Origin: an uncultured Clostridia bacterium
GTDB taxonomy: Bacteria; Bacillota; Clostridia; Christensenellales; Borkfalkiaceae
Reading direction: 5' to 3'
Assembly (NCBI GenBank): GCA_944340905.1
Contig: CALVLT010000016.1
Location: 1 to 47,413 of the forward strand
Length of the DNA stretch: 47,413 nucleotides
In this document: one piece after another, positions 1-47,413 of the stretch
Layout: every line of letters begins with the position of its first letter
Numbering within the stretch: the stretch's first letter is position 1
Made by a program: the position numbers and the translations under genes
The notes under the pieces: generated by a model
The model's database searches: none
What the model saw: only the letters and a program-made list of their open reading frames with translations
What the model was told of the DNA's origin: nothing

Positions 1-388
1 CTTGCAGAAGTATTCCGTAGCCGTGGCGCACGAGAACCGAAGGTTTGATGTAGCGCGCAGCGCGAAGTTATGACGGTTCTTCAGGCTTGTCTACGTCATT
101 CAGAGCGAAACAACTATAAATCCGCAGCACTCACAAAAAAAGCTTTGCAAGCAAATCTTTTTTGTGAAAAGGGTGAAAAGCGCGTTATGCGCATCAGCGC
201 AGTGCGCTGTGCGCGCGCTTTGAACTAAGGATTTTGCATTATCAGTGCAAAATCCGTGCCCGAAGGAGGCACTTCACCTTGGTGCCGCCAAGATGGCAGA
301 AGGTCAAGACGTGGTGTTCGGCTTTGCCGAATACCCGTGTCCACCTTCTTGCCGCGACGCGAGTCCCCTCCTACATTGTCTTACAAGC
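1..388 (+). repeat. Mosaic hairpin repeat, copy R1
   Basis: This gene-free stretch is a copy of the intergenic mosaic repeat. Bases 168-388 are nearly identical to 27505-27722. Bases 1-75 match the module at 12271-12345 and 20627-20701. It contains hairpins at 27-47, 132-166, 229-255, 277-292 and 313-335. The end near 372-388 carries the recurrent ATTGTCTTA motif. Short open frames across it are conserved only because the DNA is repeated, so no gene is called. The copy may extend left of the window. Confidence 0.85.
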
Positions 389-389
389 A

Positions 390-426
390 AAAACAGCCTT
401 CCAGAGCGGGAGGGCTGTTTTATTTT
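390..426 (-). terminator. Terminator of the cardiolipin synthase gene
   Basis: An inverted repeat (ACAGCCTTCC with GGGAGGGCTGT, one wobble pair) is flanked by T-runs on both strands. It lies about 60 bases past the cls stop on the minus strand and separates that gene from repeat R1. Confidence 0.75.
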
Positions 427-486
427 TGCGTTACTTTGCGAGGACCGCCGCGCATGGCGCATTCCAAAAGAAACACCGTTCCTTTC

Positions 487-2061
487 TTAAAAAAGAGGGG
501 CGAAGAGTTTGGCGATCTCGCAGGCCCAGCGCCAAATGACGTTCTTTTTGGCGTCCTCCGTCGTCTGGCGGCGGGAGACGGCGAACGTCTTTTCAAAGTC
601 CTCTTTCATGGCGGACAGCGCCTTCGTCCTGTACATGAGCACCGCGTCCTCATAGTGGTGGATAAAGGAGCGGTAATCCAGGTTGACCGTGCCGACCACG
701 CCCACCATGTCGTCTGCAAGGAACCCCTTGGCATGCACGAACCCGGGCGTATATTCATACAGTTTCACGCCGCCGCGGATGAGCGCCATGTAGTTGGAGC
801 GGGTGAGCGCGAAGGCGATCTTCTTATCGGGGATATGCGGCACGATGATGCGCACGTCCACGCCGCGCTCGGCGGCGAGAATGAGCGCCTCGCGCATGCG
901 GTAGTCGATGATGAGATAGGGCGTCATGATCCACAAATACCCGCGCGCCATGTTGATGATGTTGATATACACGTCCTCGCAGACGCTGCGCGGATAGACG
1001 GGCCGCGGACCGCCGCCGTACGGCTGTACGTATCCCTCGCCCTCAAAACGAGTATACGTCTTGGGAATATAGGGTGCAAAGTCCTCCCCCTCCCCCTTTG
1101 TGGCAAGGTTCCACAGCTTAAGAAACATCAGGAGCAGCCCCTTGACGCCCTCACCCTCCAGGCGGACAGCGGTGTCCTTCCAATGGCCGAAGGGGGAATC
1201 GATGTTCACATACTCGTCGGCAAGGTTGATGCCGCCCGTATAGCCCACCTTCCCGTCGATGACGGCGATCTTGCGGTGGTCGCGGTTGTTGTGCACGTTG
1301 GTGACGACGGGCACGAAGGGGTTGAACTTGACGCACTTGATGCCCATCTTCTGGATCTTCCTGTGATAGGCGAGATGCACCCTGCCCATGCAGCCGATGT
1401 CGTCGTACATGAACCGCACCTCGACGCCCTCCTTCACCTTGCGCGCGAGCAAGTCCAGAACGGCGTTCCAGAACTCCCCCTTCTTGATGATGAAGTACTC
1501 CATGAAGATGTACTTTTCCGCCCGCTCCAGATCGGCGAGCAGCGCGTCGCGGAACTGCTCGCCCACGGCGTAGTACTCCGTCATGGTGCCATCGTAGATG
1601 CGGGCGGCGGGATTGACGGACAGGAGTGCCTCGCCCACGTCGGAAAAGCGGCGGACCTGTCCGGAGAACGCCTCGGGAACGGGCGCGCTTTGCTCGAACA
1701 CCGCCGCGCGCCCGCTCATAACGAGCGCCTTCTTGCGCATGCGCTTGCTGGGGCGATGAGAGGAGAACACGGCGTAGATCGCCACGCCGAACACGTTGAA
1801 GAAGACGATGCACACGATCCACGGGATCTTGGTTTCGGGCACCATGTCGCGGTTGGCGGCATGCAGAACGGTGAGGAATGTGACGATCCAGCCCAGCGCC
1901 GTCATACCGAACGTGATCCAGGGCGCGGCGGCGGGATAGAGCTCGCTCAACCATGCAGAGAGCAGCCAGAACAGCCCGACGATGACGAGCACGTCGAGCG
2001 TGAAGATGAGGATGATCGCCAATGCGACGAACGCAAAACGGCTGAACAGTTTTTTGAGCAT
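487..2061 (-). CDS. cls: Cardiolipin synthase (phospholipase D superfamily)
   Basis: A 524-residue membrane enzyme expected to condense two phosphatidylglycerol molecules into cardiolipin and glycerol. Three hydrophobic segments (about residues 9-36, 48-70 and 80-98) form the N-terminal anchor. Two HKD motifs follow, at H262-K264-D269 (HRKIAVID) and H443-K445-D450 (HAKGFLAD), each with downstream G/N-rich residues typical of bacterial Cls. Length is close to the family norm (about 480-520). The start follows a GGGAGGGG ribosome site. The gene stands alone: the LRR-type gene lies upstream on the same strand with about 70 bases between. A secondary phosphatidyltransferase role cannot be excluded, but the three-segment N-terminus plus two HKD motifs is standard for ClsA-type enzymes. 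Confidence 0.93.
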   Translation of the reverse strand: MLKKLFSRFAFVALAIILIFTLDVLVIVGLFWLLSAWLSELYPAAAPWITFGMTALGWIVTFLTVLHAANRDMVPETKIPWIVCIVFFNVFGVAIYAVFSSHRPSKRMRKKALVMSGRAAVFEQSAPVPEAFSGQVRRFSDVGEALLSVNPAARIYDGTMTEYYAVGEQFRDALLADLERAEKYIFMEYFIIKKGEFWNAVLDLLARKVKEGVEVRFMYDDIGCMGRVHLAYHRKIQKMGIKCVKFNPFVPVVTNVHNNRDHRKIAVIDGKVGYTGGINLADEYVNIDSPFGHWKDTAVRLEGEGVKGLLLMFLKLWNLATKGEGEDFAPYIPKTYTRFEGEGYVQPYGGGPRPVYPRSVCEDVYINIINMARGYLWIMTPYLIIDYRMREALILAAERGVDVRIIVPHIPDKKIAFALTRSNYMALIRGGVKLYEYTPGFVHAKGFLADDMVGVVGTVNLDYRSFIHHYEDAVLMYRTKALSAMKEDFEKTFAVSRRQTTEDAKKNVIWRWACEIAKLFAPLF

Positions 2062-2131
2062 GCGTCCCCTCCCGGAGCTTGTCCTGTTCTGAACAACCTT
2101 TATATGTGATTATACCCGCTTGCGGCGCATT

Positions 2132-3205
2132 TCAATCACGCGTATACAGGGTACACCCGCAGGCGAGCGTGCGCGCGGCGTATTCCCCCGAGAGGACCAC
2201 GTCCCGCCGCGGCGTGTGCAGCGTGCGCAGCGCGGGCGCTCCGAGGAATGCCTGCCGCGCGATGTCCTGCGCGTCTACGCCGCACGCCGTGATCTCTTCG
2301 ACGGCGGAACAGGCATAGAAGGCATACGCAACGAGCACGCCGCCCGTCACCGTCACCCTTTTCAGCGTCTCAGGCACGCAGTAGCGCCCGTTGTCCGAAA
2401 ACAGGTGTGCGAATTCCCCGCGGAAGTCCGACCCCGCGCCCCCTGCACTGCTGCCAGCAAAGGGCACCGTCACCTTCTCGAGCGCACTGCACGCGAGCAG
2501 CGCGCCCTCGTCCGCAAAGGCGGCGGACGGCAAAACGAGCGCCTCGGCCACGGGCATGCCGCACACGATGCGCCGCCCTCCCGCCGTATCCAGCGTGAGG
2601 ACGCCCTGCGAAAAGGCGTAGGGCGCGGGCAGGGAGACGGACGAGACGCACGTTCCGACAAGATCGTGCGCGGTGAGCGTCCCCGCATCGCGAAAGACGA
2701 GCCGCTGTGTCCCCAGCTGCGCGAGCACCTGCGCGGCGGGCGGATCGGAAAAGAGCGTGAGCGTGTCTGCATAGGGGCGCGCCGAAAGCTGCGTGCGGGC
2801 GACGGCGTTCCCCGTCCAGGAAAACCACTCACCGTCCGCATACCACAGCCGCGCGGAATACGTCCGCCATACCGCCGCGCGCTCGATGCGCGAAAGCCCC
2901 TGCCCCGAGAGGGACAGGAGCTGCGCAAGGCTGCCCTCCTCGAGCATAGGCAGCAGCGCGCGGTACGCCTGCGTGGGAGGGATCGTCCCCTGAACGCCCC
3001 CTTGTTCCAACAGAACGCCCTCCTCACCTGCGCCGACGAGCGCGGCATATGCCGCGGCATAGTCAAGCGCCTGTTCCCCCGTCTCCCAGCGGCAGAGGTA
3101 CTCCTCCCGCAAAGCGCCCACCGAGGCGGGCAGCGGAAAGAGGAGCGCCGCCGCCCAGCCGAGCAGCAGCGCCGCCGCCAGAAGGGACGCCGCGGCGCGC
3201 CTCAC
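2132..3205 (-). CDS. Membrane-anchored or secreted LRR (BspA-like) protein
   Basis: A 357-residue protein. The open frame continues further upstream, but that part lies inside trmL in another frame. The GTG at 3205 gives a 4-base GTGA overlap with the trmL stop and places an Ala/Leu-rich signal or anchor segment (about residues 4-27) at the N-terminus, so this start is chosen. The middle has no family I recognise. The C-terminal third has SALEKVTVP, TLKRVTVTG and APALRTLHTP segments resembling the short leucine-rich repeats of BspA-type surface proteins, with cysteine-rich stretches (YACSAVEEITACG). Overlap with trmL suggests translational coupling. Role unknown; a surface or interaction protein is the likely class. 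Confidence 0.6.
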   Translation of the reverse strand: MRRAAASLLAAALLLGWAAALLFPLPASVGALREEYLCRWETGEQALDYAAAYAALVGAGEEGVLLEQGGVQGTIPPTQAYRALLPMLEEGSLAQLLSLSGQGLSRIERAAVWRTYSARLWYADGEWFSWTGNAVARTQLSARPYADTLTLFSDPPAAQVLAQLGTQRLVFRDAGTLTAHDLVGTCVSSVSLPAPYAFSQGVLTLDTAGGRRIVCGMPVAEALVLPSAAFADEGALLACSALEKVTVPFAGSSAGGAGSDFRGEFAHLFSDNGRYCVPETLKRVTVTGGVLVAYAFYACSAVEEITACGVDAQDIARQAFLGAPALRTLHTPRRDVVLSGEYAARTLACGCTLYTRD

Positions 3206-3693
3206 CAGTGCAGGCGGTGCAGCTGCCCCGCCTCCTCCAATCCCGCAAAATCGTTCTGCCGCAGCCCTTCGTAGACGGCGATCGCAACGCTGTTGGCAAG
3301 GTTGAGGCTGCGCGCCCCCTCCCGCATGGGAATGCGCACGCATGCGTCCGCGTGCTCGAAAAGAAACTCCTCCTCCAGCCCGCGCGTTTCCTTTCCGAAC
3401 ACGAGGAAATCCCCCTTGCGCAGGTCCGCCTGCGTATATGTCCTGCGCGCCTTGGTGGTGAACAGATGCATGCGCGCCTCGGAATATGCCGCAAGGAAGG
3501 CGGCAAGGCCGTCGTGCACGCGCACGTCCACAAGGTGCCAGTAATCCAGCCCCGCGCGCTTCAAGTATTTGTCCGACAGCTCGAATCCGAGCGGCCGCAC
3601 CAGGTGCAGCACGCAGCCCGTGGCGGCGCACGTGCGCGCGATATTGCCCGCGTTCTGCGGGATCTCCGGCTCTACCAACACGACATGAAACAT
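3202..3693 (-). CDS. trmL: tRNA (cytidine/uridine-34-2'-O)-methyltransferase TrmL
   Basis: A 163-residue SPOUT-class methyltransferase. It starts MFHVVLVEPEIPQNAGNIAR, the characteristic TrmL N-terminus, and carries the knot-region motifs VFGKETRGL and VRIPMREGARSLNLANSVAI. TrmL uses S-adenosylmethionine to methylate the ribose of wobble nucleotide 34 of certain leucine tRNAs, in the cytoplasm. Length matches the family (about 155-165). A TTGCAA-17-TAAAAT promoter lies 120-150 bases upstream, giving a leader of about 115 bases. The stop overlaps the start of the downstream LRR-type gene. An alternative upstream in-frame start exists, but it would add residues unlike the family. Confidence 0.93.
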   Translation of the reverse strand: MFHVVLVEPEIPQNAGNIARTCAATGCVLHLVRPLGFELSDKYLKRAGLDYWHLVDVRVHDGLAAFLAAYSEARMHLFTTKARRTYTQADLRKGDFLVFGKETRGLEEEFLFEHADACVRIPMREGARSLNLANSVAIAVYEGLRQNDFAGLEEAGQLHRLHW

Positions 3694-3814
3694 ACTTTTC
3701 TCCCGGATCAACGACCAGGCCGCTCCCCCATCCGCGGCAGGCGTTCTCCCTTCCGACAGGGCGGTTGCGGGGAAACGGAGAGCTTGTCTCCCTCCGACGG
3801 CGGCGTTTTCCTCT

Positions 3815-3843
3815 ATTTTACGACAAAATCCGACATTTTGCAA
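3815..3843 (-). promoter_or_regulatory. Sigma-A promoter for trmL
   Basis: On the minus strand TTGCAA (3838-3843), a 17-base spacer and TAAAAT (3815-3820) face trmL. The promoter lies back to back with the plus-strand promoter at 3903. Confidence 0.65.
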
Positions 3844-3902
3844 GAGCGCATATCGCATTTCAAAATATTTTACGCCCGCAGAAAGGAATTAAATAAAAAT
3901 AC

Positions 3903-3931
3903 TTGACATTCACAGGCAATTCCTCTATAAT
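3903..3931 (+). promoter_or_regulatory. Consensus sigma-A promoter of a short transcription unit
   Basis: TTGACA (3903-3908), exactly 17 bases, then TATAAT (3926-3931): full consensus at both hexamers. No recognised gene starts downstream before the terminator at 3990-4019. Confidence 0.85.
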
Positions 3932-3937
3932 GAAATC

Positions 3938-4020
3938 GTCCATCGGGGGACATGAAGTTCGATTATCCGAATCCATATTTTTTCTCATTAAAAGGCCGGG
4001 CGGCAACGCCCGGTCTTTTA
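3938..4020 (+). ncRNA. Candidate small RNA (about 82 nt)
   Basis: A perfect promoter and a perfect intrinsic terminator bracket about 82 bases. Inside, TTCG and CGAA arms near 3958-3972 could form a short stem. An ATG at 3952 opens a frame, but the G-run before it is only one base away, too close for a good ribosome site. That frame also runs through the terminator into repeat DNA. A non-coding RNA is therefore the better reading. No known RNA family is recognised. Confidence 0.55.
3990..4019 (+). terminator. Terminator of the candidate small RNA
   Basis: AAAAGGCCGGGCG and CGCCCGGTCTTTT arms around a GCAA tetraloop, with a T-run. This is a strong intrinsic terminator, and because of the A-run it could work in both directions. 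Confidence 0.85.
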
Positions 4021-4021
4021 A

Positions 4022-4110
4022 TCGCTCTGTGTCGTCTTAGGGGCATGAAAACGCGAGGGGATTCCTTCGTCGCCTTCGGCTCCTCTGAATGACGGTTCTT
4101 CATGCCCGTA
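4022..4110 (+). repeat. Mosaic repeat fragment
   Basis: A short fragment of the mosaic family: the GTCTTAGGGGCA motif, then GAGGGGATTCCTTCGTCG and CTGAATGACGGTTCTTC as in the copies at 11210-11345 and 61-95. The remaining bases to 4228 hold no recognisable gene. Confidence 0.7.
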
Positions 4111-4228
4111 TTGCGCACCCTCACAAAAAGCGGCGCGGCGGCATGTTGCCGCCGCGCCCTCTCCTTGTTCGTTCAGCTCAGACGGCTGCTCCGCGCCCGA
4201 TCAACCCAAATGGCTGCCGAGTGTCCGA

Positions 4229-6100
4229 TCAGCTCAGATAGCTGCCCTGCGCGCTCTCGTGCACGCGGAAGATGCGCACTTCGTCGCCCGTATGCGCGTC
4301 GAGATAGAGAATGAACTGCTCTTCCCCGTACTTGCAGACGAACTCATAGGTGAGTACCTCCCTTCTTCCCAGCGGAATGAGCGCAAGATGCCCCGATTGC
4401 ACCTCGAGCGCGGAGGCGAGCTTTGCACGCGCCTCGCTCTGCGTCAGCGCCGGCGAAACTTCGCGCTTGCCGTGGTGGTTGACAAGGTACGCATGCGCGT
4501 CCATGCCGACCACGCGGCCCTTCTCCTCGCACACCCGCACGCGGATCATGTCGGGATAGGCGCGCACGCCGGAAATATCCGCAACATAGGTGATGGACGC
4601 CACGTTCCCCGCATCCGAGAACCAGACGGGCGTCAGACCCGTGTAGCCCAGCCGCGCAAGGTATTCCTGCGCGAGGGAGTCGCAGTTCTCTAAGGTGAAA
4701 TTCTTCTGCGTACAGACTTCATAGCTGTCAAAGAAGGCAAGCTTTCCGCCGTTCTTTGTGACCTGCGCAAAGTATTCGGTGCCGTTTTCGTCCGTCAGAA
4801 CGAAGTTATATGCCCTGAAGTCGCGCGCCATCGTCTCGCCCGTCATGCGCACGTCGGCGATGTGATAGCCCTCGAAACAGGAGCGCACCTTTTCTTCGGC
4901 GTCCGAGGCGCTCACCTCGGCAATGCCGATGATGGCGTTGTCGCCCACGTTGCCCTCGCCCGCAAACGGCGCATCGCCGATCTCCTCCGGCTTTTTCACG
5001 GCGCCCTGCCCGATCTCGGAAAGGCGCGCCCCGACGCCGCTCTCCTTGCCTTCGAAATACGCCGCAAGTTCTTCGGCGGGCGTGTGCAGCGCAAGGTCGT
5101 TCAGTTCGGTGCACAGCTTTGCGTTGGTCTCATACAGATAGGCGATGAGCTGCTGTTCGCGCTCCGTAAGGGCGCCGCCCGCGGAGAGTTTGCCGAGCAG
5201 CATGCGCGCGCACATGCCCGTGCGGTTGACGAAGGAAGAGATGTCCGTGCCCGTCGCCGCATCCACGGGGATCTTTTCGATGGCGCTCTCCATGAGCGCG
5301 GTATCCACCAGGATCTGCGTGAGCAGGGTGCGCTGTTCGCCCGTGCCGGAGGAGACGCGCAGCTTTGCAAAGTTATCGTCCAAATCCTCGGACACGGAGA
5401 CCAGCTCGTACAAGGTCGCGCGGTAGCCGTTTGCCGAGCGCATCGTCATATCACTCATGCGGAAGGAACCGACCGTGACGACCGCCGCCAGTGCAAGGCA
5501 TGCCGCCCCCAGAACGGAGACGGCGGCGATCCATCCCCCGATGCCGGGCGTGCGCGCTCTTCCGCCGCTCTTCTTTTCGCCGCGCTTTTTGGAACGGGAG
5601 GCGTCGCGCTTTTCCTGCGCCTTCTTTCTTGCCTCCTGCTTTTCCCTGAGCGCCGCCTCGCGAGCTTGCGCCTGTTGCTGCTTTTTTGCAAGACGTTCGC
5701 GCTTTTCGCGTGCAATGCGCGCCTTCTTTTCCGCCACGCTCTCCGTGGCGAGCATCTCGCGGCGCGCCGCCTTTGCCGCCTTCTTTTCGGCGCGGGCGCT
5801 CTTGATCTCGGCGCGCGCCTCCAGCCGCTTTTGCTTTGCCTCCAGCTTTTGCTGCATCTTTTTCTGCTTGGCCTGCGCCGCCTTCATGCGGGAGGCCTCC
5901 TTCTTTGCCGAACGCGCCTTGGCTGCCTCAAACCTTGCCTGCGCCGCCTCGCGCTCCGCCGCCTGCGCCTGCTCGCGCGCCTCCTGTGCCGCGTTCTTTG
6001 AAACGCTCTGCTTTTTGGCGCTCTGCTTGGCGGTCTTGTTTTCCACCGCCTCTACCTTTTCCGCCCCGCTCGAAACGTTGCTGCCGATTTTCTTCTCCAT
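4229..6100 (-). CDS. ypeB: Germination protein YpeB with extended charged N-terminus
   Basis: A 623-residue protein encoded directly after sleB, as in Bacillus. YpeB is needed in spores to localise and hold SleB in an inactive state until germination. The last 440 residues carry one transmembrane segment (about residues 189-212, WIAAVSVLGAACLALAAVVTV), then the YpeB region and PepSY-like repeats (segments such as DMIRVRVCEEKGRVVGMDAH and QFILYLDAHTGDEVRIF). Known YpeB proteins are about 450 residues. Here about 185 residues of Ala/Lys/Arg/Glu-rich, probably coiled-coil sequence precede the membrane segment. The start follows AAGGAGGAGAT. Assignment rests on synteny plus the C-terminal region. 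Confidence 0.85.
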   Translation of the reverse strand: MEKKIGSNVSSGAEKVEAVENKTAKQSAKKQSVSKNAAQEAREQAQAAEREAAQARFEAAKARSAKKEASRMKAAQAKQKKMQQKLEAKQKRLEARAEIKSARAEKKAAKAARREMLATESVAEKKARIAREKRERLAKKQQQAQAREAALREKQEARKKAQEKRDASRSKKRGEKKSGGRARTPGIGGWIAAVSVLGAACLALAAVVTVGSFRMSDMTMRSANGYRATLYELVSVSEDLDDNFAKLRVSSGTGEQRTLLTQILVDTALMESAIEKIPVDAATGTDISSFVNRTGMCARMLLGKLSAGGALTEREQQLIAYLYETNAKLCTELNDLALHTPAEELAAYFEGKESGVGARLSEIGQGAVKKPEEIGDAPFAGEGNVGDNAIIGIAEVSASDAEEKVRSCFEGYHIADVRMTGETMARDFRAYNFVLTDENGTEYFAQVTKNGGKLAFFDSYEVCTQKNFTLENCDSLAQEYLARLGYTGLTPVWFSDAGNVASITYVADISGVRAYPDMIRVRVCEEKGRVVGMDAHAYLVNHHGKREVSPALTQSEARAKLASALEVQSGHLALIPLGRREVLTYEFVCKYGEEQFILYLDAHTGDEVRIFRVHESAQGSYLS

Positions 6101-6109
6101 ATCTCCTCC

Positions 6110-6853
6110 TTATATCGCAAACACGTGCTTGCCGATCACCGTCACCGTCTGACGGCTGAAGATCCACGAGCTGGTCGCCACGGCGGGGTTGTAGTAATAC
6201 AGACACCCGTAGGTGGGGTCCCAGCCGTTCATGGCATCGCGCGCGGCGCGGTAGGCGGTGTCGTTCGGCTCTAAGTTGATCTGCCCGTCGTCCACCGCCG
6301 TGAACGCCCCCTTCTGATAGATAACGCCCGCGATCGTGTTGGGGAACTGCGGGCTCTTGACGCGGTTCATGATGACCGCGCCGATCGCCACCTGTCCCGT
6401 GTAGCTCTCCCCTCTGCCCTCAGCGTAGATGGCCTTTGCCATCAGATAGACGTCGGACGAGGTATAGCCGTTCACGCCGCCCGAGCCGCCAGAACTGTTC
6501 GAGCCGCCGCTGAGCGCGTTGTAGGAATCGTTCATGCCCAGCGCCTTGTAGGTGGCCTTTCCGACGATGCCGTCGGCGGTCAGGCCGTTCTTTTGCTGGA
6601 ACCGGATGACCGCTTTCTTGGTCCCCGCGCCGAAGATGCCGTCCACGGCGCCCGTGTAATACCCCCAGTTTTTCAGGCGGCGCTGCACTTCCTTGACCTC
6701 GCCGCCCGAACTGCCCTGCCGCAGGACCGCCGCGGGGGCTGCCGTCAGCTCGATCGCCGCCGGTTCCTGCGAGGCCGCCAGCGCAATGGTCCCCGCTGCC
6801 GCACTGCCGGCGAGCACGAGCGCCATCGCGCCGATCATCAAACCTTTCTTCAT
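6110..6853 (-). CDS. sleB: Spore cortex-lytic enzyme SleB
   Basis: A 247-residue secreted hydrolase that cleaves spore cortex peptidoglycan (a lytic transglycosylase on muramic-lactam cortex) during germination. Residues 1-27 are a signal peptide. Residues 44-105 form a PG_binding_1 domain (GEVKEVQRRLKNWGYYTG, VDGIFGAGTKKAVIRFQ). A Gly/Ser linker leads to the Hydrolase_2 catalytic domain with the expected glutamate at E145 in YAEGRGES. Length is typical. AGGAGG precedes the ATG. ypeB starts 9 bases after the stop, so the two are one operon. A weak forespore-type promoter is visible upstream. Confidence 0.95.
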   Translation of the reverse strand: MKKGLMIGAMALVLAGSAAAGTIALAASQEPAAIELTAAPAAVLRQGSSGGEVKEVQRRLKNWGYYTGAVDGIFGAGTKKAVIRFQQKNGLTADGIVGKATYKALGMNDSYNALSGGSNSSGGSGGVNGYTSSDVYLMAKAIYAEGRGESYTGQVAIGAVIMNRVKSPQFPNTIAGVIYQKGAFTAVDDGQINLEPNDTAYRAARDAMNGWDPTYGCLYYYNPAVATSSWIFSRQTVTVIGKHVFAI

Positions 6854-6869
6854 ACTGTCCTCCTATGCA

Positions 6870-6898
6870 TACCGTGTGCGGTTTGCAAAAAAATATGC
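6870..6898 (-). promoter_or_regulatory. Possible sigma-G-type promoter of sleB-ypeB
   Basis: On the minus strand GCATA (6894-6898), 17 bases, then CACGGTA (6870-6876). This partly fits the sigma-G pattern (GNATR, 17-18 bases, CATNHTA), and forespore expression is known for sleB. The -10 element has two mismatches, so this is tentative. Confidence 0.35.
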
Positions 6899-6904
6899 AC
6901 ATTG

Positions 6905-6937
6905 CCTTATTCGCGTTCTCTTGCCCCTAAGACAATG
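6905..6937 (-). repeat. Mosaic repeat fragment (reverse)
   Basis: The sequence reading TTGTCTTAGGGGCAAGAGAACGC on the minus strand (6909-6934) matches the shared end motif of the mosaic repeat at 11120-11142 and 12710-12735. No other module is present here. Confidence 0.65.
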
Positions 6938-6966
6938 AAAAAGCCTCCCCGGGGAAGGGAGGGCTT
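6938..6966 (-). terminator. Terminator of the sigma-factor operon
   Basis: On the minus strand AAGCCCTCCC pairs with GGGGAGGCTT, followed by a T-run. It lies about 60 bases after the stop of the 7024-7725 gene, so it ends the ECF sigma/C39/membrane-protein unit and shields sleB. Confidence 0.7.
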
Positions 6967-7023
6967 TGGCAAAAATTCAATTAAACTATGCCTGGCGGAC
7001 GGCGCCTTTTAAGACGGCGCTGT

Positions 7024-7725
7024 TCAAGCTGCAAACGTGAGCTGCAGCCACTCGTCAAATTGGTCGTTGATACTGCTGACTGTCCAATAGATCGTCACGT
7101 CCTCGTATTCCGAAAGGACATTGTATTCGGTTAAGCCGTATTGATCCGTTCCTCTTATCGCATAAGAAACTTGTATGTCATCTGCGTTGATATAATTATC
7201 TAAATTACTATATTGCCCTATATCGGAAGGAATAAAATATTCATTGAAAACAATTCGCGATTCTATGAAGTAATAATCTGACTCTGTTTGGAGTTCGCTG
7301 TTTATAACATACAATACCAATGAATCGTCGATGTAATACATCCCCTTTGCACTATCTATGATATTAAGTTCCAAAAAATAAGGAATATGTTGCTGACAAG
7401 TAGAGACATCTTCTTCCGTCATAGAAATAGAATAAATTTTGTCTTCTCCAAAAGTGAAATCAGGAATCGAGCCGGGCGTTGTGGATGAATGATCGCGCAA
7501 TACAAAAATGAGCGTGAGAATGAGCGCAAGCAGCACGGCTGCGCCCGCAAGCACGCCCCATCCCCAGGCGGGAAAGCGGCGTTTCGCCATGACGCGCCCG
7601 TTTTCGATCTGTTCCGACGATTGGGCGGGCTGCGGAAACCGATGGCGGTTTTCCGCCCGCCACGCCTCGTAGGAAGGTACGTCCTGCTTATATTTTTTTC
7701 TGAACGCCCGTTCAAATTTTCCCAT
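7024..7725 (-). CDS. Single-pass membrane protein, possible anti-sigma factor
   Basis: A 233-residue protein not recognised by sequence. The N-terminal 50 residues are hydrophilic and basic (cytosolic side). One transmembrane segment lies at about residues 55-76 (WGVLAGAAVLLALILTLIFVL). The C-terminal 155 residues look extracytoplasmic, rich in Tyr, Asp and Ser, with no cysteine pair or catalytic motif. It starts 17 bases after the C39-like peptidase stop, behind AAGGA. Position in a sigma-factor operon plus this topology fits an anti-sigma factor. I see no zinc-binding HxxxCxxC signature, so that role is inferred from context only. Codons are more AT-rich than in neighbours. Confidence 0.5.
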   Translation of the reverse strand: MGKFERAFRKKYKQDVPSYEAWRAENRHRFPQPAQSSEQIENGRVMAKRRFPAWGWGVLAGAAVLLALILTLIFVLRDHSSTTPGSIPDFTFGEDKIYSISMTEEDVSTCQQHIPYFLELNIIDSAKGMYYIDDSLVLYVINSELQTESDYYFIESRIVFNEYFIPSDIGQYSNLDNYINADDIQVSYAIRGTDQYGLTEYNVLSEYEDVTIYWTVSSINDQFDEWLQLTFAA

Positions 7726-7742
7726 ACGTTCCTTCTGAAATA

Positions 7743-8552
7743 TTAGGAAATATTTATTTCAAACCCGTCTATGATATTAGTATAGTTATCCAAGGAAATA
7801 TACGCTAATGGATAATAGCTCAAACCCGTTGCTACTGCAATCAAATCAAACTGATGAATAAGATTACCTGCCGCATTGTAATATTTGATCGTATTCACGC
7901 CATAGGCGATCAATGTGTGATTTCCTCCATAGTGCTGCAGATAAACGTCCTCGGTGCCCGTCTCCGCCTCGAAGTCCGACAGGTCGATCAAAGTATAGTG
8001 TGAGACGAACAGCACAACGGGCTTTTCATTCTGAATGGACTGCTTGAACAAATTGGGCAGTATGGACTGATTGTAAACCCGCTGCGAGAAGGTGACGCTC
8101 CTGCCCTTTCTGCCCACATAGGTCGTCATGCCCGATTTGAACCCGTTGATGGTGGTGCCGCCCTCCGTATTGTTCGTGCCCATGTCCGAATACAGCTGAT
8201 TGATCACCGTCTGTACAGCTTCCGTCTGACCGGTGTACATTTTAATGCCGAAGATGACCCGCGTCGAGGTAAAATTTTCGATCAGATTATCATAGTACTG
8301 GTCGTAGTACCCCAAAACGATGGAACCGGCAACTGGCGCACACGGATTGAGGGTAGCAGCCGTATCATAATAGCGAGGTAAACCACCATCAATTATTGTT
8401 TCATCTTCCTGCTTGTATGAAAAGTGAATGGTCTCTTCAATGGTCTCTTCCCACGATGCGCCGTTGAACCCGTCCGCAAAGGTCATTTCCCGCGGAGCAC
8501 AGAACATGGGCGCCGCAAACAGAGCGCTCAACAACACAGTTGCCAATTTCAT
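7743..8552 (-). CDS. Secreted C39-like (papain-fold) peptidase
   Basis: A 269-residue protein with an N-terminal signal peptide (MKLATVLLSALFAAPMFCA). The core resembles peptidase C39-like domains. A cysteine at C71 in LNPCAPVAGSIVLGYYDQYY starts the catalytic helix, and a histidine at H212 in GGNHTLIAYGV fits the second catalytic position. Such proteins are extracellular cysteine peptidases or inactive relatives; the substrate is unknown. It is the middle gene between the ECF sigma factor and a membrane protein, with an AGAGAGG ribosome site. It contains no ABC transporter part, so it is not a bacteriocin exporter. AT content is higher than in flanking genes, which may mean transfer of the whole cassette. 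Confidence 0.7.
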   Translation of the reverse strand: MKLATVLLSALFAAPMFCAPREMTFADGFNGASWEETIEETIHFSYKQEDETIIDGGLPRYYDTAATLNPCAPVAGSIVLGYYDQYYDNLIENFTSTRVIFGIKMYTGQTEAVQTVINQLYSDMGTNNTEGGTTINGFKSGMTTYVGRKGRSVTFSQRVYNQSILPNLFKQSIQNEKPVVLFVSHYTLIDLSDFEAETGTEDVYLQHYGGNHTLIAYGVNTIKYYNAAGNLIHQFDLIAVATGLSYYPLAYISLDNYTNIIDGFEINIS

Positions 8553-8639
8553 AATATTACCTCTCTTGTGTAATTCTACTAAATATGACAGCTGCGGGCA
8601 GCAAAAAGATTCACGGCACTGGAAAATATTTGTCAGGTT

Positions 8640-9152
8640 TTATTTTTTTTCGTAATCTTCGCGGATCTTTTCCAGAATGCGGGCGTACCGGCGCTTTACC
8701 GTGACGTAAGAAATGCCGAGCTGTTTTCCGGAATCCTTCAGAGTGAGTCCCCACAGGGCGCGCATGACGAACAGTTTCCACTCTTCCTCCGTCAGCAAAC
8801 GGCTGATGTCGGTCAGCCATAAGTCGTCCCCGATCTCCTGCCCCGTCAGGTGTTCGTATCCGGTCAGACTGATCTCACGCCGCCGTTTTTGCAGAAGATT
8901 GATGGACTGATTTCTGGTCATGGTGATCATGTAACCGATATGGTTGGAGATCCGTTCGTCGTCCGGAAGATAAATGGCCTTCAGAATAACATCGGTGGCA
9001 ACGTCGCGGGCATCCTCGCTGTTGTGTAAGATGCTGTAGGCAGTAGAGCAGAGTTTGGCAAAGCATGCACGGTACAGAGTTTCAAGCGTGGGGTCGTCGT
9101 TCGGATCTTCACGCAATCGCCTTATAATTTTATCAAATTCTTTCCCGTTCAT
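8640..9152 (-). CDS. ECF-type RNA polymerase sigma factor
   Basis: A 170-residue sigma-70 family protein. Region 2 spans about residues 15-90 (LETLYRACFAKLCSTAYSILHNSEDARDVATDVILKAI is interrupted here by normal ECF spacing; key residues DARDVATDV). Region 4 spans about 112-168 with a helix-turn-helix (LTLKDSGKQLGISYVTVKRR). There is no region 1.1 or 3. It directs RNA polymerase to a small regulon, presumably including the two genes 90 bases downstream. A housekeeping promoter lies upstream. The ribosome site is weak (GGGA), and GGAGG lies further upstream than usual, so the start is fairly but not fully certain. Not assignable to a numbered ECF group by eye. Confidence 0.85.
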   Translation of the reverse strand: MNGKEFDKIIRRLREDPNDDPTLETLYRACFAKLCSTAYSILHNSEDARDVATDVILKAIYLPDDERISNHIGYMITMTRNQSINLLQKRRREISLTGYEHLTGQEIGDDLWLTDISRLLTEEEWKLFVMRALWGLTLKDSGKQLGISYVTVKRRYARILEKIREDYEKK

Positions 9153-9201
9153 CCCGCATTCCCTTTCCTCCGGCGCGTTCGCTTATCGGTGGATATGGAA
9201 C

Positions 9202-9230
9202 ATTATAACATTTTGACCAACCGTTGGCAA
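9202..9230 (-). promoter_or_regulatory. Sigma-A promoter of the ECF sigma operon
   Basis: On the minus strand TTGCCA (9225-9230), 17 bases and TATAAT (9202-9207), about 50 bases upstream of the sigma gene. The remaining bases to 9433 show no gene. Confidence 0.7.
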
Positions 9231-9433
9231 GAATTTCCAAAAATATCACTTGAATTTTCAAAAAAACTCCCCTTTTTCAAGCATTTTGCGGCAAAACAAT
9301 CGCGTGCAGGCGAATTTGCAGGATGGAAAACGACCGCAGACCGCCGCTTTGCCGCCCGGAAACACAGAAACACGCCCCTTGAACTTCCGTTCAGGGGGCG
9401 CGAAATATGTGCCGTAGCTCCGCGCGAGGCCGC

Positions 9434-10051
9434 TCATGCGATGGGCAGATTCTCGATGCGGTACTCCGCCAGGCAGGCGTCGCGCATGACGGGATTGAAG
9501 ATGCTGTTCTCGATCAGATAGCGCACGACGATGTCGCGCACTTCGTCGCCGCGGAATTCAAAGCCGCACACAGCGAGCAGGTTGAGCACGTCCTGCCACT
9601 GCATGCCGCACACGAGCGCGAGCGCCAGCACGGTGTTCTTTTCGGGATAGAGACTGCCCTTGACGATGCGCCGCCAGAACCGCGCCTCGATGTTCAGCTT
9701 TTCCCCCGCGCTCTGCGCCGTCTCGCCGCAGTGGCGCAGCGCCTCGGGCAGAAGTTTTGCAAACGTCGTCTTGCGGAACCTGTCCGAAATGCGTTCGCGC
9801 AGCGTGGGAAAGGAAAAGGAGAACGTAAAGGTCGTGTCCGCGAGCGATGCCTTGAGCTTTTCCAGCAGCGCGGCGCAGTCCTTCTGGTGGCACAACCGCA
9901 TACAGGAGGAATCGCGGCGGGCGATGTTGCCGTCCTGCGCAACATACAGAACATCGGGCATGACGTAGCCGTCGATGGCGCTCAGGCGCACATAGTCGGA
10001 ATAGAGCGCACAGAAATATTCGTCCAGCGCGGTCAGATATTCGCTCTTCAT
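9434..10051 (-). CDS. HTH-domain protein of the macro-associated type
   Basis: A 205-residue protein. The C-terminal 110 residues (FSFSFPTLRERISDRF, FWRRIVKGSLYPEKNTVLAL, QWQDVLNLLAVCGFEF, VRDIVVRYLIENSIFNP) resemble a divergent XRE-like module common in Clostridia, often found beside or fused to macro/ADP-ribose domains. The N-terminal 95 residues have no recognised domain. No signal peptide. The ATG at 10051 sits only 6 bases after a TATTAT -10 element and has no ribosome site, so the mRNA is probably leaderless. An in-frame GTG 18 bases earlier would overlap that promoter. Function unknown; a DNA- or nucleotide-sensing regulator is possible. Confidence 0.65.
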   Translation of the reverse strand: MKSEYLTALDEYFCALYSDYVRLSAIDGYVMPDVLYVAQDGNIARRDSSCMRLCHQKDCAALLEKLKASLADTTFTFSFSFPTLRERISDRFRKTTFAKLLPEALRHCGETAQSAGEKLNIEARFWRRIVKGSLYPEKNTVLALALVCGMQWQDVLNLLAVCGFEFRGDEVRDIVVRYLIENSIFNPVMRDACLAEYRIENLPIA

Positions 10052-10057
10052 GCCGCG

Positions 10058-10086
10058 ATAATACCACACCGCGCAAAAAAAAGCAA
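10058..10086 (-). promoter_or_regulatory. Promoter giving a leaderless transcript
   Basis: On the minus strand TTGCTT (10081-10086), 17 bases and TATTAT (10058-10063), with TG one base before the -10 (extended -10). The start codon begins 6 bases after the -10, so transcription should start at or next to the ATG. Confidence 0.65.
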
Positions 10087-10245
10087 GCGTTCTTGCCCAT
10101 GCCGCGCTCCGTTTTCTTCAGGATAATTCGTCCGCTTTGTGAATCGTTCGTTCAGGAAAATTTGCGTTCGGTCATTCTTTTGAGTGCGAATGACAAAGTT
10201 TTTTGGAAAACACCAAATTTTATGAAAGAATATCCCTGTAATTGC

Positions 10246-10274
10246 TTGCGTTTTTTGGAAATATCTGTTAGAAT
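10246..10274 (+). promoter_or_regulatory. Promoter of the DeoR-family gene
   Basis: TTGCGT (10246-10251), 17 bases and TAGAAT (10269-10274), about 30 bases before the ATG with its GGAGG site. Confidence 0.6.
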
Positions 10275-10305
10275 TTTACATAGAAGAAAATACGGAGGAA
10301 CTCAT

Positions 10306-11064
10306 ATGAAACGGGACAGAATCGAAGAGATCGCGGAACTTCTGGACAAGCGCGGCAAGCTCACGCTGGAGCAGCTTGACGAACAGTTCCCCAACGTCTC
10401 GCAGATGACGCTCAGGCGGGATCTGTTCCAGCTCGAGCAGGAGGGGCGCATCATCCGCGTGCGCGGCGGCGCCATGTCCGTCAAGGAAGTGCAGAAAGTA
10501 TCGGGCGAGCCGTACACCAAAAAAACGACCATCCACACGGACGAGAAGATCGAGATCGCCCAGAAGGCGGCAAGCCTGATCGACGAGAACTGTTCGCTCT
10601 TTATGGACGGCGGCACGACGGCCATGTACCTTGCCAAGGAAATGCCGGACAGGAATCTGCACGTGTTCACCAACGGGCTTGCCGTCGCCATCGAACTGGC
10701 GCAGAAAAAGAATCTGCACGTGACGATGCTGGGCGGACAAGTGATGAAAGACAACCTCTCCACCGCTTCCCCCGTCGCCAAGGCGTACTTCGACAACACC
10801 AACTTTGAACTTGCCATCATCTCCGCATCCGCGTTCACGCCCGAGAACGGCTTTTCCTGCGGGGCGCAGATCGAGGCGGACCTGTTGAAACAGGTGCGCG
10901 CCAAGGCGAAGGCGACTTATATGATGCTCGACAGCTCCAAAATCGGCAAGATCATGCCGTATACCTTTGCGCACATCGAGGATATCGACGTGCTGATCAC
11001 GGACGACAACTTCCCCGCCGACCTGAAAGAGGTGTTCACGCAAAAGGACATCGTGGTCATGTAA
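10306..11064 (+). CDS. DeoR-family transcriptional regulator
   Basis: A 252-residue regulator. Residues 1-57 form the DeoR winged helix-turn-helix (MKRDRIEEIAELLDKRG, VSQMTLRRDLFQLEQEGRIIRVRGGA). Residues 75-230 form the sugar-phosphate-isomerase-like sensor domain with the usual DGGTTAMYLA and FTNGLAVAIEL segments. Members bind phosphorylated sugars and usually repress adjacent sugar catabolism genes. Here no sugar gene is adjacent, and the inducer cannot be predicted. The ATG after ACGGAGGAACTCAT is chosen over upstream in-frame codons. It is one of the few plus-strand genes on this side of oriC. A strong terminator follows directly. Confidence 0.9.
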   Translation: MKRDRIEEIAELLDKRGKLTLEQLDEQFPNVSQMTLRRDLFQLEQEGRIIRVRGGAMSVKEVQKVSGEPYTKKTTIHTDEKIEIAQKAASLIDENCSLFMDGGTTAMYLAKEMPDRNLHVFTNGLAVAIELAQKKNLHVTMLGGQVMKDNLSTASPVAKAYFDNTNFELAIISASAFTPENGFSCGAQIEADLLKQVRAKAKATYMMLDSSKIGKIMPYTFAHIEDIDVLITDDNFPADLKEVFTQKDIVVM

Positions 11065-11067
11065 AAC

Positions 11068-11100
11068 TCCCCCCCTCGGGCAGCCGCCCGAGGGGGTTTT
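11068..11100 (+). terminator. Terminator of the DeoR-family gene
   Basis: CCCCCTCGGGC and GCCCGAGGGGG arms with an AGCC loop and a TTTT tail, immediately after the stop codon. Confidence 0.9.
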
Positions 11101-11710
11101 GCTGCTGACCCCTCATACCATTGTCTTAAGGGCAAGAGAACGTGGATTCCCGCCCCCCCTTAACACTTGTTTTAAGGGGGGATGGGAGGGATTATAGGTT
11201 CTGCGAGGGGATTCCTTCGTCGCGCTACGCGCTCCTACTTCGGCTTCGCCTCGTGCGCCGCTTCGCGTCGGGCGGAATGACGTAGTACCCCATGCTTGTT
11301 TCCGTCATTCAGAGCGAAGTGACGAATCCCCTTTACATTGTCTTAGGAGTTCGACACTATGCTCCCCTTGTGCAAGGGGGAGATGTCAGCATAACTGACA
11401 GAGAGGGTTGTCAAAACACGCTATAAACAAGCAACACAACCCTCCCGTCTTGCCTGCGGAAATCCACCCTCCCTAACACGGGGAGGGCTTTTTTCGCCCC
11501 CCTTAACACTTGTTTAAAGGGGGAATGGGGGGATTATAGGTTCTGCGAGGGGATTCCTTCGTCGCGCTACGCACTCCTACTTCGGCTTCGCCTCGTGCGC
11601 CGCTTCGCGTCGGGCGGAATGACGTAGTACCCCATGCTTGTTTCCGTCATTCAGAGCGAAGTGACGAATCCCCTTTACATTGTCTTACAGGCAAGAAAAC
11701 TCGATAAGCT
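11101..11710 (+). repeat. Mosaic repeats with tandem 195-bp units
   Basis: A gene-free stretch. Two nearly identical direct repeats lie at 11152-11347 and 11495-11688. Each starts with a CCCCCTTAACAC palindrome and continues with GAGGGGATTCCTTCGTCGCG. After a GC-rich middle it ends with the complementary GAAGTGACGAATCCCC and the ATTGTCTTA motif. Each unit could fold end to end into one long stem. Between them lies a different module with CCCTCCC arms (11432-11490) ending in a T-run, which resembles a terminator. Confidence 0.8.
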
Positions 11711-11751
11711 TCTTCTGAATCCCCGGACGATCGCGGGGTTTTCGTTTCCAC

Positions 11752-11861
11752 AAAAAAGGCGCCCGGCAACTGCCGGGCGCCTTCCGTGAACAGTAAGCAA
11801 TCATCTTTTTGGGGGGAAGACTTTGTCTTTTGTTCACTGCTCATGCTTTTTTGCATGAGTT
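11752..11861 (-). ncRNA. Candidate repressor-controlled structured small RNA
   Basis: A perfect minus-strand promoter (TTGACA, 17, TATAAT) ends at 11868, and a strong terminator ends the unit at 11752, giving about 110 nt. The RNA would form a 7-bp stem (CTCATGC with GCATGAG, 11840-11859). An outer 7-bp stem pairs GTGAACA with TGTTCAC (11831-11837 and 11786-11792). This encloses an AAGAC/GTCTT hairpin and an unpaired C6 run (11811-11816). C-rich loops in Gram-positive small RNAs often pair with Shine-Dalgarno sequences. A 69-codon frame starts at 11856 but has no ribosome site and runs through the terminator, so a peptide is less likely. Confidence 0.6.
11758..11781 (-). terminator. Terminator of the candidate small RNA
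   Basis: GGCGCCCGGC and GCCGGGCGCC arms with a 4-base loop. The minus-strand side is followed by six T residues (11752-11757). Confidence 0.9.
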
Positions 11862-11867
11862 ACCCAT

Positions 11868-11896
11868 ATTATAATCACCCAATGTACGATTGTCAA
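11868..11896 (-). promoter_or_regulatory. Full-consensus promoter of the small RNA
   Basis: On the minus strand TTGACA (11891-11896), 17 bases and TATAAT (11868-11873). The spacer carries the half-site ATCGTACATT, which recurs in the palindrome at 11902-11922, so the promoter is probably repressed by the divergent XRE protein. Confidence 0.85.
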
Positions 11897-11922
11897 GCAA
11901 AATATCGTACAATGTACGATAT
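11881..11922. promoter_or_regulatory. Operator of the small XRE repressor
   Basis: A perfect palindrome at 11902-11922 has arms ATATCGTACA and TGTACGATAT around one central A. The ten bases AATGTACGAT inside it (11911-11920) recur exactly at 11881-11890, 30 bases away, which is three helical turns and the same helix face. The upstream site lies in the small-RNA promoter spacer. The palindrome lies just upstream of the XRE gene. Autoregulation and repression of the RNA are inferred. Confidence 0.75.
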
Positions 11923-11954
11923 TTTTTTATGATTTCTGTAGCAGGGAGTTATGT

Positions 11955-12167
11955 ATGGAACTGAAGGATATTCAAGTGCGCCTGCGTGAGTGCATTGCCG
12001 AGAGCGGGCTGCCGCAAAAAGAGATCGCAAAGCGGGTGGGCGTTTCGCCGCAGACCATCTCCAAGTATATGAAAAAGGATGTCTTTCCCGCGCTCGACAC
12101 CTTTGCAAAGCTGTGCTGCGTACTGGACGTGACGAGCGATTTCATCCTCGGGCTGAAGGGGTATTGA
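11955..12167 (+). CDS. Small XRE-family repressor
   Basis: A 70-residue single-domain helix-turn-helix protein (LPQKEIAKRVGVSPQTISKYMKKDVFPALDTFAKLCCVLDVTSDFILGLKGY), of the phage-repressor/HipB fold. There is no sensor or dimerisation domain beyond the XRE core, so it probably binds as a dimer to the palindrome 30 bases upstream. The ATG at 11955 is 6 bases after GGGAG. An ATG 4 bases earlier is in another frame. The divergent consensus promoter and the shared operator suggest it controls the small RNA as well as itself. There is no toxin partner next to it and no phage gene nearby. Confidence 0.85.
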   Translation: MELKDIQVRLRECIAESGLPQKEIAKRVGVSPQTISKYMKKDVFPALDTFAKLCCVLDVTSDFILGLKGY

Positions 12168-12175
12168 TTTCTGCG

Positions 12176-12900
12176 TCCGCACATTCTGCGGGGGGATTCT
12201 TACTGCGGCTGCGCCCTCCGCTCTGCTCGCCGCCGCAGGCGGCACACGCCCGACACGTGCAAGGAATAGCTGCTTGCAGAAGTATTCCGCAGCCGTGGCG
12301 CACAAGAGCCAAAGGCTCGATGTAGGCGCAGCCGAAGTTATGACGTTTCCCTTGCTTACCGTCATTCCGAACAGAACAAATGCGAACCCACAGCACTCGC
12401 CAAAATATTTTCCTTGAAAAGATTTTGGCGAAAAGGGTGAAAAGCGCGGTATGCGCACCAGCGCGGTGCGCTGTGCGCGCGCTTTGAACGAAGGATTTTG
12501 CATTATCAGCGCAAAATCCGTGTCCGACGCGAGGACAACATGCCCGCTTGCGGAAGCATTTGTCCGAAGCGGCGCACGAGCGCGCAGCGCGAAGTACCGC
12601 AGGCGGCGCATTCCCTTGGCGCCGCCAAGATAGCAGGCGTTTCAGGCAAGGTATTTGGCGCAGCCAAATACCTGCAAAAGGCGCCTTGCCGCGACGCAAT
12701 CCCCTCATACGTTGTCTTAGGGGCAAAAGAACGCGGTGGTTCCCGCCCCCTTAACACGCGAATGCGTGTTAAGGGGGCGGGACAGGGTGGGAGCGTGCTC
12801 CGCACAAGGGGATTCCTACGGGAACATTCGTCCCCTCTGAATGACGTTGAACCACACCCCTCCCATCTTGCCTGCGGCAATCCACCCTCCCTTACACGAT
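12176..12900 (+). repeat. Mosaic hairpin repeat, copy R2 (longest)
   Basis: A gene-free stretch made almost entirely of mosaic modules. Bases 12216-12345 match 20572-20701 almost exactly. Hairpins lie at 12307-12319, 12398-12430, 12493-12519, 12615-12630 and 12650-12672, with an outer pair GGCAAGG/CCTTGCC at 12645-12651 and 12684-12690. After the ATTGTCTTA-type end (near 12715) comes a CCCCCTTAACACGC palindrome (12746-12777). A segment at 12850-12895 matches 11427-11475. Confidence 0.85.
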
Positions 12901-12929
12901 AGACAAGGGGCGGGCAAATGTGCTATAAT
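12900..12929 (+). promoter_or_regulatory. Promoter of the 118-residue hypothetical gene
   Basis: TAGACA (12900-12905), 18 bases and TATAAT (12924-12929). The predicted transcript starts only about 12 bases before the ATG but still includes AAGGAGG. Confidence 0.55.
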
Positions 12930-12948
12930 TGCCGATAAGGAGGCCGCC

Positions 12949-13305
12949 ATGACCAACGAGACGATCGCAAGCTATTTTTCCTTTTTGCTCGAGAGGGGGT
13001 TCGTGTTCGAGCGCGACTACAACAAGGGCACCGATTCCACCTGCACGCAAATCTACCGTTTCAGAAAGGACGCCGCCAACTATCTGGAGTACCGCGTGCT
13101 CAGCGCGCACGAGCGCACCCTGCTGGTCTGCGTGCGCGGGGAAAAGAAGTTCCCCTCTCCCGCCAGGCGCTATGCAGGGTTCGTGCGGCGGTGGAAATGG
13201 CAGCGGCTGTTCTCCGCCGAGCGCAAAAATATCTGGCGGCTGGACGCCGACCTGTGCCGCCACGAACTGGAACAGACTGGAACCGTGTTCGGGATCGGGG
13301 TATGA
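12949..13305 (+). CDS. Conserved-looking hypothetical protein
   Basis: A 118-residue soluble protein that I do not recognise. It is rich in Arg, Glu and aromatic residues (YFSFLLERGFVFERDYNKG, RWKWQRLFSAERKNIWRLD) with no signal peptide, membrane segment or metal motif. The start is well supported: AAGGAGG lies 5 bases before the ATG and a TATAAT lies just upstream. The next gene, a flavin reductase, starts 95 bases later with its own possible -10, so a shared operon is possible but not shown. It could be a small enzyme-associated or nucleic-acid-binding protein; no function is assigned. Confidence 0.6.
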   Translation: MTNETIASYFSFLLERGFVFERDYNKGTDSTCTQIYRFRKDAANYLEYRVLSAHERTLLVCVRGEKKFPSPARRYAGFVRRWKWQRLFSAERKNIWRLDADLCRHELEQTGTVFGIGV

Positions 13306-13400
13306 GCGGAATATCGCGGCAAAACCCGCGCGATACCCTGTTTGAGCGCGCCGCCGCGCGGGTATAATCATGGCGAAGAAAGCAAGGGGAGGTATTTGTG

Positions 13401-13973
13401 ATGCTGAAAGATCTCGGAGTCAAGCCGTATACGTTCCCGATGCCCGTTCTGATGATCGCCACGTATGGCGAGGACGGCAAAGTAGACGTGATGAACATGG
13501 CGTGGGGCGGCGTCTGCGCCGAAAACATGGTCGCGCTCAACATTGACGAGGGCCACAAGACGAGCGAAAACATCAAACAGCGCGGCGCATTCACGCTGAG
13601 CATCGCCGACATTCCGCATATCAAGGAGGCGGACTTCTTCGGCATCGCCACGGGCAACAAGATGGCGGATAAGTTCGAGCGCAGCGGCCTGCACGCCGTC
13701 AGAAGTGCGCGCGTGGACGCGCCCGTCGTGGAGGAATTTCCGCTGACGCTGGAGTGCAAGGTGGTCGAATGCCAGCATACGGCATACGGGTTCCGCGTGC
13801 TCGGCGAGATCGTGGGCGTGCTTGCCGACGAAAAGGTGCTCGACGAAAAGGGCAAGGTAGTTCCCGAAAAGCTCAACGCCTTTGTGTTCGACCAGTTCCG
13901 CAGCGGCTACTATGCCTTGGGCGAAAAGGTCGGTCAGGCGTGGCAGTCGGGCGCCGAACTGATGAAAAAGTGA
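13401..13973 (+). CDS. Flavin reductase family protein (FMN-binding split barrel)
   Basis: A 190-residue protein of the flavin-reductase-like family. The N-terminus (PMPVLMIATYGEDGKVDVMNMAWGGVCAENMVALNI) and AFTLSIADIPHIKEADFFGIATGNKMADKF are typical of the FMN-binding split barrel seen in clostridial NADH:flavin or FMN-binding oxidoreductases. It likely binds FMN in the cytoplasm; electron donor and substrate are unknown. ATG at 13401 is 8 bases after GGGGAGG. A GTG directly before it (13398) is an alternative. A TATAAT at 13363-13368 may be its -10. A strong terminator follows. Confidence 0.85.
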   Translation: MLKDLGVKPYTFPMPVLMIATYGEDGKVDVMNMAWGGVCAENMVALNIDEGHKTSENIKQRGAFTLSIADIPHIKEADFFGIATGNKMADKFERSGLHAVRSARVDAPVVEEFPLTLECKVVECQHTAYGFRVLGEIVGVLADEKVLDEKGKVVPEKLNAFVFDQFRSGYYALGEKVGQAWQSGAELMKK

Positions 13974-13992
13974 GAAAAACGGATTCGTATAA

Positions 13993-14034
13993 GCGCCGCC
14001 CCGCGCAGTTATGCGCGGGGCGGCGCACTATTTT
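13993..14034 (+). terminator. Terminator of the flavin reductase gene
   Basis: GCGCCGCCCCGCGC and GCGCGGGGCGGCGC arms (14 bp) followed by ACTATTTT, directly before the next mosaic repeat. Confidence 0.85.
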
Positions 14035-14345
14035 CGCCAAAATATTTTCTTTGAAAAGATTTTGGCGAGTATTTGAGTGACGGCTAAGTATGTGCGTCAT
14101 TCCGTCCGACGCGGAGCGGCGCACGCCCGACACGCGCAAGGAATGCCTGCTTGCAGAAGTATTCCGCAGCCGTGGCGCACGAGAGCCAAAGGCTCGATGT
14201 AGGCGAAGCCGAAGTAGGGGCGCAGCCCCGCCCGATGCGAGGAAAAATACCCGCTTGCGGAAGTGTTTTGACGACGCAGCGCACAAGGCGCAGCCGCAGT
14301 AAGAATCTCCTCGGGAGCAGTCATCCCCCCTGTCCTGCGCCCCCC
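14035..14345 (+). repeat. Mosaic hairpin repeat, copy R5
   Basis: It begins with the CGCCAAAAT-type hairpin (14035-14067). It then carries the module with GAGCC-AAA-GGCTC and GGC-GAA-GCC hairpins (14150-14215), near-identical to 12271-12345. The section 14221-14320 is the reverse complement of segments at 27255-27345 and 36350-36455, so modules occur in both orientations. A remnant of the CCCCCTTAACAC palindrome ends it. Confidence 0.8.
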
Positions 14346-14369
14346 TAAAACAAGTATTAAGGGGACAAG

Positions 14370-14402
14370 AAAAAGCGCACCCCTGCGGGGTGCGCCTTTT
14401 TG
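14370..14402 (-). terminator. Terminator of the 14416-15342 lipoprotein gene
   Basis: On the minus strand GGCGCACCCC pairs with GGGGTGCGC, followed by five T residues, 15-45 bases after the stop. Confidence 0.85.
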
Positions 14403-14415
14403 TTTGGCTGCCGTG

Positions 14416-15342
14416 TTATTCTTTGACAAGGTTGGAAAGCACTACGGTATCCACGCTCGCATTGCAGTTCCAGAGATACCCTGCGCCCTCCATATCTGCA
14501 TCGCGCCTCAGAATATTGTCATACGCAAATGCCTCATCGCCATTGACGGAGAGCGAGACGTTCAGCTTGTTTTCTGTTGCGCCTGCGTCATACGAGTAGG
14601 TGTACGTGAACGTGACGGAATCGCCCGTGACATCATATGTCGTATCACTTGCATTGATAGTCTCAACGTTCTGCGCATCCGCCTGCTCCTGCGAAACGGC
14701 AGGTCTGTTGTTTTCCGGATTTTCCGCATCGGTATATTCGTCCTCCGCATAGCTCACGTTGGTGATGCGCGCCACGGTATAGCCGTTCTCCGTCCTGATC
14801 ACGCCGAAAATCGCTTCGGTCACATAGCTAAAGGCAGGGCTGCCATCGGTATTTGAATGCTTATTCCCGAACGCAAGGCTGAAAATGGTGTAGTCGCCCT
14901 CTTCCAGCGAGGAAAGATCGAGCGTGAAGGAAAAGCTCGTCTCGTTGGTGCCGTCGAACTCGGTCAACTTGTCATCCTGTCCGAGCCAGGTGTTCGCGCC
15001 GCTGCCGCTCTCGGAACGCCCCATCGTCACGCCGTCCGCCGCAGCGGTCAGCCCGTCGTTATAGCCGGTGAACGCATCGATGACCGCGCTCGTGGTGCCC
15101 AGCGCGGGGATCGCCTGCTCTTCGCGGCCCTTGTCCTCGGCGTCGCAGTCGTCCGCCGTGCAGACGCGGTATTCGCTGCCCGCCGTAAACAGCGTTGCGG
15201 GCGTCTCCACCGTCCATTCGCCGTATGTATGGGTGTGTGCTTCGGGCGTATCGTCCGCAGGGGTCTCCTCGCACGCCGCAAGCCCGACTGCCGTGCCGGC
15301 AGCGAGCGTGAGTGCCGAAACAAGTGCAAATGCTTTCTTCAT
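14416..15342 (-). CDS. Lipoprotein with Cys-pair cell-surface repeat
   Basis: A 308-residue predicted lipoprotein. The signal peptide ends in VGLAAC (lipobox), so Cys24 would be lipidated and the protein held on the outer face of the membrane. Residues 35-82 (HTHTYGEWTVETPATLFTAG, YRVCTADDCDAEDKGREEQAIPALG) match a small Cys-pair module common in clostridial surface proteins. The remaining 220 residues look like a beta-rich carbohydrate-binding or concanavalin-type domain; the exact family is not recognised. GGAGG precedes the ATG by 10 bases. It is monocistronic, with its own promoter and terminator. Role unknown. Confidence 0.7.
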   Translation of the reverse strand: MKKAFALVSALTLAAGTAVGLAACEETPADDTPEAHTHTYGEWTVETPATLFTAGSEYRVCTADDCDAEDKGREEQAIPALGTTSAVIDAFTGYNDGLTAAADGVTMGRSESGSGANTWLGQDDKLTEFDGTNETSFSFTLDLSSLEEGDYTIFSLAFGNKHSNTDGSPAFSYVTEAIFGVIRTENGYTVARITNVSYAEDEYTDAENPENNRPAVSQEQADAQNVETINASDTTYDVTGDSVTFTYTYSYDAGATENKLNVSLSVNGDEAFAYDNILRRDADMEGAGYLWNCNASVDTVVLSNLVKE

Positions 15343-15376
15343 AATTTGTTTACCTCCATATTTTTGGATAGACCAA

Positions 15377-15404
15377 ATTATAACAACCCTCCCCAAAAAG
15401 TCAA
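15377..15404 (-). promoter_or_regulatory. Promoter of the 14416-15342 lipoprotein gene
   Basis: On the minus strand TTGACT (15399-15404), 16 bases and TATAAT (15377-15382), about 35 bases before the start codon. Confidence 0.7.
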
Positions 15405-15482
15405 GTGTTTGAAGGCGGTATTTTCGAATATCATAAACATTCATGATAACGTCACTGCTGTTTTTCCGATTTTTAATAATAA

Positions 15483-15520
15483 GTACCAAAAAACGGCACA
15501 CGTGGTGCCGTTTTTTGTAC
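15483..15520 (-). terminator. Terminator of pckG
   Basis: AAAAAACGGCAC and GTGCCGTTTTTT arms, extended by GTAC on both ends, lie 18 bases after the pckG stop. The T-run is present in both directions. Confidence 0.9.
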
Positions 15521-15537
15521 CGTTGTTGGATGAAGTT

Positions 15538-17307
15538 TTAGTTCTCGCAGTTCTTTTTCAGGGTTGCAAGGCTGGCGGAAAGCTCCGCGGGCAGCTTGTC
15601 GCCGAACTGCTTGTAAAACTGCGCGATCTCGTCCGCCTCGGCGCTCCAGCGCGCCTTATCGACGTAGAGGATGCGCTCGAGCGTCTCCGTTGAATAGTCC
15701 AGCCCCTCGAGGTCGATGTCCTTGGCATAGGGAACATAGCCGATCGCCGTCTCCTGCGCGTCCACTTCGCCCATGCAGCGCTTGAGGATCCACTCGAGCA
15801 CGCGCATGTTGTCGCCGAATCCGGGCCACAGGAACTCGCCGTTCTCGTCCTGGCGGAACCAGTTGACGTTGAAGATCTTGGGCGGGTTTGCAACCTTCTT
15901 GCCCATCTCGATCCAGTGTGCGAAGTAATCGCCCATGTGATAGCCGCAGAAGGGCTTCATTGCCATGGGGTCATGGCGCAGCACGCCCGTGGCGCCCGTG
16001 GCTGCCGCCGTCGTCTCGCTGGACATGATGGAGCCGACGAACACGCCGTGATCCCAGTCGCGGGACTGATAGACGAGGGGCGTGGTGGTTGCCCTTCTTC
16101 CGCCGAAGATGATGGCGTCGAGCGGCACGCCCTCCTTGGAGTTGAACGCCTCGGACAGGCAGGGGCAGTTGACGGCGGGCGCGGTGAAACGGGAGTTGGG
16201 GTGCGCCGCCTTGGTGCCCGATTCGGGCGTCCAGTCGTTGCCCAGCCAGTCGATGAGATGTTCGGGGGCGGGCTTGGTCAGCCCCTCCCACCAGACGGTG
16301 TTGTCCTCGGGATTGATGGCGACGTTGGTGAAAATGGTGCCCTTTCTGGTCGCGGCGAGCGCGTTGGGATTGCTCTTTTCGTTGGTGCCGGGCGCCACGC
16401 CGAAGAACCCGTTCTCGGGGTTGACCGCCCACAGACGGCCGTCCTCGCCCACGCGGATCCAGGCGATGTCGTCGCCGACCGTCTCGATCTTATAGCCCTT
16501 TTCCAGATAGTGCTTGGGCGGGATGAGCATGGCAAGGTTGGTCTTGCCGCATGCGGACGGGAACGCCGCCGCAACGTACTTCTTTCTGCCGTCGGGGAAG
16601 GTGACGCCGAGAATGAGCATGTGCTCCGCCATCCAGCCCTCTTTCCTGCCGAGGAAGGAGGCGATGCGCAGCGCAAAGCACTTCTTGCCCAGCAGCACGT
16701 TTCCGCCGTAACCGGAGTTGACGGAGATGATGGTGTCGTCCTCGGGGAAGTGCATGATATAGCGCTTTTCGGGGTCGATATCGCACTTGGCGTGGAAGCC
16801 CTTGATGAAGTCGCCCTCTTCGCCGAGCTGCTCATAGCAGTCGAGCCCGACGCGCGTCATGATCGCCATGTTCAGAACGACGTAGATGGAGTCCGTGACC
16901 TCGATACCGATCTTGGAGAAGGGAGAACCGACCACGCCCATCGAATAGGGAATGACGTACATCGTTCTGCCCTTCATCTTACCGCGGGCGATGTCGTAGC
17001 ACATCTTGTATGCTTCCTTGGGGTCCATCCAGTTGTTGGTGGGGCCTGCGTTCTCCTTCTCGCGGCAGCAGATGTAGGTGCGGTCCTCCACGCGCGCCAC
17101 GTCGTTCTGCGCGGTGCGGTGGTAGTAGCAGCCGGGGAGCTTTTCCTGGTTCAGCTCCATCATCTCGCCCGTGGCGCACGCCTGGGCGCGCAGTGCGTCG
17201 AGCTGCTGCTTGCTGCCGTCGATCCAGACGATGTTGTCCGGGCAGGCGAGCGCGGCGCTCTCTTCGACGAACGCGATGACCTTCTTGTTCTTGGTGGGGT
17301 ATGCCAT
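15538..17307 (-). CDS. pckG: Phosphoenolpyruvate carboxykinase (GTP)
   Basis: A 589-residue GTP-dependent PEPCK that interconverts oxaloacetate + GTP with PEP + CO2 + GDP in the cytoplasm. In anaerobic gut Clostridia it often runs in the PEP-carboxylating direction, but direction cannot be told here. Seen in the sequence: the substrate loop YSMGVVGSPFSKIG (about 121-134), the phosphate-binding loop FPSACGKTN with the active Cys253, and GGRRATTTPLVYQ. Length matches the family (about 590-620). The ATG at 17307 has AGGAGG 7 bases upstream; an upstream in-frame extension overlaps the promoter and is rejected. It is monocistronic. Confidence 0.96.
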   Translation of the reverse strand: MAYPTKNKKVIAFVEESAALACPDNIVWIDGSKQQLDALRAQACATGEMMELNQEKLPGCYYHRTAQNDVARVEDRTYICCREKENAGPTNNWMDPKEAYKMCYDIARGKMKGRTMYVIPYSMGVVGSPFSKIGIEVTDSIYVVLNMAIMTRVGLDCYEQLGEEGDFIKGFHAKCDIDPEKRYIMHFPEDDTIISVNSGYGGNVLLGKKCFALRIASFLGRKEGWMAEHMLILGVTFPDGRKKYVAAAFPSACGKTNLAMLIPPKHYLEKGYKIETVGDDIAWIRVGEDGRLWAVNPENGFFGVAPGTNEKSNPNALAATRKGTIFTNVAINPEDNTVWWEGLTKPAPEHLIDWLGNDWTPESGTKAAHPNSRFTAPAVNCPCLSEAFNSKEGVPLDAIIFGGRRATTTPLVYQSRDWDHGVFVGSIMSSETTAAATGATGVLRHDPMAMKPFCGYHMGDYFAHWIEMGKKVANPPKIFNVNWFRQDENGEFLWPGFGDNMRVLEWILKRCMGEVDAQETAIGYVPYAKDIDLEGLDYSTETLERILYVDKARWSAEADEIAQFYKQFGDKLPAELSASLATLKKNCEN

Positions 17308-17377
17308 ATATTTTCCTCCTGAAAAGAATTCCTTGGTATGACGGGCGCGAAAATATGCCGCTCGCGTCCCACGATAC

Positions 17378-17406
17378 ATTATAGCACGAAGAAATCAACT
17401 TGTAAA
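17378..17406 (-). promoter_or_regulatory. Promoter of pckG
   Basis: On the minus strand TTTACA (17401-17406), 17 bases and TATAAT (17378-17383), about 70 bases before the start codon. Confidence 0.75.
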
Positions 17407-17413
17407 GAAAATA

Positions 17414-17450
17414 GGGCGGCTGAACGCAAAATTTTGCGCACAGCCGCCCC
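17414..17450 (-). terminator. Terminator of the 17491-19098 lipoprotein gene
   Basis: GGGCGGCTG and CAGCCGCCC arms enclose a second inverted repeat GCAAAATTTTGC. The minus-strand side is followed by TATTTTCTTT, which runs into the pckG -35 region. Confidence 0.75.
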
Positions 17451-17490
17451 GCAGAAATTCTGATTTACGATTTAAGGCCGATTTGTGCCG

Positions 17491-19098
17491 TTATGCCGTA
17501 TACCATGCGCCGAAACCCGCAGTCTGCCATGCCTGGACGGCGGCATAGTTTTCCGTTGCCTGCATTTCGCTATCCGCGCTGTCATTGTCGTAGGCATACA
17601 AATCTGTATTGACCGCAGTGATCTCTGCCTCGGGGGTCGTCGAACAGCAGTGCGTCACAAGAATGCGGTTTGCGATCGCATCGTCTCCCTCTTCCACCGT
17701 GACCGTCTCCGTCTTTTGCATATTGCCGACGATGCCCGCCGCAAACGTTGTTCCCGTGACGGAGGCCGCCGTGCTCATGCAGTCCTCGATGAGTGCGTTG
17801 TTGTAGACCGTTCCGACGATCCCGCCGCCGTCGCTGCCGCCGTCGACCGCGCCTGTGTTCAGGCACTCCTTGACGGTGACGGGAGCCTTCATCTGATAAT
17901 TTTCCACCGAACCGCTGTAGCGGATCCAGCCTACAATGCCGCCCGTGCCATAATTCTCAGACAAATTGGAGATATTTGCCGTATTCGTGCAGCCCGTGAC
18001 GGAGCCGTAGTTCTGCTGTTCGCCCACGATGCCGCCGATGGACGCACCGTTCCCCATGACCGCGCCCGCATTGGTGCAGCCTGAAATGTTTGCGCTGCTC
18101 AGCCCGACGATGCCGCCCGCACCCATGCATGCGGCCGTCACCGTGCCGTAATTTTCGCAGCCGGAAATCGTCATATCTTTGTCGTTCGCGGTGTAGTACG
18201 CCGCACCGACGATGCCGCCCACGTTTCCGCTGTTTGCACTCGTCGATGCGATCGCCGCGCGGTTGACGCAGTTTTCAATGCTCCCTTCGTCGCACATGCG
18301 CCCGACGATACCGCCGTTGCCGCGCACCGCCTTCAAACTCCCGGAACTGACTGTCACGCCCGACACCGTGCCGCCGTTGACCACAAGACCGACCGCTGTG
18401 CCCGCGCATTCGCTGTTTGTAATGTTGAGCGAGACGTCCGCGAACGTCACATTCTTCACCGTGCCGCCGTCGAGAACGCCGAACAGGCCGAAGGCGGAGT
18501 CCTCGTTTTCGGTATACGTCCCATTATAATGCAGCCCTCCGATCGTATATCCTCTTCCGTCGAACGTGCCCTTGAAGGCATTTCCCTTATAACTTCTGTC
18601 CGAACGCGCGCCGTTTCCGACAGGCGTCCAATCCTCTTCGGCAAGGTCGATGTCCGCGCCGAGCGCGACCGTCCTGCCCGCGTAGTCGTTGCCGCCGTTG
18701 ACCGCCTGCGCGAATGCCGTCAGCTCCTGCGCCGTGGAGATCACCTCGTCCGCGACCGCCACCGTGCACGTTGCAATCACGTCCTCCCACGAGGCGGTGA
18801 TGACTGCCTCGCCCACGGCGACCGCCGTCACCGTTCCGCCCGATACGGTTGCCACCGAGGCGTTGTCCGTCGTCCAGGTGAGCGTCTTGTCCGTCGCATT
18901 TTCGGGCAGGACCGTCGCCGTCAGCGTCTGCGTCTGCCCGACTTCCAGCGAAAGGGACTGCGCGCTCAGCGTTATGCTCGTCACCGGAACTCCGGTCCAG
19001 TCGTGCCGCTGCTCCTCTTCCTCACACGCCGCAAGGCCCAGGCTCAGCGCGGCCGCCGCGCAAAGCCCCAATGCTGCAAAAAGTCTTTTGTGTTGCAT
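17491..19098 (-). CDS. Surface lipoprotein with Big_2 and GLUG-type repeats
   Basis: A 535-residue predicted lipoprotein. The signal peptide ends in LGLAAC. Residues 40-120 form a bacterial Ig-like (Big_2) domain (SITLSAQSLSLEVGQTQTLTATVLP, VATVSGGTVTAVAVGEAVITAS). From about 160 to 500 there are repeated GLUG-like units of the pattern GGIVG...ISGCTNAG, a beta-helix-type adhesin fold. It is probably exposed on the cell surface and may bind host or polysaccharide targets; this is inferred from domain types. GGGAGG precedes the ATG. No sortase signal, so anchoring is by the lipid. Repeats make this gene prone to length variation between strains. Confidence 0.85.
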   Translation of the reverse strand: MQHKRLFAALGLCAAAALSLGLAACEEEEQRHDWTGVPVTSITLSAQSLSLEVGQTQTLTATVLPENATDKTLTWTTDNASVATVSGGTVTAVAVGEAVITASWEDVIATCTVAVADEVISTAQELTAFAQAVNGGNDYAGRTVALGADIDLAEEDWTPVGNGARSDRSYKGNAFKGTFDGRGYTIGGLHYNGTYTENEDSAFGLFGVLDGGTVKNVTFADVSLNITNSECAGTAVGLVVNGGTVSGVTVSSGSLKAVRGNGGIVGRMCDEGSIENCVNRAAIASTSANSGNVGGIVGAAYYTANDKDMTISGCENYGTVTAACMGAGGIVGLSSANISGCTNAGAVMGNGASIGGIVGEQQNYGSVTGCTNTANISNLSENYGTGGIVGWIRYSGSVENYQMKAPVTVKECLNTGAVDGGSDGGGIVGTVYNNALIEDCMSTAASVTGTTFAAGIVGNMQKTETVTVEEGDDAIANRILVTHCCSTTPEAEITAVNTDLYAYDNDSADSEMQATENYAAVQAWQTAGFGAWYTA

Positions 19099-19300
19099 GA
19101 TATTCCTCCCGTTAAAACGGCGCATGCGGCCAATGGTGCCGCATGCGCCGTTCGGTCTTTTTTTCGGCTGTTAGAATAGCACAATGTCCCCCCCCCGTCA
19201 AGTAAATGCATACCCATGCGGCGATTTTCTTGCAGCCGAGGCCGCCGTTCGGAATGGCGGTTGGAAAAAAGTCTTTCTTTGGAAAGACGAATGCGTGCGT

Positions 19301-20263
19301 TCAGCCCTCCGTCGGGGCGACGTACTCCCCCGTATCGGCATCCTGAAAGACCACCCAGAATCCTTCGCGTTCCGTAAAATGGGACTGCGGCACGAACACG
19401 GCATGGCCGCCCATTGCCTCGGGGGGCTGCTCCCCCTCCGCCGCGGCGGCGACGCACAGCCAGCGCGGAATGCCCTGCGCGTAGACGATGCCCAGCAGCG
19501 CCCCGCCGCGCTTCACCCATTCGGAATGCGGAAATACGGCGAGCAGGCGCTCGTCCTTCTCCCCCTGCGAAAAGGCGGCGTCCAGTTTTTCCTTCACGGA
19601 GTAGTAGTATGTAAGCGAGCCGCGCGGGCGCAGGAGTAGATCGCCCGCATCATCGGGAGCCGCCGCCCCCTTCTCCCCTTCAGCCGCAGCAGCAGCTTTT
19701 TCATCGCCATCGCCCGCGCCAGCGAAGTAGTCGCTTGCGGCGATCGCCTCGTCATCGTAGCGCGCGGCGGCGCGCCCGTCGTGTGGGGAGGACTCGGGCA
19801 GCGGTTCGGGCAGGGGAACGGTGGGCGCGAGCGGCACGTTGGGTGCGGGCGCAGGCGTCTGAACGGGCGGATTGGGCTGCGGGATGGGGCGCCGCCTTGC
19901 AGGCTCCTCCTGCAGCAGCGCCGCGTATTTTTCGGGCGCCACGCCGCAGCGGCCGTAGGCGATGGGTTCGGGTTCCCCCTTGACGAAACACAGCAATGCC
20001 GCAAAGCCCGCCGCAACGGAGGGCGCATGTTCGATATGAATGGGAGAGCCGCCCTTGAGTTCCAGACAGTACGTCTTGCCGTCCGCCCAGATGAACAGGG
20101 CATAGCGCCCGTCGCGCAGCGGAGAGAGCGCCGCAATGCGCGGCGTGATCGTCAATTCTTCGCCCAGACGCTCCGCATACACCGCCCCCGTCAGCGCGCT
20201 GCCGTCCGCCGAAAAGCCCTTGCGTACCTGCCGCAGGACACAAACCCGTTTTTCGTAAGCCAT
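19301..20263 (-). CDS. Hypothetical protein with proline-rich linker
   Basis: A 320-residue protein not recognised. The N-terminal 115 residues (MAYEKRVCVLRQVRKGF, ELTITPRIAALSPLRDGRYALFIWADGK) and the C-terminal 100 residues (LTYYYSVKEKLDAAFSQG, VFVPQSHFTEREGFWVVFQDADTGEYV) look like two small beta-rich domains. They are joined by about 100 residues of Pro/Ala/Glu-rich low-complexity sequence. There is no signal peptide or membrane segment, so it is probably cytoplasmic. The ATG at 20263 follows AGAGGTGG. The longer upstream frame lacks a ribosome site. It stands alone, with about 200 unassigned bases on the 3' side and a mosaic repeat near its 5' side. Confidence 0.55.
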   Translation of the reverse strand: MAYEKRVCVLRQVRKGFSADGSALTGAVYAERLGEELTITPRIAALSPLRDGRYALFIWADGKTYCLELKGGSPIHIEHAPSVAAGFAALLCFVKGEPEPIAYGRCGVAPEKYAALLQEEPARRRPIPQPNPPVQTPAPAPNVPLAPTVPLPEPLPESSPHDGRAAARYDDEAIAASDYFAGAGDGDEKAAAAAEGEKGAAAPDDAGDLLLRPRGSLTYYYSVKEKLDAAFSQGEKDERLLAVFPHSEWVKRGGALLGIVYAQGIPRWLCVAAAAEGEQPPEAMGGHAVFVPQSHFTEREGFWVVFQDADTGEYVAPTEG

Positions 20264-20397
20264 ATGCCACCTCTGTCTATACAGGATACGACGCCATGCG
20301 GCGCGAAACGGCACATTTTTTGCCGAACGTATGCGGATTTTGGGGAAAGTTGTTTGCAATATGTCATTTTGAAAAAAGCTTAGCGACAAAACTCCCT

Positions 20398-20702
20398 TAG
20401 GTGCAGTCATCCCCCCTGTCCTTCGCCCCCTTAAAACGCATTCGCGCGTTAAGGGGGGCGGGAAACCCGCGTTCTCTTGCCCCTAAGACGATGTACGGGG
20501 GATTCTTCGCTCCACTTCGTTCCGCTCTGAATGACGGGAACAAGCTTGAAGAACCAATGTACGGGGGATTGCTCCGCTCTGCTCGCCGCCGCAGGCGGCA
20601 CACGCCCGACACGTGCAAGGAATAGCTGCTTGCAGAAGTATTCCGCAGCCGTGGCGCACAAGAGCCAAAGGCTCGATGTAGGCGCAGCCGATGTTATGAC
20701 GT
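20398..20702 (+). repeat. Mosaic hairpin repeat, copy R6
   Basis: It fills the gap between the 19301-20263 gene and the SLOG gene. It carries the CCCCCTTAAAACGC palindrome (20428-20458), the reversed ATTGTCTTA motif (20482-20495), a GGGGATTCTTCGCTCC segment, and 130 bases (20572-20701) almost identical to 12216-12345. It ends 17 bases from the SLOG stop codon. Confidence 0.85.
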
Positions 20703-20718
20703 ATAAAAAACTCCGCGG

Positions 20719-21180
20719 TTATTGCGGAGTAGAGATCAGGTAAACGGGAATGCCCTGTTTTTGTGCGTAGCGTACGGTGTAGGCGGTGCCGCCCTTGTCG
20801 CGCGTGCAGTAGGCGAGCAGGAGGTCTGCCCTGTCCACCATGTAACGGTTGCGCTCTAAAAGGCAGCCGTTTTCGTAGCGTTCGTGCAGGACGACTGTCT
20901 CGTCGCACGCCTGCAATAAACTGCGGTAGCGCGCCCGGTCGCCCTCGGAAAAGCCGCGCTCCTGCCCGAGATAGGGCACGCACGCCACGACGGCGATCCT
21001 GTATTTTTCCTTCAGGTCGATGAGGCATTCGCCCGCTGCCAGATCGAACCCCGCCGCCATGCCGCACAAAAAACGGTCGCAGCCGCCGCGGATGAGTTCT
21101 TCCAGCTGATCGTACAGAGCGTTCCGGTCGAAGTCTGCCGTCAGATCCCGATGCCCCGTCAGGGCACAAGTCTTTCTCAT
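20719..21180 (-). CDS. SLOG-family protein (DUF1273/YpsA-like)
   Basis: A 153-residue Rossmann-like protein of the SLOG superfamily. Key motifs are ALTGHRDL at the N-terminus, FLCGMAAGFDLAAGE (the glycine-rich nucleotide-binding loop) and CTRDKGGTAYTVRYA near the C-terminus. YpsA-type proteins are cytoplasmic and thought to bind nucleotide-derived ligands; the B. subtilis member has been linked to cell division and stress. The start is 13 bases after the rsmG stop, so it is probably co-transcribed with rsmG. No catalytic claim is made. Confidence 0.8.
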   Translation of the reverse strand: MRKTCALTGHRDLTADFDRNALYDQLEELIRGGCDRFLCGMAAGFDLAAGECLIDLKEKYRIAVVACVPYLGQERGFSEGDRARYRSLLQACDETVVLHERYENGCLLERNRYMVDRADLLLAYCTRDKGGTAYTVRYAQKQGIPVYLISTPQ

Positions 21181-21193
21181 CCTCTTCCTCTCT

Positions 21194-21886
21194 TCACACA
21201 ATGGGGTCTTTTCTCTCTTTGCCCTGCCCGCGCGGGTACTTTGCGGGCGTGGGCCGCTGCTTTTTGCAGAACACGAGCATCCGCTCCCCGTAGCCCTGCG
21301 GGAGTTGGTAACGAAGGGAATGCAGCTCCCCTCCGCCGAGGACGTGCACGGCGCGGCGGGCCAAGAGCGTTTCGTCCTCGCTGCCCTTCCAGGCGAGCAT
21401 TTCCCCACCCACCCTGACGAGGGGCAGGCAGTATTCCGCAAGCACGGGAAGAGGAGCCACGGCGCGCGCGATCACGGCGTCAAATGCCTCGCGTATCCCC
21501 TGTTCCCTGCCCGCCTGCTCCGCGCGCATCTCGCACACGCGGACGTTCAATCCAAGCTCCTGCGCGGCCGTCCTTAAGAACGCGCACTTCTTTTTGGTAC
21601 TCTCGATGAGCGTAAAATGCAGATCTTTTCTGACGATGGCGAGGGGCAGGGAGGGAAAGCCCGCGCCCGAACCCACCTCGGCAACGCGCGCCCCCTGCGG
21701 CAAATACCCCTCCCCCGCCAGGGAATCGAGGAAATGTTTGTGGAAAACTTCCTCTTCCTGCGTGATGGCGGTCAGGTTGAATGCGGCGTTATATTGCAGG
21801 AGCAGCCTGTAAAAGGCATCGAATGCCTGCCTGTGTTCCCCGATTTGTTCCGCAAGATGCGGAAAATCGGGCAGTATTTCCTTCAT
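21194..21886 (-). CDS. rsmG: 16S rRNA (guanine-527-N7)-methyltransferase
   Basis: A 230-residue class I methyltransferase that methylates G527 (E. coli numbering) of 16S rRNA using SAM; loss gives low-level streptomycin resistance in several species. The SAM site VAEVGSGAGFPSLPLAI and the segments HFLDSLAG and FDAVIARAVAPLPVLAEY are characteristic. The ATG at 21886 lies only 6 bases after TATAAT, so the mRNA should be leaderless. Upstream in-frame codons would have to be inside the promoter and oriC. rsmG close to the origin is common in Bacillota, but here it is divergent from dnaN with oriC between. Confidence 0.95.
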   Translation of the reverse strand: MKEILPDFPHLAEQIGEHRQAFDAFYRLLLQYNAAFNLTAITQEEEVFHKHFLDSLAGEGYLPQGARVAEVGSGAGFPSLPLAIVRKDLHFTLIESTKKKCAFLRTAAQELGLNVRVCEMRAEQAGREQGIREAFDAVIARAVAPLPVLAEYCLPLVRVGGEMLAWKGSEDETLLARRAVHVLGGGELHSLRYQLPQGYGERMLVFCKKQRPTPAKYPRGQGKERKDPIV

Positions 21887-21892
21887 ATTCCG

Positions 21893-21921
21893 ATTATACC
21901 ACACCTCTTTCTTCTTTTCAA
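21893..21921 (-). promoter_or_regulatory. Promoter of rsmG (leaderless)
   Basis: On the minus strand TTGAAA (21916-21921), 17 bases and TATAAT (21893-21898), with TG one base upstream of the -10. The ATG begins 6 bases after the -10, the same geometry as at 10058-10086. Confidence 0.8.
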
Positions 21922-21926
21922 CCGTT

Positions 21927-22240
21927 TGTCGATAACCGATCCTTTCTTTTTCCACAACGGAAGAAATTTTGTCGATAACCTTGTCCGTCCTCCCCTCTGC
22001 CGCTCTCCTCCCCTTCGATTTTTCCCGACAGTCCCCGATCTTTTCCACACGGCGTGAACAGCCTGTCCACACCCTTTTCCACGTCCGTGAAAATTTTGAT
22101 GTTTTTCAAAACAAGGGCAAAATGCTTGAATTTTGCGCCGTTTTCCGCTATAATAGGACTGATATTCGGGACAAGGTTTTTTCCGAAAAAATGCTTGTCC
22201 ACAATTCCACGCGCCTTATTATTACTATTACTATCCTATA
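21927..22240. other. oriC: Replication origin (oriC)
   Basis: Near-consensus DnaA boxes (TTATNCACA) in the plus orientation lie at 21948-21956 and 22041-22049 (TTTTCCACA), 22063-22071, 22075-22083 and 22195-22203 (TTGTCCACA). Two TTATCGACA boxes on the minus strand lie at 21927-21935 and 21970-21978. After the last box come a GC cluster (22210-22215) and a period-3 tract at 22216-22233. Read 3'-5' on the minus strand it is AAT AAT AAT GAT AAT GAT, six DnaA-trios. AT-rich DNA follows. This is the layout of a basal unwinding system. Gene strand bias switches here, which supports origin function. Confidence 0.9.
22126..22154 (+). promoter_or_regulatory. Promoter of dnaN
   Basis: TTGAAT (22126-22131), 17 bases and TATAAT (22149-22154). 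The predicted leader of about 120 bases contains the last DnaA box and the trio tract, so DnaA binding there could affect dnaN transcription. Confidence 0.8.
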
Positions 22241-22282
22241 TTTCTTTATATATCCAAAATAACAGGCATCAGGAGGCAGACA

Positions 22283-23380
22283 ATGAAATTCGTATGCGAC
22301 GGCCTCTCCCTTTCGGAGGCAGTGATCAAGGTGAGCAAGGCGTGCGCCGTGCGCACGACGGCGCCCGTGATGGAGTGCATCAAGCTCTCCGCATTCGGGG
22401 AGGAAGTGACCCTGCTGGCAACGGACGGCGAACTCTCCATCCGCAAGAGCGTGAAGGCGGAAATTTTTGAAGAGGGAGAGGTGTGCGTCCCCGGGAAACT
22501 CTTTTCCGATTTCATCGGAAAACTCTCGGGGGAGGAGGTCTCCATCGCGACGGGGGAGAAGGGCGTGGAGATCAGGTACCGCGACGCGGGGACCTTTATG
22601 CAGAGCCTGCCTGCCGAAGAATTCCCCAAGATCGACTTTTCCGTGGGGGAAAATTCCTTCACGATGGGACAGGCGGCGCTCAAAAAGATCATTGCGGAGA
22701 CGGTGTTCTGCTGCGCGCAGGACGATTCCCGCCCCGTGCTCAAGGGATGCCTGATGGAGTTCGGCGACAAGCTGGAGATGACCGCGCTGGACGGCTACCG
22801 CCTGGCGATCGCCGCGGCGCCCATCCTTGCCAAGAGCGGGGAGCAGAGCATCATCTGCCCCGCCCGCACGCTTACAGAAATTTCCCGCATGCTGGAAAAG
22901 GACGAGGAGGAGATCACCCTGTATACGCAGGGAGGGATGCTGCTCGTGCAGGCGGAGGGGACGACCATCGTCTCCCGCCTCTATCAGGGCGAATTCATCC
23001 GCAAGGAGAACGTGGTGCCCGGCAACTTCTCCACGGTCGTCACGTTGGTGAAGGAGGAGCTGATCGCCTCCGTCGAGCGCGCCGCCATTCTCATCCGCGG
23101 GGACAAGAACAACCTTGTGACGATGGAGATCGGCACGGAGAGCGTGAAAATTTCCTCCGTCTCCGATTTCGGCAACGTTGCCGAGGTCGTGAAGGCACAG
23201 GTGCAGGGCATGGAGATGACCATCTCGATGAACGCGAAATACCTGCTCGACGCGCTGCGCGCGCTCGGGGAGGAAAAGATCGCGATCTCCTTCAACGGGT
23301 CGGTCTCCCCCTTTATTTTGCAGAACGAACAGGCAAAAGACAGCCTGTATCTCATTTTGCCCGTCAGAAACGCCACATAA
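22283..23380 (+). CDS. dnaN: DNA polymerase III sliding clamp (beta subunit)
   Basis: A 365-residue beta clamp that forms a ring on DNA and tethers polymerase III and other replication and repair proteins. The start MKFVCDGLSLSEAVIKVSKAC, the EEFPKIDF segment and the C-terminus YLILPVRNA are typical of Bacillota DnaN. Length matches the family. AGGAGG lies 6 bases before the ATG. It directly follows oriC on the leading strand. In most Bacillota dnaA lies upstream; here it does not, and rpmH with its own promoter follows instead of recF/gyrB. Confidence 0.96.
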   Translation: MKFVCDGLSLSEAVIKVSKACAVRTTAPVMECIKLSAFGEEVTLLATDGELSIRKSVKAEIFEEGEVCVPGKLFSDFIGKLSGEEVSIATGEKGVEIRYRDAGTFMQSLPAEEFPKIDFSVGENSFTMGQAALKKIIAETVFCCAQDDSRPVLKGCLMEFGDKLEMTALDGYRLAIAAAPILAKSGEQSIICPARTLTEISRMLEKDEEEITLYTQGGMLLVQAEGTTIVSRLYQGEFIRKENVVPGNFSTVVTLVKEELIASVERAAILIRGDKNNLVTMEIGTESVKISSVSDFGNVAEVVKAQVQGMEMTISMNAKYLLDALRALGEEKIAISFNGSVSPFILQNEQAKDSLYLILPVRNAT

Positions 23381-23384
23381 TCGC

Positions 23385-23413
23385 TTGACGGACGGGCGCA
23401 AATCGCATATAAT
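23385..23413 (+). promoter_or_regulatory. Promoter of rpmH-rnpA
   Basis: TTGACG (23385-23390), 17 bases and TATAAT (23408-23413), starting 4 bases after the dnaN stop codon. Confidence 0.8.
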
Positions 23414-23445
23414 CAAAAAACAGGACAAACATAAGGAGTCTTTTT

Positions 23446-23580
23446 ATGAAGAGGACATATCAGCCCAAGAAGCGCCAGAGGAGCAAAGTACACGGATTCA
23501 GAAAGCGCATGGCGACGCAGGGCGGAAGAAAGACGCTCAAGAGAAGAAGAAACAAGGGCAGAAAGCACATTTCCGCGTAA
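23446..23580 (+). CDS. rpmH: Ribosomal protein bL34
   Basis: A 44-residue basic protein of the large ribosomal subunit, starting [12 protein letters not shown] and ending [12 protein letters not shown], nearly invariant in bL34. AAGGAG lies 7 bases before the ATG. It is followed by rnpA after 9 bases, the conserved rpmH-rnpA pair, in which ribosomal protein and RNase P protein are co-expressed. Orientation is unusual: the pair runs the same way as dnaN and directly downstream of it. Confidence 0.98.
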
Positions 23581-23589
23581 CAAAGCGCC

Positions 23590-23979
23590 ATGAAATACCT
23601 GCGGATCAAGAAGCAGAAGGACTTTACGAGAATCCTGCGGGTCGGAAAAAGGGCGCATGCGCAGAGCCTGACCGTCGTCTGGACGCCGTCCGACAGGACG
23701 CGGTTTGCGGTGTGCGTGGGAAAGAAGTACGGCAAGAGCGTCGTGCGCAACCGTCTGAAACGCCTTTTGCGCGAAGCATTCCGCTCCAATGCGGAATGTT
23801 TAAGCATACCTTGCGATGTTCTGCTCATTCCGCGGGTGGCAAAGGAATATTCGTATGCCGCATTTGCCCGTGACGTCGGAAAAATATTCAGAAAAGAAAA
23901 GCTTGCCGCGCCCCGTGCTGAAGGAAGTGCTCAGGCGCAATGCGGCAGTTCTTGCGAAGACCCTGAGGAAGCGGTTTAG
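23590..23979 (+). CDS. rnpA: Ribonuclease P protein component
   Basis: A 129-residue basic protein that binds the RNase P RNA and helps it cleave 5' leaders from pre-tRNAs. The RNR motif is seen at R53-R55 in KSVVRNRLKRLLREAFR, and the N-terminal IKKQKDFTRILRVGKR segment is typical. Usual length is 110-120. The last 20 residues (PRAEGSAQAQCGSSCEDPEEAV) are unrelated to the family and lie where the frame overlaps yidD by up to 125 bases. Confidence 0.93.
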   Translation: MKYLRIKKQKDFTRILRVGKRAHAQSLTVVWTPSDRTRFAVCVGKKYGKSVVRNRLKRLLREAFRSNAECLSIPCDVLLIPRVAKEYSYAAFARDVGKIFRKEKLAAPRAEGSAQAQCGSSCEDPEEAV

Positions 23980-24217
23980 CTCCCCCTTGAAGGGGCTGTG
24001 CATCCGCATGATCTGTTTCTATCAGAAGTATCTCTCGCACGGGACGTGCCTGTACACGCCCACCTGTTCGGAATACACCAAGCGGTGCATCAACAATCTC
24101 GGCGTCCTTCCGGGCATTTTATGCGGAATGTGGCGCATCCTGCGGTGCAATCCCCTCTCCAAGGGGGGGATCGATCCCGCGCCCGAGGCCTGCTTCAAGA
24201 AGAAGTGGCTGATCTGA
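23855..24217 (+). CDS. yidD: Membrane protein insertion efficiency factor YidD
   Basis: YidD is a small, amphipathic membrane-associated protein thought to help YidC and Sec insert membrane proteins. The core (MICFYQKYLS, CLYTPTCSEYTKRCI, GMWRILRCNPLSKGGIDPAP) shows the conserved cysteines and the RCNP motif. Core length is about 70 residues. The start is uncertain: ATG at 23855 gives 120 residues and a 125-base overlap with rnpA; GTG at 23915 gives 100. An N-terminal basic stretch before MICFYQKY is expected either way. The order rnpA-yidD-yidC is standard. Confidence 0.88.
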   Translation: MPHLPVTSEKYSEKKSLPRPVLKEVLRRNAAVLAKTLRKRFSSPLKGLCIRMICFYQKYLSHGTCLYTPTCSEYTKRCINNLGVLPGILCGMWRILRCNPLSKGGIDPAPEACFKKKWLI

Positions 24218-24230
24218 AAGGCAGAAAACT

Positions 24231-25745
24231 ATGCAACTAATGTCGTTATTGAACAGCGTGGGGATCACCCTGCTGCAGGAGGGATACCAGATCGGGCTGG
24301 ACTGGCTCGGTCAGTTTGTGCGGGCGATCATCGAGAGCGTCGGCATCATCGGCGTGGGCATCATCTGCTTTACGCTCATCCTCAAGGCGATCACCCTCCC
24401 CTTCGACGTCTACCAGCGCGTCAAGACGCGCAAACAGACGCTCATCATGCGCAGCATGCGCGAGGACCTCGACAAGCTCCAGCAGCAGTACGCGAACGAC
24501 AAGAACATGTACAACCAGAAGATGATGGAGCTGTACAAGAAGAACGGCTACAGTGTGTTCGGCGCATGTCTGCCGATGATCATCTCGTTTGTCGTCATCA
24601 TCGTCGCGTTCCAGGGTTTCAACGCCTATTCCCGCTACGCCAACCTCAACTTCTTTGTGGAGATGTCGGGCGACTACAACGCCGCCATTCTGGCGAACGG
24701 GGAGCAGGGCATCGACTTTATGCTCGCACGCGGCGAGGACGGGAACATCCTTGTCGGCGGGGACGGGAGCGTCACCCTCGTCTGGACGGACGGGGAGGGC
24801 GAGCAGCAGCGCCCTATCCGGCAGGGCGAAAGCTTTGCCGAGGGTGGCTGCACCTATACCATGTCCGCGGTCGGCAGCGTCAGTTACTATCTGACCGTCA
24901 TGCCGGAGGACGAGAACAAATATCTCTTTTACGGCTATTCGCTGGAATCGACGGGCATTTCCAAGGCGTATTCCATCGATACGGACAGGCTGCTGAGCTA
25001 CTTGCAGACGAACGATGCGGCGGCGTATGAGACGATTACGGCTGCGGAAAACCGGGACAGCGCCTGCCTGGACTATGTGAAAGGGCTGGGCGCGACGGCG
25101 GCCAAGACGTGGTACGAATCGCACCGGGCAAACTTTTTGTGGGTGGAGAACGTGTGGTATCCCGACGTCTCGTACAACCACCCCATCCCGCAGGACTATG
25201 CGACCTTCCGGCAGAACTTCGGCAATGTGGAAGTGACCCTTGCGGACGGTTCCACCGCGCCCCTGCAGAACATCTTCAGCGAACAGAACTACAACGACCT
25301 GACGGCGGGGCTTTCCGAGGAAAAGGAGGCGCCCAACGGTTATTTCGGGCTGATCATCCTCTCCATCGGGCTGATGGTGCTCTCGCAGTTCGTCATGATG
25401 AAGTCGCAGAAGGAGAGCAACCAGTACCAGACGGTGGACGGACAGGGCGCCAAAACGCAGAAGATCATGCTCGTCATGATGCCGCTCATCTATGCCATCT
25501 TCGCCTTCATGTACAGTGCGGCGTTCACCATCTACATGCTGATCTCGAGCTTGTTCTCGCTGATCGTGACGCTCGCCTCCAACTTCATTCTCGGCAGGGT
25601 GTTCGCGAAGAAGGAAGAAAAGCAGGTCATCGAAGTCAATACCAACAAGCCCAAGTGGCTCATCGAGCGCGAGGCGCGCGAACGCGAAGAGCAGAAAAAT
25701 ACCAAAAACAAGGACCGCAGCAGCGGCAAAAATAAGAAGGAATAA
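24231..25745 (+). CDS. yidC: Membrane protein insertase YidC/Oxa1 with large external insert
   Basis: A 504-residue insertase that moves proteins into the membrane alone or with SecYEG. Transmembrane segments are near residues 34-57, 103-125, 375-395, 405-430 and 432-455. The charged cytosolic hairpin (VKTRKQTLIMRSMREDLDKLQQQYANDKNMYNQ is shown here only by its ends, VKTRKQ and NMYNQ) lies between the first two. About 240 residues of soluble sequence sit between the second and third segments, where Bacillus SpoIIIJ has a short loop. The C-terminal tail is basic. Bacillus YidC is about 260 residues. The ATG follows AAAGG 14 bases after yidD. Confidence 0.92.
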   Translation: MQLMSLLNSVGITLLQEGYQIGLDWLGQFVRAIIESVGIIGVGIICFTLILKAITLPFDVYQRVKTRKQTLIMRSMREDLDKLQQQYANDKNMYNQKMMELYKKNGYSVFGACLPMIISFVVIIVAFQGFNAYSRYANLNFFVEMSGDYNAAILANGEQGIDFMLARGEDGNILVGGDGSVTLVWTDGEGEQQRPIRQGESFAEGGCTYTMSAVGSVSYYLTVMPEDENKYLFYGYSLESTGISKAYSIDTDRLLSYLQTNDAAAYETITAAENRDSACLDYVKGLGATAAKTWYESHRANFLWVENVWYPDVSYNHPIPQDYATFRQNFGNVEVTLADGSTAPLQNIFSEQNYNDLTAGLSEEKEAPNGYFGLIILSIGLMVLSQFVMMKSQKESNQYQTVDGQGAKTQKIMLVMMPLIYAIFAFMYSAAFTIYMLISSLFSLIVTLASNFILGRVFAKKEEKQVIEVNTNKPKWLIEREAREREEQKNTKNKDRSSGKNKKE

Positions 25746-25749
25746 GGGT

Positions 25750-26715
25750 ATGGAAAACATTTTCACAGGGAAGACGGTGGAAGAGGCCGTCAAGGCCGGG
25801 CTGGAAACGCTCGGGCTGCAGGAAGAGGACGTCGAGGTGGAAGTCCTCGACGAAGGAAAAAAGCGCATCATCGGTTCCAAGCCGGCGCAGGTAAAGCTCA
25901 CCGTCAGGCAGAAAAAGACGGACGGCGAGCGCGCCGTCGCCTTTCTGGAGGGGCTGCTCCCCCTGCTCGGCACACAGGCGGGCGTGAGACTCGTCAGCGA
26001 AGAGGAAAAGATCGTCATCGAGCTGACCACGGAATCGGCAAAGAGCATCATCGGCAGGCGCGGGGAGATCATCGACGCCGTACAGACGCTTGCGGGCGCC
26101 GTGGCGAATACGGGCAGAAAGGAATACAAGCGGGTGGTCGTCGATTGCGGGAACTATCGCGAGGACCGCGAGGAGACCTTAAAGCGCGTTGCGAACAAGC
26201 TGGCGGCAAAGGCGGTGCGCCTTGGAAAGCGGGTGCGCCTCGAGCCGATGAACCCCTATGAGCGCCGCATCATCCACGCCGCGCTCGTGGACAATCCCGA
26301 CGTCACCACCAAGAGCGAGGGCAAGGAGCCGCAGCGCTTTGTGGTCATCATCCCCAAGAACATGAAACCCTATGAGCGGCGCGAGCGCGGCGGCAGGAAC
26401 GACAGGAACGACCGCGGAGGCAGCCGCGGCAGATTCAACCGCGACAACCGCGAGGGCGGACGGGGCAGGTATGACCGCAATGACAGAGGCAGCCGCTACG
26501 GCGACAGAAAGCCCTATCCCAAGCGCGAGCTGCCTGCAGAGGGAACGCCCGAATCGTCGGGCACCAGTTTCAGGCGCGAGGGAGGCTCCTCGAGCGGCTA
26601 CCGCAAGGGCAGCTTTTCGGGATTCTTCGGCACCTACCTCGGCAAGGATGAGGAGGCAACGGCCCCCGAGACGCCCGCCGCTCCTTCCCCCACCGGATCG
26701 GACGACGAGGAATAA
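25750..26715 (+). CDS. jag: KH/R3H RNA-binding protein Jag (KhpB) with RG-rich tail
   Basis: A 321-residue RNA-binding protein. Residues 1-50 form the Jag-N domain (MENIFTGKTVEEAVKAGLETLG). A KH domain follows (TTESAKSIIGRRGEIIDAVQ, about 95-150), then an R3H domain (MNPYERRIIHAAL to VVIIPK, about 170-205). KhpB works with KhpA and influences cell-wall synthesis and small RNAs in Gram-positives. The last 110 residues are low complexity, with many RG, GGR and DRND units and an acidic end. yidC-jag linkage is standard; the start is 4 bases after the yidC stop. Usual length is 200-260, so the tail is additional. Confidence 0.92.
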   Translation: MENIFTGKTVEEAVKAGLETLGLQEEDVEVEVLDEGKKRIIGSKPAQVKLTVRQKKTDGERAVAFLEGLLPLLGTQAGVRLVSEEEKIVIELTTESAKSIIGRRGEIIDAVQTLAGAVANTGRKEYKRVVVDCGNYREDREETLKRVANKLAAKAVRLGKRVRLEPMNPYERRIIHAALVDNPDVTTKSEGKEPQRFVVIIPKNMKPYERRERGGRNDRNDRGGSRGRFNRDNREGGRGRYDRNDRGSRYGDRKPYPKRELPAEGTPESSGTSFRREGGSSSGYRKGSFSGFFGTYLGKDEEATAPETPAAPSPTGSDDEE

Positions 26716-26868
26716 GGCTGTGGTCAATCCCTCCAAGGCGTAAGCAGGGATAAATCGCGGACGACGCACTGAACACGCCGCCCTGCATCAGGGTGACGGG
26801 GAATCAGACTGTGATCGTGCCATCGGGCACGCAATGCTCTCCTCGAAAAGAGATAAATTATCACCGAC

Positions 26869-26893
26869 AGGGCAGAGGTTTCTCTGCCCTTCC
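26869..26893 (+). terminator. Terminator after jag
   Basis: AGGGCAGAG and CTCTGCCCT arms with a GTTT loop, followed by TCCGTTATT, about 155 bases after the jag stop. The bases between show no gene. The T-run is short. Confidence 0.6.
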
Positions 26894-26924
26894 GTTATTC
26901 GTGCGAAAGCCATAGCGCTCGGCG

Positions 26925-27735
26925 CCTGGATCCCGTCACTCAGAGCGCAGCGAAGAGTCCCCTCATACATTGTCTTACAGGCACAAAAACGCGAACAAGC
27001 CTTCCCCCTCGGGGGTGAGCCATGCGTTATGCGCATCAGCGCAGTGCGCTGTGCGCGCATGTCGAACTGAGAAATCGCCATATCAGCGGCGATTTCGTGC
27101 CCGCCCGACGCGGAGCGGCGCACGAGCGTAGCCGAAGTAGGCGGCGCTTTCCCTTGGCGCCGCCAAGACAGGTGTCAGGCGAGCTTGCGAGCCTGACGGA
27201 TGAGGGGGAAATGCTCCCTTAACACTTTTTAAGATGACAAAGGACAGAAAGGATTGCACTCCGCGCGAGGGGATTCTTACTGCGGCTACGCCTTGTGCGC
27301 TGCGTCGTCAAAATACTTCTGCAAGCGGGTATTTTTCCTCACATCGGGCGGGACCGGCGCCCTCTGAATGACGGTTCCCTTGCTTACCGTCATAACATCG
27401 CCTCTTCGATGCTTGTGTGCCTCCTGCGGCGGCGAGCAGAGCGGAACGAAATGATAAAACCGCAGCACTCACAAAAAAGATTTGCTTGCAAAGCTTTTTT
27501 GTGAAAAGGGTGAAAAGCGCGTTATGCGCATCAGCGCAGTGCGCTGTGCGCGCGCTTTGAACTAAGGATTTTGCATTATCAGTGCAAAATCCGTGCCCGA
27601 AGGAGGCACTTTACCTTGGTGCCGCCAAGATGGCAGAAGATCAAGACGTGGTGTTCGGCTTTGCCGAATACCCGTGCCCACCTTCTTGCCGCGACGCAGA
27701 ATCCCCTCATACGTTGTCTTACGAGCAAGAGAAAG
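26925..27735 (+). repeat. Mosaic hairpin repeats, copies R3 and R4
   Basis: The densest repeat block. R3 (26930-27200) has the shared CATGCGTTATGCGCATCAGC segment, then a hairpin at 27071-27096 whose stem differs from R1/R2 but pairs perfectly, then CTTGGCGCCGCCAAG and a GTCAGGC/GCCTGAC hairpin (27174-27197). A reversed module lies at 27255-27450. R4 (27455-27735) is near-identical to R1 except that the long A/T hairpin at 27470-27503 is inverted. No real gene is seen in this block. Confidence 0.88.
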
Positions 27736-27802
27736 CGGCAGATTTTTCCTCGGGAAAAAGCGCCGCAATAGCCTTCAATCACAGCCACGGGAGGAAGAAC
27801 CT

Positions 27803-28276
27803 ATGCGAAAATCGGAGCGCGAGATCAGGGAGTTGCAGGATATTTTTGCCCTCGTCGGGCGGTGCCAGACCGTCCGCATGGGGCTGTATGACGGGGAATA
27901 CCCCTATGTCGTGCCCCTTTCCTTCGGTTACGAGGAAAAAGAGGACACGCTGGTCGTGTATTTCCACTGCGCAAGGGAGGGCAAAAAGCTCGATCTGCTC
28001 GCGCGGGATGCGCGCGTCTGCCTGGAATGGGACGTGCTGCACGGATACGTGGAGACGGGCCATTCGGTGACGGCGGACTATGAGAGCGTCATCGCCTTCG
28101 GCACGGCCGCCCGCTGCGAGGGCGAGGAGCGCGTGCACGGCATCCGCCTTCTGCTCGAGCATACGGGCTTTGCACAATATTCCGCCGAGGCGTGCGCCGC
28201 CCTTCCCGTTGTGGAAGTCTATCGGGTGGTGTGTGAGCGCATCACGGGCAAGCGGCGGTTCCAGAAACAGGCATAA
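27803..28276 (+). CDS. Pyridoxamine 5'-phosphate oxidase-family protein (NimA-like)
   Basis: A 157-residue FMN-binding split-barrel protein. MRKSEREIRELQDIFALVGRC, VRMGLYDGEYPYVVPLSFGYE and the histidine-bearing YFHCAREGKKLDLLARDARVCLEWD follow the pattern of clostridial NimA-like/PPOX proteins, some of which reduce nitroimidazoles. Actual substrate is unknown. It is cytoplasmic. GGAGG lies 8 bases before the ATG at 27803. The upstream in-frame extension falls in repeat R4 and is rejected. The gene stands alone, and a terminator follows. Confidence 0.85.
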   Translation: MRKSEREIRELQDIFALVGRCQTVRMGLYDGEYPYVVPLSFGYEEKEDTLVVYFHCAREGKKLDLLARDARVCLEWDVLHGYVETGHSVTADYESVIAFGTAARCEGEERVHGIRLLLEHTGFAQYSAEACAALPVVEVYRVVCERITGKRRFQKQA

Positions 28277-28334
28277 TACCCCTTTCGGCAGCCGTTTTGT
28301 TCCGAAAAAGGGCATACGTATTTGAAATAGCGCA

Positions 28335-28369
28335 ACAAAAAAGACCTGCTAGCTGCAGGTCTTTTTTGT
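28335..28369. terminator. Bidirectional terminator
   Basis: AAAAAAGACCTGC and GCAGGTCTTTTTT arms around TAGCT. It serves the convergent genes ending at 28276 (plus) and 28377 (minus). Confidence 0.92.
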
Positions 28370-28376
28370 GTTCAGG

Positions 28377-28607
28377 TCAGTTCTCTTCCAGCCACTTCCT
28401 GGCGTTCGCCTTGGTGTAAGCTGTGATCTTCTCCGCCGCATATGCCGACTGTTCGCCGCCGTTCGTATACAGGAAGTAGTCCCCCTCGGGCGTCATGTAC
28501 ATCGTCATTTCATAGCCGGTGGGATCGCCGAACGCGCCGAACGTCACCTTCTTCACGACGGAAGCCGTTTCGGTGTTGTAGGTCTTGGTCTTCGTTGTCT
28601 TGATCAT
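28377..28607 (-). CDS. Small hypothetical protein
   Basis: A 76-residue soluble protein (MIKTTKTKTYNTETASVVKK, GDPTGYEMTMYMTPEGDYFLYTNGGEQSAYAAEKITAY). I recognise no family. It is Thr/Tyr/Lys-rich with no membrane segment. A consensus promoter and AAGGAG 10 bases before the ATG support expression. The longer upstream frame overlaps the promoter and is rejected. Confidence 0.7.
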   Translation of the reverse strand: MIKTTKTKTYNTETASVVKKVTFGAFGDPTGYEMTMYMTPEGDYFLYTNGGEQSAYAAEKITAYTKANARKWLEEN

Positions 28608-28638
28608 TGCCGTTTTCTCCTTTTTTGAATTTGTCAAT

Positions 28639-28667
28639 ATTGTACCCCTAGCACATAAATTTGTCAA
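28639..28667 (-). promoter_or_regulatory. Promoter of the 76-residue hypothetical gene
   Basis: On the minus strand TTGACA (28662-28667), 17 bases and TACAAT (28639-28644). TTGACAAATT is repeated just downstream (28628-28637), which may be a second -35 or an operator half-site. Confidence 0.75.
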
Positions 28668-28731
28668 CAAAACAAGGAAAATGGCTGAAATAATTTAGTA
28701 AAACGTTGTTTCGGACAAGCCTTGCTAACAA

Positions 28732-29283
28732 TCATACGCATTTTTGTGAACAGTTCACATTTTCCTGGCAGGAAAGGTCTGCAATGGCGGCAGCCACCGT
28801 TTCCGCCATGGAATAGACGACGCCCAGACGTGTCAGGTTGAACAGCGGATAGGAGAGGGGCGACTTCTTTGCAACGATGCCCAGCACGGAGACATCCCCC
28901 ACCTTGGGCAGACGCTTGTTTGCGCCTGCGCCGGGGCGGATGGGACCGGCAAGCACCTTGATCAGCCCCACGTCCTGCTCCTCCCCCACCGCTGCGTCTA
29001 CGGCAATGACGGGGCTGCCTGGGTGCGTCTTTTTGAGAAATTCCCCGAGATATTTTGCCTCTTTTGCGGTGACGGGGCTCTTCAACGAACCGTAGATATA
29101 GCCGCGGAAGGCGCTGCGGCGCAGCAGGGTTCCCGCAATGGGGCCGAGGCTGTCCCCCACCGCCAGGTCGCTGCCGATGCACAGCACGACGGGCGGGTGC
29201 TGCGGCGTTCCGATCGCGCGCTGCAACGCCATATAAAGTCCTGTTTCCGCCATGGTATTGTTGAAGTGAAAGGCGTAGTCCAT
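28732..29283 (-). CDS. yyaC: Sporulation protein YyaC (GPR-related peptidase fold)
   Basis: A 183-residue protein of the DUF1256/YyaC family, related in fold to the germination protease. Motifs: VVLCIGSDLAVGDSLGPIAG, VIAVDAAVGEEQDVGLIKV and GDVSVLGIVAKK. In B. subtilis yyaC lies near soj-spo0J and is expressed during sporulation; here parAB is 3.7 kb away, so the neighbourhood is partly kept. The start follows GGAG at 6 bases. It is divergent from cvpA. Confidence 0.9.
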   Translation of the reverse strand: MDYAFHFNNTMAETGLYMALQRAIGTPQHPPVVLCIGSDLAVGDSLGPIAGTLLRRSAFRGYIYGSLKSPVTAKEAKYLGEFLKKTHPGSPVIAVDAAVGEEQDVGLIKVLAGPIRPGAGANKRLPKVGDVSVLGIVAKKSPLSYPLFNLTRLGVVYSMAETVAAAIADLSCQENVNCSQKCV

Positions 29284-29360
29284 GTCTGTCTCCGTATGTC
29301 ACAATGATACCGCAATTGTTGCCCGCCGTGCGGGAATTTATAACAATTTGTCAAGAATGC

Positions 29361-29389
29361 GTGACATTTTGCGCAGAGTGTGCTATAAT
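29361..29389 (+). promoter_or_regulatory. Promoter of cvpA
   Basis: GTGACA (29361-29366), 17 bases and TATAAT (29384-29389), about 35 bases before the start codon. Confidence 0.6.
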
Positions 29390-29423
29390 GATGGCACAAA
29401 ATCGGAAACAAGGAGGAATGCAA

Positions 29424-29966
29424 GTGAATTTACTCGCCTCTTCCGCCTGGGTGCTGGATGTTGCCTTTATCGTCATTCTCATTTTGGGCATTCTCTTCGG
29501 GACCTGGCGCGGTTTTATAAAAGGTGTCTGCAAGCTTGCCGGCTGGATTTTCGCCCTGTTTGTGGCGTTCACCTTCTGCAATGCCTTCAAGAACTGTCTT
29601 GAAAGCGCATTCGGACTGACGAGCGCCATTGCAAGCGGCGTCGGGGAGACGGTCGCAAACTGGCTGAGCATCGCCATCGCATTTGTTGCGCTCTTCCTCA
29701 TCGTGAAGCTGGGGGCATGGCTGCTGGGAACGCTCGGCAAGATGCTTGTGGATAAGATCGCGGTATTCCGCACCATCGACCGCATACTTGGCGGTATTCT
29801 CGGACTTGCCGAGGCACTGTTCCTCATCTTCCTGCTGCTGAGCATCTGCAGCTGGATCAACGTGACGGCTGTCAACGATTTTATCGGACAGAGCAGCATT
29901 GTGAATGCCATCTACAATTGGGAATGGTTCCGCTGGGCGGCACAGTTCAACTTTCTGAAGGGATAA
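29424..29966 (+). CDS. CvpA family membrane protein
   Basis: A 180-residue protein with four hydrophobic segments (about residues 9-30, 34-52, 80-105 and 128-150 from the chosen start). The GFIKGVCKLAGWIFALFVAF segment is typical of CvpA (colicin V production homologue), an inner-membrane protein of poorly defined role in Gram-positives. GTG at 29424 lies 7 bases after AGGAGG and is preferred; an ATG 6 bases earlier is too close to the ribosome site. It is monocistronic, with a strong terminator. Confidence 0.82.
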   Translation: MNLLASSAWVLDVAFIVILILGILFGTWRGFIKGVCKLAGWIFALFVAFTFCNAFKNCLESAFGLTSAIASGVGETVANWLSIAIAFVALFLIVKLGAWLLGTLGKMLVDKIAVFRTIDRILGGILGLAEALFLIFLLLSICSWINVTAVNDFIGQSSIVNAIYNWEWFRWAAQFNFLKG

Positions 29967-29987
29967 GTACGGAACGATTTTGAATGA

Positions 29988-30022
29988 TCTGCGCCATGCA
30001 ATTTGCATGGCGCAGATTTTTT
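29988..30022 (+). terminator. Terminator of cvpA
   Basis: TCTGCGCCATGCA and TGCATGGCGCAGA arms with a 3-base loop, followed by six T residues. Confidence 0.92.
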
Positions 30023-30735
30023 ATGCGCCGCACATTTTGACGGCGCAATTGATATATGCACCCCCTCTTTATCTCAGCGCATGAGTTCTCTGCGCTGAAA
30101 TTTTCAAAGGCGCCTCTTTTTCATGCGTCACATCTCGTATGCCGCGCAAGAAATCAATATTGCGTCTGTTATTGATGTGCTTTTTATGTCTTTGTGCGTC
30201 GGATATTCTTATGGATTCTCCGAAAAATGTATAGAACAGTATCTCGCCGACAGGTTTTCGGATGCAATTTTAGCGAATGATTCGGGAGGCAAGCTGTTTG
30301 TACTCTCTGTAAATTCGTCCATCGCCTTTCGTTTTTCCGAATTTGCCAAAAATTACGCTGAAATACCGAATTTTTGCCCGCGAAAACGGAAAATATTCTT
30401 ACGGAAATCGCTCAGAATCAACGACAGAGCGTTTTTGGATGCCTCTGGCAGCGTAAACAGCCTTGAAAAGCCGAGTTTTTGCTGTAAAACGGCGGTTTTA
30501 CACCCTTTGGCGCAGGGCAAAAATCCCTGAAATCGCACGAAAACGAGGTTTTTCGAGCAATATATCCTGAAATGACGGTTTTTGGGCAATAACCCTGAAA
30601 CGGGGCTGAAAAACGGCAAAAATCAGCCGAAAAAGCCCCTGAACGGCTTACGATCGGGCAAGCATAGCGGTTCAGCTTGCAAAATTATAGAACACACAAC
30701 GGCATGTTTTCGCGCAAAGAGAAATTTTTAGCGTT
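30023..30735. other. Unassigned intergenic region before parS
   Basis: About 700 bases without a convincing gene. Short frames exist on both strands (for example 30123-30530) but lack ribosome sites and recognisable domains. From 30350 on the sequence is rich in recurrent words such as GAAAACGG, GTTTTT and GCCGAAAAAGCC. One inverted pair is visible: GTAAAACGGCGG followed by TTTTAC (30484-30502). The composition is unlike the mosaic repeats. A degraded gene or nucleoprotein-binding region is possible. Confidence 0.5.
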
Positions 30736-30738
30736 GAA

Positions 30739-30754
30739 TGTTTCACGTGAAACA
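30739..30754. other. parS: parS site 1 (perfect consensus)
   Basis: TGTTTCACGTGAAACA, the 16-bp palindromic ParB/Spo0J binding site, exact. It lies 2.3 kb before parA and 8.5 kb from oriC, so ParB can load here and spread near the origin. Confidence 0.97.
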
Positions 30755-30781
30755 TGAAAAAATCAAAAAAATTCGTCGGAG

Positions 30782-30797
30782 TGTTTCACATGAAACA
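30782..30797. other. parS: parS site 2 (one mismatch)
   Basis: TGTTTCACATGAAACA, one central base different from consensus, 43 bases (about four helical turns) from site 1. Single changes of this kind are tolerated in other genomes. Confidence 0.92.
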
Positions 30798-30896
30798 TTT
30801 TCGGGGCGAAAAGGCGGGTACGCAGTCCACAAAACCGCCATTTTACGGGCAAAAAGTGATATTTTTGAAAAATCGGAAAGAATTGCCGCGAAAGGC

Positions 30897-30925
30897 TTGA
30901 AAATATCCGCTTTTCATGGTACAAT
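30897..30925 (+). promoter_or_regulatory. Promoter of ftsH (parAB)
   Basis: TTGAAA (30897-30902), 17 bases and TACAAT (30920-30925), about 100 bases after the second parS, so ParB spreading could influence it. Confidence 0.75.
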
Positions 30926-30985
30926 AAGAGCAGTTTCATTGCTCATACTGTGCTGTGAGCAAATAAATCAAAAAGGAGAAATAGT

Positions 30986-33022
<2,037 letters not shown>

Positions 33023-33027
33023 GAGAT

Positions 33028-33807
33028 ATGGGTAAAATCATTTCCTTCTCCAATCAGAAGGGGGGAGTGGGCAAGACGACCACGTGCGTCAACATGGCGG
33101 CATACCTCGCAAGAGCGGGGAAAAAGGTGCTGCTCGTCGACCTCGACCCGCAGGGCAATGCGACGACGGGGCTGGGCTTTTCCAAGGGAACGCTCAAAAA
33201 GAGCGTCTACAACGTCATCATCGAGGGGGAGGAGGTGAAGAACAACATTCTCCCGACCGAGCTGGAGGGGCTGTTCCTTCTTCCCTCCAACATCGACCTC
33301 GCGGGGGCGGAAGTGGACCTCGTGTACAAGAAAAACCGCGACAGGGTGCTGAAGGCGGCGCTCGAGAAGGTGAAGGGGGAGTTCGACTTCATTCTCATCG
33401 ACTGCCCCCCTTCGCTGGGGTTGCTGACCATCAACGCCCTCTCCGCGGCGGACAGCGCCATCATCCCCATTCAGAGCGAATACTATGCGCTGGAAGGGCT
33501 TTCGCAGCTGATGAACACCATCTCTCTCGTGCGGCAGCACCTCAACCGTTCCCTCAAGGTGGAGGGCGTGGTGCTGACCATGTACGACGGGCGGTCGCTC
33601 ATCTCGCGGCAGATCGCGGCGGAGATCAAGAAGTATTTTTCCAAAAAGCTCTACGAGATCGTCATTCCGCGCAATATCCGCCTGTCCGAGGCGCCCAGCC
33701 ACGGCAAGCCCATTCTCTTGCACGATCCGAAGTGCATGGGGGCGCGCGCGTATGCTGCGCTCACCGAAGAATTTTTAAAGAAAACGCAGGCAAAGGGAGA
33801 GCAATAA
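33028..33807 (+). CDS. parA: Chromosome partitioning ATPase ParA/Soj
   Basis: A 259-residue ParA ATPase. The deviant Walker A motif is KGGVGKTT (11-18), followed by DLDPQGNATTGLGF and DFILIDCPPSLG (Walker B region). ParA binds DNA non-specifically and is regulated by ParB to separate origins; the Bacillus form also controls DnaA. ATG at 33028 is 8 bases after AAGGAG; an in-frame GTG 9 bases earlier overlaps ftsH. parB follows after 1 base, so this is a standard parAB unit placed behind ftsH. Confidence 0.95.
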   Translation: MGKIISFSNQKGGVGKTTTCVNMAAYLARAGKKVLLVDLDPQGNATTGLGFSKGTLKKSVYNVIIEGEEVKNNILPTELEGLFLLPSNIDLAGAEVDLVYKKNRDRVLKAALEKVKGEFDFILIDCPPSLGLLTINALSAADSAIIPIQSEYYALEGLSQLMNTISLVRQHLNRSLKVEGVVLTMYDGRSLISRQIAAEIKKYFSKKLYEIVIPRNIRLSEAPSHGKPILLHDPKCMGARAYAALTEEFLKKTQAKGEQ

Positions 33808-33808
33808 C

Positions 33809-34705
33809 ATGGTAAAGGGACTCGGCAGAGGACTTTCGGCGCTGTTCAGCGACACGGAAGAGGCATACGAAAACGCACGCACCGAACTGGGCGAGGGCGA
33901 GGGGGGAACGACGGAGATCGCCGTCGAGGATATTTTCCCCAATCCCCACCAGCCGCGCAAGACGTTCGACGAGAACGCCATGAACGATCTTGCCAACTCC
34001 ATCCGCGAGCACGGCATCATCAGCCCCATCGTCGTCAACAGGGGCGGCGACGGCAAGTACATGATCATCGCGGGCGAGCGCCGCTACCGCGCCGCCATCA
34101 AGGCGGGGCTTACCAAGGTGCCCGCCATCGTCAAGGAACTGGGCGAGAAGGAGATCCAGGAGATCTCCCTCATCGAGAATTTGCAGCGCGAGGACCTCAA
34201 CCCCATCGAGGCGGCGACGGGCATGAAACGGCTGATGGACGAATTCGGCCTGACGCAGGAACAGCTCGCCGAGCGGTTGGGCAAATCCCGCCCCGCCATC
34301 GCCAACACGCTGCGGCTTTTGTCGCTGGCGGAGGAGGTCATCGACCTCGTGCGCGAGGGCAAGCTCTCCTCGGGGCATGCCCGCACGCTCGTTCCCGTGG
34401 CGAAGGAGGCGCAGACCTATCTTGCCAAGGAGTGCGTGAAGAACTCCTGGTCGGTGCGCGAGATGGAGCGGGCAGTCAAGCAGTACCTCAACCCGCCCGA
34501 GGTGATCGCCAAGGACAGGGAAAAGAAGAACGCCCTTGCAAATGCGGAACTCAAGCACCTTGTCGAACGCATGCGCGCGACGCTCAAGACCAAGGTCTCG
34601 CTCATCGGAACGGACAAGAAGGGGCGCATCTATATCGACTACTACACCCGCGACGATTTAGAGCGCATCAGCGAACTTCTGGACATCATCGACCGCATGG
34701 AGTGA
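33809..34705 (+). CDS. parB: Chromosome partitioning protein ParB/Spo0J
   Basis: A 298-residue ParB that binds parS, hydrolyses CTP to clamp and slide on DNA, and loads condensin. The N-terminal KGLGRGLSALF is the ParA-interacting segment. GERRYRA (89-95) is the CTP/ParB box. The helix-turn-helix lies near 148-175 (LTQEQLAERLGKSRPAIANTLRLL is the region; key part GKSRPAIANTLR). The C-terminus IYIDYYTRDDLERISELLD is the dimer domain. Its targets are the two parS sites 3 kb upstream. Confidence 0.96.
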   Translation: MVKGLGRGLSALFSDTEEAYENARTELGEGEGGTTEIAVEDIFPNPHQPRKTFDENAMNDLANSIREHGIISPIVVNRGGDGKYMIIAGERRYRAAIKAGLTKVPAIVKELGEKEIQEISLIENLQREDLNPIEAATGMKRLMDEFGLTQEQLAERLGKSRPAIANTLRLLSLAEEVIDLVREGKLSSGHARTLVPVAKEAQTYLAKECVKNSWSVREMERAVKQYLNPPEVIAKDREKKNALANAELKHLVERMRATLKTKVSLIGTDKKGRIYIDYYTRDDLERISELLDIIDRME

Positions 34706-34710
34706 CAAAA

Positions 34711-34852
34711 AAGGACGGGGGCATGTCCGCGGAGAAAGCGATCTTTGCGGACATGCCCTGCACGGAACATGCCGCGATCCCCGGGACACGGGGTGCGGAA
34801 AAGGAGAAAACTAGCCCGCCATGTCCGCGCCGAGGCCCCTCGGCGCGGGGGA
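34711..34852 (+). other. Hairpins between parB and the GNAT fusion
   Basis: Two GC hairpins. GGGCATGTCCGC (34717-34728) pairs with GCGGACATGCCC (34747-34758). CGCGCCGAGG pairs with CCTCGGCGCG just before the ribosome site of the next gene (34831-34852). Neither has a T-run, so they are not simple terminators. They may attenuate or stabilise the mRNA. Confidence 0.5.
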
Positions 34853-34864
34853 GTGGGCATCATT

Positions 34865-36289
34865 ATGCTGGAATTTCAAAAGACGAACAAGGAGGACGTC
34901 ATCCGCTTTGCCCCCTTCTTTGCGGAGCAGACGACGCACGTCTCCGATTTTTCCCTGTGCTTTCAGTTCATGTGGCACAAGCACTTCACCCCCGACTTCT
35001 GCATTGCCGAGGACTGCCTCATCCTCAAGGAGGTCTATGCGGGCAAGGACTGGTTTCACTACCCGCTCTCGCGCACGGGGGATGAGCAGGCGCAGCGGCG
35101 CGCCGTCGCCCTCATCGAGCAGTGCTGCCGCGACAAGGAGATGCGGCTGCACTTCACCAACGTCGCGCAGCGCGATGTGCCGTGGCTCGTTCTGCGTTAC
35201 GGGCAGGACGTCTCCGTCACCAACATCCGCCGCTGGCGGGACTATCTGTACGAGGCGGAGAGCTTTCGCACCTACGCGGGCGGAAAGTACGCGGGGCAGC
35301 GCAATCACGTCAACAAATTCAAAAAGCTGTATCCCGACTGGACGTTCGAGGTGTACCGTCCCGAACGGGAGGGGGAGCTGACCGCTTTCCTGCGGGAATA
35401 CGAGGCGGCGCAGCGCGCCAAGGACAGCTACCTTGCCGACGAGGAGATGGACGAGGTGTACGAACTGCTGCCCGAGATCGGGCGGTTCGGCCTGCTGTGC
35501 GGCCTTCTGCGCGCCGGTGGGAAGATCGTCGCCTGCTCGATCGGCGAGCGGTGCGGCGACATGGTGGTCGTGCACGTGGAAAAGGCGCTGCGCGGCTACG
35601 AGGGCGCCTATCCCATGGTCGCACAGCAGTTCGCGCTGCACTTCACGGGTGACGGCGTGAAATTTCTCAATCGTATGGACGATGCGGGGGACATGGGACT
35701 GCGCAAGTCCAAACTGCAGTACCTGCCCTGCGAGATCGTGGGCAAGTACAACGTCACGCCCCGCCGCGCCATCGACGGCGTGGCGCACCCGCCCGAGATC
35801 AGAACGGCGCGACTGACGCTGCGCGCGGTCGGGGACGAGGACGCCGAAGTGTATGCGCGGCTGGCAGGGGACGTCGGGCGCAACCGCTGGTGGGGGTATG
35901 ACTGGCGGGAGGATGCGCCCGACGAGGCGCCGCCCGCACAGTGGTTTTTGTCGTTTGCGCGCGGGCTGCTGCGCGAGAAGATGGAGCTGCCCCTCGGCAT
36001 CTACTGCGGGGGCGCGCTCATCGGCGAGGTCGTGCTGCACCGGTTCGGCTATGCGGCGGAGGCGGAAGTGGGCGTAAGGCTTCTGCCCGAGGCGGAAGGA
36101 CAGGGCTATGCCGCCGAGGCGGTCGGCGCGCTGTGCGACTACGCCTTCTGCAAGCTCGAATTAGAGCGCATCGAGGCGAAACATTTCTGCGAAAATGCGC
36201 GCTCGGGCAAAACGCTGCAGCTTGCCGGCATGCGCCGCACGGGCGCGGACGATACCTACGTCTACTATGAAAAGACGCCGAAAATGTAA
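34865..36289 (+). CDS. Fusion of DUF2156 and GNAT acetyltransferase domains
   Basis: A 474-residue cytoplasmic protein. Residues 1-300 (MLEFQKTNKEDVIRFAPFF, YDFS-like core, RNHVNKFKKLYPDWTFEVY, GDGVKFLNRMDDAGDMGLRKSKLQYLP) match DUF2156, related to aminoacyl-phosphatidylglycerol synthase and Fem-like transferases of the acyl-CoA N-acyltransferase fold. Residues 310-474 form a RimJ/RimL-type GNAT domain (IRTARLTLRAVGDEDAEVYARL, EGQGYAAEAVGALCDYAF as the acetyl-CoA loop, NARSGKTLQLAGM). Two transferase domains in one chain are unusual. Substrates unknown. The start at 34865 follows GGGGGAG. Upstream in-frame codons lie in the hairpin region. Confidence 0.78.
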   Translation: MLEFQKTNKEDVIRFAPFFAEQTTHVSDFSLCFQFMWHKHFTPDFCIAEDCLILKEVYAGKDWFHYPLSRTGDEQAQRRAVALIEQCCRDKEMRLHFTNVAQRDVPWLVLRYGQDVSVTNIRRWRDYLYEAESFRTYAGGKYAGQRNHVNKFKKLYPDWTFEVYRPEREGELTAFLREYEAAQRAKDSYLADEEMDEVYELLPEIGRFGLLCGLLRAGGKIVACSIGERCGDMVVVHVEKALRGYEGAYPMVAQQFALHFTGDGVKFLNRMDDAGDMGLRKSKLQYLPCEIVGKYNVTPRRAIDGVAHPPEIRTARLTLRAVGDEDAEVYARLAGDVGRNRWWGYDWREDAPDEAPPAQWFLSFARGLLREKMELPLGIYCGGALIGEVVLHRFGYAAEAEVGVRLLPEAEGQGYAAEAVGALCDYAFCKLELERIEAKHFCENARSGKTLQLAGMRRTGADDTYVYYEKTPKM

Positions 36290-36342
36290 CACGTTTCCCT
36301 GTTCTATGGACCTTGAATGAGAAATAAAGGGGGGGACAAGGA

Positions 36343-36470
36343 AGGGCACATTCTGCGAGGGGATTCTTACTGCGGCGGCGCCTTGTGCGCTGCGCCGTCA
36401 AAATACTTCCGCAAGCGGGTTTTTTCCTCGCATCGGGCAGGGCTGACGCCCTCTGAATGACGTGTATCGC
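36343..36470 (-). repeat. Mosaic repeat, short copy R7
   Basis: Bases 36350-36460 match 27268-27370 in the same orientation and 14221-14320 reversed (ATTCTTACTGCGGC, TCAAAATACTTCCGCAAGCGGG, CTGAATGACG). A run of nine G residues follows (36471-36479). From 36480 to 36678 no gene is seen; A-rich stretches precede the next promoter. Confidence 0.75.
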
Positions 36471-36678
36471 GGGGGGGGGCTACGTCGTGTCAGGGGGCAG
36501 GAGGCGGGAACCGCCATTCAGGCGACAAAAAGCGGCAGAATTGTTCAAAAATACAACATATGGTAGAGGATGCGCCCTTGCGGCGCATTTTTTGTGTTGC
36601 GGAACGGTTTTTAGTGAAATCGCCCAAAAAAAGGCGAAAAAAAGATGAAGATTTCACAAAAAAATTTATAAAACCCCA

Positions 36679-36707
36679 TTGACATTTTTTTCCGCACATG
36701 GTATATT
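36679..36707 (+). promoter_or_regulatory. Promoter of the arabinan-type operon
   Basis: TTGACA (36679-36684), 17 bases and TATATT (36702-36707). It gives a leader of about 270 bases. The leader contains a short frame MIVRSER-stop (36742-36765) with GGGGGGAAG as ribosome site. Confidence 0.75.
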
Positions 36708-36983
36708 AGGAGTAGTACAAGCAGTGACATCGGGGGGAAGTCATGATTGTGAGGAGCGAACGGTAAAACTTTCGCGCGCCCTTTTCGCGTCCGTGCCCGC
36801 AGGGGAACGGGGTGAAGAGCGGGGCGGAGTTTTTCCGTCGTTTTTCATTTTTTGGCGACCTTTCGGCGAAGCTGCCGTCGGGCGCTTTTTTGTACGCTTT
36901 TTGCCGTCACCCCCCAACAGGCGGCGAAAGGCGCGAACAGTCCCGGCTCCGCGTGCGAAAACTATATTAAGAGGTGTGGTTTT

Positions 36984-39878
36984 ATGAAAAAGAAAAGGTT
37001 CTGGAAGAATGCCGGCCTTGTCGCGCTCTCCACGGTGATGGTGGGCGGCGCGGCGCTGGCGTTCACAGCGTGCGGCGGCAACACCGGAAGCGATTATCAG
37101 CTTGAAGTGTACGTCTTCTGCGGCGATGCGGACGCCATGACCAACGAGACGATCTGCAACAACTGGGCGCAGAGGTACTCGCAGGAACACGCCGATGAAC
37201 TGGGCGGCAACACGGTCACGGTCAAATTTACCGCCAATCCGAGCAAGGGCGACTATTTCGATGACATCGGCGGTCAGATCTCCTCGGGCGGTTCGACGGG
37301 CAACTACCCCGACATTATCTACGTGTCGCCCTCACAGGTGCTCACCTATGCGGGCAACGGCACCATCCTCGATCTGACGGACTATATCACCGCCTCGGAG
37401 AGTGCCGTCAGCCAGGTGAACGGCATCTGGAAGGACAGCCTCTCCTTCTATGCCACGAAGGGATCGAGCCTGCTCATGAGCAACGTGGGTGAGATCGGCT
37501 ACAACGCCGAAACGAATACCTTCTACGACGCGTCGACGCAGAGCGGCACGGAGGCGTCCATCTACGGCCTGCCCAAGGACTATTCCAACTTCGGGCTGGG
37601 CTACAACCGCAACTACTTTACCGACGTCATGAAGGCGGCGTACACCACGCTCACGTCCAACGTCAGCCGCACCGTTACGTCGCGCATCTATAAGCAGAGC
37701 AATGCAGTGGCGGGCGTCACGCATACGGGCGAGGAATCGGGCGCGATCACCTATGCGGTGAGCGGCGACTACATTAATCCGTACACGGGGGAGGAGATGA
37801 CGGCGACCAAGGACCAAACCGCGCCCTTCATCAACATCGGCGTGCCTACGGCGTACAAGCCCTTCAATTTCTATCAGTATGAGACCTATGCCGACGCGCT
37901 TGCGGGCGGCGATCCGCTTGCGCTGAGCACCCAGGCATGGACGGGCGACGACGGTTATATCATCACCGTTCCCGGATTCCCCGGCGAGACGTTCAGCCTT
38001 GTGGACGATGACGGCACCGAACTTTACGCCAACTCCGTCAACGAGGACGCCGTCTACGACGCGGAGAGCGCCAACCTCGTGCTCACGTGGGCGGAGTACG
38101 GCGCGCTCAACTGGGCGTGCACGTACATGCTCAACTCCTTTGCATGGGACGGCAGCAACGGTGTGAAGAACGAGGCGAATATTCAGGCGGCGCTTGACGC
38201 GGACACGTTCAGCACAGACCTGTTCAACGATTGGGCCAACGGACATGGCGGCGTGTACGCAGGGGGCGGCTCGGGCGCTGACACCGACATCGCGGCGTTC
38301 AACAACGTGTACGGCGGCGAGCAGTACGAGCAGTCCACCGATGACGTCATGGGCGGAAACATGTATGTGCTTCCCTGGCTGTTCTCCAACGACGCGACCT
38401 TTATCGACAGCTCTTACACCAAGTCCCTGAACGAGACGAGGAACGGCAAGCCGATCGCTTCGGCATCCGGGTCGACGTGGAGCTGGGCAAGCGGCACAAG
38501 CGACAGCGACGTCTATTCGCGCGTCGGCAATGCCACGGAGAACGTTTTCAAGACCAACCTCGACGGCACCGAGCGCACGGCAAAGGTGCAGTACGGCATC
38601 AACAGCGAAAACTTTATCGAGACGTACGGCGCCTTCCAGGAATATATCGCCACGTGGAACGCTCACGTCGGACAGGCGGGCGACGTTGCAAGCTCCAGTT
38701 CGGATAAATCCGTCAACGGTCAGGCGGTGTTCGTCATGGGCGCCAGCCTGTTCTACGGCGTCGGTTCGTGGGACGTCTCCGAATATCAGGAAGTGGACCG
38801 CGACACCCTCGACCTCGGCATCATGCCCACGGCGGTCTCCGATAAACTCGCACTCTATTCGGAGGTGCGCAGCCCCTATTATCTGGACAGCAGCACTTTT
38901 CCCCTTGTGGTCACCTATGCCAACGCCAACAACCCTAAGGGCTCGGGCGACGGCGCGGGCACGGCAACCGTCGATGAGGACGGAACGTATTCGGGCGACT
39001 ATGCACAGCTCTCCGACCCGAGCACGGTGATCAGCACGAACAAGATCTTCGCGCAGGAAGATATCCTGAAAAATCAGGTGCTGCGCCAGGATAAGTGGGC
39101 GGGCAGAATGGACTCCGTCGGCTATGCCGTCAATGGTCATCTTGCCGACGAAGGGCAGCCCGACTGGCTTGCGGCGGCGGCGGTCGACCTCGTCATGGAA
39201 CTCACCGTCGGCGAGCAGGCGCAGATCACGCTGACCTACGGCGGCGCGCAGATCCCCAACGTGATGGAGCAGTGCGAGGAGTACCTCAACTACAACGAGG
39301 AGGGTTACGAGAACGGCGCCTTTGCCGACATGATCACGCCCGAGGACGAAGAGTGGGACGAATACTACGACCTGGCGCTGGAAATGGCTGCCGCCAGCAG
39401 GGCGGGCAACACGAGCACGGTCGCGGATTATCTGAACGGCAAACAGATCGGAGGCGAGGACGTGCGCTACGACACGCAGTATGCCAATGTCCCGCTTTCC
39501 GAGTTCACGGAGGCGACTTCCGTGCAGACGAAGATCGCCTATGCGATGCGCGTGCTGCGCATGATCAACTACACCCGTGCCGAGCGCGACATCCTCATCC
39601 GCATGCAGACGGGTATGAACGCGGTGCGCGATCAGACGCTCTACACCCCGGGCACCACGTGGATGAGCACGCTCAACGCCACGGCCTCCCCCAACAACTT
39701 CCTTGCTTACAGAAATCAGGCATCGTTCGACAGCGACTCCGGTGAAATTTATCTGCCCGATATGATCGCTTACAGTACAGCCGTATTCGGGCAGAGCGGC
39801 AGAACGATCTATACGCCCGCCGTCTATGCGGTGGCAACGGCGCTGCGTTCGCAGAACTACCTGTCGGCGGGACAGTAA
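36984..39878 (+). CDS. Very large ABC-transporter solute-binding lipoprotein
   Basis: A 964-residue extracellular solute-binding protein. The signal peptide ends in LAFTAC and is followed by GGNTGSD. The N-terminal part (LEVYVFCGDADAMTN, NTVTVKFTANPSKGDYFDDIGGQISSGG, PDIIYVSPSQVLTYAGNGTILDLTDY) is typical of carbohydrate-binding cluster 1 proteins, which are usually 400-550 residues. Here the fold is expanded by long inserts. It should capture oligosaccharides and pass them to the two downstream permeases. GAGGTG precedes the ATG by 7 bases; longer upstream frames are rejected. A stable hairpin after the gene may raise its mRNA relative to the permeases. Confidence 0.88.
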   Translation: MKKKRFWKNAGLVALSTVMVGGAALAFTACGGNTGSDYQLEVYVFCGDADAMTNETICNNWAQRYSQEHADELGGNTVTVKFTANPSKGDYFDDIGGQISSGGSTGNYPDIIYVSPSQVLTYAGNGTILDLTDYITASESAVSQVNGIWKDSLSFYATKGSSLLMSNVGEIGYNAETNTFYDASTQSGTEASIYGLPKDYSNFGLGYNRNYFTDVMKAAYTTLTSNVSRTVTSRIYKQSNAVAGVTHTGEESGAITYAVSGDYINPYTGEEMTATKDQTAPFINIGVPTAYKPFNFYQYETYADALAGGDPLALSTQAWTGDDGYIITVPGFPGETFSLVDDDGTELYANSVNEDAVYDAESANLVLTWAEYGALNWACTYMLNSFAWDGSNGVKNEANIQAALDADTFSTDLFNDWANGHGGVYAGGGSGADTDIAAFNNVYGGEQYEQSTDDVMGGNMYVLPWLFSNDATFIDSSYTKSLNETRNGKPIASASGSTWSWASGTSDSDVYSRVGNATENVFKTNLDGTERTAKVQYGINSENFIETYGAFQEYIATWNAHVGQAGDVASSSSDKSVNGQAVFVMGASLFYGVGSWDVSEYQEVDRDTLDLGIMPTAVSDKLALYSEVRSPYYLDSSTFPLVVTYANANNPKGSGDGAGTATVDEDGTYSGDYAQLSDPSTVISTNKIFAQEDILKNQVLRQDKWAGRMDSVGYAVNGHLADEGQPDWLAAAAVDLVMELTVGEQAQITLTYGGAQIPNVMEQCEEYLNYNEEGYENGAFADMITPEDEEWDEYYDLALEMAAASRAGNTSTVADYLNGKQIGGEDVRYDTQYANVPLSEFTEATSVQTKIAYAMRVLRMINYTRAERDILIRMQTGMNAVRDQTLYTPGTTWMSTLNATASPNNFLAYRNQASFDSDSGEIYLPDMIAYSTAVFGQSGRTIYTPAVYAVATALRSQNYLSAGQ

Positions 39879-39899
39879 ATAAGCGGACGGCGCGTCTTT

Positions 39900-39925
39900 C
39901 TCTCCCGCCTTCCCGGGCGGGAGAG
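39900..39925 (+). promoter_or_regulatory. Intercistronic hairpin after the binding-protein gene
   Basis: CTCTCCCGCC and GGCGGGAGAG arms (10 bp) with a 6-base loop and no T-run. It sits where many operons stabilise binding-protein mRNA. Confidence 0.75.
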
Positions 39926-39959
39926 GGGACAATGTCCCGGGAGAAGGAGGAAAATTGTT

Positions 39960-41207
39960 ATGACGGAAAATAACGCCGCGGCGGCACAGGCGGAGACCGC
40001 CGCACAGACGGTTGCGGCTGAGATCGCGCCGCGCAAAAAAAAGCGGCACATCAACCAACAAAAACTGCAGGATAACCTTTGGGGCTGGGCGTTCTGCCTC
40101 CCGCTCATCGTGGGGACGGTGCTCTTCACCTACATCGCGCTCGTCATGGCGCTCATGCTGTCCTTCACCACCTACAGCTCCACCGTACACGGCGATGTCT
40201 GGGCATTCCTCGGCAGAATGCTCACGGGCGAGGCGGATGCGAACGGAATGACCGTGTTCATGGATATCGCATACATGAACGCGGAAGAGGGCGTTATCGA
40301 ATACCGCACCAACCCGTGGCGGTGGTATCAGTTCATCTTCACCAACGAACAGTTCACAAGCGGAACCAGCCAGGAAATGGCGTCCATGGGCGTCACCGAA
40401 ATGAGCACGATGGGCGCCACGCTGTTCAACACGGTGTTCTACCTCATCGGCATCCCCATCGGCATGGTGCTCTCCATGTTCCTTGCGGTGTGCATGTCGC
40501 GCGACATCAAGGGGGGCAACCTCTTCCGCGTGCTCTACTATCTGCCCTGCGTTGCCAGCACCGTCTCCATCGTCTACACCTTCCGCAACCTGTTCTCGGA
40601 GAGCGGCGTCATCAACGAACTGCTCAACACCACCACCCCCTGGTTCTCCATGCCGGACGGAAAGGACCCGCCGGGATATGCACAGGGTATCGATCCTTAT
40701 TGGACGCTGGGCATGATCAACAAGTGCGTCGTCGTCATCATGATGGTCTGGAAGGGCCTTGGCGGCACGATCATCCTGTACATAGCGGGACTTTCGGGCG
40801 TCAATGCCTCCACCAAGGAGGCGGCGCAGATCGACGGCGCGAACGGCTGGAAGATCTTCTGGAAGGTCACCATGCCCGATCTGTACCCCGTTATCTTCTA
40901 CAACGTGGTCACGTCCGTCATCGGCGGCATGCAGATCTACGCCGAACCCGAGCTGTTCTTCCCGACCTCCGGTTCGGGTACCCTGCCCGGACCCAACCTG
41001 TTCACCTCGGGCTATGTCTCGCTCATCTGGTACTGGGGTATCTCGCCGTCTTCCACACCCGGGAGCGGAACCATCAATCTCGGGCCTCTCGGCAGCGGAC
41101 AGCCGGCTTATCAGAGCCTCGGCGCCGCCTACGGTATGGTGCTTGCGGTCATCATTCTCGTTCTGACGCTCTTCCAGTTCTGGCTGGATAAGCGCAACAA
41201 CAATTGA
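39960..41207 (+). CDS. ABC sugar transporter permease (MalF/UgpA type)
   Basis: A 415-residue permease with six to seven transmembrane segments, beginning near residues 41-64 (GWAFCLPLIVGTVLFTYIALVM). The EAA loop (EAAQIDGANGWKIFWKVTMPDLYP) that contacts the ATPase lies near 285-308. A basic N-terminal tail and an external insert of about 80 residues after the first segment are seen. AAGGAGG precedes the ATG. It pairs with the next gene. No ATPase gene is in the operon, so it probably uses a shared MsmX-like ATPase. Confidence 0.92.
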   Translation: MTENNAAAAQAETAAQTVAAEIAPRKKKRHINQQKLQDNLWGWAFCLPLIVGTVLFTYIALVMALMLSFTTYSSTVHGDVWAFLGRMLTGEADANGMTVFMDIAYMNAEEGVIEYRTNPWRWYQFIFTNEQFTSGTSQEMASMGVTEMSTMGATLFNTVFYLIGIPIGMVLSMFLAVCMSRDIKGGNLFRVLYYLPCVASTVSIVYTFRNLFSESGVINELLNTTTPWFSMPDGKDPPGYAQGIDPYWTLGMINKCVVVIMMVWKGLGGTIILYIAGLSGVNASTKEAAQIDGANGWKIFWKVTMPDLYPVIFYNVVTSVIGGMQIYAEPELFFPTSGSGTLPGPNLFTSGYVSLIWYWGISPSSTPGSGTINLGPLGSGQPAYQSLGAAYGMVLAVIILVLTLFQFWLDKRNNN

Positions 41208-41220
41208 GGAGGGGGGATTT

Positions 41221-42291
41221 ATGGAAAACGTTCAAACACAAACTACCCCTGAACAGGAAAAGCAATATTCCTCCTTCCGCTATGCGGTGGGGGCAGTCCT
41301 CGCCTTCTTCGGGTTCTCTTCCAAGACGCACCGCGGCAGCAAAAAGCGCGCCAAGCTCGTGGGGGACATTGTCACGTACATCATTTTGCTGCTTGGCGCC
41401 TTCCTGATGGTGTATCCCTTCTGGTGGATGATTGCGTCCGCCTTCTCGGATACGTCGAATGCTCAGCTTTCCGGACAGGTCGCCGCCATGACGTGGTGGC
41501 CCACCAGTCCGCTGCCCGCAACGGTGACGGTCGCCGGTACCCAGGAAGAGCACGGGCTGTTCTACAACTATATGTATCTGTTCACGACCGCCATGAACGG
41601 CACGGGCACGAACGCGTTCGCCGACGGCTATAACTACTGGCGGGCGGTGCTCAACAACCTGATCTATTCCATCGTACCCGTTGTGGTGGGCGTCATCACC
41701 TCGGCGTCGGCGGCGTTCGCGTTCGCCAAGATCGAATGGAAGGGCCGCGGCGTGGTGTTCATGTTCCTGCTTGCGGCGGTCATGGTCCCCGGACCCTCCA
41801 TCATGACGACGCAGTACGTCATGTACGTGTCCTTCGGCTGGCTGACGGGCGCGCCCACCTATCCCAATGCGTGGATGACGCTCACCATCCCCGGCATGTT
41901 CGGCGCCATCATGACGGCGTTCTTCATCCGCCAGTTCCTGTTCGGTCTGCCCACTTCCATCGTCGAGGCGGCCAAGATCGACGGCGCGGGATATCTGCGC
42001 ATCTTTGTCAGCTTTATCCTGCCCCTGGCAATGCCCGCCATCGTGGCGCAGGGCCTGCTGTCCTTCATGGGCTGCTGGAACAACTACATGGGGTCGCTCA
42101 TCTTTATTTCCAGCCGTTCGCCGTGGGTCAACCTGCCGCACGCAATGACCATTCTGAGCAACAACTATCCGAACAACGTCGGTCCCGTCATGGCGGCGGC
42201 GGTCATGTGCGTGCTGCCCGTCATCATTCTGTTCGCTGTGTTCCAGAAGATGATCATCGGTTCGCTCATGCTCACAGGCTCCAAGGAATAA
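41221..42291 (+). CDS. ABC sugar transporter permease (MalG/UgpE type)
   Basis: A 356-residue permease, partner of the preceding gene. Six transmembrane segments are seen, starting near 56-78 (IVTYIILLLGAFLMVYPFWWMI). The EAA loop is EAAKIDGAGYLRIFVSFILPLAMP. Length is greater than usual (270-300) because of a 50-residue N-terminal tail and an external loop. It starts 13 bases after the previous stop with GGAGGGGGG. A hairpin and 126 bases separate it from the first GH43 gene. Confidence 0.92.
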   Translation: MENVQTQTTPEQEKQYSSFRYAVGAVLAFFGFSSKTHRGSKKRAKLVGDIVTYIILLLGAFLMVYPFWWMIASAFSDTSNAQLSGQVAAMTWWPTSPLPATVTVAGTQEEHGLFYNYMYLFTTAMNGTGTNAFADGYNYWRAVLNNLIYSIVPVVVGVITSASAAFAFAKIEWKGRGVVFMFLLAAVMVPGPSIMTTQYVMYVSFGWLTGAPTYPNAWMTLTIPGMFGAIMTAFFIRQFLFGLPTSIVEAAKIDGAGYLRIFVSFILPLAMPAIVAQGLLSFMGCWNNYMGSLIFISSRSPWVNLPHAMTILSNNYPNNVGPVMAAAVMCVLPVIILFAVFQKMIIGSLMLTGSKE

Positions 42292-42299
42292 CAATCGCG

Positions 42300-42327
42300 G
42301 CAAACGGAGCCTTCGTGCTCCGTTTGC
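42300..42327 (+). promoter_or_regulatory. Intercistronic hairpin after the permeases
   Basis: GCAAACGGAG and CTCCGTTTGC arms (10 bp) with an 8-base loop, followed by ATTCGTTT. It may act as a partial terminator or a processing barrier. Confidence 0.65.
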
Positions 42328-42417
42328 ATTCGTTTGGGGCGCCTTCCGCCTTTGGTCGGCGGGGGAGGGCGCGCAGCAATCAGCCGATTCAATATTTATA
42401 TGGGGAGATATTTCAGC

Positions 42418-43980
42418 ATGAAAAAGAGATGGCTTTGTCTTTCGCTCGCCGCGACGCTTGCGCTCTCGGCGGGGCTGCTGGGGGCATGCACCCCGCAGGA
42501 ACAAGATCCGGATGACGACAACAACAACGGAACGTCCACCGAATACGTTCTGCCCACGTGGCAGACCGTTCCGGAGAGCTGGGATTCCAAGGAGAACAGG
42601 GCGTCCGTGCACGATCCGTCCATCTTCTATGACGAGGCGAGCGAAACCTACTACGCCTTCGGCACGCACTATGCCGTAGCGTCCTCCAAGGACCTCATGG
42701 CATGGGAGCAGGTTGCGGACGACGGGGAATTCAGCGACCTGTACGGCTCCGCCGTCTACAAATATCAGGGGCAGTATGAGTGGCCCGCCGCGCTCGAGGC
42801 TACGCTCGATTTGGTGTCGCCCACGGCGGAAGGCGGCGGGATCGCAACCACCACATGGGCGCCCGACGTCGAATATTATAACGGCAAGTACTATATGTAC
42901 TATTCGCTCACAAAATATTTCGGCGCCAGCCACTCGGCGATCGGCAGGGTGGAATCGGACAGCGTGCTCGGCCCCTACACCAACAACACGCTCATCGTCA
43001 ACAGCGTCGGCGACAGTTCCGTTCACCCCAACTGCATCGACCCCGAACTGTTTTATGATGAAGAGGGCAAGCTTTGGATGGTGTACGGCTCCGCCTCGGA
43101 CGGCATCTATATCAAGGAACTGCACAATTCGGGCGACAACTGGGGACTTCCCATTGACGACGGCGAACATGCCTACGGCACCAAGCTGTGGTCTGGCACC
43201 AAGAATCAGGAAGGCCCGTTCATCTTCTACAATGAGGAGACGAACTACTATTATCTGATGGTCAGCTACGGCGATCTGAACAAGTCCTACAACATGCGCG
43301 TGGCGCGCAGTGAAAATCCCGACGGTCCCTATGTGGACATCACGGGAACGGACGTGGCGACCGCCACGGGGGACAACGGCGGCAACAAGATCGCGGGCAA
43401 CTATATCATGGGCGACGACGCGGACGGCTATGCCGCCCTCGGGCACAACTCCGTCATCGAGGTGGACGGCGAGTACTTCGTCGTTGCGCACGTCCGCCGC
43501 GAGGAAGGCAACGGTGTTTCGGGCATGCACAACCTCTATGTGTTCCAGCTCTTCTTCAATGAGGACGGCTGGCCCGTCATGAGTCCGGAGCGCTACGCGG
43601 GCGAAAAACTGGGCACCGGCATCACGCAGGAAAAGCTCGCGGGCGAATACAACGTCGTCGAGCACACCGTCGGAACGACGGAAGCGTTTGCGCAGTCCGT
43701 CGCCTACACCTTCGGCGCGGACGGCACGATTACGGACGGGGACGGCGCGGACGCCGGCAGCTGGGAGCTGAGGGACGGCAGGTACGTCACCATCACGCTG
43801 GGCAGCGGCGAAGATGCCGTTGCCTACGAGGGCGTTGCCGCGCCCGCCTATGAGAGCATGTATGTCAGCCGCGAATGGGCCATGCATCCCGCATTCGTGT
43901 TCACGGCGGTCTCCGCCGAGGGGCGCAGTCTGTGGGCGGTGGGCACGTTCGAGGCGCAAGCGGCAGACACGGCGGCCTGA
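42418..43980 (+). CDS. Secreted GH43 lipoprotein, probable endo-arabinanase
   Basis: A 520-residue predicted lipoprotein: the signal ends in LLGAC. The five-bladed propeller of glycoside hydrolase family 43 is shown by HDPSIFYD (catalytic base Asp), CIDPELFYDEEGKLWMVYGS (pKa-modulating Asp) and QEGPFIFYNEE (acid Glu); GHNSVIE provides the calcium-binding His. A C-terminal beta-domain of about 120 residues resembles that of Bacillus Abn2. It should cut alpha-1,5-arabinan outside the cell into oligomers for the adjacent transporter. Exact linkage preference is inferred. GGGGAG precedes the start by 10 bases. Confidence 0.88.
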   Translation: MKKRWLCLSLAATLALSAGLLGACTPQEQDPDDDNNNGTSTEYVLPTWQTVPESWDSKENRASVHDPSIFYDEASETYYAFGTHYAVASSKDLMAWEQVADDGEFSDLYGSAVYKYQGQYEWPAALEATLDLVSPTAEGGGIATTTWAPDVEYYNGKYYMYYSLTKYFGASHSAIGRVESDSVLGPYTNNTLIVNSVGDSSVHPNCIDPELFYDEEGKLWMVYGSASDGIYIKELHNSGDNWGLPIDDGEHAYGTKLWSGTKNQEGPFIFYNEETNYYYLMVSYGDLNKSYNMRVARSENPDGPYVDITGTDVATATGDNGGNKIAGNYIMGDDADGYAALGHNSVIEVDGEYFVVAHVRREEGNGVSGMHNLYVFQLFFNEDGWPVMSPERYAGEKLGTGITQEKLAGEYNVVEHTVGTTEAFAQSVAYTFGADGTITDGDGADAGSWELRDGRYVTITLGSGEDAVAYEGVAAPAYESMYVSREWAMHPAFVFTAVSAEGRSLWAVGTFEAQAADTAA

Positions 43981-43993
43981 ATTTTGCAATGAA

Positions 43994-44020
43994 AGAGGGC
44001 GGGCGCACAGTCCGCCCTCT
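43994..44020 (+). promoter_or_regulatory. Hairpin between the two GH43 genes
   Basis: AGAGGGCGG and CCGCCCTCT arms (9 bp) with a 9-base loop, no T-run. The third hairpin at a junction of this operon. Confidence 0.65.
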
Positions 44021-44046
44021 TGGTATCTGAGAGAGGGAATGAAAAA

Positions 44047-45552
44047 ATGGCGATCCGATATCCCAAAAATCCGAGATTCAACCGGCTTGCAATGCGCTCG
44101 CCCGACTATACCGCCTGGCAGGAGGGCTGCGCGCACGATCCCTCGCTGCTCGAGTGGGAGGGGAAGTACTACGCCTATTCGACGGACACCTTCGGTGCGC
44201 CGAACGGCTATCAGATCCGCGTCAGCGACGATCTGCTGCACTGGGAATATGCGGGCAGCGCGTTCGCGCTCGAGGGCGCCGCGCCCTTCTACAAGAAGGG
44301 GGAGGCGGGAGCGGAGCACGGCAACCTGCAGGCGGCGTATGACTGGTGCGTCACCGACCGCCGCGAAGTGGGCTACGGCATCTGTGCAGGAAAGGACGGC
44401 AGCATGTCCTTCTGGGCGCCCCACTGCGTGCGCGGCACGGACGGCAAATTCTGGCTGTACTTCTGCCTGACGGGGTATTTCGGCGGCTCCAAGTCCTGCA
44501 TCGGGCTTGCCAAGGCGTCAGGTCCGCTCGGGCCGTTCGTCTGCGAGGGGCTGATCGTGCAGTCCCCCGCTGGCTGGCGCACGCCCAACGCCATCGATCC
44601 GCAGGTGCTCTTTGCCGAAGGCAGGCTGTGGCTCGTGTACGGTTCGTACGGGCTGGGGCTGTACCTCATCGAACTCGACCCCGCCACGGGGCTGCGCCGC
44701 GACGGGCTGGGCTATGCCGACTTCGCCGCGGGCAGGGCGGCCTTTGCGGATTACTATGGCACGCAGCTTGCGAGCGGCTCGCTCGAGGGCGGCGTTCTGC
44801 ACTATGAAAGAGACGTGCCCGTCCTCGAGAACGGGAAGTGGACCAAAAAGCGCTACTACTATCTCATGTGCTCGTTCGGCTCGCTCTCCTCGGCGTACAA
44901 CATGCGCTGCGCGCGCAGCGAAACGCCGCAGGGGCCGTATACGGACGTCAACGGCAATCCCGTGGTCTGCTCCACCGACATCGGTACGGGCAACAAGATG
45001 CTCGGGTCTTTTTGCTGGGAGAACGACCCCGTGGACGACTTCTGCCCCGGGCACAACGATATGTTCACCACGTCGCAGGGGGTACGGCTCATCGCCTATC
45101 ACTGCCGCACCAATTATTTCATCGAAAAAAAGCTCTCGCGCTCCAACAACTTCCACTATCTCTATCTGGGGCAGTACGATTTCAATTCGGACGGCTGGCC
45201 CGTGATGAACGCCAACCGCTATGCGGGGGAGGAGCTCCAGGACGTCACGCCGGACGAGCTGCTCAACATTACGGCGGGCAAGTTTGAGGCGGTGGTGTTC
45301 CGTCAGGGGGTGGAAACGCTGAAGGCGCAGCGCGTCGTTCTGCGGGGAGACGGCACCATGGACGGCGCTTACAGGGGCAGCTGGAAGATGTACGGCGCGC
45401 GCTATATCTCCATCGAGACGCAGGGGGATGAATTCCTCGGGGTCGTCATGCCCGCGTGGATCGAGCACCAGGGCGCTGCGGGCCTGAGCGTCGCGGCAAT
45501 GGGGCGGCGCAGCGGCATGGCGCTCATCATGAACAGCACCAACCTGATCTGA
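44047..45552 (+). CDS. Cytoplasmic-type GH43 arabinanase/arabinosidase
   Basis: A 501-residue GH43 enzyme without signal peptide, so it probably acts on imported arabino-oligosaccharides. Seen: CAHDPSLLEWEGKYYAYSTD (catalytic base Asp), AIDPQVLFAEGRLWLVYGSYG (second Asp), SLEGGVLHYERD (candidate acid Glu, with G where many relatives have P), and GHNDMF (metal-site His). A C-terminal beta-domain like that of the previous gene is present. The start at 44047 follows GAGAGGG. An ATG 8 bases earlier is in another frame. It is the last gene of the operon. Confidence 0.87.
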   Translation: MAIRYPKNPRFNRLAMRSPDYTAWQEGCAHDPSLLEWEGKYYAYSTDTFGAPNGYQIRVSDDLLHWEYAGSAFALEGAAPFYKKGEAGAEHGNLQAAYDWCVTDRREVGYGICAGKDGSMSFWAPHCVRGTDGKFWLYFCLTGYFGGSKSCIGLAKASGPLGPFVCEGLIVQSPAGWRTPNAIDPQVLFAEGRLWLVYGSYGLGLYLIELDPATGLRRDGLGYADFAAGRAAFADYYGTQLASGSLEGGVLHYERDVPVLENGKWTKKRYYYLMCSFGSLSSAYNMRCARSETPQGPYTDVNGNPVVCSTDIGTGNKMLGSFCWENDPVDDFCPGHNDMFTTSQGVRLIAYHCRTNYFIEKKLSRSNNFHYLYLGQYDFNSDGWPVMNANRYAGEELQDVTPDELLNITAGKFEAVVFRQGVETLKAQRVVLRGDGTMDGAYRGSWKMYGARYISIETQGDEFLGVVMPAWIEHQGAAGLSVAAMGRRSGMALIMNSTNLI

Positions 45553-45573
45553 AAAAACCCAAACGAAGTAAAT

Positions 45574-45614
45574 GCCCGCGGCAGGACAAAACGTCCTGCC
45601 GCGGGCGTTGATTT
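45574..45614 (+). terminator. Terminator of the arabinan-type operon
   Basis: GCCCGCGGCAGGAC and GTCCTGCCGCGGGC arms (14 bp) with a 5-base loop, followed by GTTGATTTG. Confidence 0.8.
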
Positions 45615-45654
45615 GTATTGCTCATCAACTATCATCCCGCCCGCCATAGGCCGT

Positions 45655-45892
45655 AAGCAGATAAATCAGCCCTCCCTTACACAGGGAGGGTTTTCTCGCC
45701 CCCCTTAACACTTGTTTTAAGGGGGGATGTCCGAAGGACAGGGGGGATTCTGCATTTTGCGAGGGGATTCCTTCGTCGCGGCTGCGCCACTCCTCGGAAT
45801 GACGATCCCTTTGATTACTGTCATTCCGAACGGAGCGAAAACATAATTCCATCGCACTCGCCAAAATCTTTTCTTTGAAAAGATTTTGGCAA
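45655..45892 (+). repeat. Mosaic hairpin repeat, copy R8
   Basis: It contains a CCCTCCCTTACACAGGGAGGG terminator-like palindrome (45671-45691) and the CCCCCTTAACACTTG palindrome (45701-45727). The GAGGGGATTCCTTCGTCG segment follows, then the CGCCAAAATCTTTTC hairpin (45859-45890), here with perfect arms. No gene is present. Confidence 0.8.
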
Positions 45893-45930
45893 AAAAAATT
45901 GCGCCGCCGTGCCATTTGCACGGCGGCGCG
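45883..45930 (-). terminator. Terminator of the 83-residue membrane protein gene
   Basis: GCGCCGCCGTGC and GCACGGCGGCGC arms. On the minus strand they are followed by AATTTTTTTT. Confidence 0.9.
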
Positions 45931-45938
45931 CATATCGT

Positions 45939-46190
45939 CTATTGCTCCTGCGTGTCGTCCCCGTTCTCTTCCCTGGGCGGGTTCATGAAGTCGGGCTTGT
46001 TCTTGCGCGCCTCTTCGTCCGCCTTTTCGTTCGCAAACCTGCGCACGATAAACATTGCACAGCCGCAGATGACCGCGCAGAGCATCATCGCAAGCACGGC
46101 GATCAGGTTCTGCAAAAAAGAGCCGACGGCCACCGCGGCCACTACAAACAGGCAGGAAAGAATGCTTAAGACGACCTGAACGACCCGCAT
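45939..46190 (-). CDS. Small two-segment membrane protein
   Basis: An 83-residue protein not recognised. Two hydrophobic segments (about 5-24 and 28-50) precede a charged, acidic-to-basic C-terminal tail (RRFANEKADEEARKNKPDFMNPPREENGDDTQEQ is its region, by its ends RRFANEK and DDTQEQ). GGAGG lies 5 bases before the ATG. It resembles the next minus-strand gene in size, topology and N-terminal pattern (MR-x-x-Q). Confidence 0.72.
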   Translation of the reverse strand: MRVVQVVLSILSCLFVVAAVAVGSFLQNLIAVLAMMLCAVICGCAMFIVRRFANEKADEEARKNKPDFMNPPREENGDDTQEQ

Positions 46191-46268
46191 ACGCCCCTCC
46201 AGACAAGATCGCTTTCATTGTAGCACAGATGCAAAAAAAAGACAACCGCGTTTGCGTGAAAACCGCCA

Positions 46269-46298
46269 TAAAAAATGCCGCCGCGGTTTTGCGGCGGC
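46269..46298 (-). terminator. Terminator of the 74-residue membrane protein gene
   Basis: GCCGCCGC and GCGGCGGC arms, with a minus-strand T-run of six after the stem. Confidence 0.88.
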
Positions 46299-46342
46299 CT
46301 GTGCCCTTATTACCATATTATATATAGAGCCGGACGCGCCGC

Positions 46343-46567
46343 TCACTGCCTGTCCTGCGTCTCCTGATCGGGCAGAGCGCTCAAACGGGCGTGCTCGTTT
46401 TCCGCCTGCCTGCGCTTTTTTTCCGTAACGAGCACGAGGATCCCGAATACGATGACAAGGAAGGCGGGGATGAACGCCAGCCACACGCTCCACAGCAGCG
46501 CGACCATTGCCGCCGCGGCGAATGCCAGGCAGGCAAGAAAGCAAAAAATAAATTGCAGCGTCCTCAT
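46343..46567 (-). CDS. Small two-segment membrane protein, likely paralogue
   Basis: A 74-residue protein (MRTLQFIFCFLACLAFAAAA, VWLAFIPAFLVIVFGILVLV, then a charged tail with EKKRRQAENEHARL). It has the same layout as the 83-residue protein downstream: MR start, Cys near residues 9-13, two membrane segments, a charged cytosolic tail. GGGGGGAATTTTTT precedes the ATG. Function unknown. The longer upstream frame lies in the rRNA promoter region and is rejected. Confidence 0.7.
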   Translation of the reverse strand: MRTLQFIFCFLACLAFAAAAMVALLWSVWLAFIPAFLVIVFGILVLVTEKKRRQAENEHARLSALPDQETQDRQ

Positions 46568-46654
46568 AAAAAATTCCCCCCGTACAGGAATAAAACCATA
46601 TCTATTGTACCATAATGAGTGCAAAAACACAACAGATTGTGGGGCAAAAATCCG

Positions 46655-46860
46655 CTCGAAAAAATCTGAAAAAAAGACAAAAAAATCGCGAAAAACAGTT
46701 GACTTTCCGATTTTTATGTGATAGAATAAGCAAGCTGTCTGAGCGAGGGGATACATTGCAGACGATTCGGAAAAAATTCCGAAAAAATCTGAAAAAAATG
46801 TATCAAAACGCTTGACGCGGAGCATAAGAGTATGTTATAATAGGCAAGCTCTCTCCGCGA
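46655..46860 (+). promoter_or_regulatory. Tandem rRNA promoters with A-tract UP elements
   Basis: P1: TTGACT (46699-46704), 17, TAGAAT (46722-46727). P2: TTGACG (46812-46817), 18, TATAAT (46836-46841). Each is preceded by the same A-tract sequence CGAAAAAATCTGAAAAAAA and followed by GCAAGCT and a GCGA-GGGGA segment, so the unit looks duplicated. The leader from 46860 to 47053 has no gene and includes several short inverted repeats. Confidence 0.88.
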
Positions 46861-47053
46861 AGGGGACAGCGCCGAACTGTTGTTCGGTCAACGCAGATTA
46901 AAAATCGAATAAGAAAGAAACGATTTTTTGTAACACAAAAAGCAGTTTCTGTCAATTTTTTGAGCATCAAAGTACTCAAAACAAAGTCAGCAAGATAACG
47001 AAATTCGTTAGAGCCGTCGGTGCGCTTTAGCTGCGCATCGGCTTTAAACAATT

Positions 47054-47413
47054 AAACTCAAGAGTTTGATTCTGGCTCAGGATGAACGCTGGCGGCGTGC
47101 TTAACACATGCAAGTCGAACGGACGTGAGGAGCTTGCTCCTTACGTTAGTGGCGGACGGGTGAGTAACGCGTGAGCAATCTGCCCATATCTGGGGAATAA
47201 CAGTTAGAAATGACTGCTAATACCGCATAAGACCACGAGGAGGCATCTCCATGGGGTAAAAGATTTTATCGGATATGGATGAGCTCGCGTCCCATTAGGC
47301 AGTTGGCGGGGTAACGGCCCACCAAACCGACGATGGGTAGCCGACCTGAGAGGGTGATCGGCCACATTGGAACTGAGACACGGTCCAAACTCCTACGGGA
47401 GGCAGCAGTGGGG
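47054..47413 (+). rRNA. rrs: 16S ribosomal RNA (5' part, cut by window end)
   Basis: The first 360 bases of 16S rRNA: AGAGTTTGATTCTGGCTCAG (47061-47080), GATGAACGCTGGCGGCGTGC, the GGCGGACGGGTGAGTAACGCG segment by its core GACGGGTGAGTAA, and the ACTCCTACGGGAGGCAGCAG region at the end. The exact 5' end is set by analogy with E. coli, about 7 bases before AGAGTTTGAT. The gene runs off the window. The classic primer 27F site has T instead of C at one position. Confidence 0.97.

Follow-up and report, generated by a model that had tools for sequence, protein, structure and literature searches.

The window, by which we mean the whole 47,413-nt stretch of DNA that was analyzed, is contig 16 of a metagenome-assembled genome (MAG) of 1.85 Mb that is 84% complete. 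Between its genes lie ten mosaic repeat blocks. The blocks, together with the modules and genes that are needed to follow the analysis, are located as follows (a strand is given for modules and genes; the blocks carry none).

1..392: repeat block from the contig end, with part of a 75-nt module (1-53), Q and R hairpins, M121 and a TAAGAC box
171..294, + strand: M121 in the linker of the Q and R hairpins (module RQ)
4016..4115: short block made of a TAAGAC box and one REP-like hairpin
6905..6937: lone TAAGAC box, reading CGCGTTCTCTTGCCCCTAAGACAATG on the + strand; one short box makes up the whole locus
11101..11715: block R1, with TAAGAC boxes, two near-identical 175-nt REP-dimer units (60 nt between arms) and a CTCCC-type element
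11955..12167, + strand: gene C (HTH_3 regulator), between R1 and R2
12176..12900: block R2, with REP-like hairpins, the 75-nt module, Q and R hairpins, an interrupted M121 and a TAAGAC box
12435..12631, + strand: M121 in R2, interrupted by a 69-nt hairpin module (about 12525-12596)
12949..13973, + strand: segment B, a small ORF (12949-13305) without a Pfam match and a flavin reductase-like gene (13398-13973), between R2 and R3
14031..14373: block R3, with a Q hairpin, the 75-nt module, a related slot hairpin and a CCCCCCTTAA-type hairpin
20398..20705: repeat block with a CCCCTTAA-type hairpin, a TAAGAC box, REP-like hairpins and part of the 75-nt module
26925..27745: longest block, with two M121 copies, Q and R hairpins and REP-like hairpins
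27013..27169, + strand: M121 with a short CGACGCGGAGCGGCGCACGAG-type hairpin inserted
27508..27631, + strand: M121 in a Q-R hairpin linker
36340..36475: one REP-like hairpin with 88 nt between its arms
45655..45895: repeat block with a CTCCC hairpin, a CCCCCCTTAA-type hairpin, REP-like hairpins and a Q hairpin

According to Pfam, the gene order around block R2 is D (DeoR regulator)-R1-C (HTH_3)-R2-B (small ORF and flavin reductase)-R3-E-A (PEPCK). The MAG probably belongs to a Gallimonas-like organism. For the product of gene 13398-13973 the nearest relatives are proteins of Candidatus Gallimonas, Ornithoclostridium and Clostridia MAGs, with close ones in distant taxa too, and a Candidatus Gallimonas contig (L053) is syntenic with this region of the window. 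Elsewhere the window contains two neighboring GH43 glycoside hydrolase genes (42334-43980 and 44020-45552; PF04616 with GH43_C), an ORF of 1008 amino acids (36852-39878) with no Pfam match at E ≤ 0.001 and, at the contig end, the start of a 16S rRNA gene (47054-47413).

The ten intergenic blocks total 3,714 nt, or 7.8% of the window, in agreement with the ten loci and about 8% reported in a preliminary description of this DNA, whose block ends we adjusted slightly. The same description held that the blocks share modules in varying order and in both orientations, and the comparison of the window with itself confirms this for the hairpin modules common to the ten blocks; examples are modules of 126-131 nt at 79-99% identity and inverted pairs at 76-100%. 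The repeats are not limited to the window, as had been considered, but extend far beyond it. The 725-nt center (12176-12900) has 117 matches in its own genome at E ≤ 0.001, far above chance, and the 34 stretches that we fetched from the same MAG around these matches contain more mosaic repeats. When the window and these 34 stretches were all compared with one another, the repeats fell into sharply bounded blocks that sum to 21,294 nt.

That no locus lies in a confident gene is true for most of the blocks. With a simple codon-usage gene call, 38 of the 46 merged blocks overlap called ORFs by 30 nt or less; six of the remaining eight touch the start side of an ORF, an overlap affected by the use of the first possible start in the gene caller, and two lie within low-scoring ORFs. 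The short ORFs that overlap the blocks are the one observation in favor of decayed copies of a single protein-coding transposon, a possibility that had been raised beforehand and that we consider exceedingly improbable, since the nine ORFs overlapping the window blocks have no Pfam match at E ≤ 0.1, the longest end pair of the inverted-repeat MITE presented below spans 509 nt among the matches listed, and the copies of module M121 retain their structure.

The comparison of 20 blocks revealed a common grammar. After a TAAGAC box (CGCGTTCTCTTGCCCCTAAGACAATGTA) come a REP-like hairpin GGGGATTC..GAATGACG, a spacer of ~20 nt, an inverted REP-like hairpin CGTCATTC..GAATCCCC and a hairpin CCCCCCTTAA..TTAAGGGGGG; many blocks are framed by a head-to-head pair of REP-like hairpins. 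A regular expression (GGGGAYTC..GARTGACG) run on the window and the 34 fetched stretches identified 59 REP-like hairpins, with CGTC at the unpaired end and then AT in the stem. CGTCAY is found 45 nt or less past the tag in 34 of them (both partners of a dimer may be counted) and TAAGAC upstream in 25. Between the arms lie 52 different stretches with lengths from 13 to 146 nt, and by length only, 12 hairpins have 13-14 nt between 4-bp arms while 47 have 18-146 nt. This variation exists because extra hairpins sit inside: the long REP-like hairpins resemble short ones plus inner hairpins, and the three longest contain RQ. The other parts of the blocks include CTCCC..GGGAG hairpin elements with TGTC..GAC and GGAGT arms and the 75-nt module, which among the matches listed is present or absent with zero-base junctions in many pairs; further whole modules of about 121, 69 and 57 nt are also gained or lost among these matches.

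Several known systems bear comparison with this arrangement. The likeness of GGGGATTC..GAATGAC segments to intergenic repeats of other bacteria, noted early on, is apt, and the closest resemblance is to the CGTC-tagged REPs (Di Nocera 2013; PMC3733652). The part of that paper used here describes intergenic repeats with a CGTC tag beside complementary AT, a stem of 8-9 bp, a loop of 4-5 nt and a tail that is mostly CCA, which form tag-to-tag dimers, lie mostly in co-directional and convergent gaps and have no known dedicated transposase; it lists five phyla, Firmicutes not included. Our REP-like hairpins share the CGTC tag, the AT at the start of the stem and the predominance of head-to-head dimers, and like the CGTC REPs they are intergenic, occur mostly in co-directional and convergent gaps and have no known dedicated transposase. 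They differ in that their tail is CCCC and not mostly CCA, as seen in blocks read side by side (the regular expression demands CCCC, and the count of 59 is thus no test of the tail), and in that their inner stretches are mostly longer (47 of 59) and often hold further hairpins; the 13-14 nt of the other 12 are of a length that would suit the stem and loop of the CGTC REPs. Because of the tail and the mostly longer inner stretches we have not filed them as CGTC REPs.

The REPINs are inverted REP doublets that, in the sections of Bertels and Rainey (2011; PMC3116915) on which we rely, constitute the replicative unit of the REPIN/RAYT system and form a hairpin in single-stranded DNA or mRNA. Inverted REP doublets are present here too but, unlike REPINs, contain secondary cassettes, and unlike the REPIN/RAYT system no Y1 transposase (Y1_Tnp, PF01797) was found in this 84%-complete genome. 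The family is present in 15 of 61 genus genomes. In none of the four Y1 loci of relatives that we viewed did we find GGGGATTC or its complement GAATCCCC; two have one lone GTCATTC, located inside the gene (L015) or about 1 kb away (L017). These loci (L015-L018) contain IS200-type Y1 transposase genes without REP-like pairs around them. A RAYT as the mobilizer was rejected, given the lack of PF01797 matches in the 84%-complete source genome and of such REPs flanking the Y1 genes in the four loci viewed. A reverse transcriptase or a DDE_3 transposase that tracks the repeats was rejected by the distribution of these families, RVT_1 being found in 24 of the 103 genus genomes and absent from the source genome, and DDE_3 in none of the 103. 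None of the three transposase or reverse transcriptase families tested accounts for the spread of the repeats.

The BOX, RUP and SPRITE repeats of pneumococcus (PMC3049150), in the portion of that work considered here, are modular composites with predicted RNA folds that occur in clusters, insert into one another and are enriched in convergent gaps; sequence HMMs served there to search for the BOX modules. The present blocks work as composite repeats in the same way. Unlike BOX, module M121 keeps its fold genus-wide with changing letters and is common to different carriers. The preliminary description had not recognized the ordered architecture, and indeed we found no description of the present repeat system in open-license papers, nor, among the papers listed there, any title or abstract opening on repeats of this sort for the motif GTCATTCTGAG, nor any paper for the peptide CHSERSEESH; composite repeats as such, like BOX, are nevertheless a known kind. 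The new part is a structure-defined cassette common to different carriers.

M121 is a module of about 122 nt that starts with GGGTGA or alike, ends with CAAGAC or CGAGAC, forms four helices and has no evident inverted ends. An alignment of 17 copies from the source genome (MAFFT, RNAalifold) gave 32 pairs, 22 of them with at least one double compensatory change; 97.2% of the cells pair, and the covariation is 0.535 versus 0.202 in shuffled and at most 0.149 in slid alignments. Alignment A2 contains 35 matches, 34 of them distinct, from one locus in each of 30 genomes; one match is from the source genome, and the rest are from 29 other genomes. It was fitted to the covariance model and built from well-scoring matches, using 30 of the 40 loci that the genus and family searches had brought. 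Across its 34 distinct copies 96.1% of the cells are paired, 29 of the 32 pairs have double changes and the covariation is 0.654, versus 0.163 shuffled and at most 0.129 slid. The letters of the linkers between helices are conserved genus-wide while the stem letters change. At least one module, M121, is a conserved structure, which may act as RNA or as single-stranded DNA. Folding energy is a poorer guide: the median z is -1.93 in the blocks (31% of 49 tiles below -3), -0.15 in coding DNA (3% of 79 tiles) and -1.73 in other intergenic DNA (17% of 18 tiles), and we rejected plain folding energy as a proof of structure because it separates the blocks from coding DNA and not clearly from other intergenic DNA. 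The early impression that almost every module is a hairpin is thus confirmed by covariation for M121, while the folding energy of the blocks stands out less against other intergenic DNA. A known Rfam RNA as the identity of the modules was also rejected, with no gathering-score match over them: at gathering score the window matched only SSU rRNA, and six repeat-bearing loci searched at E ≤ 1 gave eight matches, none at gathering score. A match resembling a T-box leader (L024:2320-2536, - strand) adjoins a repeat block; at 79.6 bits it falls short of the gathering score, which is 93.

Selection is not needed for matching arms if a mutational process uses one arm as the template for the other, as in template switching or quasi-palindrome correction. 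The REP-like hairpins would suit such a process, as they are near-perfect inverted repeats whose letters, including the 52 distinct inner stretches, differ by locus. Arm copying alone, however, would not keep four helices in register or place M121 in several carriers, and it does not fit linker letters that are conserved while the stems change, so we regard a purely mutational origin as quite improbable.

The covariance model of M121 was used for the search of related genomes that had been suggested as a check, and it found matches in 82 of the 103 genus genomes at E ≤ 0.01. Eighteen genus genomes have at least 20 copies and five, this genome included, at least 34. In a sample of the family, M121 was found in 37 of 251 genomes and in 3 of 18 genera, with six of the 37 genomes outside this genus; in a sample of the class it was found in 2 of 291 genomes, both members of this genus. 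Collections of phages, plasmids and viral contigs gave no match to the 725-nt query or to one exact 24-base M121 pattern.

The deep covariation of M121 would equally be expected if the transcribed hairpins served the cell, in 3' end protection, transcription termination or regulation, and their spread were incidental. G-U pairs in M121 exceed A-C mismatches on the reading strand by 67 to 9 cells, or by 36 to 9 once a G-U pair that hardly varies is left out. This is a hint that a single strand is read, although the comparison by distinct column types (14 to 7, p=0.19) is not significant. The location of the blocks points the same way. The 37 blocks with both neighbors called lie in 26 co-directional, nine convergent and two divergent gaps, compared with 51, one and seven, respectively, for gaps without repeats, an enrichment in convergent gaps versus the rest with a Fisher p=0.0007. 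M121 copies in co-directional gaps are 12 sense and five antisense (29 copies examined), a small difference. On the other hand, tolerated parasites also show convergent-gap enrichment, both orientations of M121 occur even within a single block (L035), 21 of the 103 genus genomes have no M121 match at E ≤ 0.01 and the sites of the repeats are mostly not common to species. A structured RNA useful to the host is, in our judgment, a rather unlikely explanation of the whole.

M121 was found in four settings: the CTCCC-hairpin element, the RQ linker, a CCCC element and an inverted-repeat MITE. In all four it stands right after GG and replaces two to four bases, and empty versions also exist. The copies of the source genome mostly follow a CTCCC..GAGGG hairpin or lie in the Q-R linker of RQ, with three in other places (L023, the second of L032, and L044). 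The CTCCC element reads GAGGG-AG-GTG when empty and GAGGG-TGA..AAGAC-GGTG when filled. The RQ linker reads GAAAAGG-AGCG-GC when empty (seven loci) and GAAAAGG-GTGA..AAGATG-GCAG when filled, so that two to four bases of AGCG are replaced, depending on the alignment of the ends. In the relative G046, M121 lies in a CCCC..AGGGG element of which an empty copy is present in the same locus (L195), and the two forms read AGGG-TCGC..GAGAC-AGTCC and AGGG-GA-AGTCC. The MITE junction is GACGCGG-CG-AAGTCC when empty (L240, L249) and GACGCGG-TGAG..GAGAA-AAGTCC when filled (L245). The bases replaced after GG are two each in the MITE (CG), the CTCCC element (AG) and the element of G046 (GA).

The MITE is a short element with inverted ends TACTGTAAGGGARNAATACGAAC. 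Five M121 copies of the relative G070 lie in elements of this type. The element also occurs without M121 at L221, L222 and L223, and the M121 model matches nothing there. Its end pattern, with one mismatch allowed, is present in 16 of the 103 genomes, this one among them, and the element is frequent in some relatives. The MITE of the source genome (G000:C2:4599-5099, in L245) holds M121 and RQ; its M121 occupies the site that M121 has in G070, and the MITE of G018 at L240 is empty there, with matching neighbors. Among the matches listed, the distance between paired ends is usually 275-285, 385-395 or 490-509 nt; other distances are 137 and 229 nt in G018 and 60-61 nt in G062 and G059. The number of cassettes does not simply follow from the length of a MITE, as is shown by the elements of L013 (388 nt), which has RQ and no M121, and L230 (285 nt), which has RQ and is without a middle stretch. 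The ends carry TA on both sides, a candidate target duplication, but this TA is demanded by the regular expression and may belong to the inverted repeat. RQ is carried by the REP-like hairpins of the source genome and by the MITEs of G070 and of the source genome; its copies in these REP-like hairpins align with those in the G070 MITEs and partly with the one in the MITE of the source genome. RQ is a second module that crosses carriers.

This MITE, as found in G070 and the source genome, is like bacterial inverted-repeat MITEs in being short and in having inverted ends; unlike ordinary MITEs, it has optional hairpin cassettes at fixed sites and is found in a genus of which 103 genomes have no DDE_3 match. 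Since each type of carrier has its likeness among known non-autonomous elements (REP dimers, inverted-repeat MITEs), the blocks could be ordinary nested MITE and REP insertions, the mosaic order being due to serial insertion and to recombination between copies. This would leave unexplained that M121 has no evident inverted ends, that it stands after GG in four different settings and that it covaries in 29 of 32 pairs, and we judge it unlikely.

The relatives compared at the sites of the blocks are other species and not sister strains, and for this reason the intergenic ends cannot be aligned base by base; the repeat library comes from the source genome, so diverged repeats may be missed in the relatives. 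Within these bounds, most of the relatives examined have the same gene neighbors without repeats. The interval from D to A has no library repeat in 13 of 15 distinct loci of relatives and a repeat of its own in two, L135 and L138 (L056 and L134 look like one contig and were counted once; L141 is without D). The 4.0-kb site has none in all five loci spanning it (L142-L146), the 26.9-27.7-kb site in seven of eight relatives (L257 has its own repeat) and the 36.3-kb site in four of five informative relatives (L252 has its own repeat).

The D-to-A interval also differs from the relatives in orientation. Relative to D and A, segment B is opposite to all 10 distinct relatives where B aligns and gene C to all four distinct relatives having C; in the window B and C are each flipped singly, and the ends of the flips coincide with repeat blocks. 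Inverted matches are present between R1 and R2 (32 nt at 91%) and between R2 and R3 (40 nt at 88% and 38 nt at 84%). These common inverted stretches make recombination between the blocks plausible, and from the sequences it is a fair guess that such recombination flipped B and C. Direct matches between the blocks are longer than the inverted ones (46 nt at 91% and 110 nt at 92%), and the two inversions can also be misassemblies of the MAG at repeats. That inversions require repeats was rejected: a gene matching window positions 19300-20410 is inverted in G067 (L253:83-1016), in a locus with no library repeat.

Three readings had been offered for these repeats, namely mobile elements, structured RNAs and substrates of a repeat-maintaining process, and the first two gain support, mobility from the relatives without repeats and from the modules that are in or out at one site, and the second from the conserved structure of M121. 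The modules are repeated, they are present or absent at one site per carrier, and both the conservation of structure and the independence from the carrier are observed. We consider it probable, though well short of certain, that the blocks are nested, non-autonomous mobile repeats with exchangeable, structure-defined cassettes. The carriers (REP-like pairs, CTCCC-hairpin elements and the inverted-repeat MITE) would insert between genes, mostly downstream of genes, and the secondary cassettes, above all M121 and RQ, would go into the carriers. What would define M121 is its fold, together with a few letters in the linkers, rather than the letters of its stems, and the module would enter linkers or loops just after GG, replacing two to four bases. 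A putative enzyme acting in trans may recognize the hairpin shape, on RNA or on single-stranded DNA, and with such recognition of shape the stems would drift freely while pairing is kept. Repeated insertion of cassette into cassette would then build the ordered strings of hairpins. The direction is presumably insertion and not loss, because only empty copies have a complete CTCCC stem.

A more specific version of these nested mobile repeats is put forward tentatively, as a possibility that we rate below even. M121 and RQ may be second-order mobile, structure-defined RNA or single-stranded DNA cassettes that have neither inverted ends nor coding capacity. By means of the putative enzyme they would enter the linkers of quite different non-autonomous elements (M121 also that of RQ) just after GG, and they would persist genus-wide because only the fold is recognized.

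Mosaic intergenic repeats have long been known, and this genus of 103 genomes bears on the origin and movement of their modules. It offers dozens of copies in many genomes, filled as well as empty carriers and a measurable covariation, so that the rules of insertion, the exchange between carriers and the demand for structure are directly testable. The blocks may shape gene order, as two inverted segments of the window end at blocks. The fold of M121 is retained as its sequence varies, and in this respect M121 is a genomic hitchhiker of an unusual sort; should the cassettes really move by way of their fold, they would count as mobile entities in their own right.
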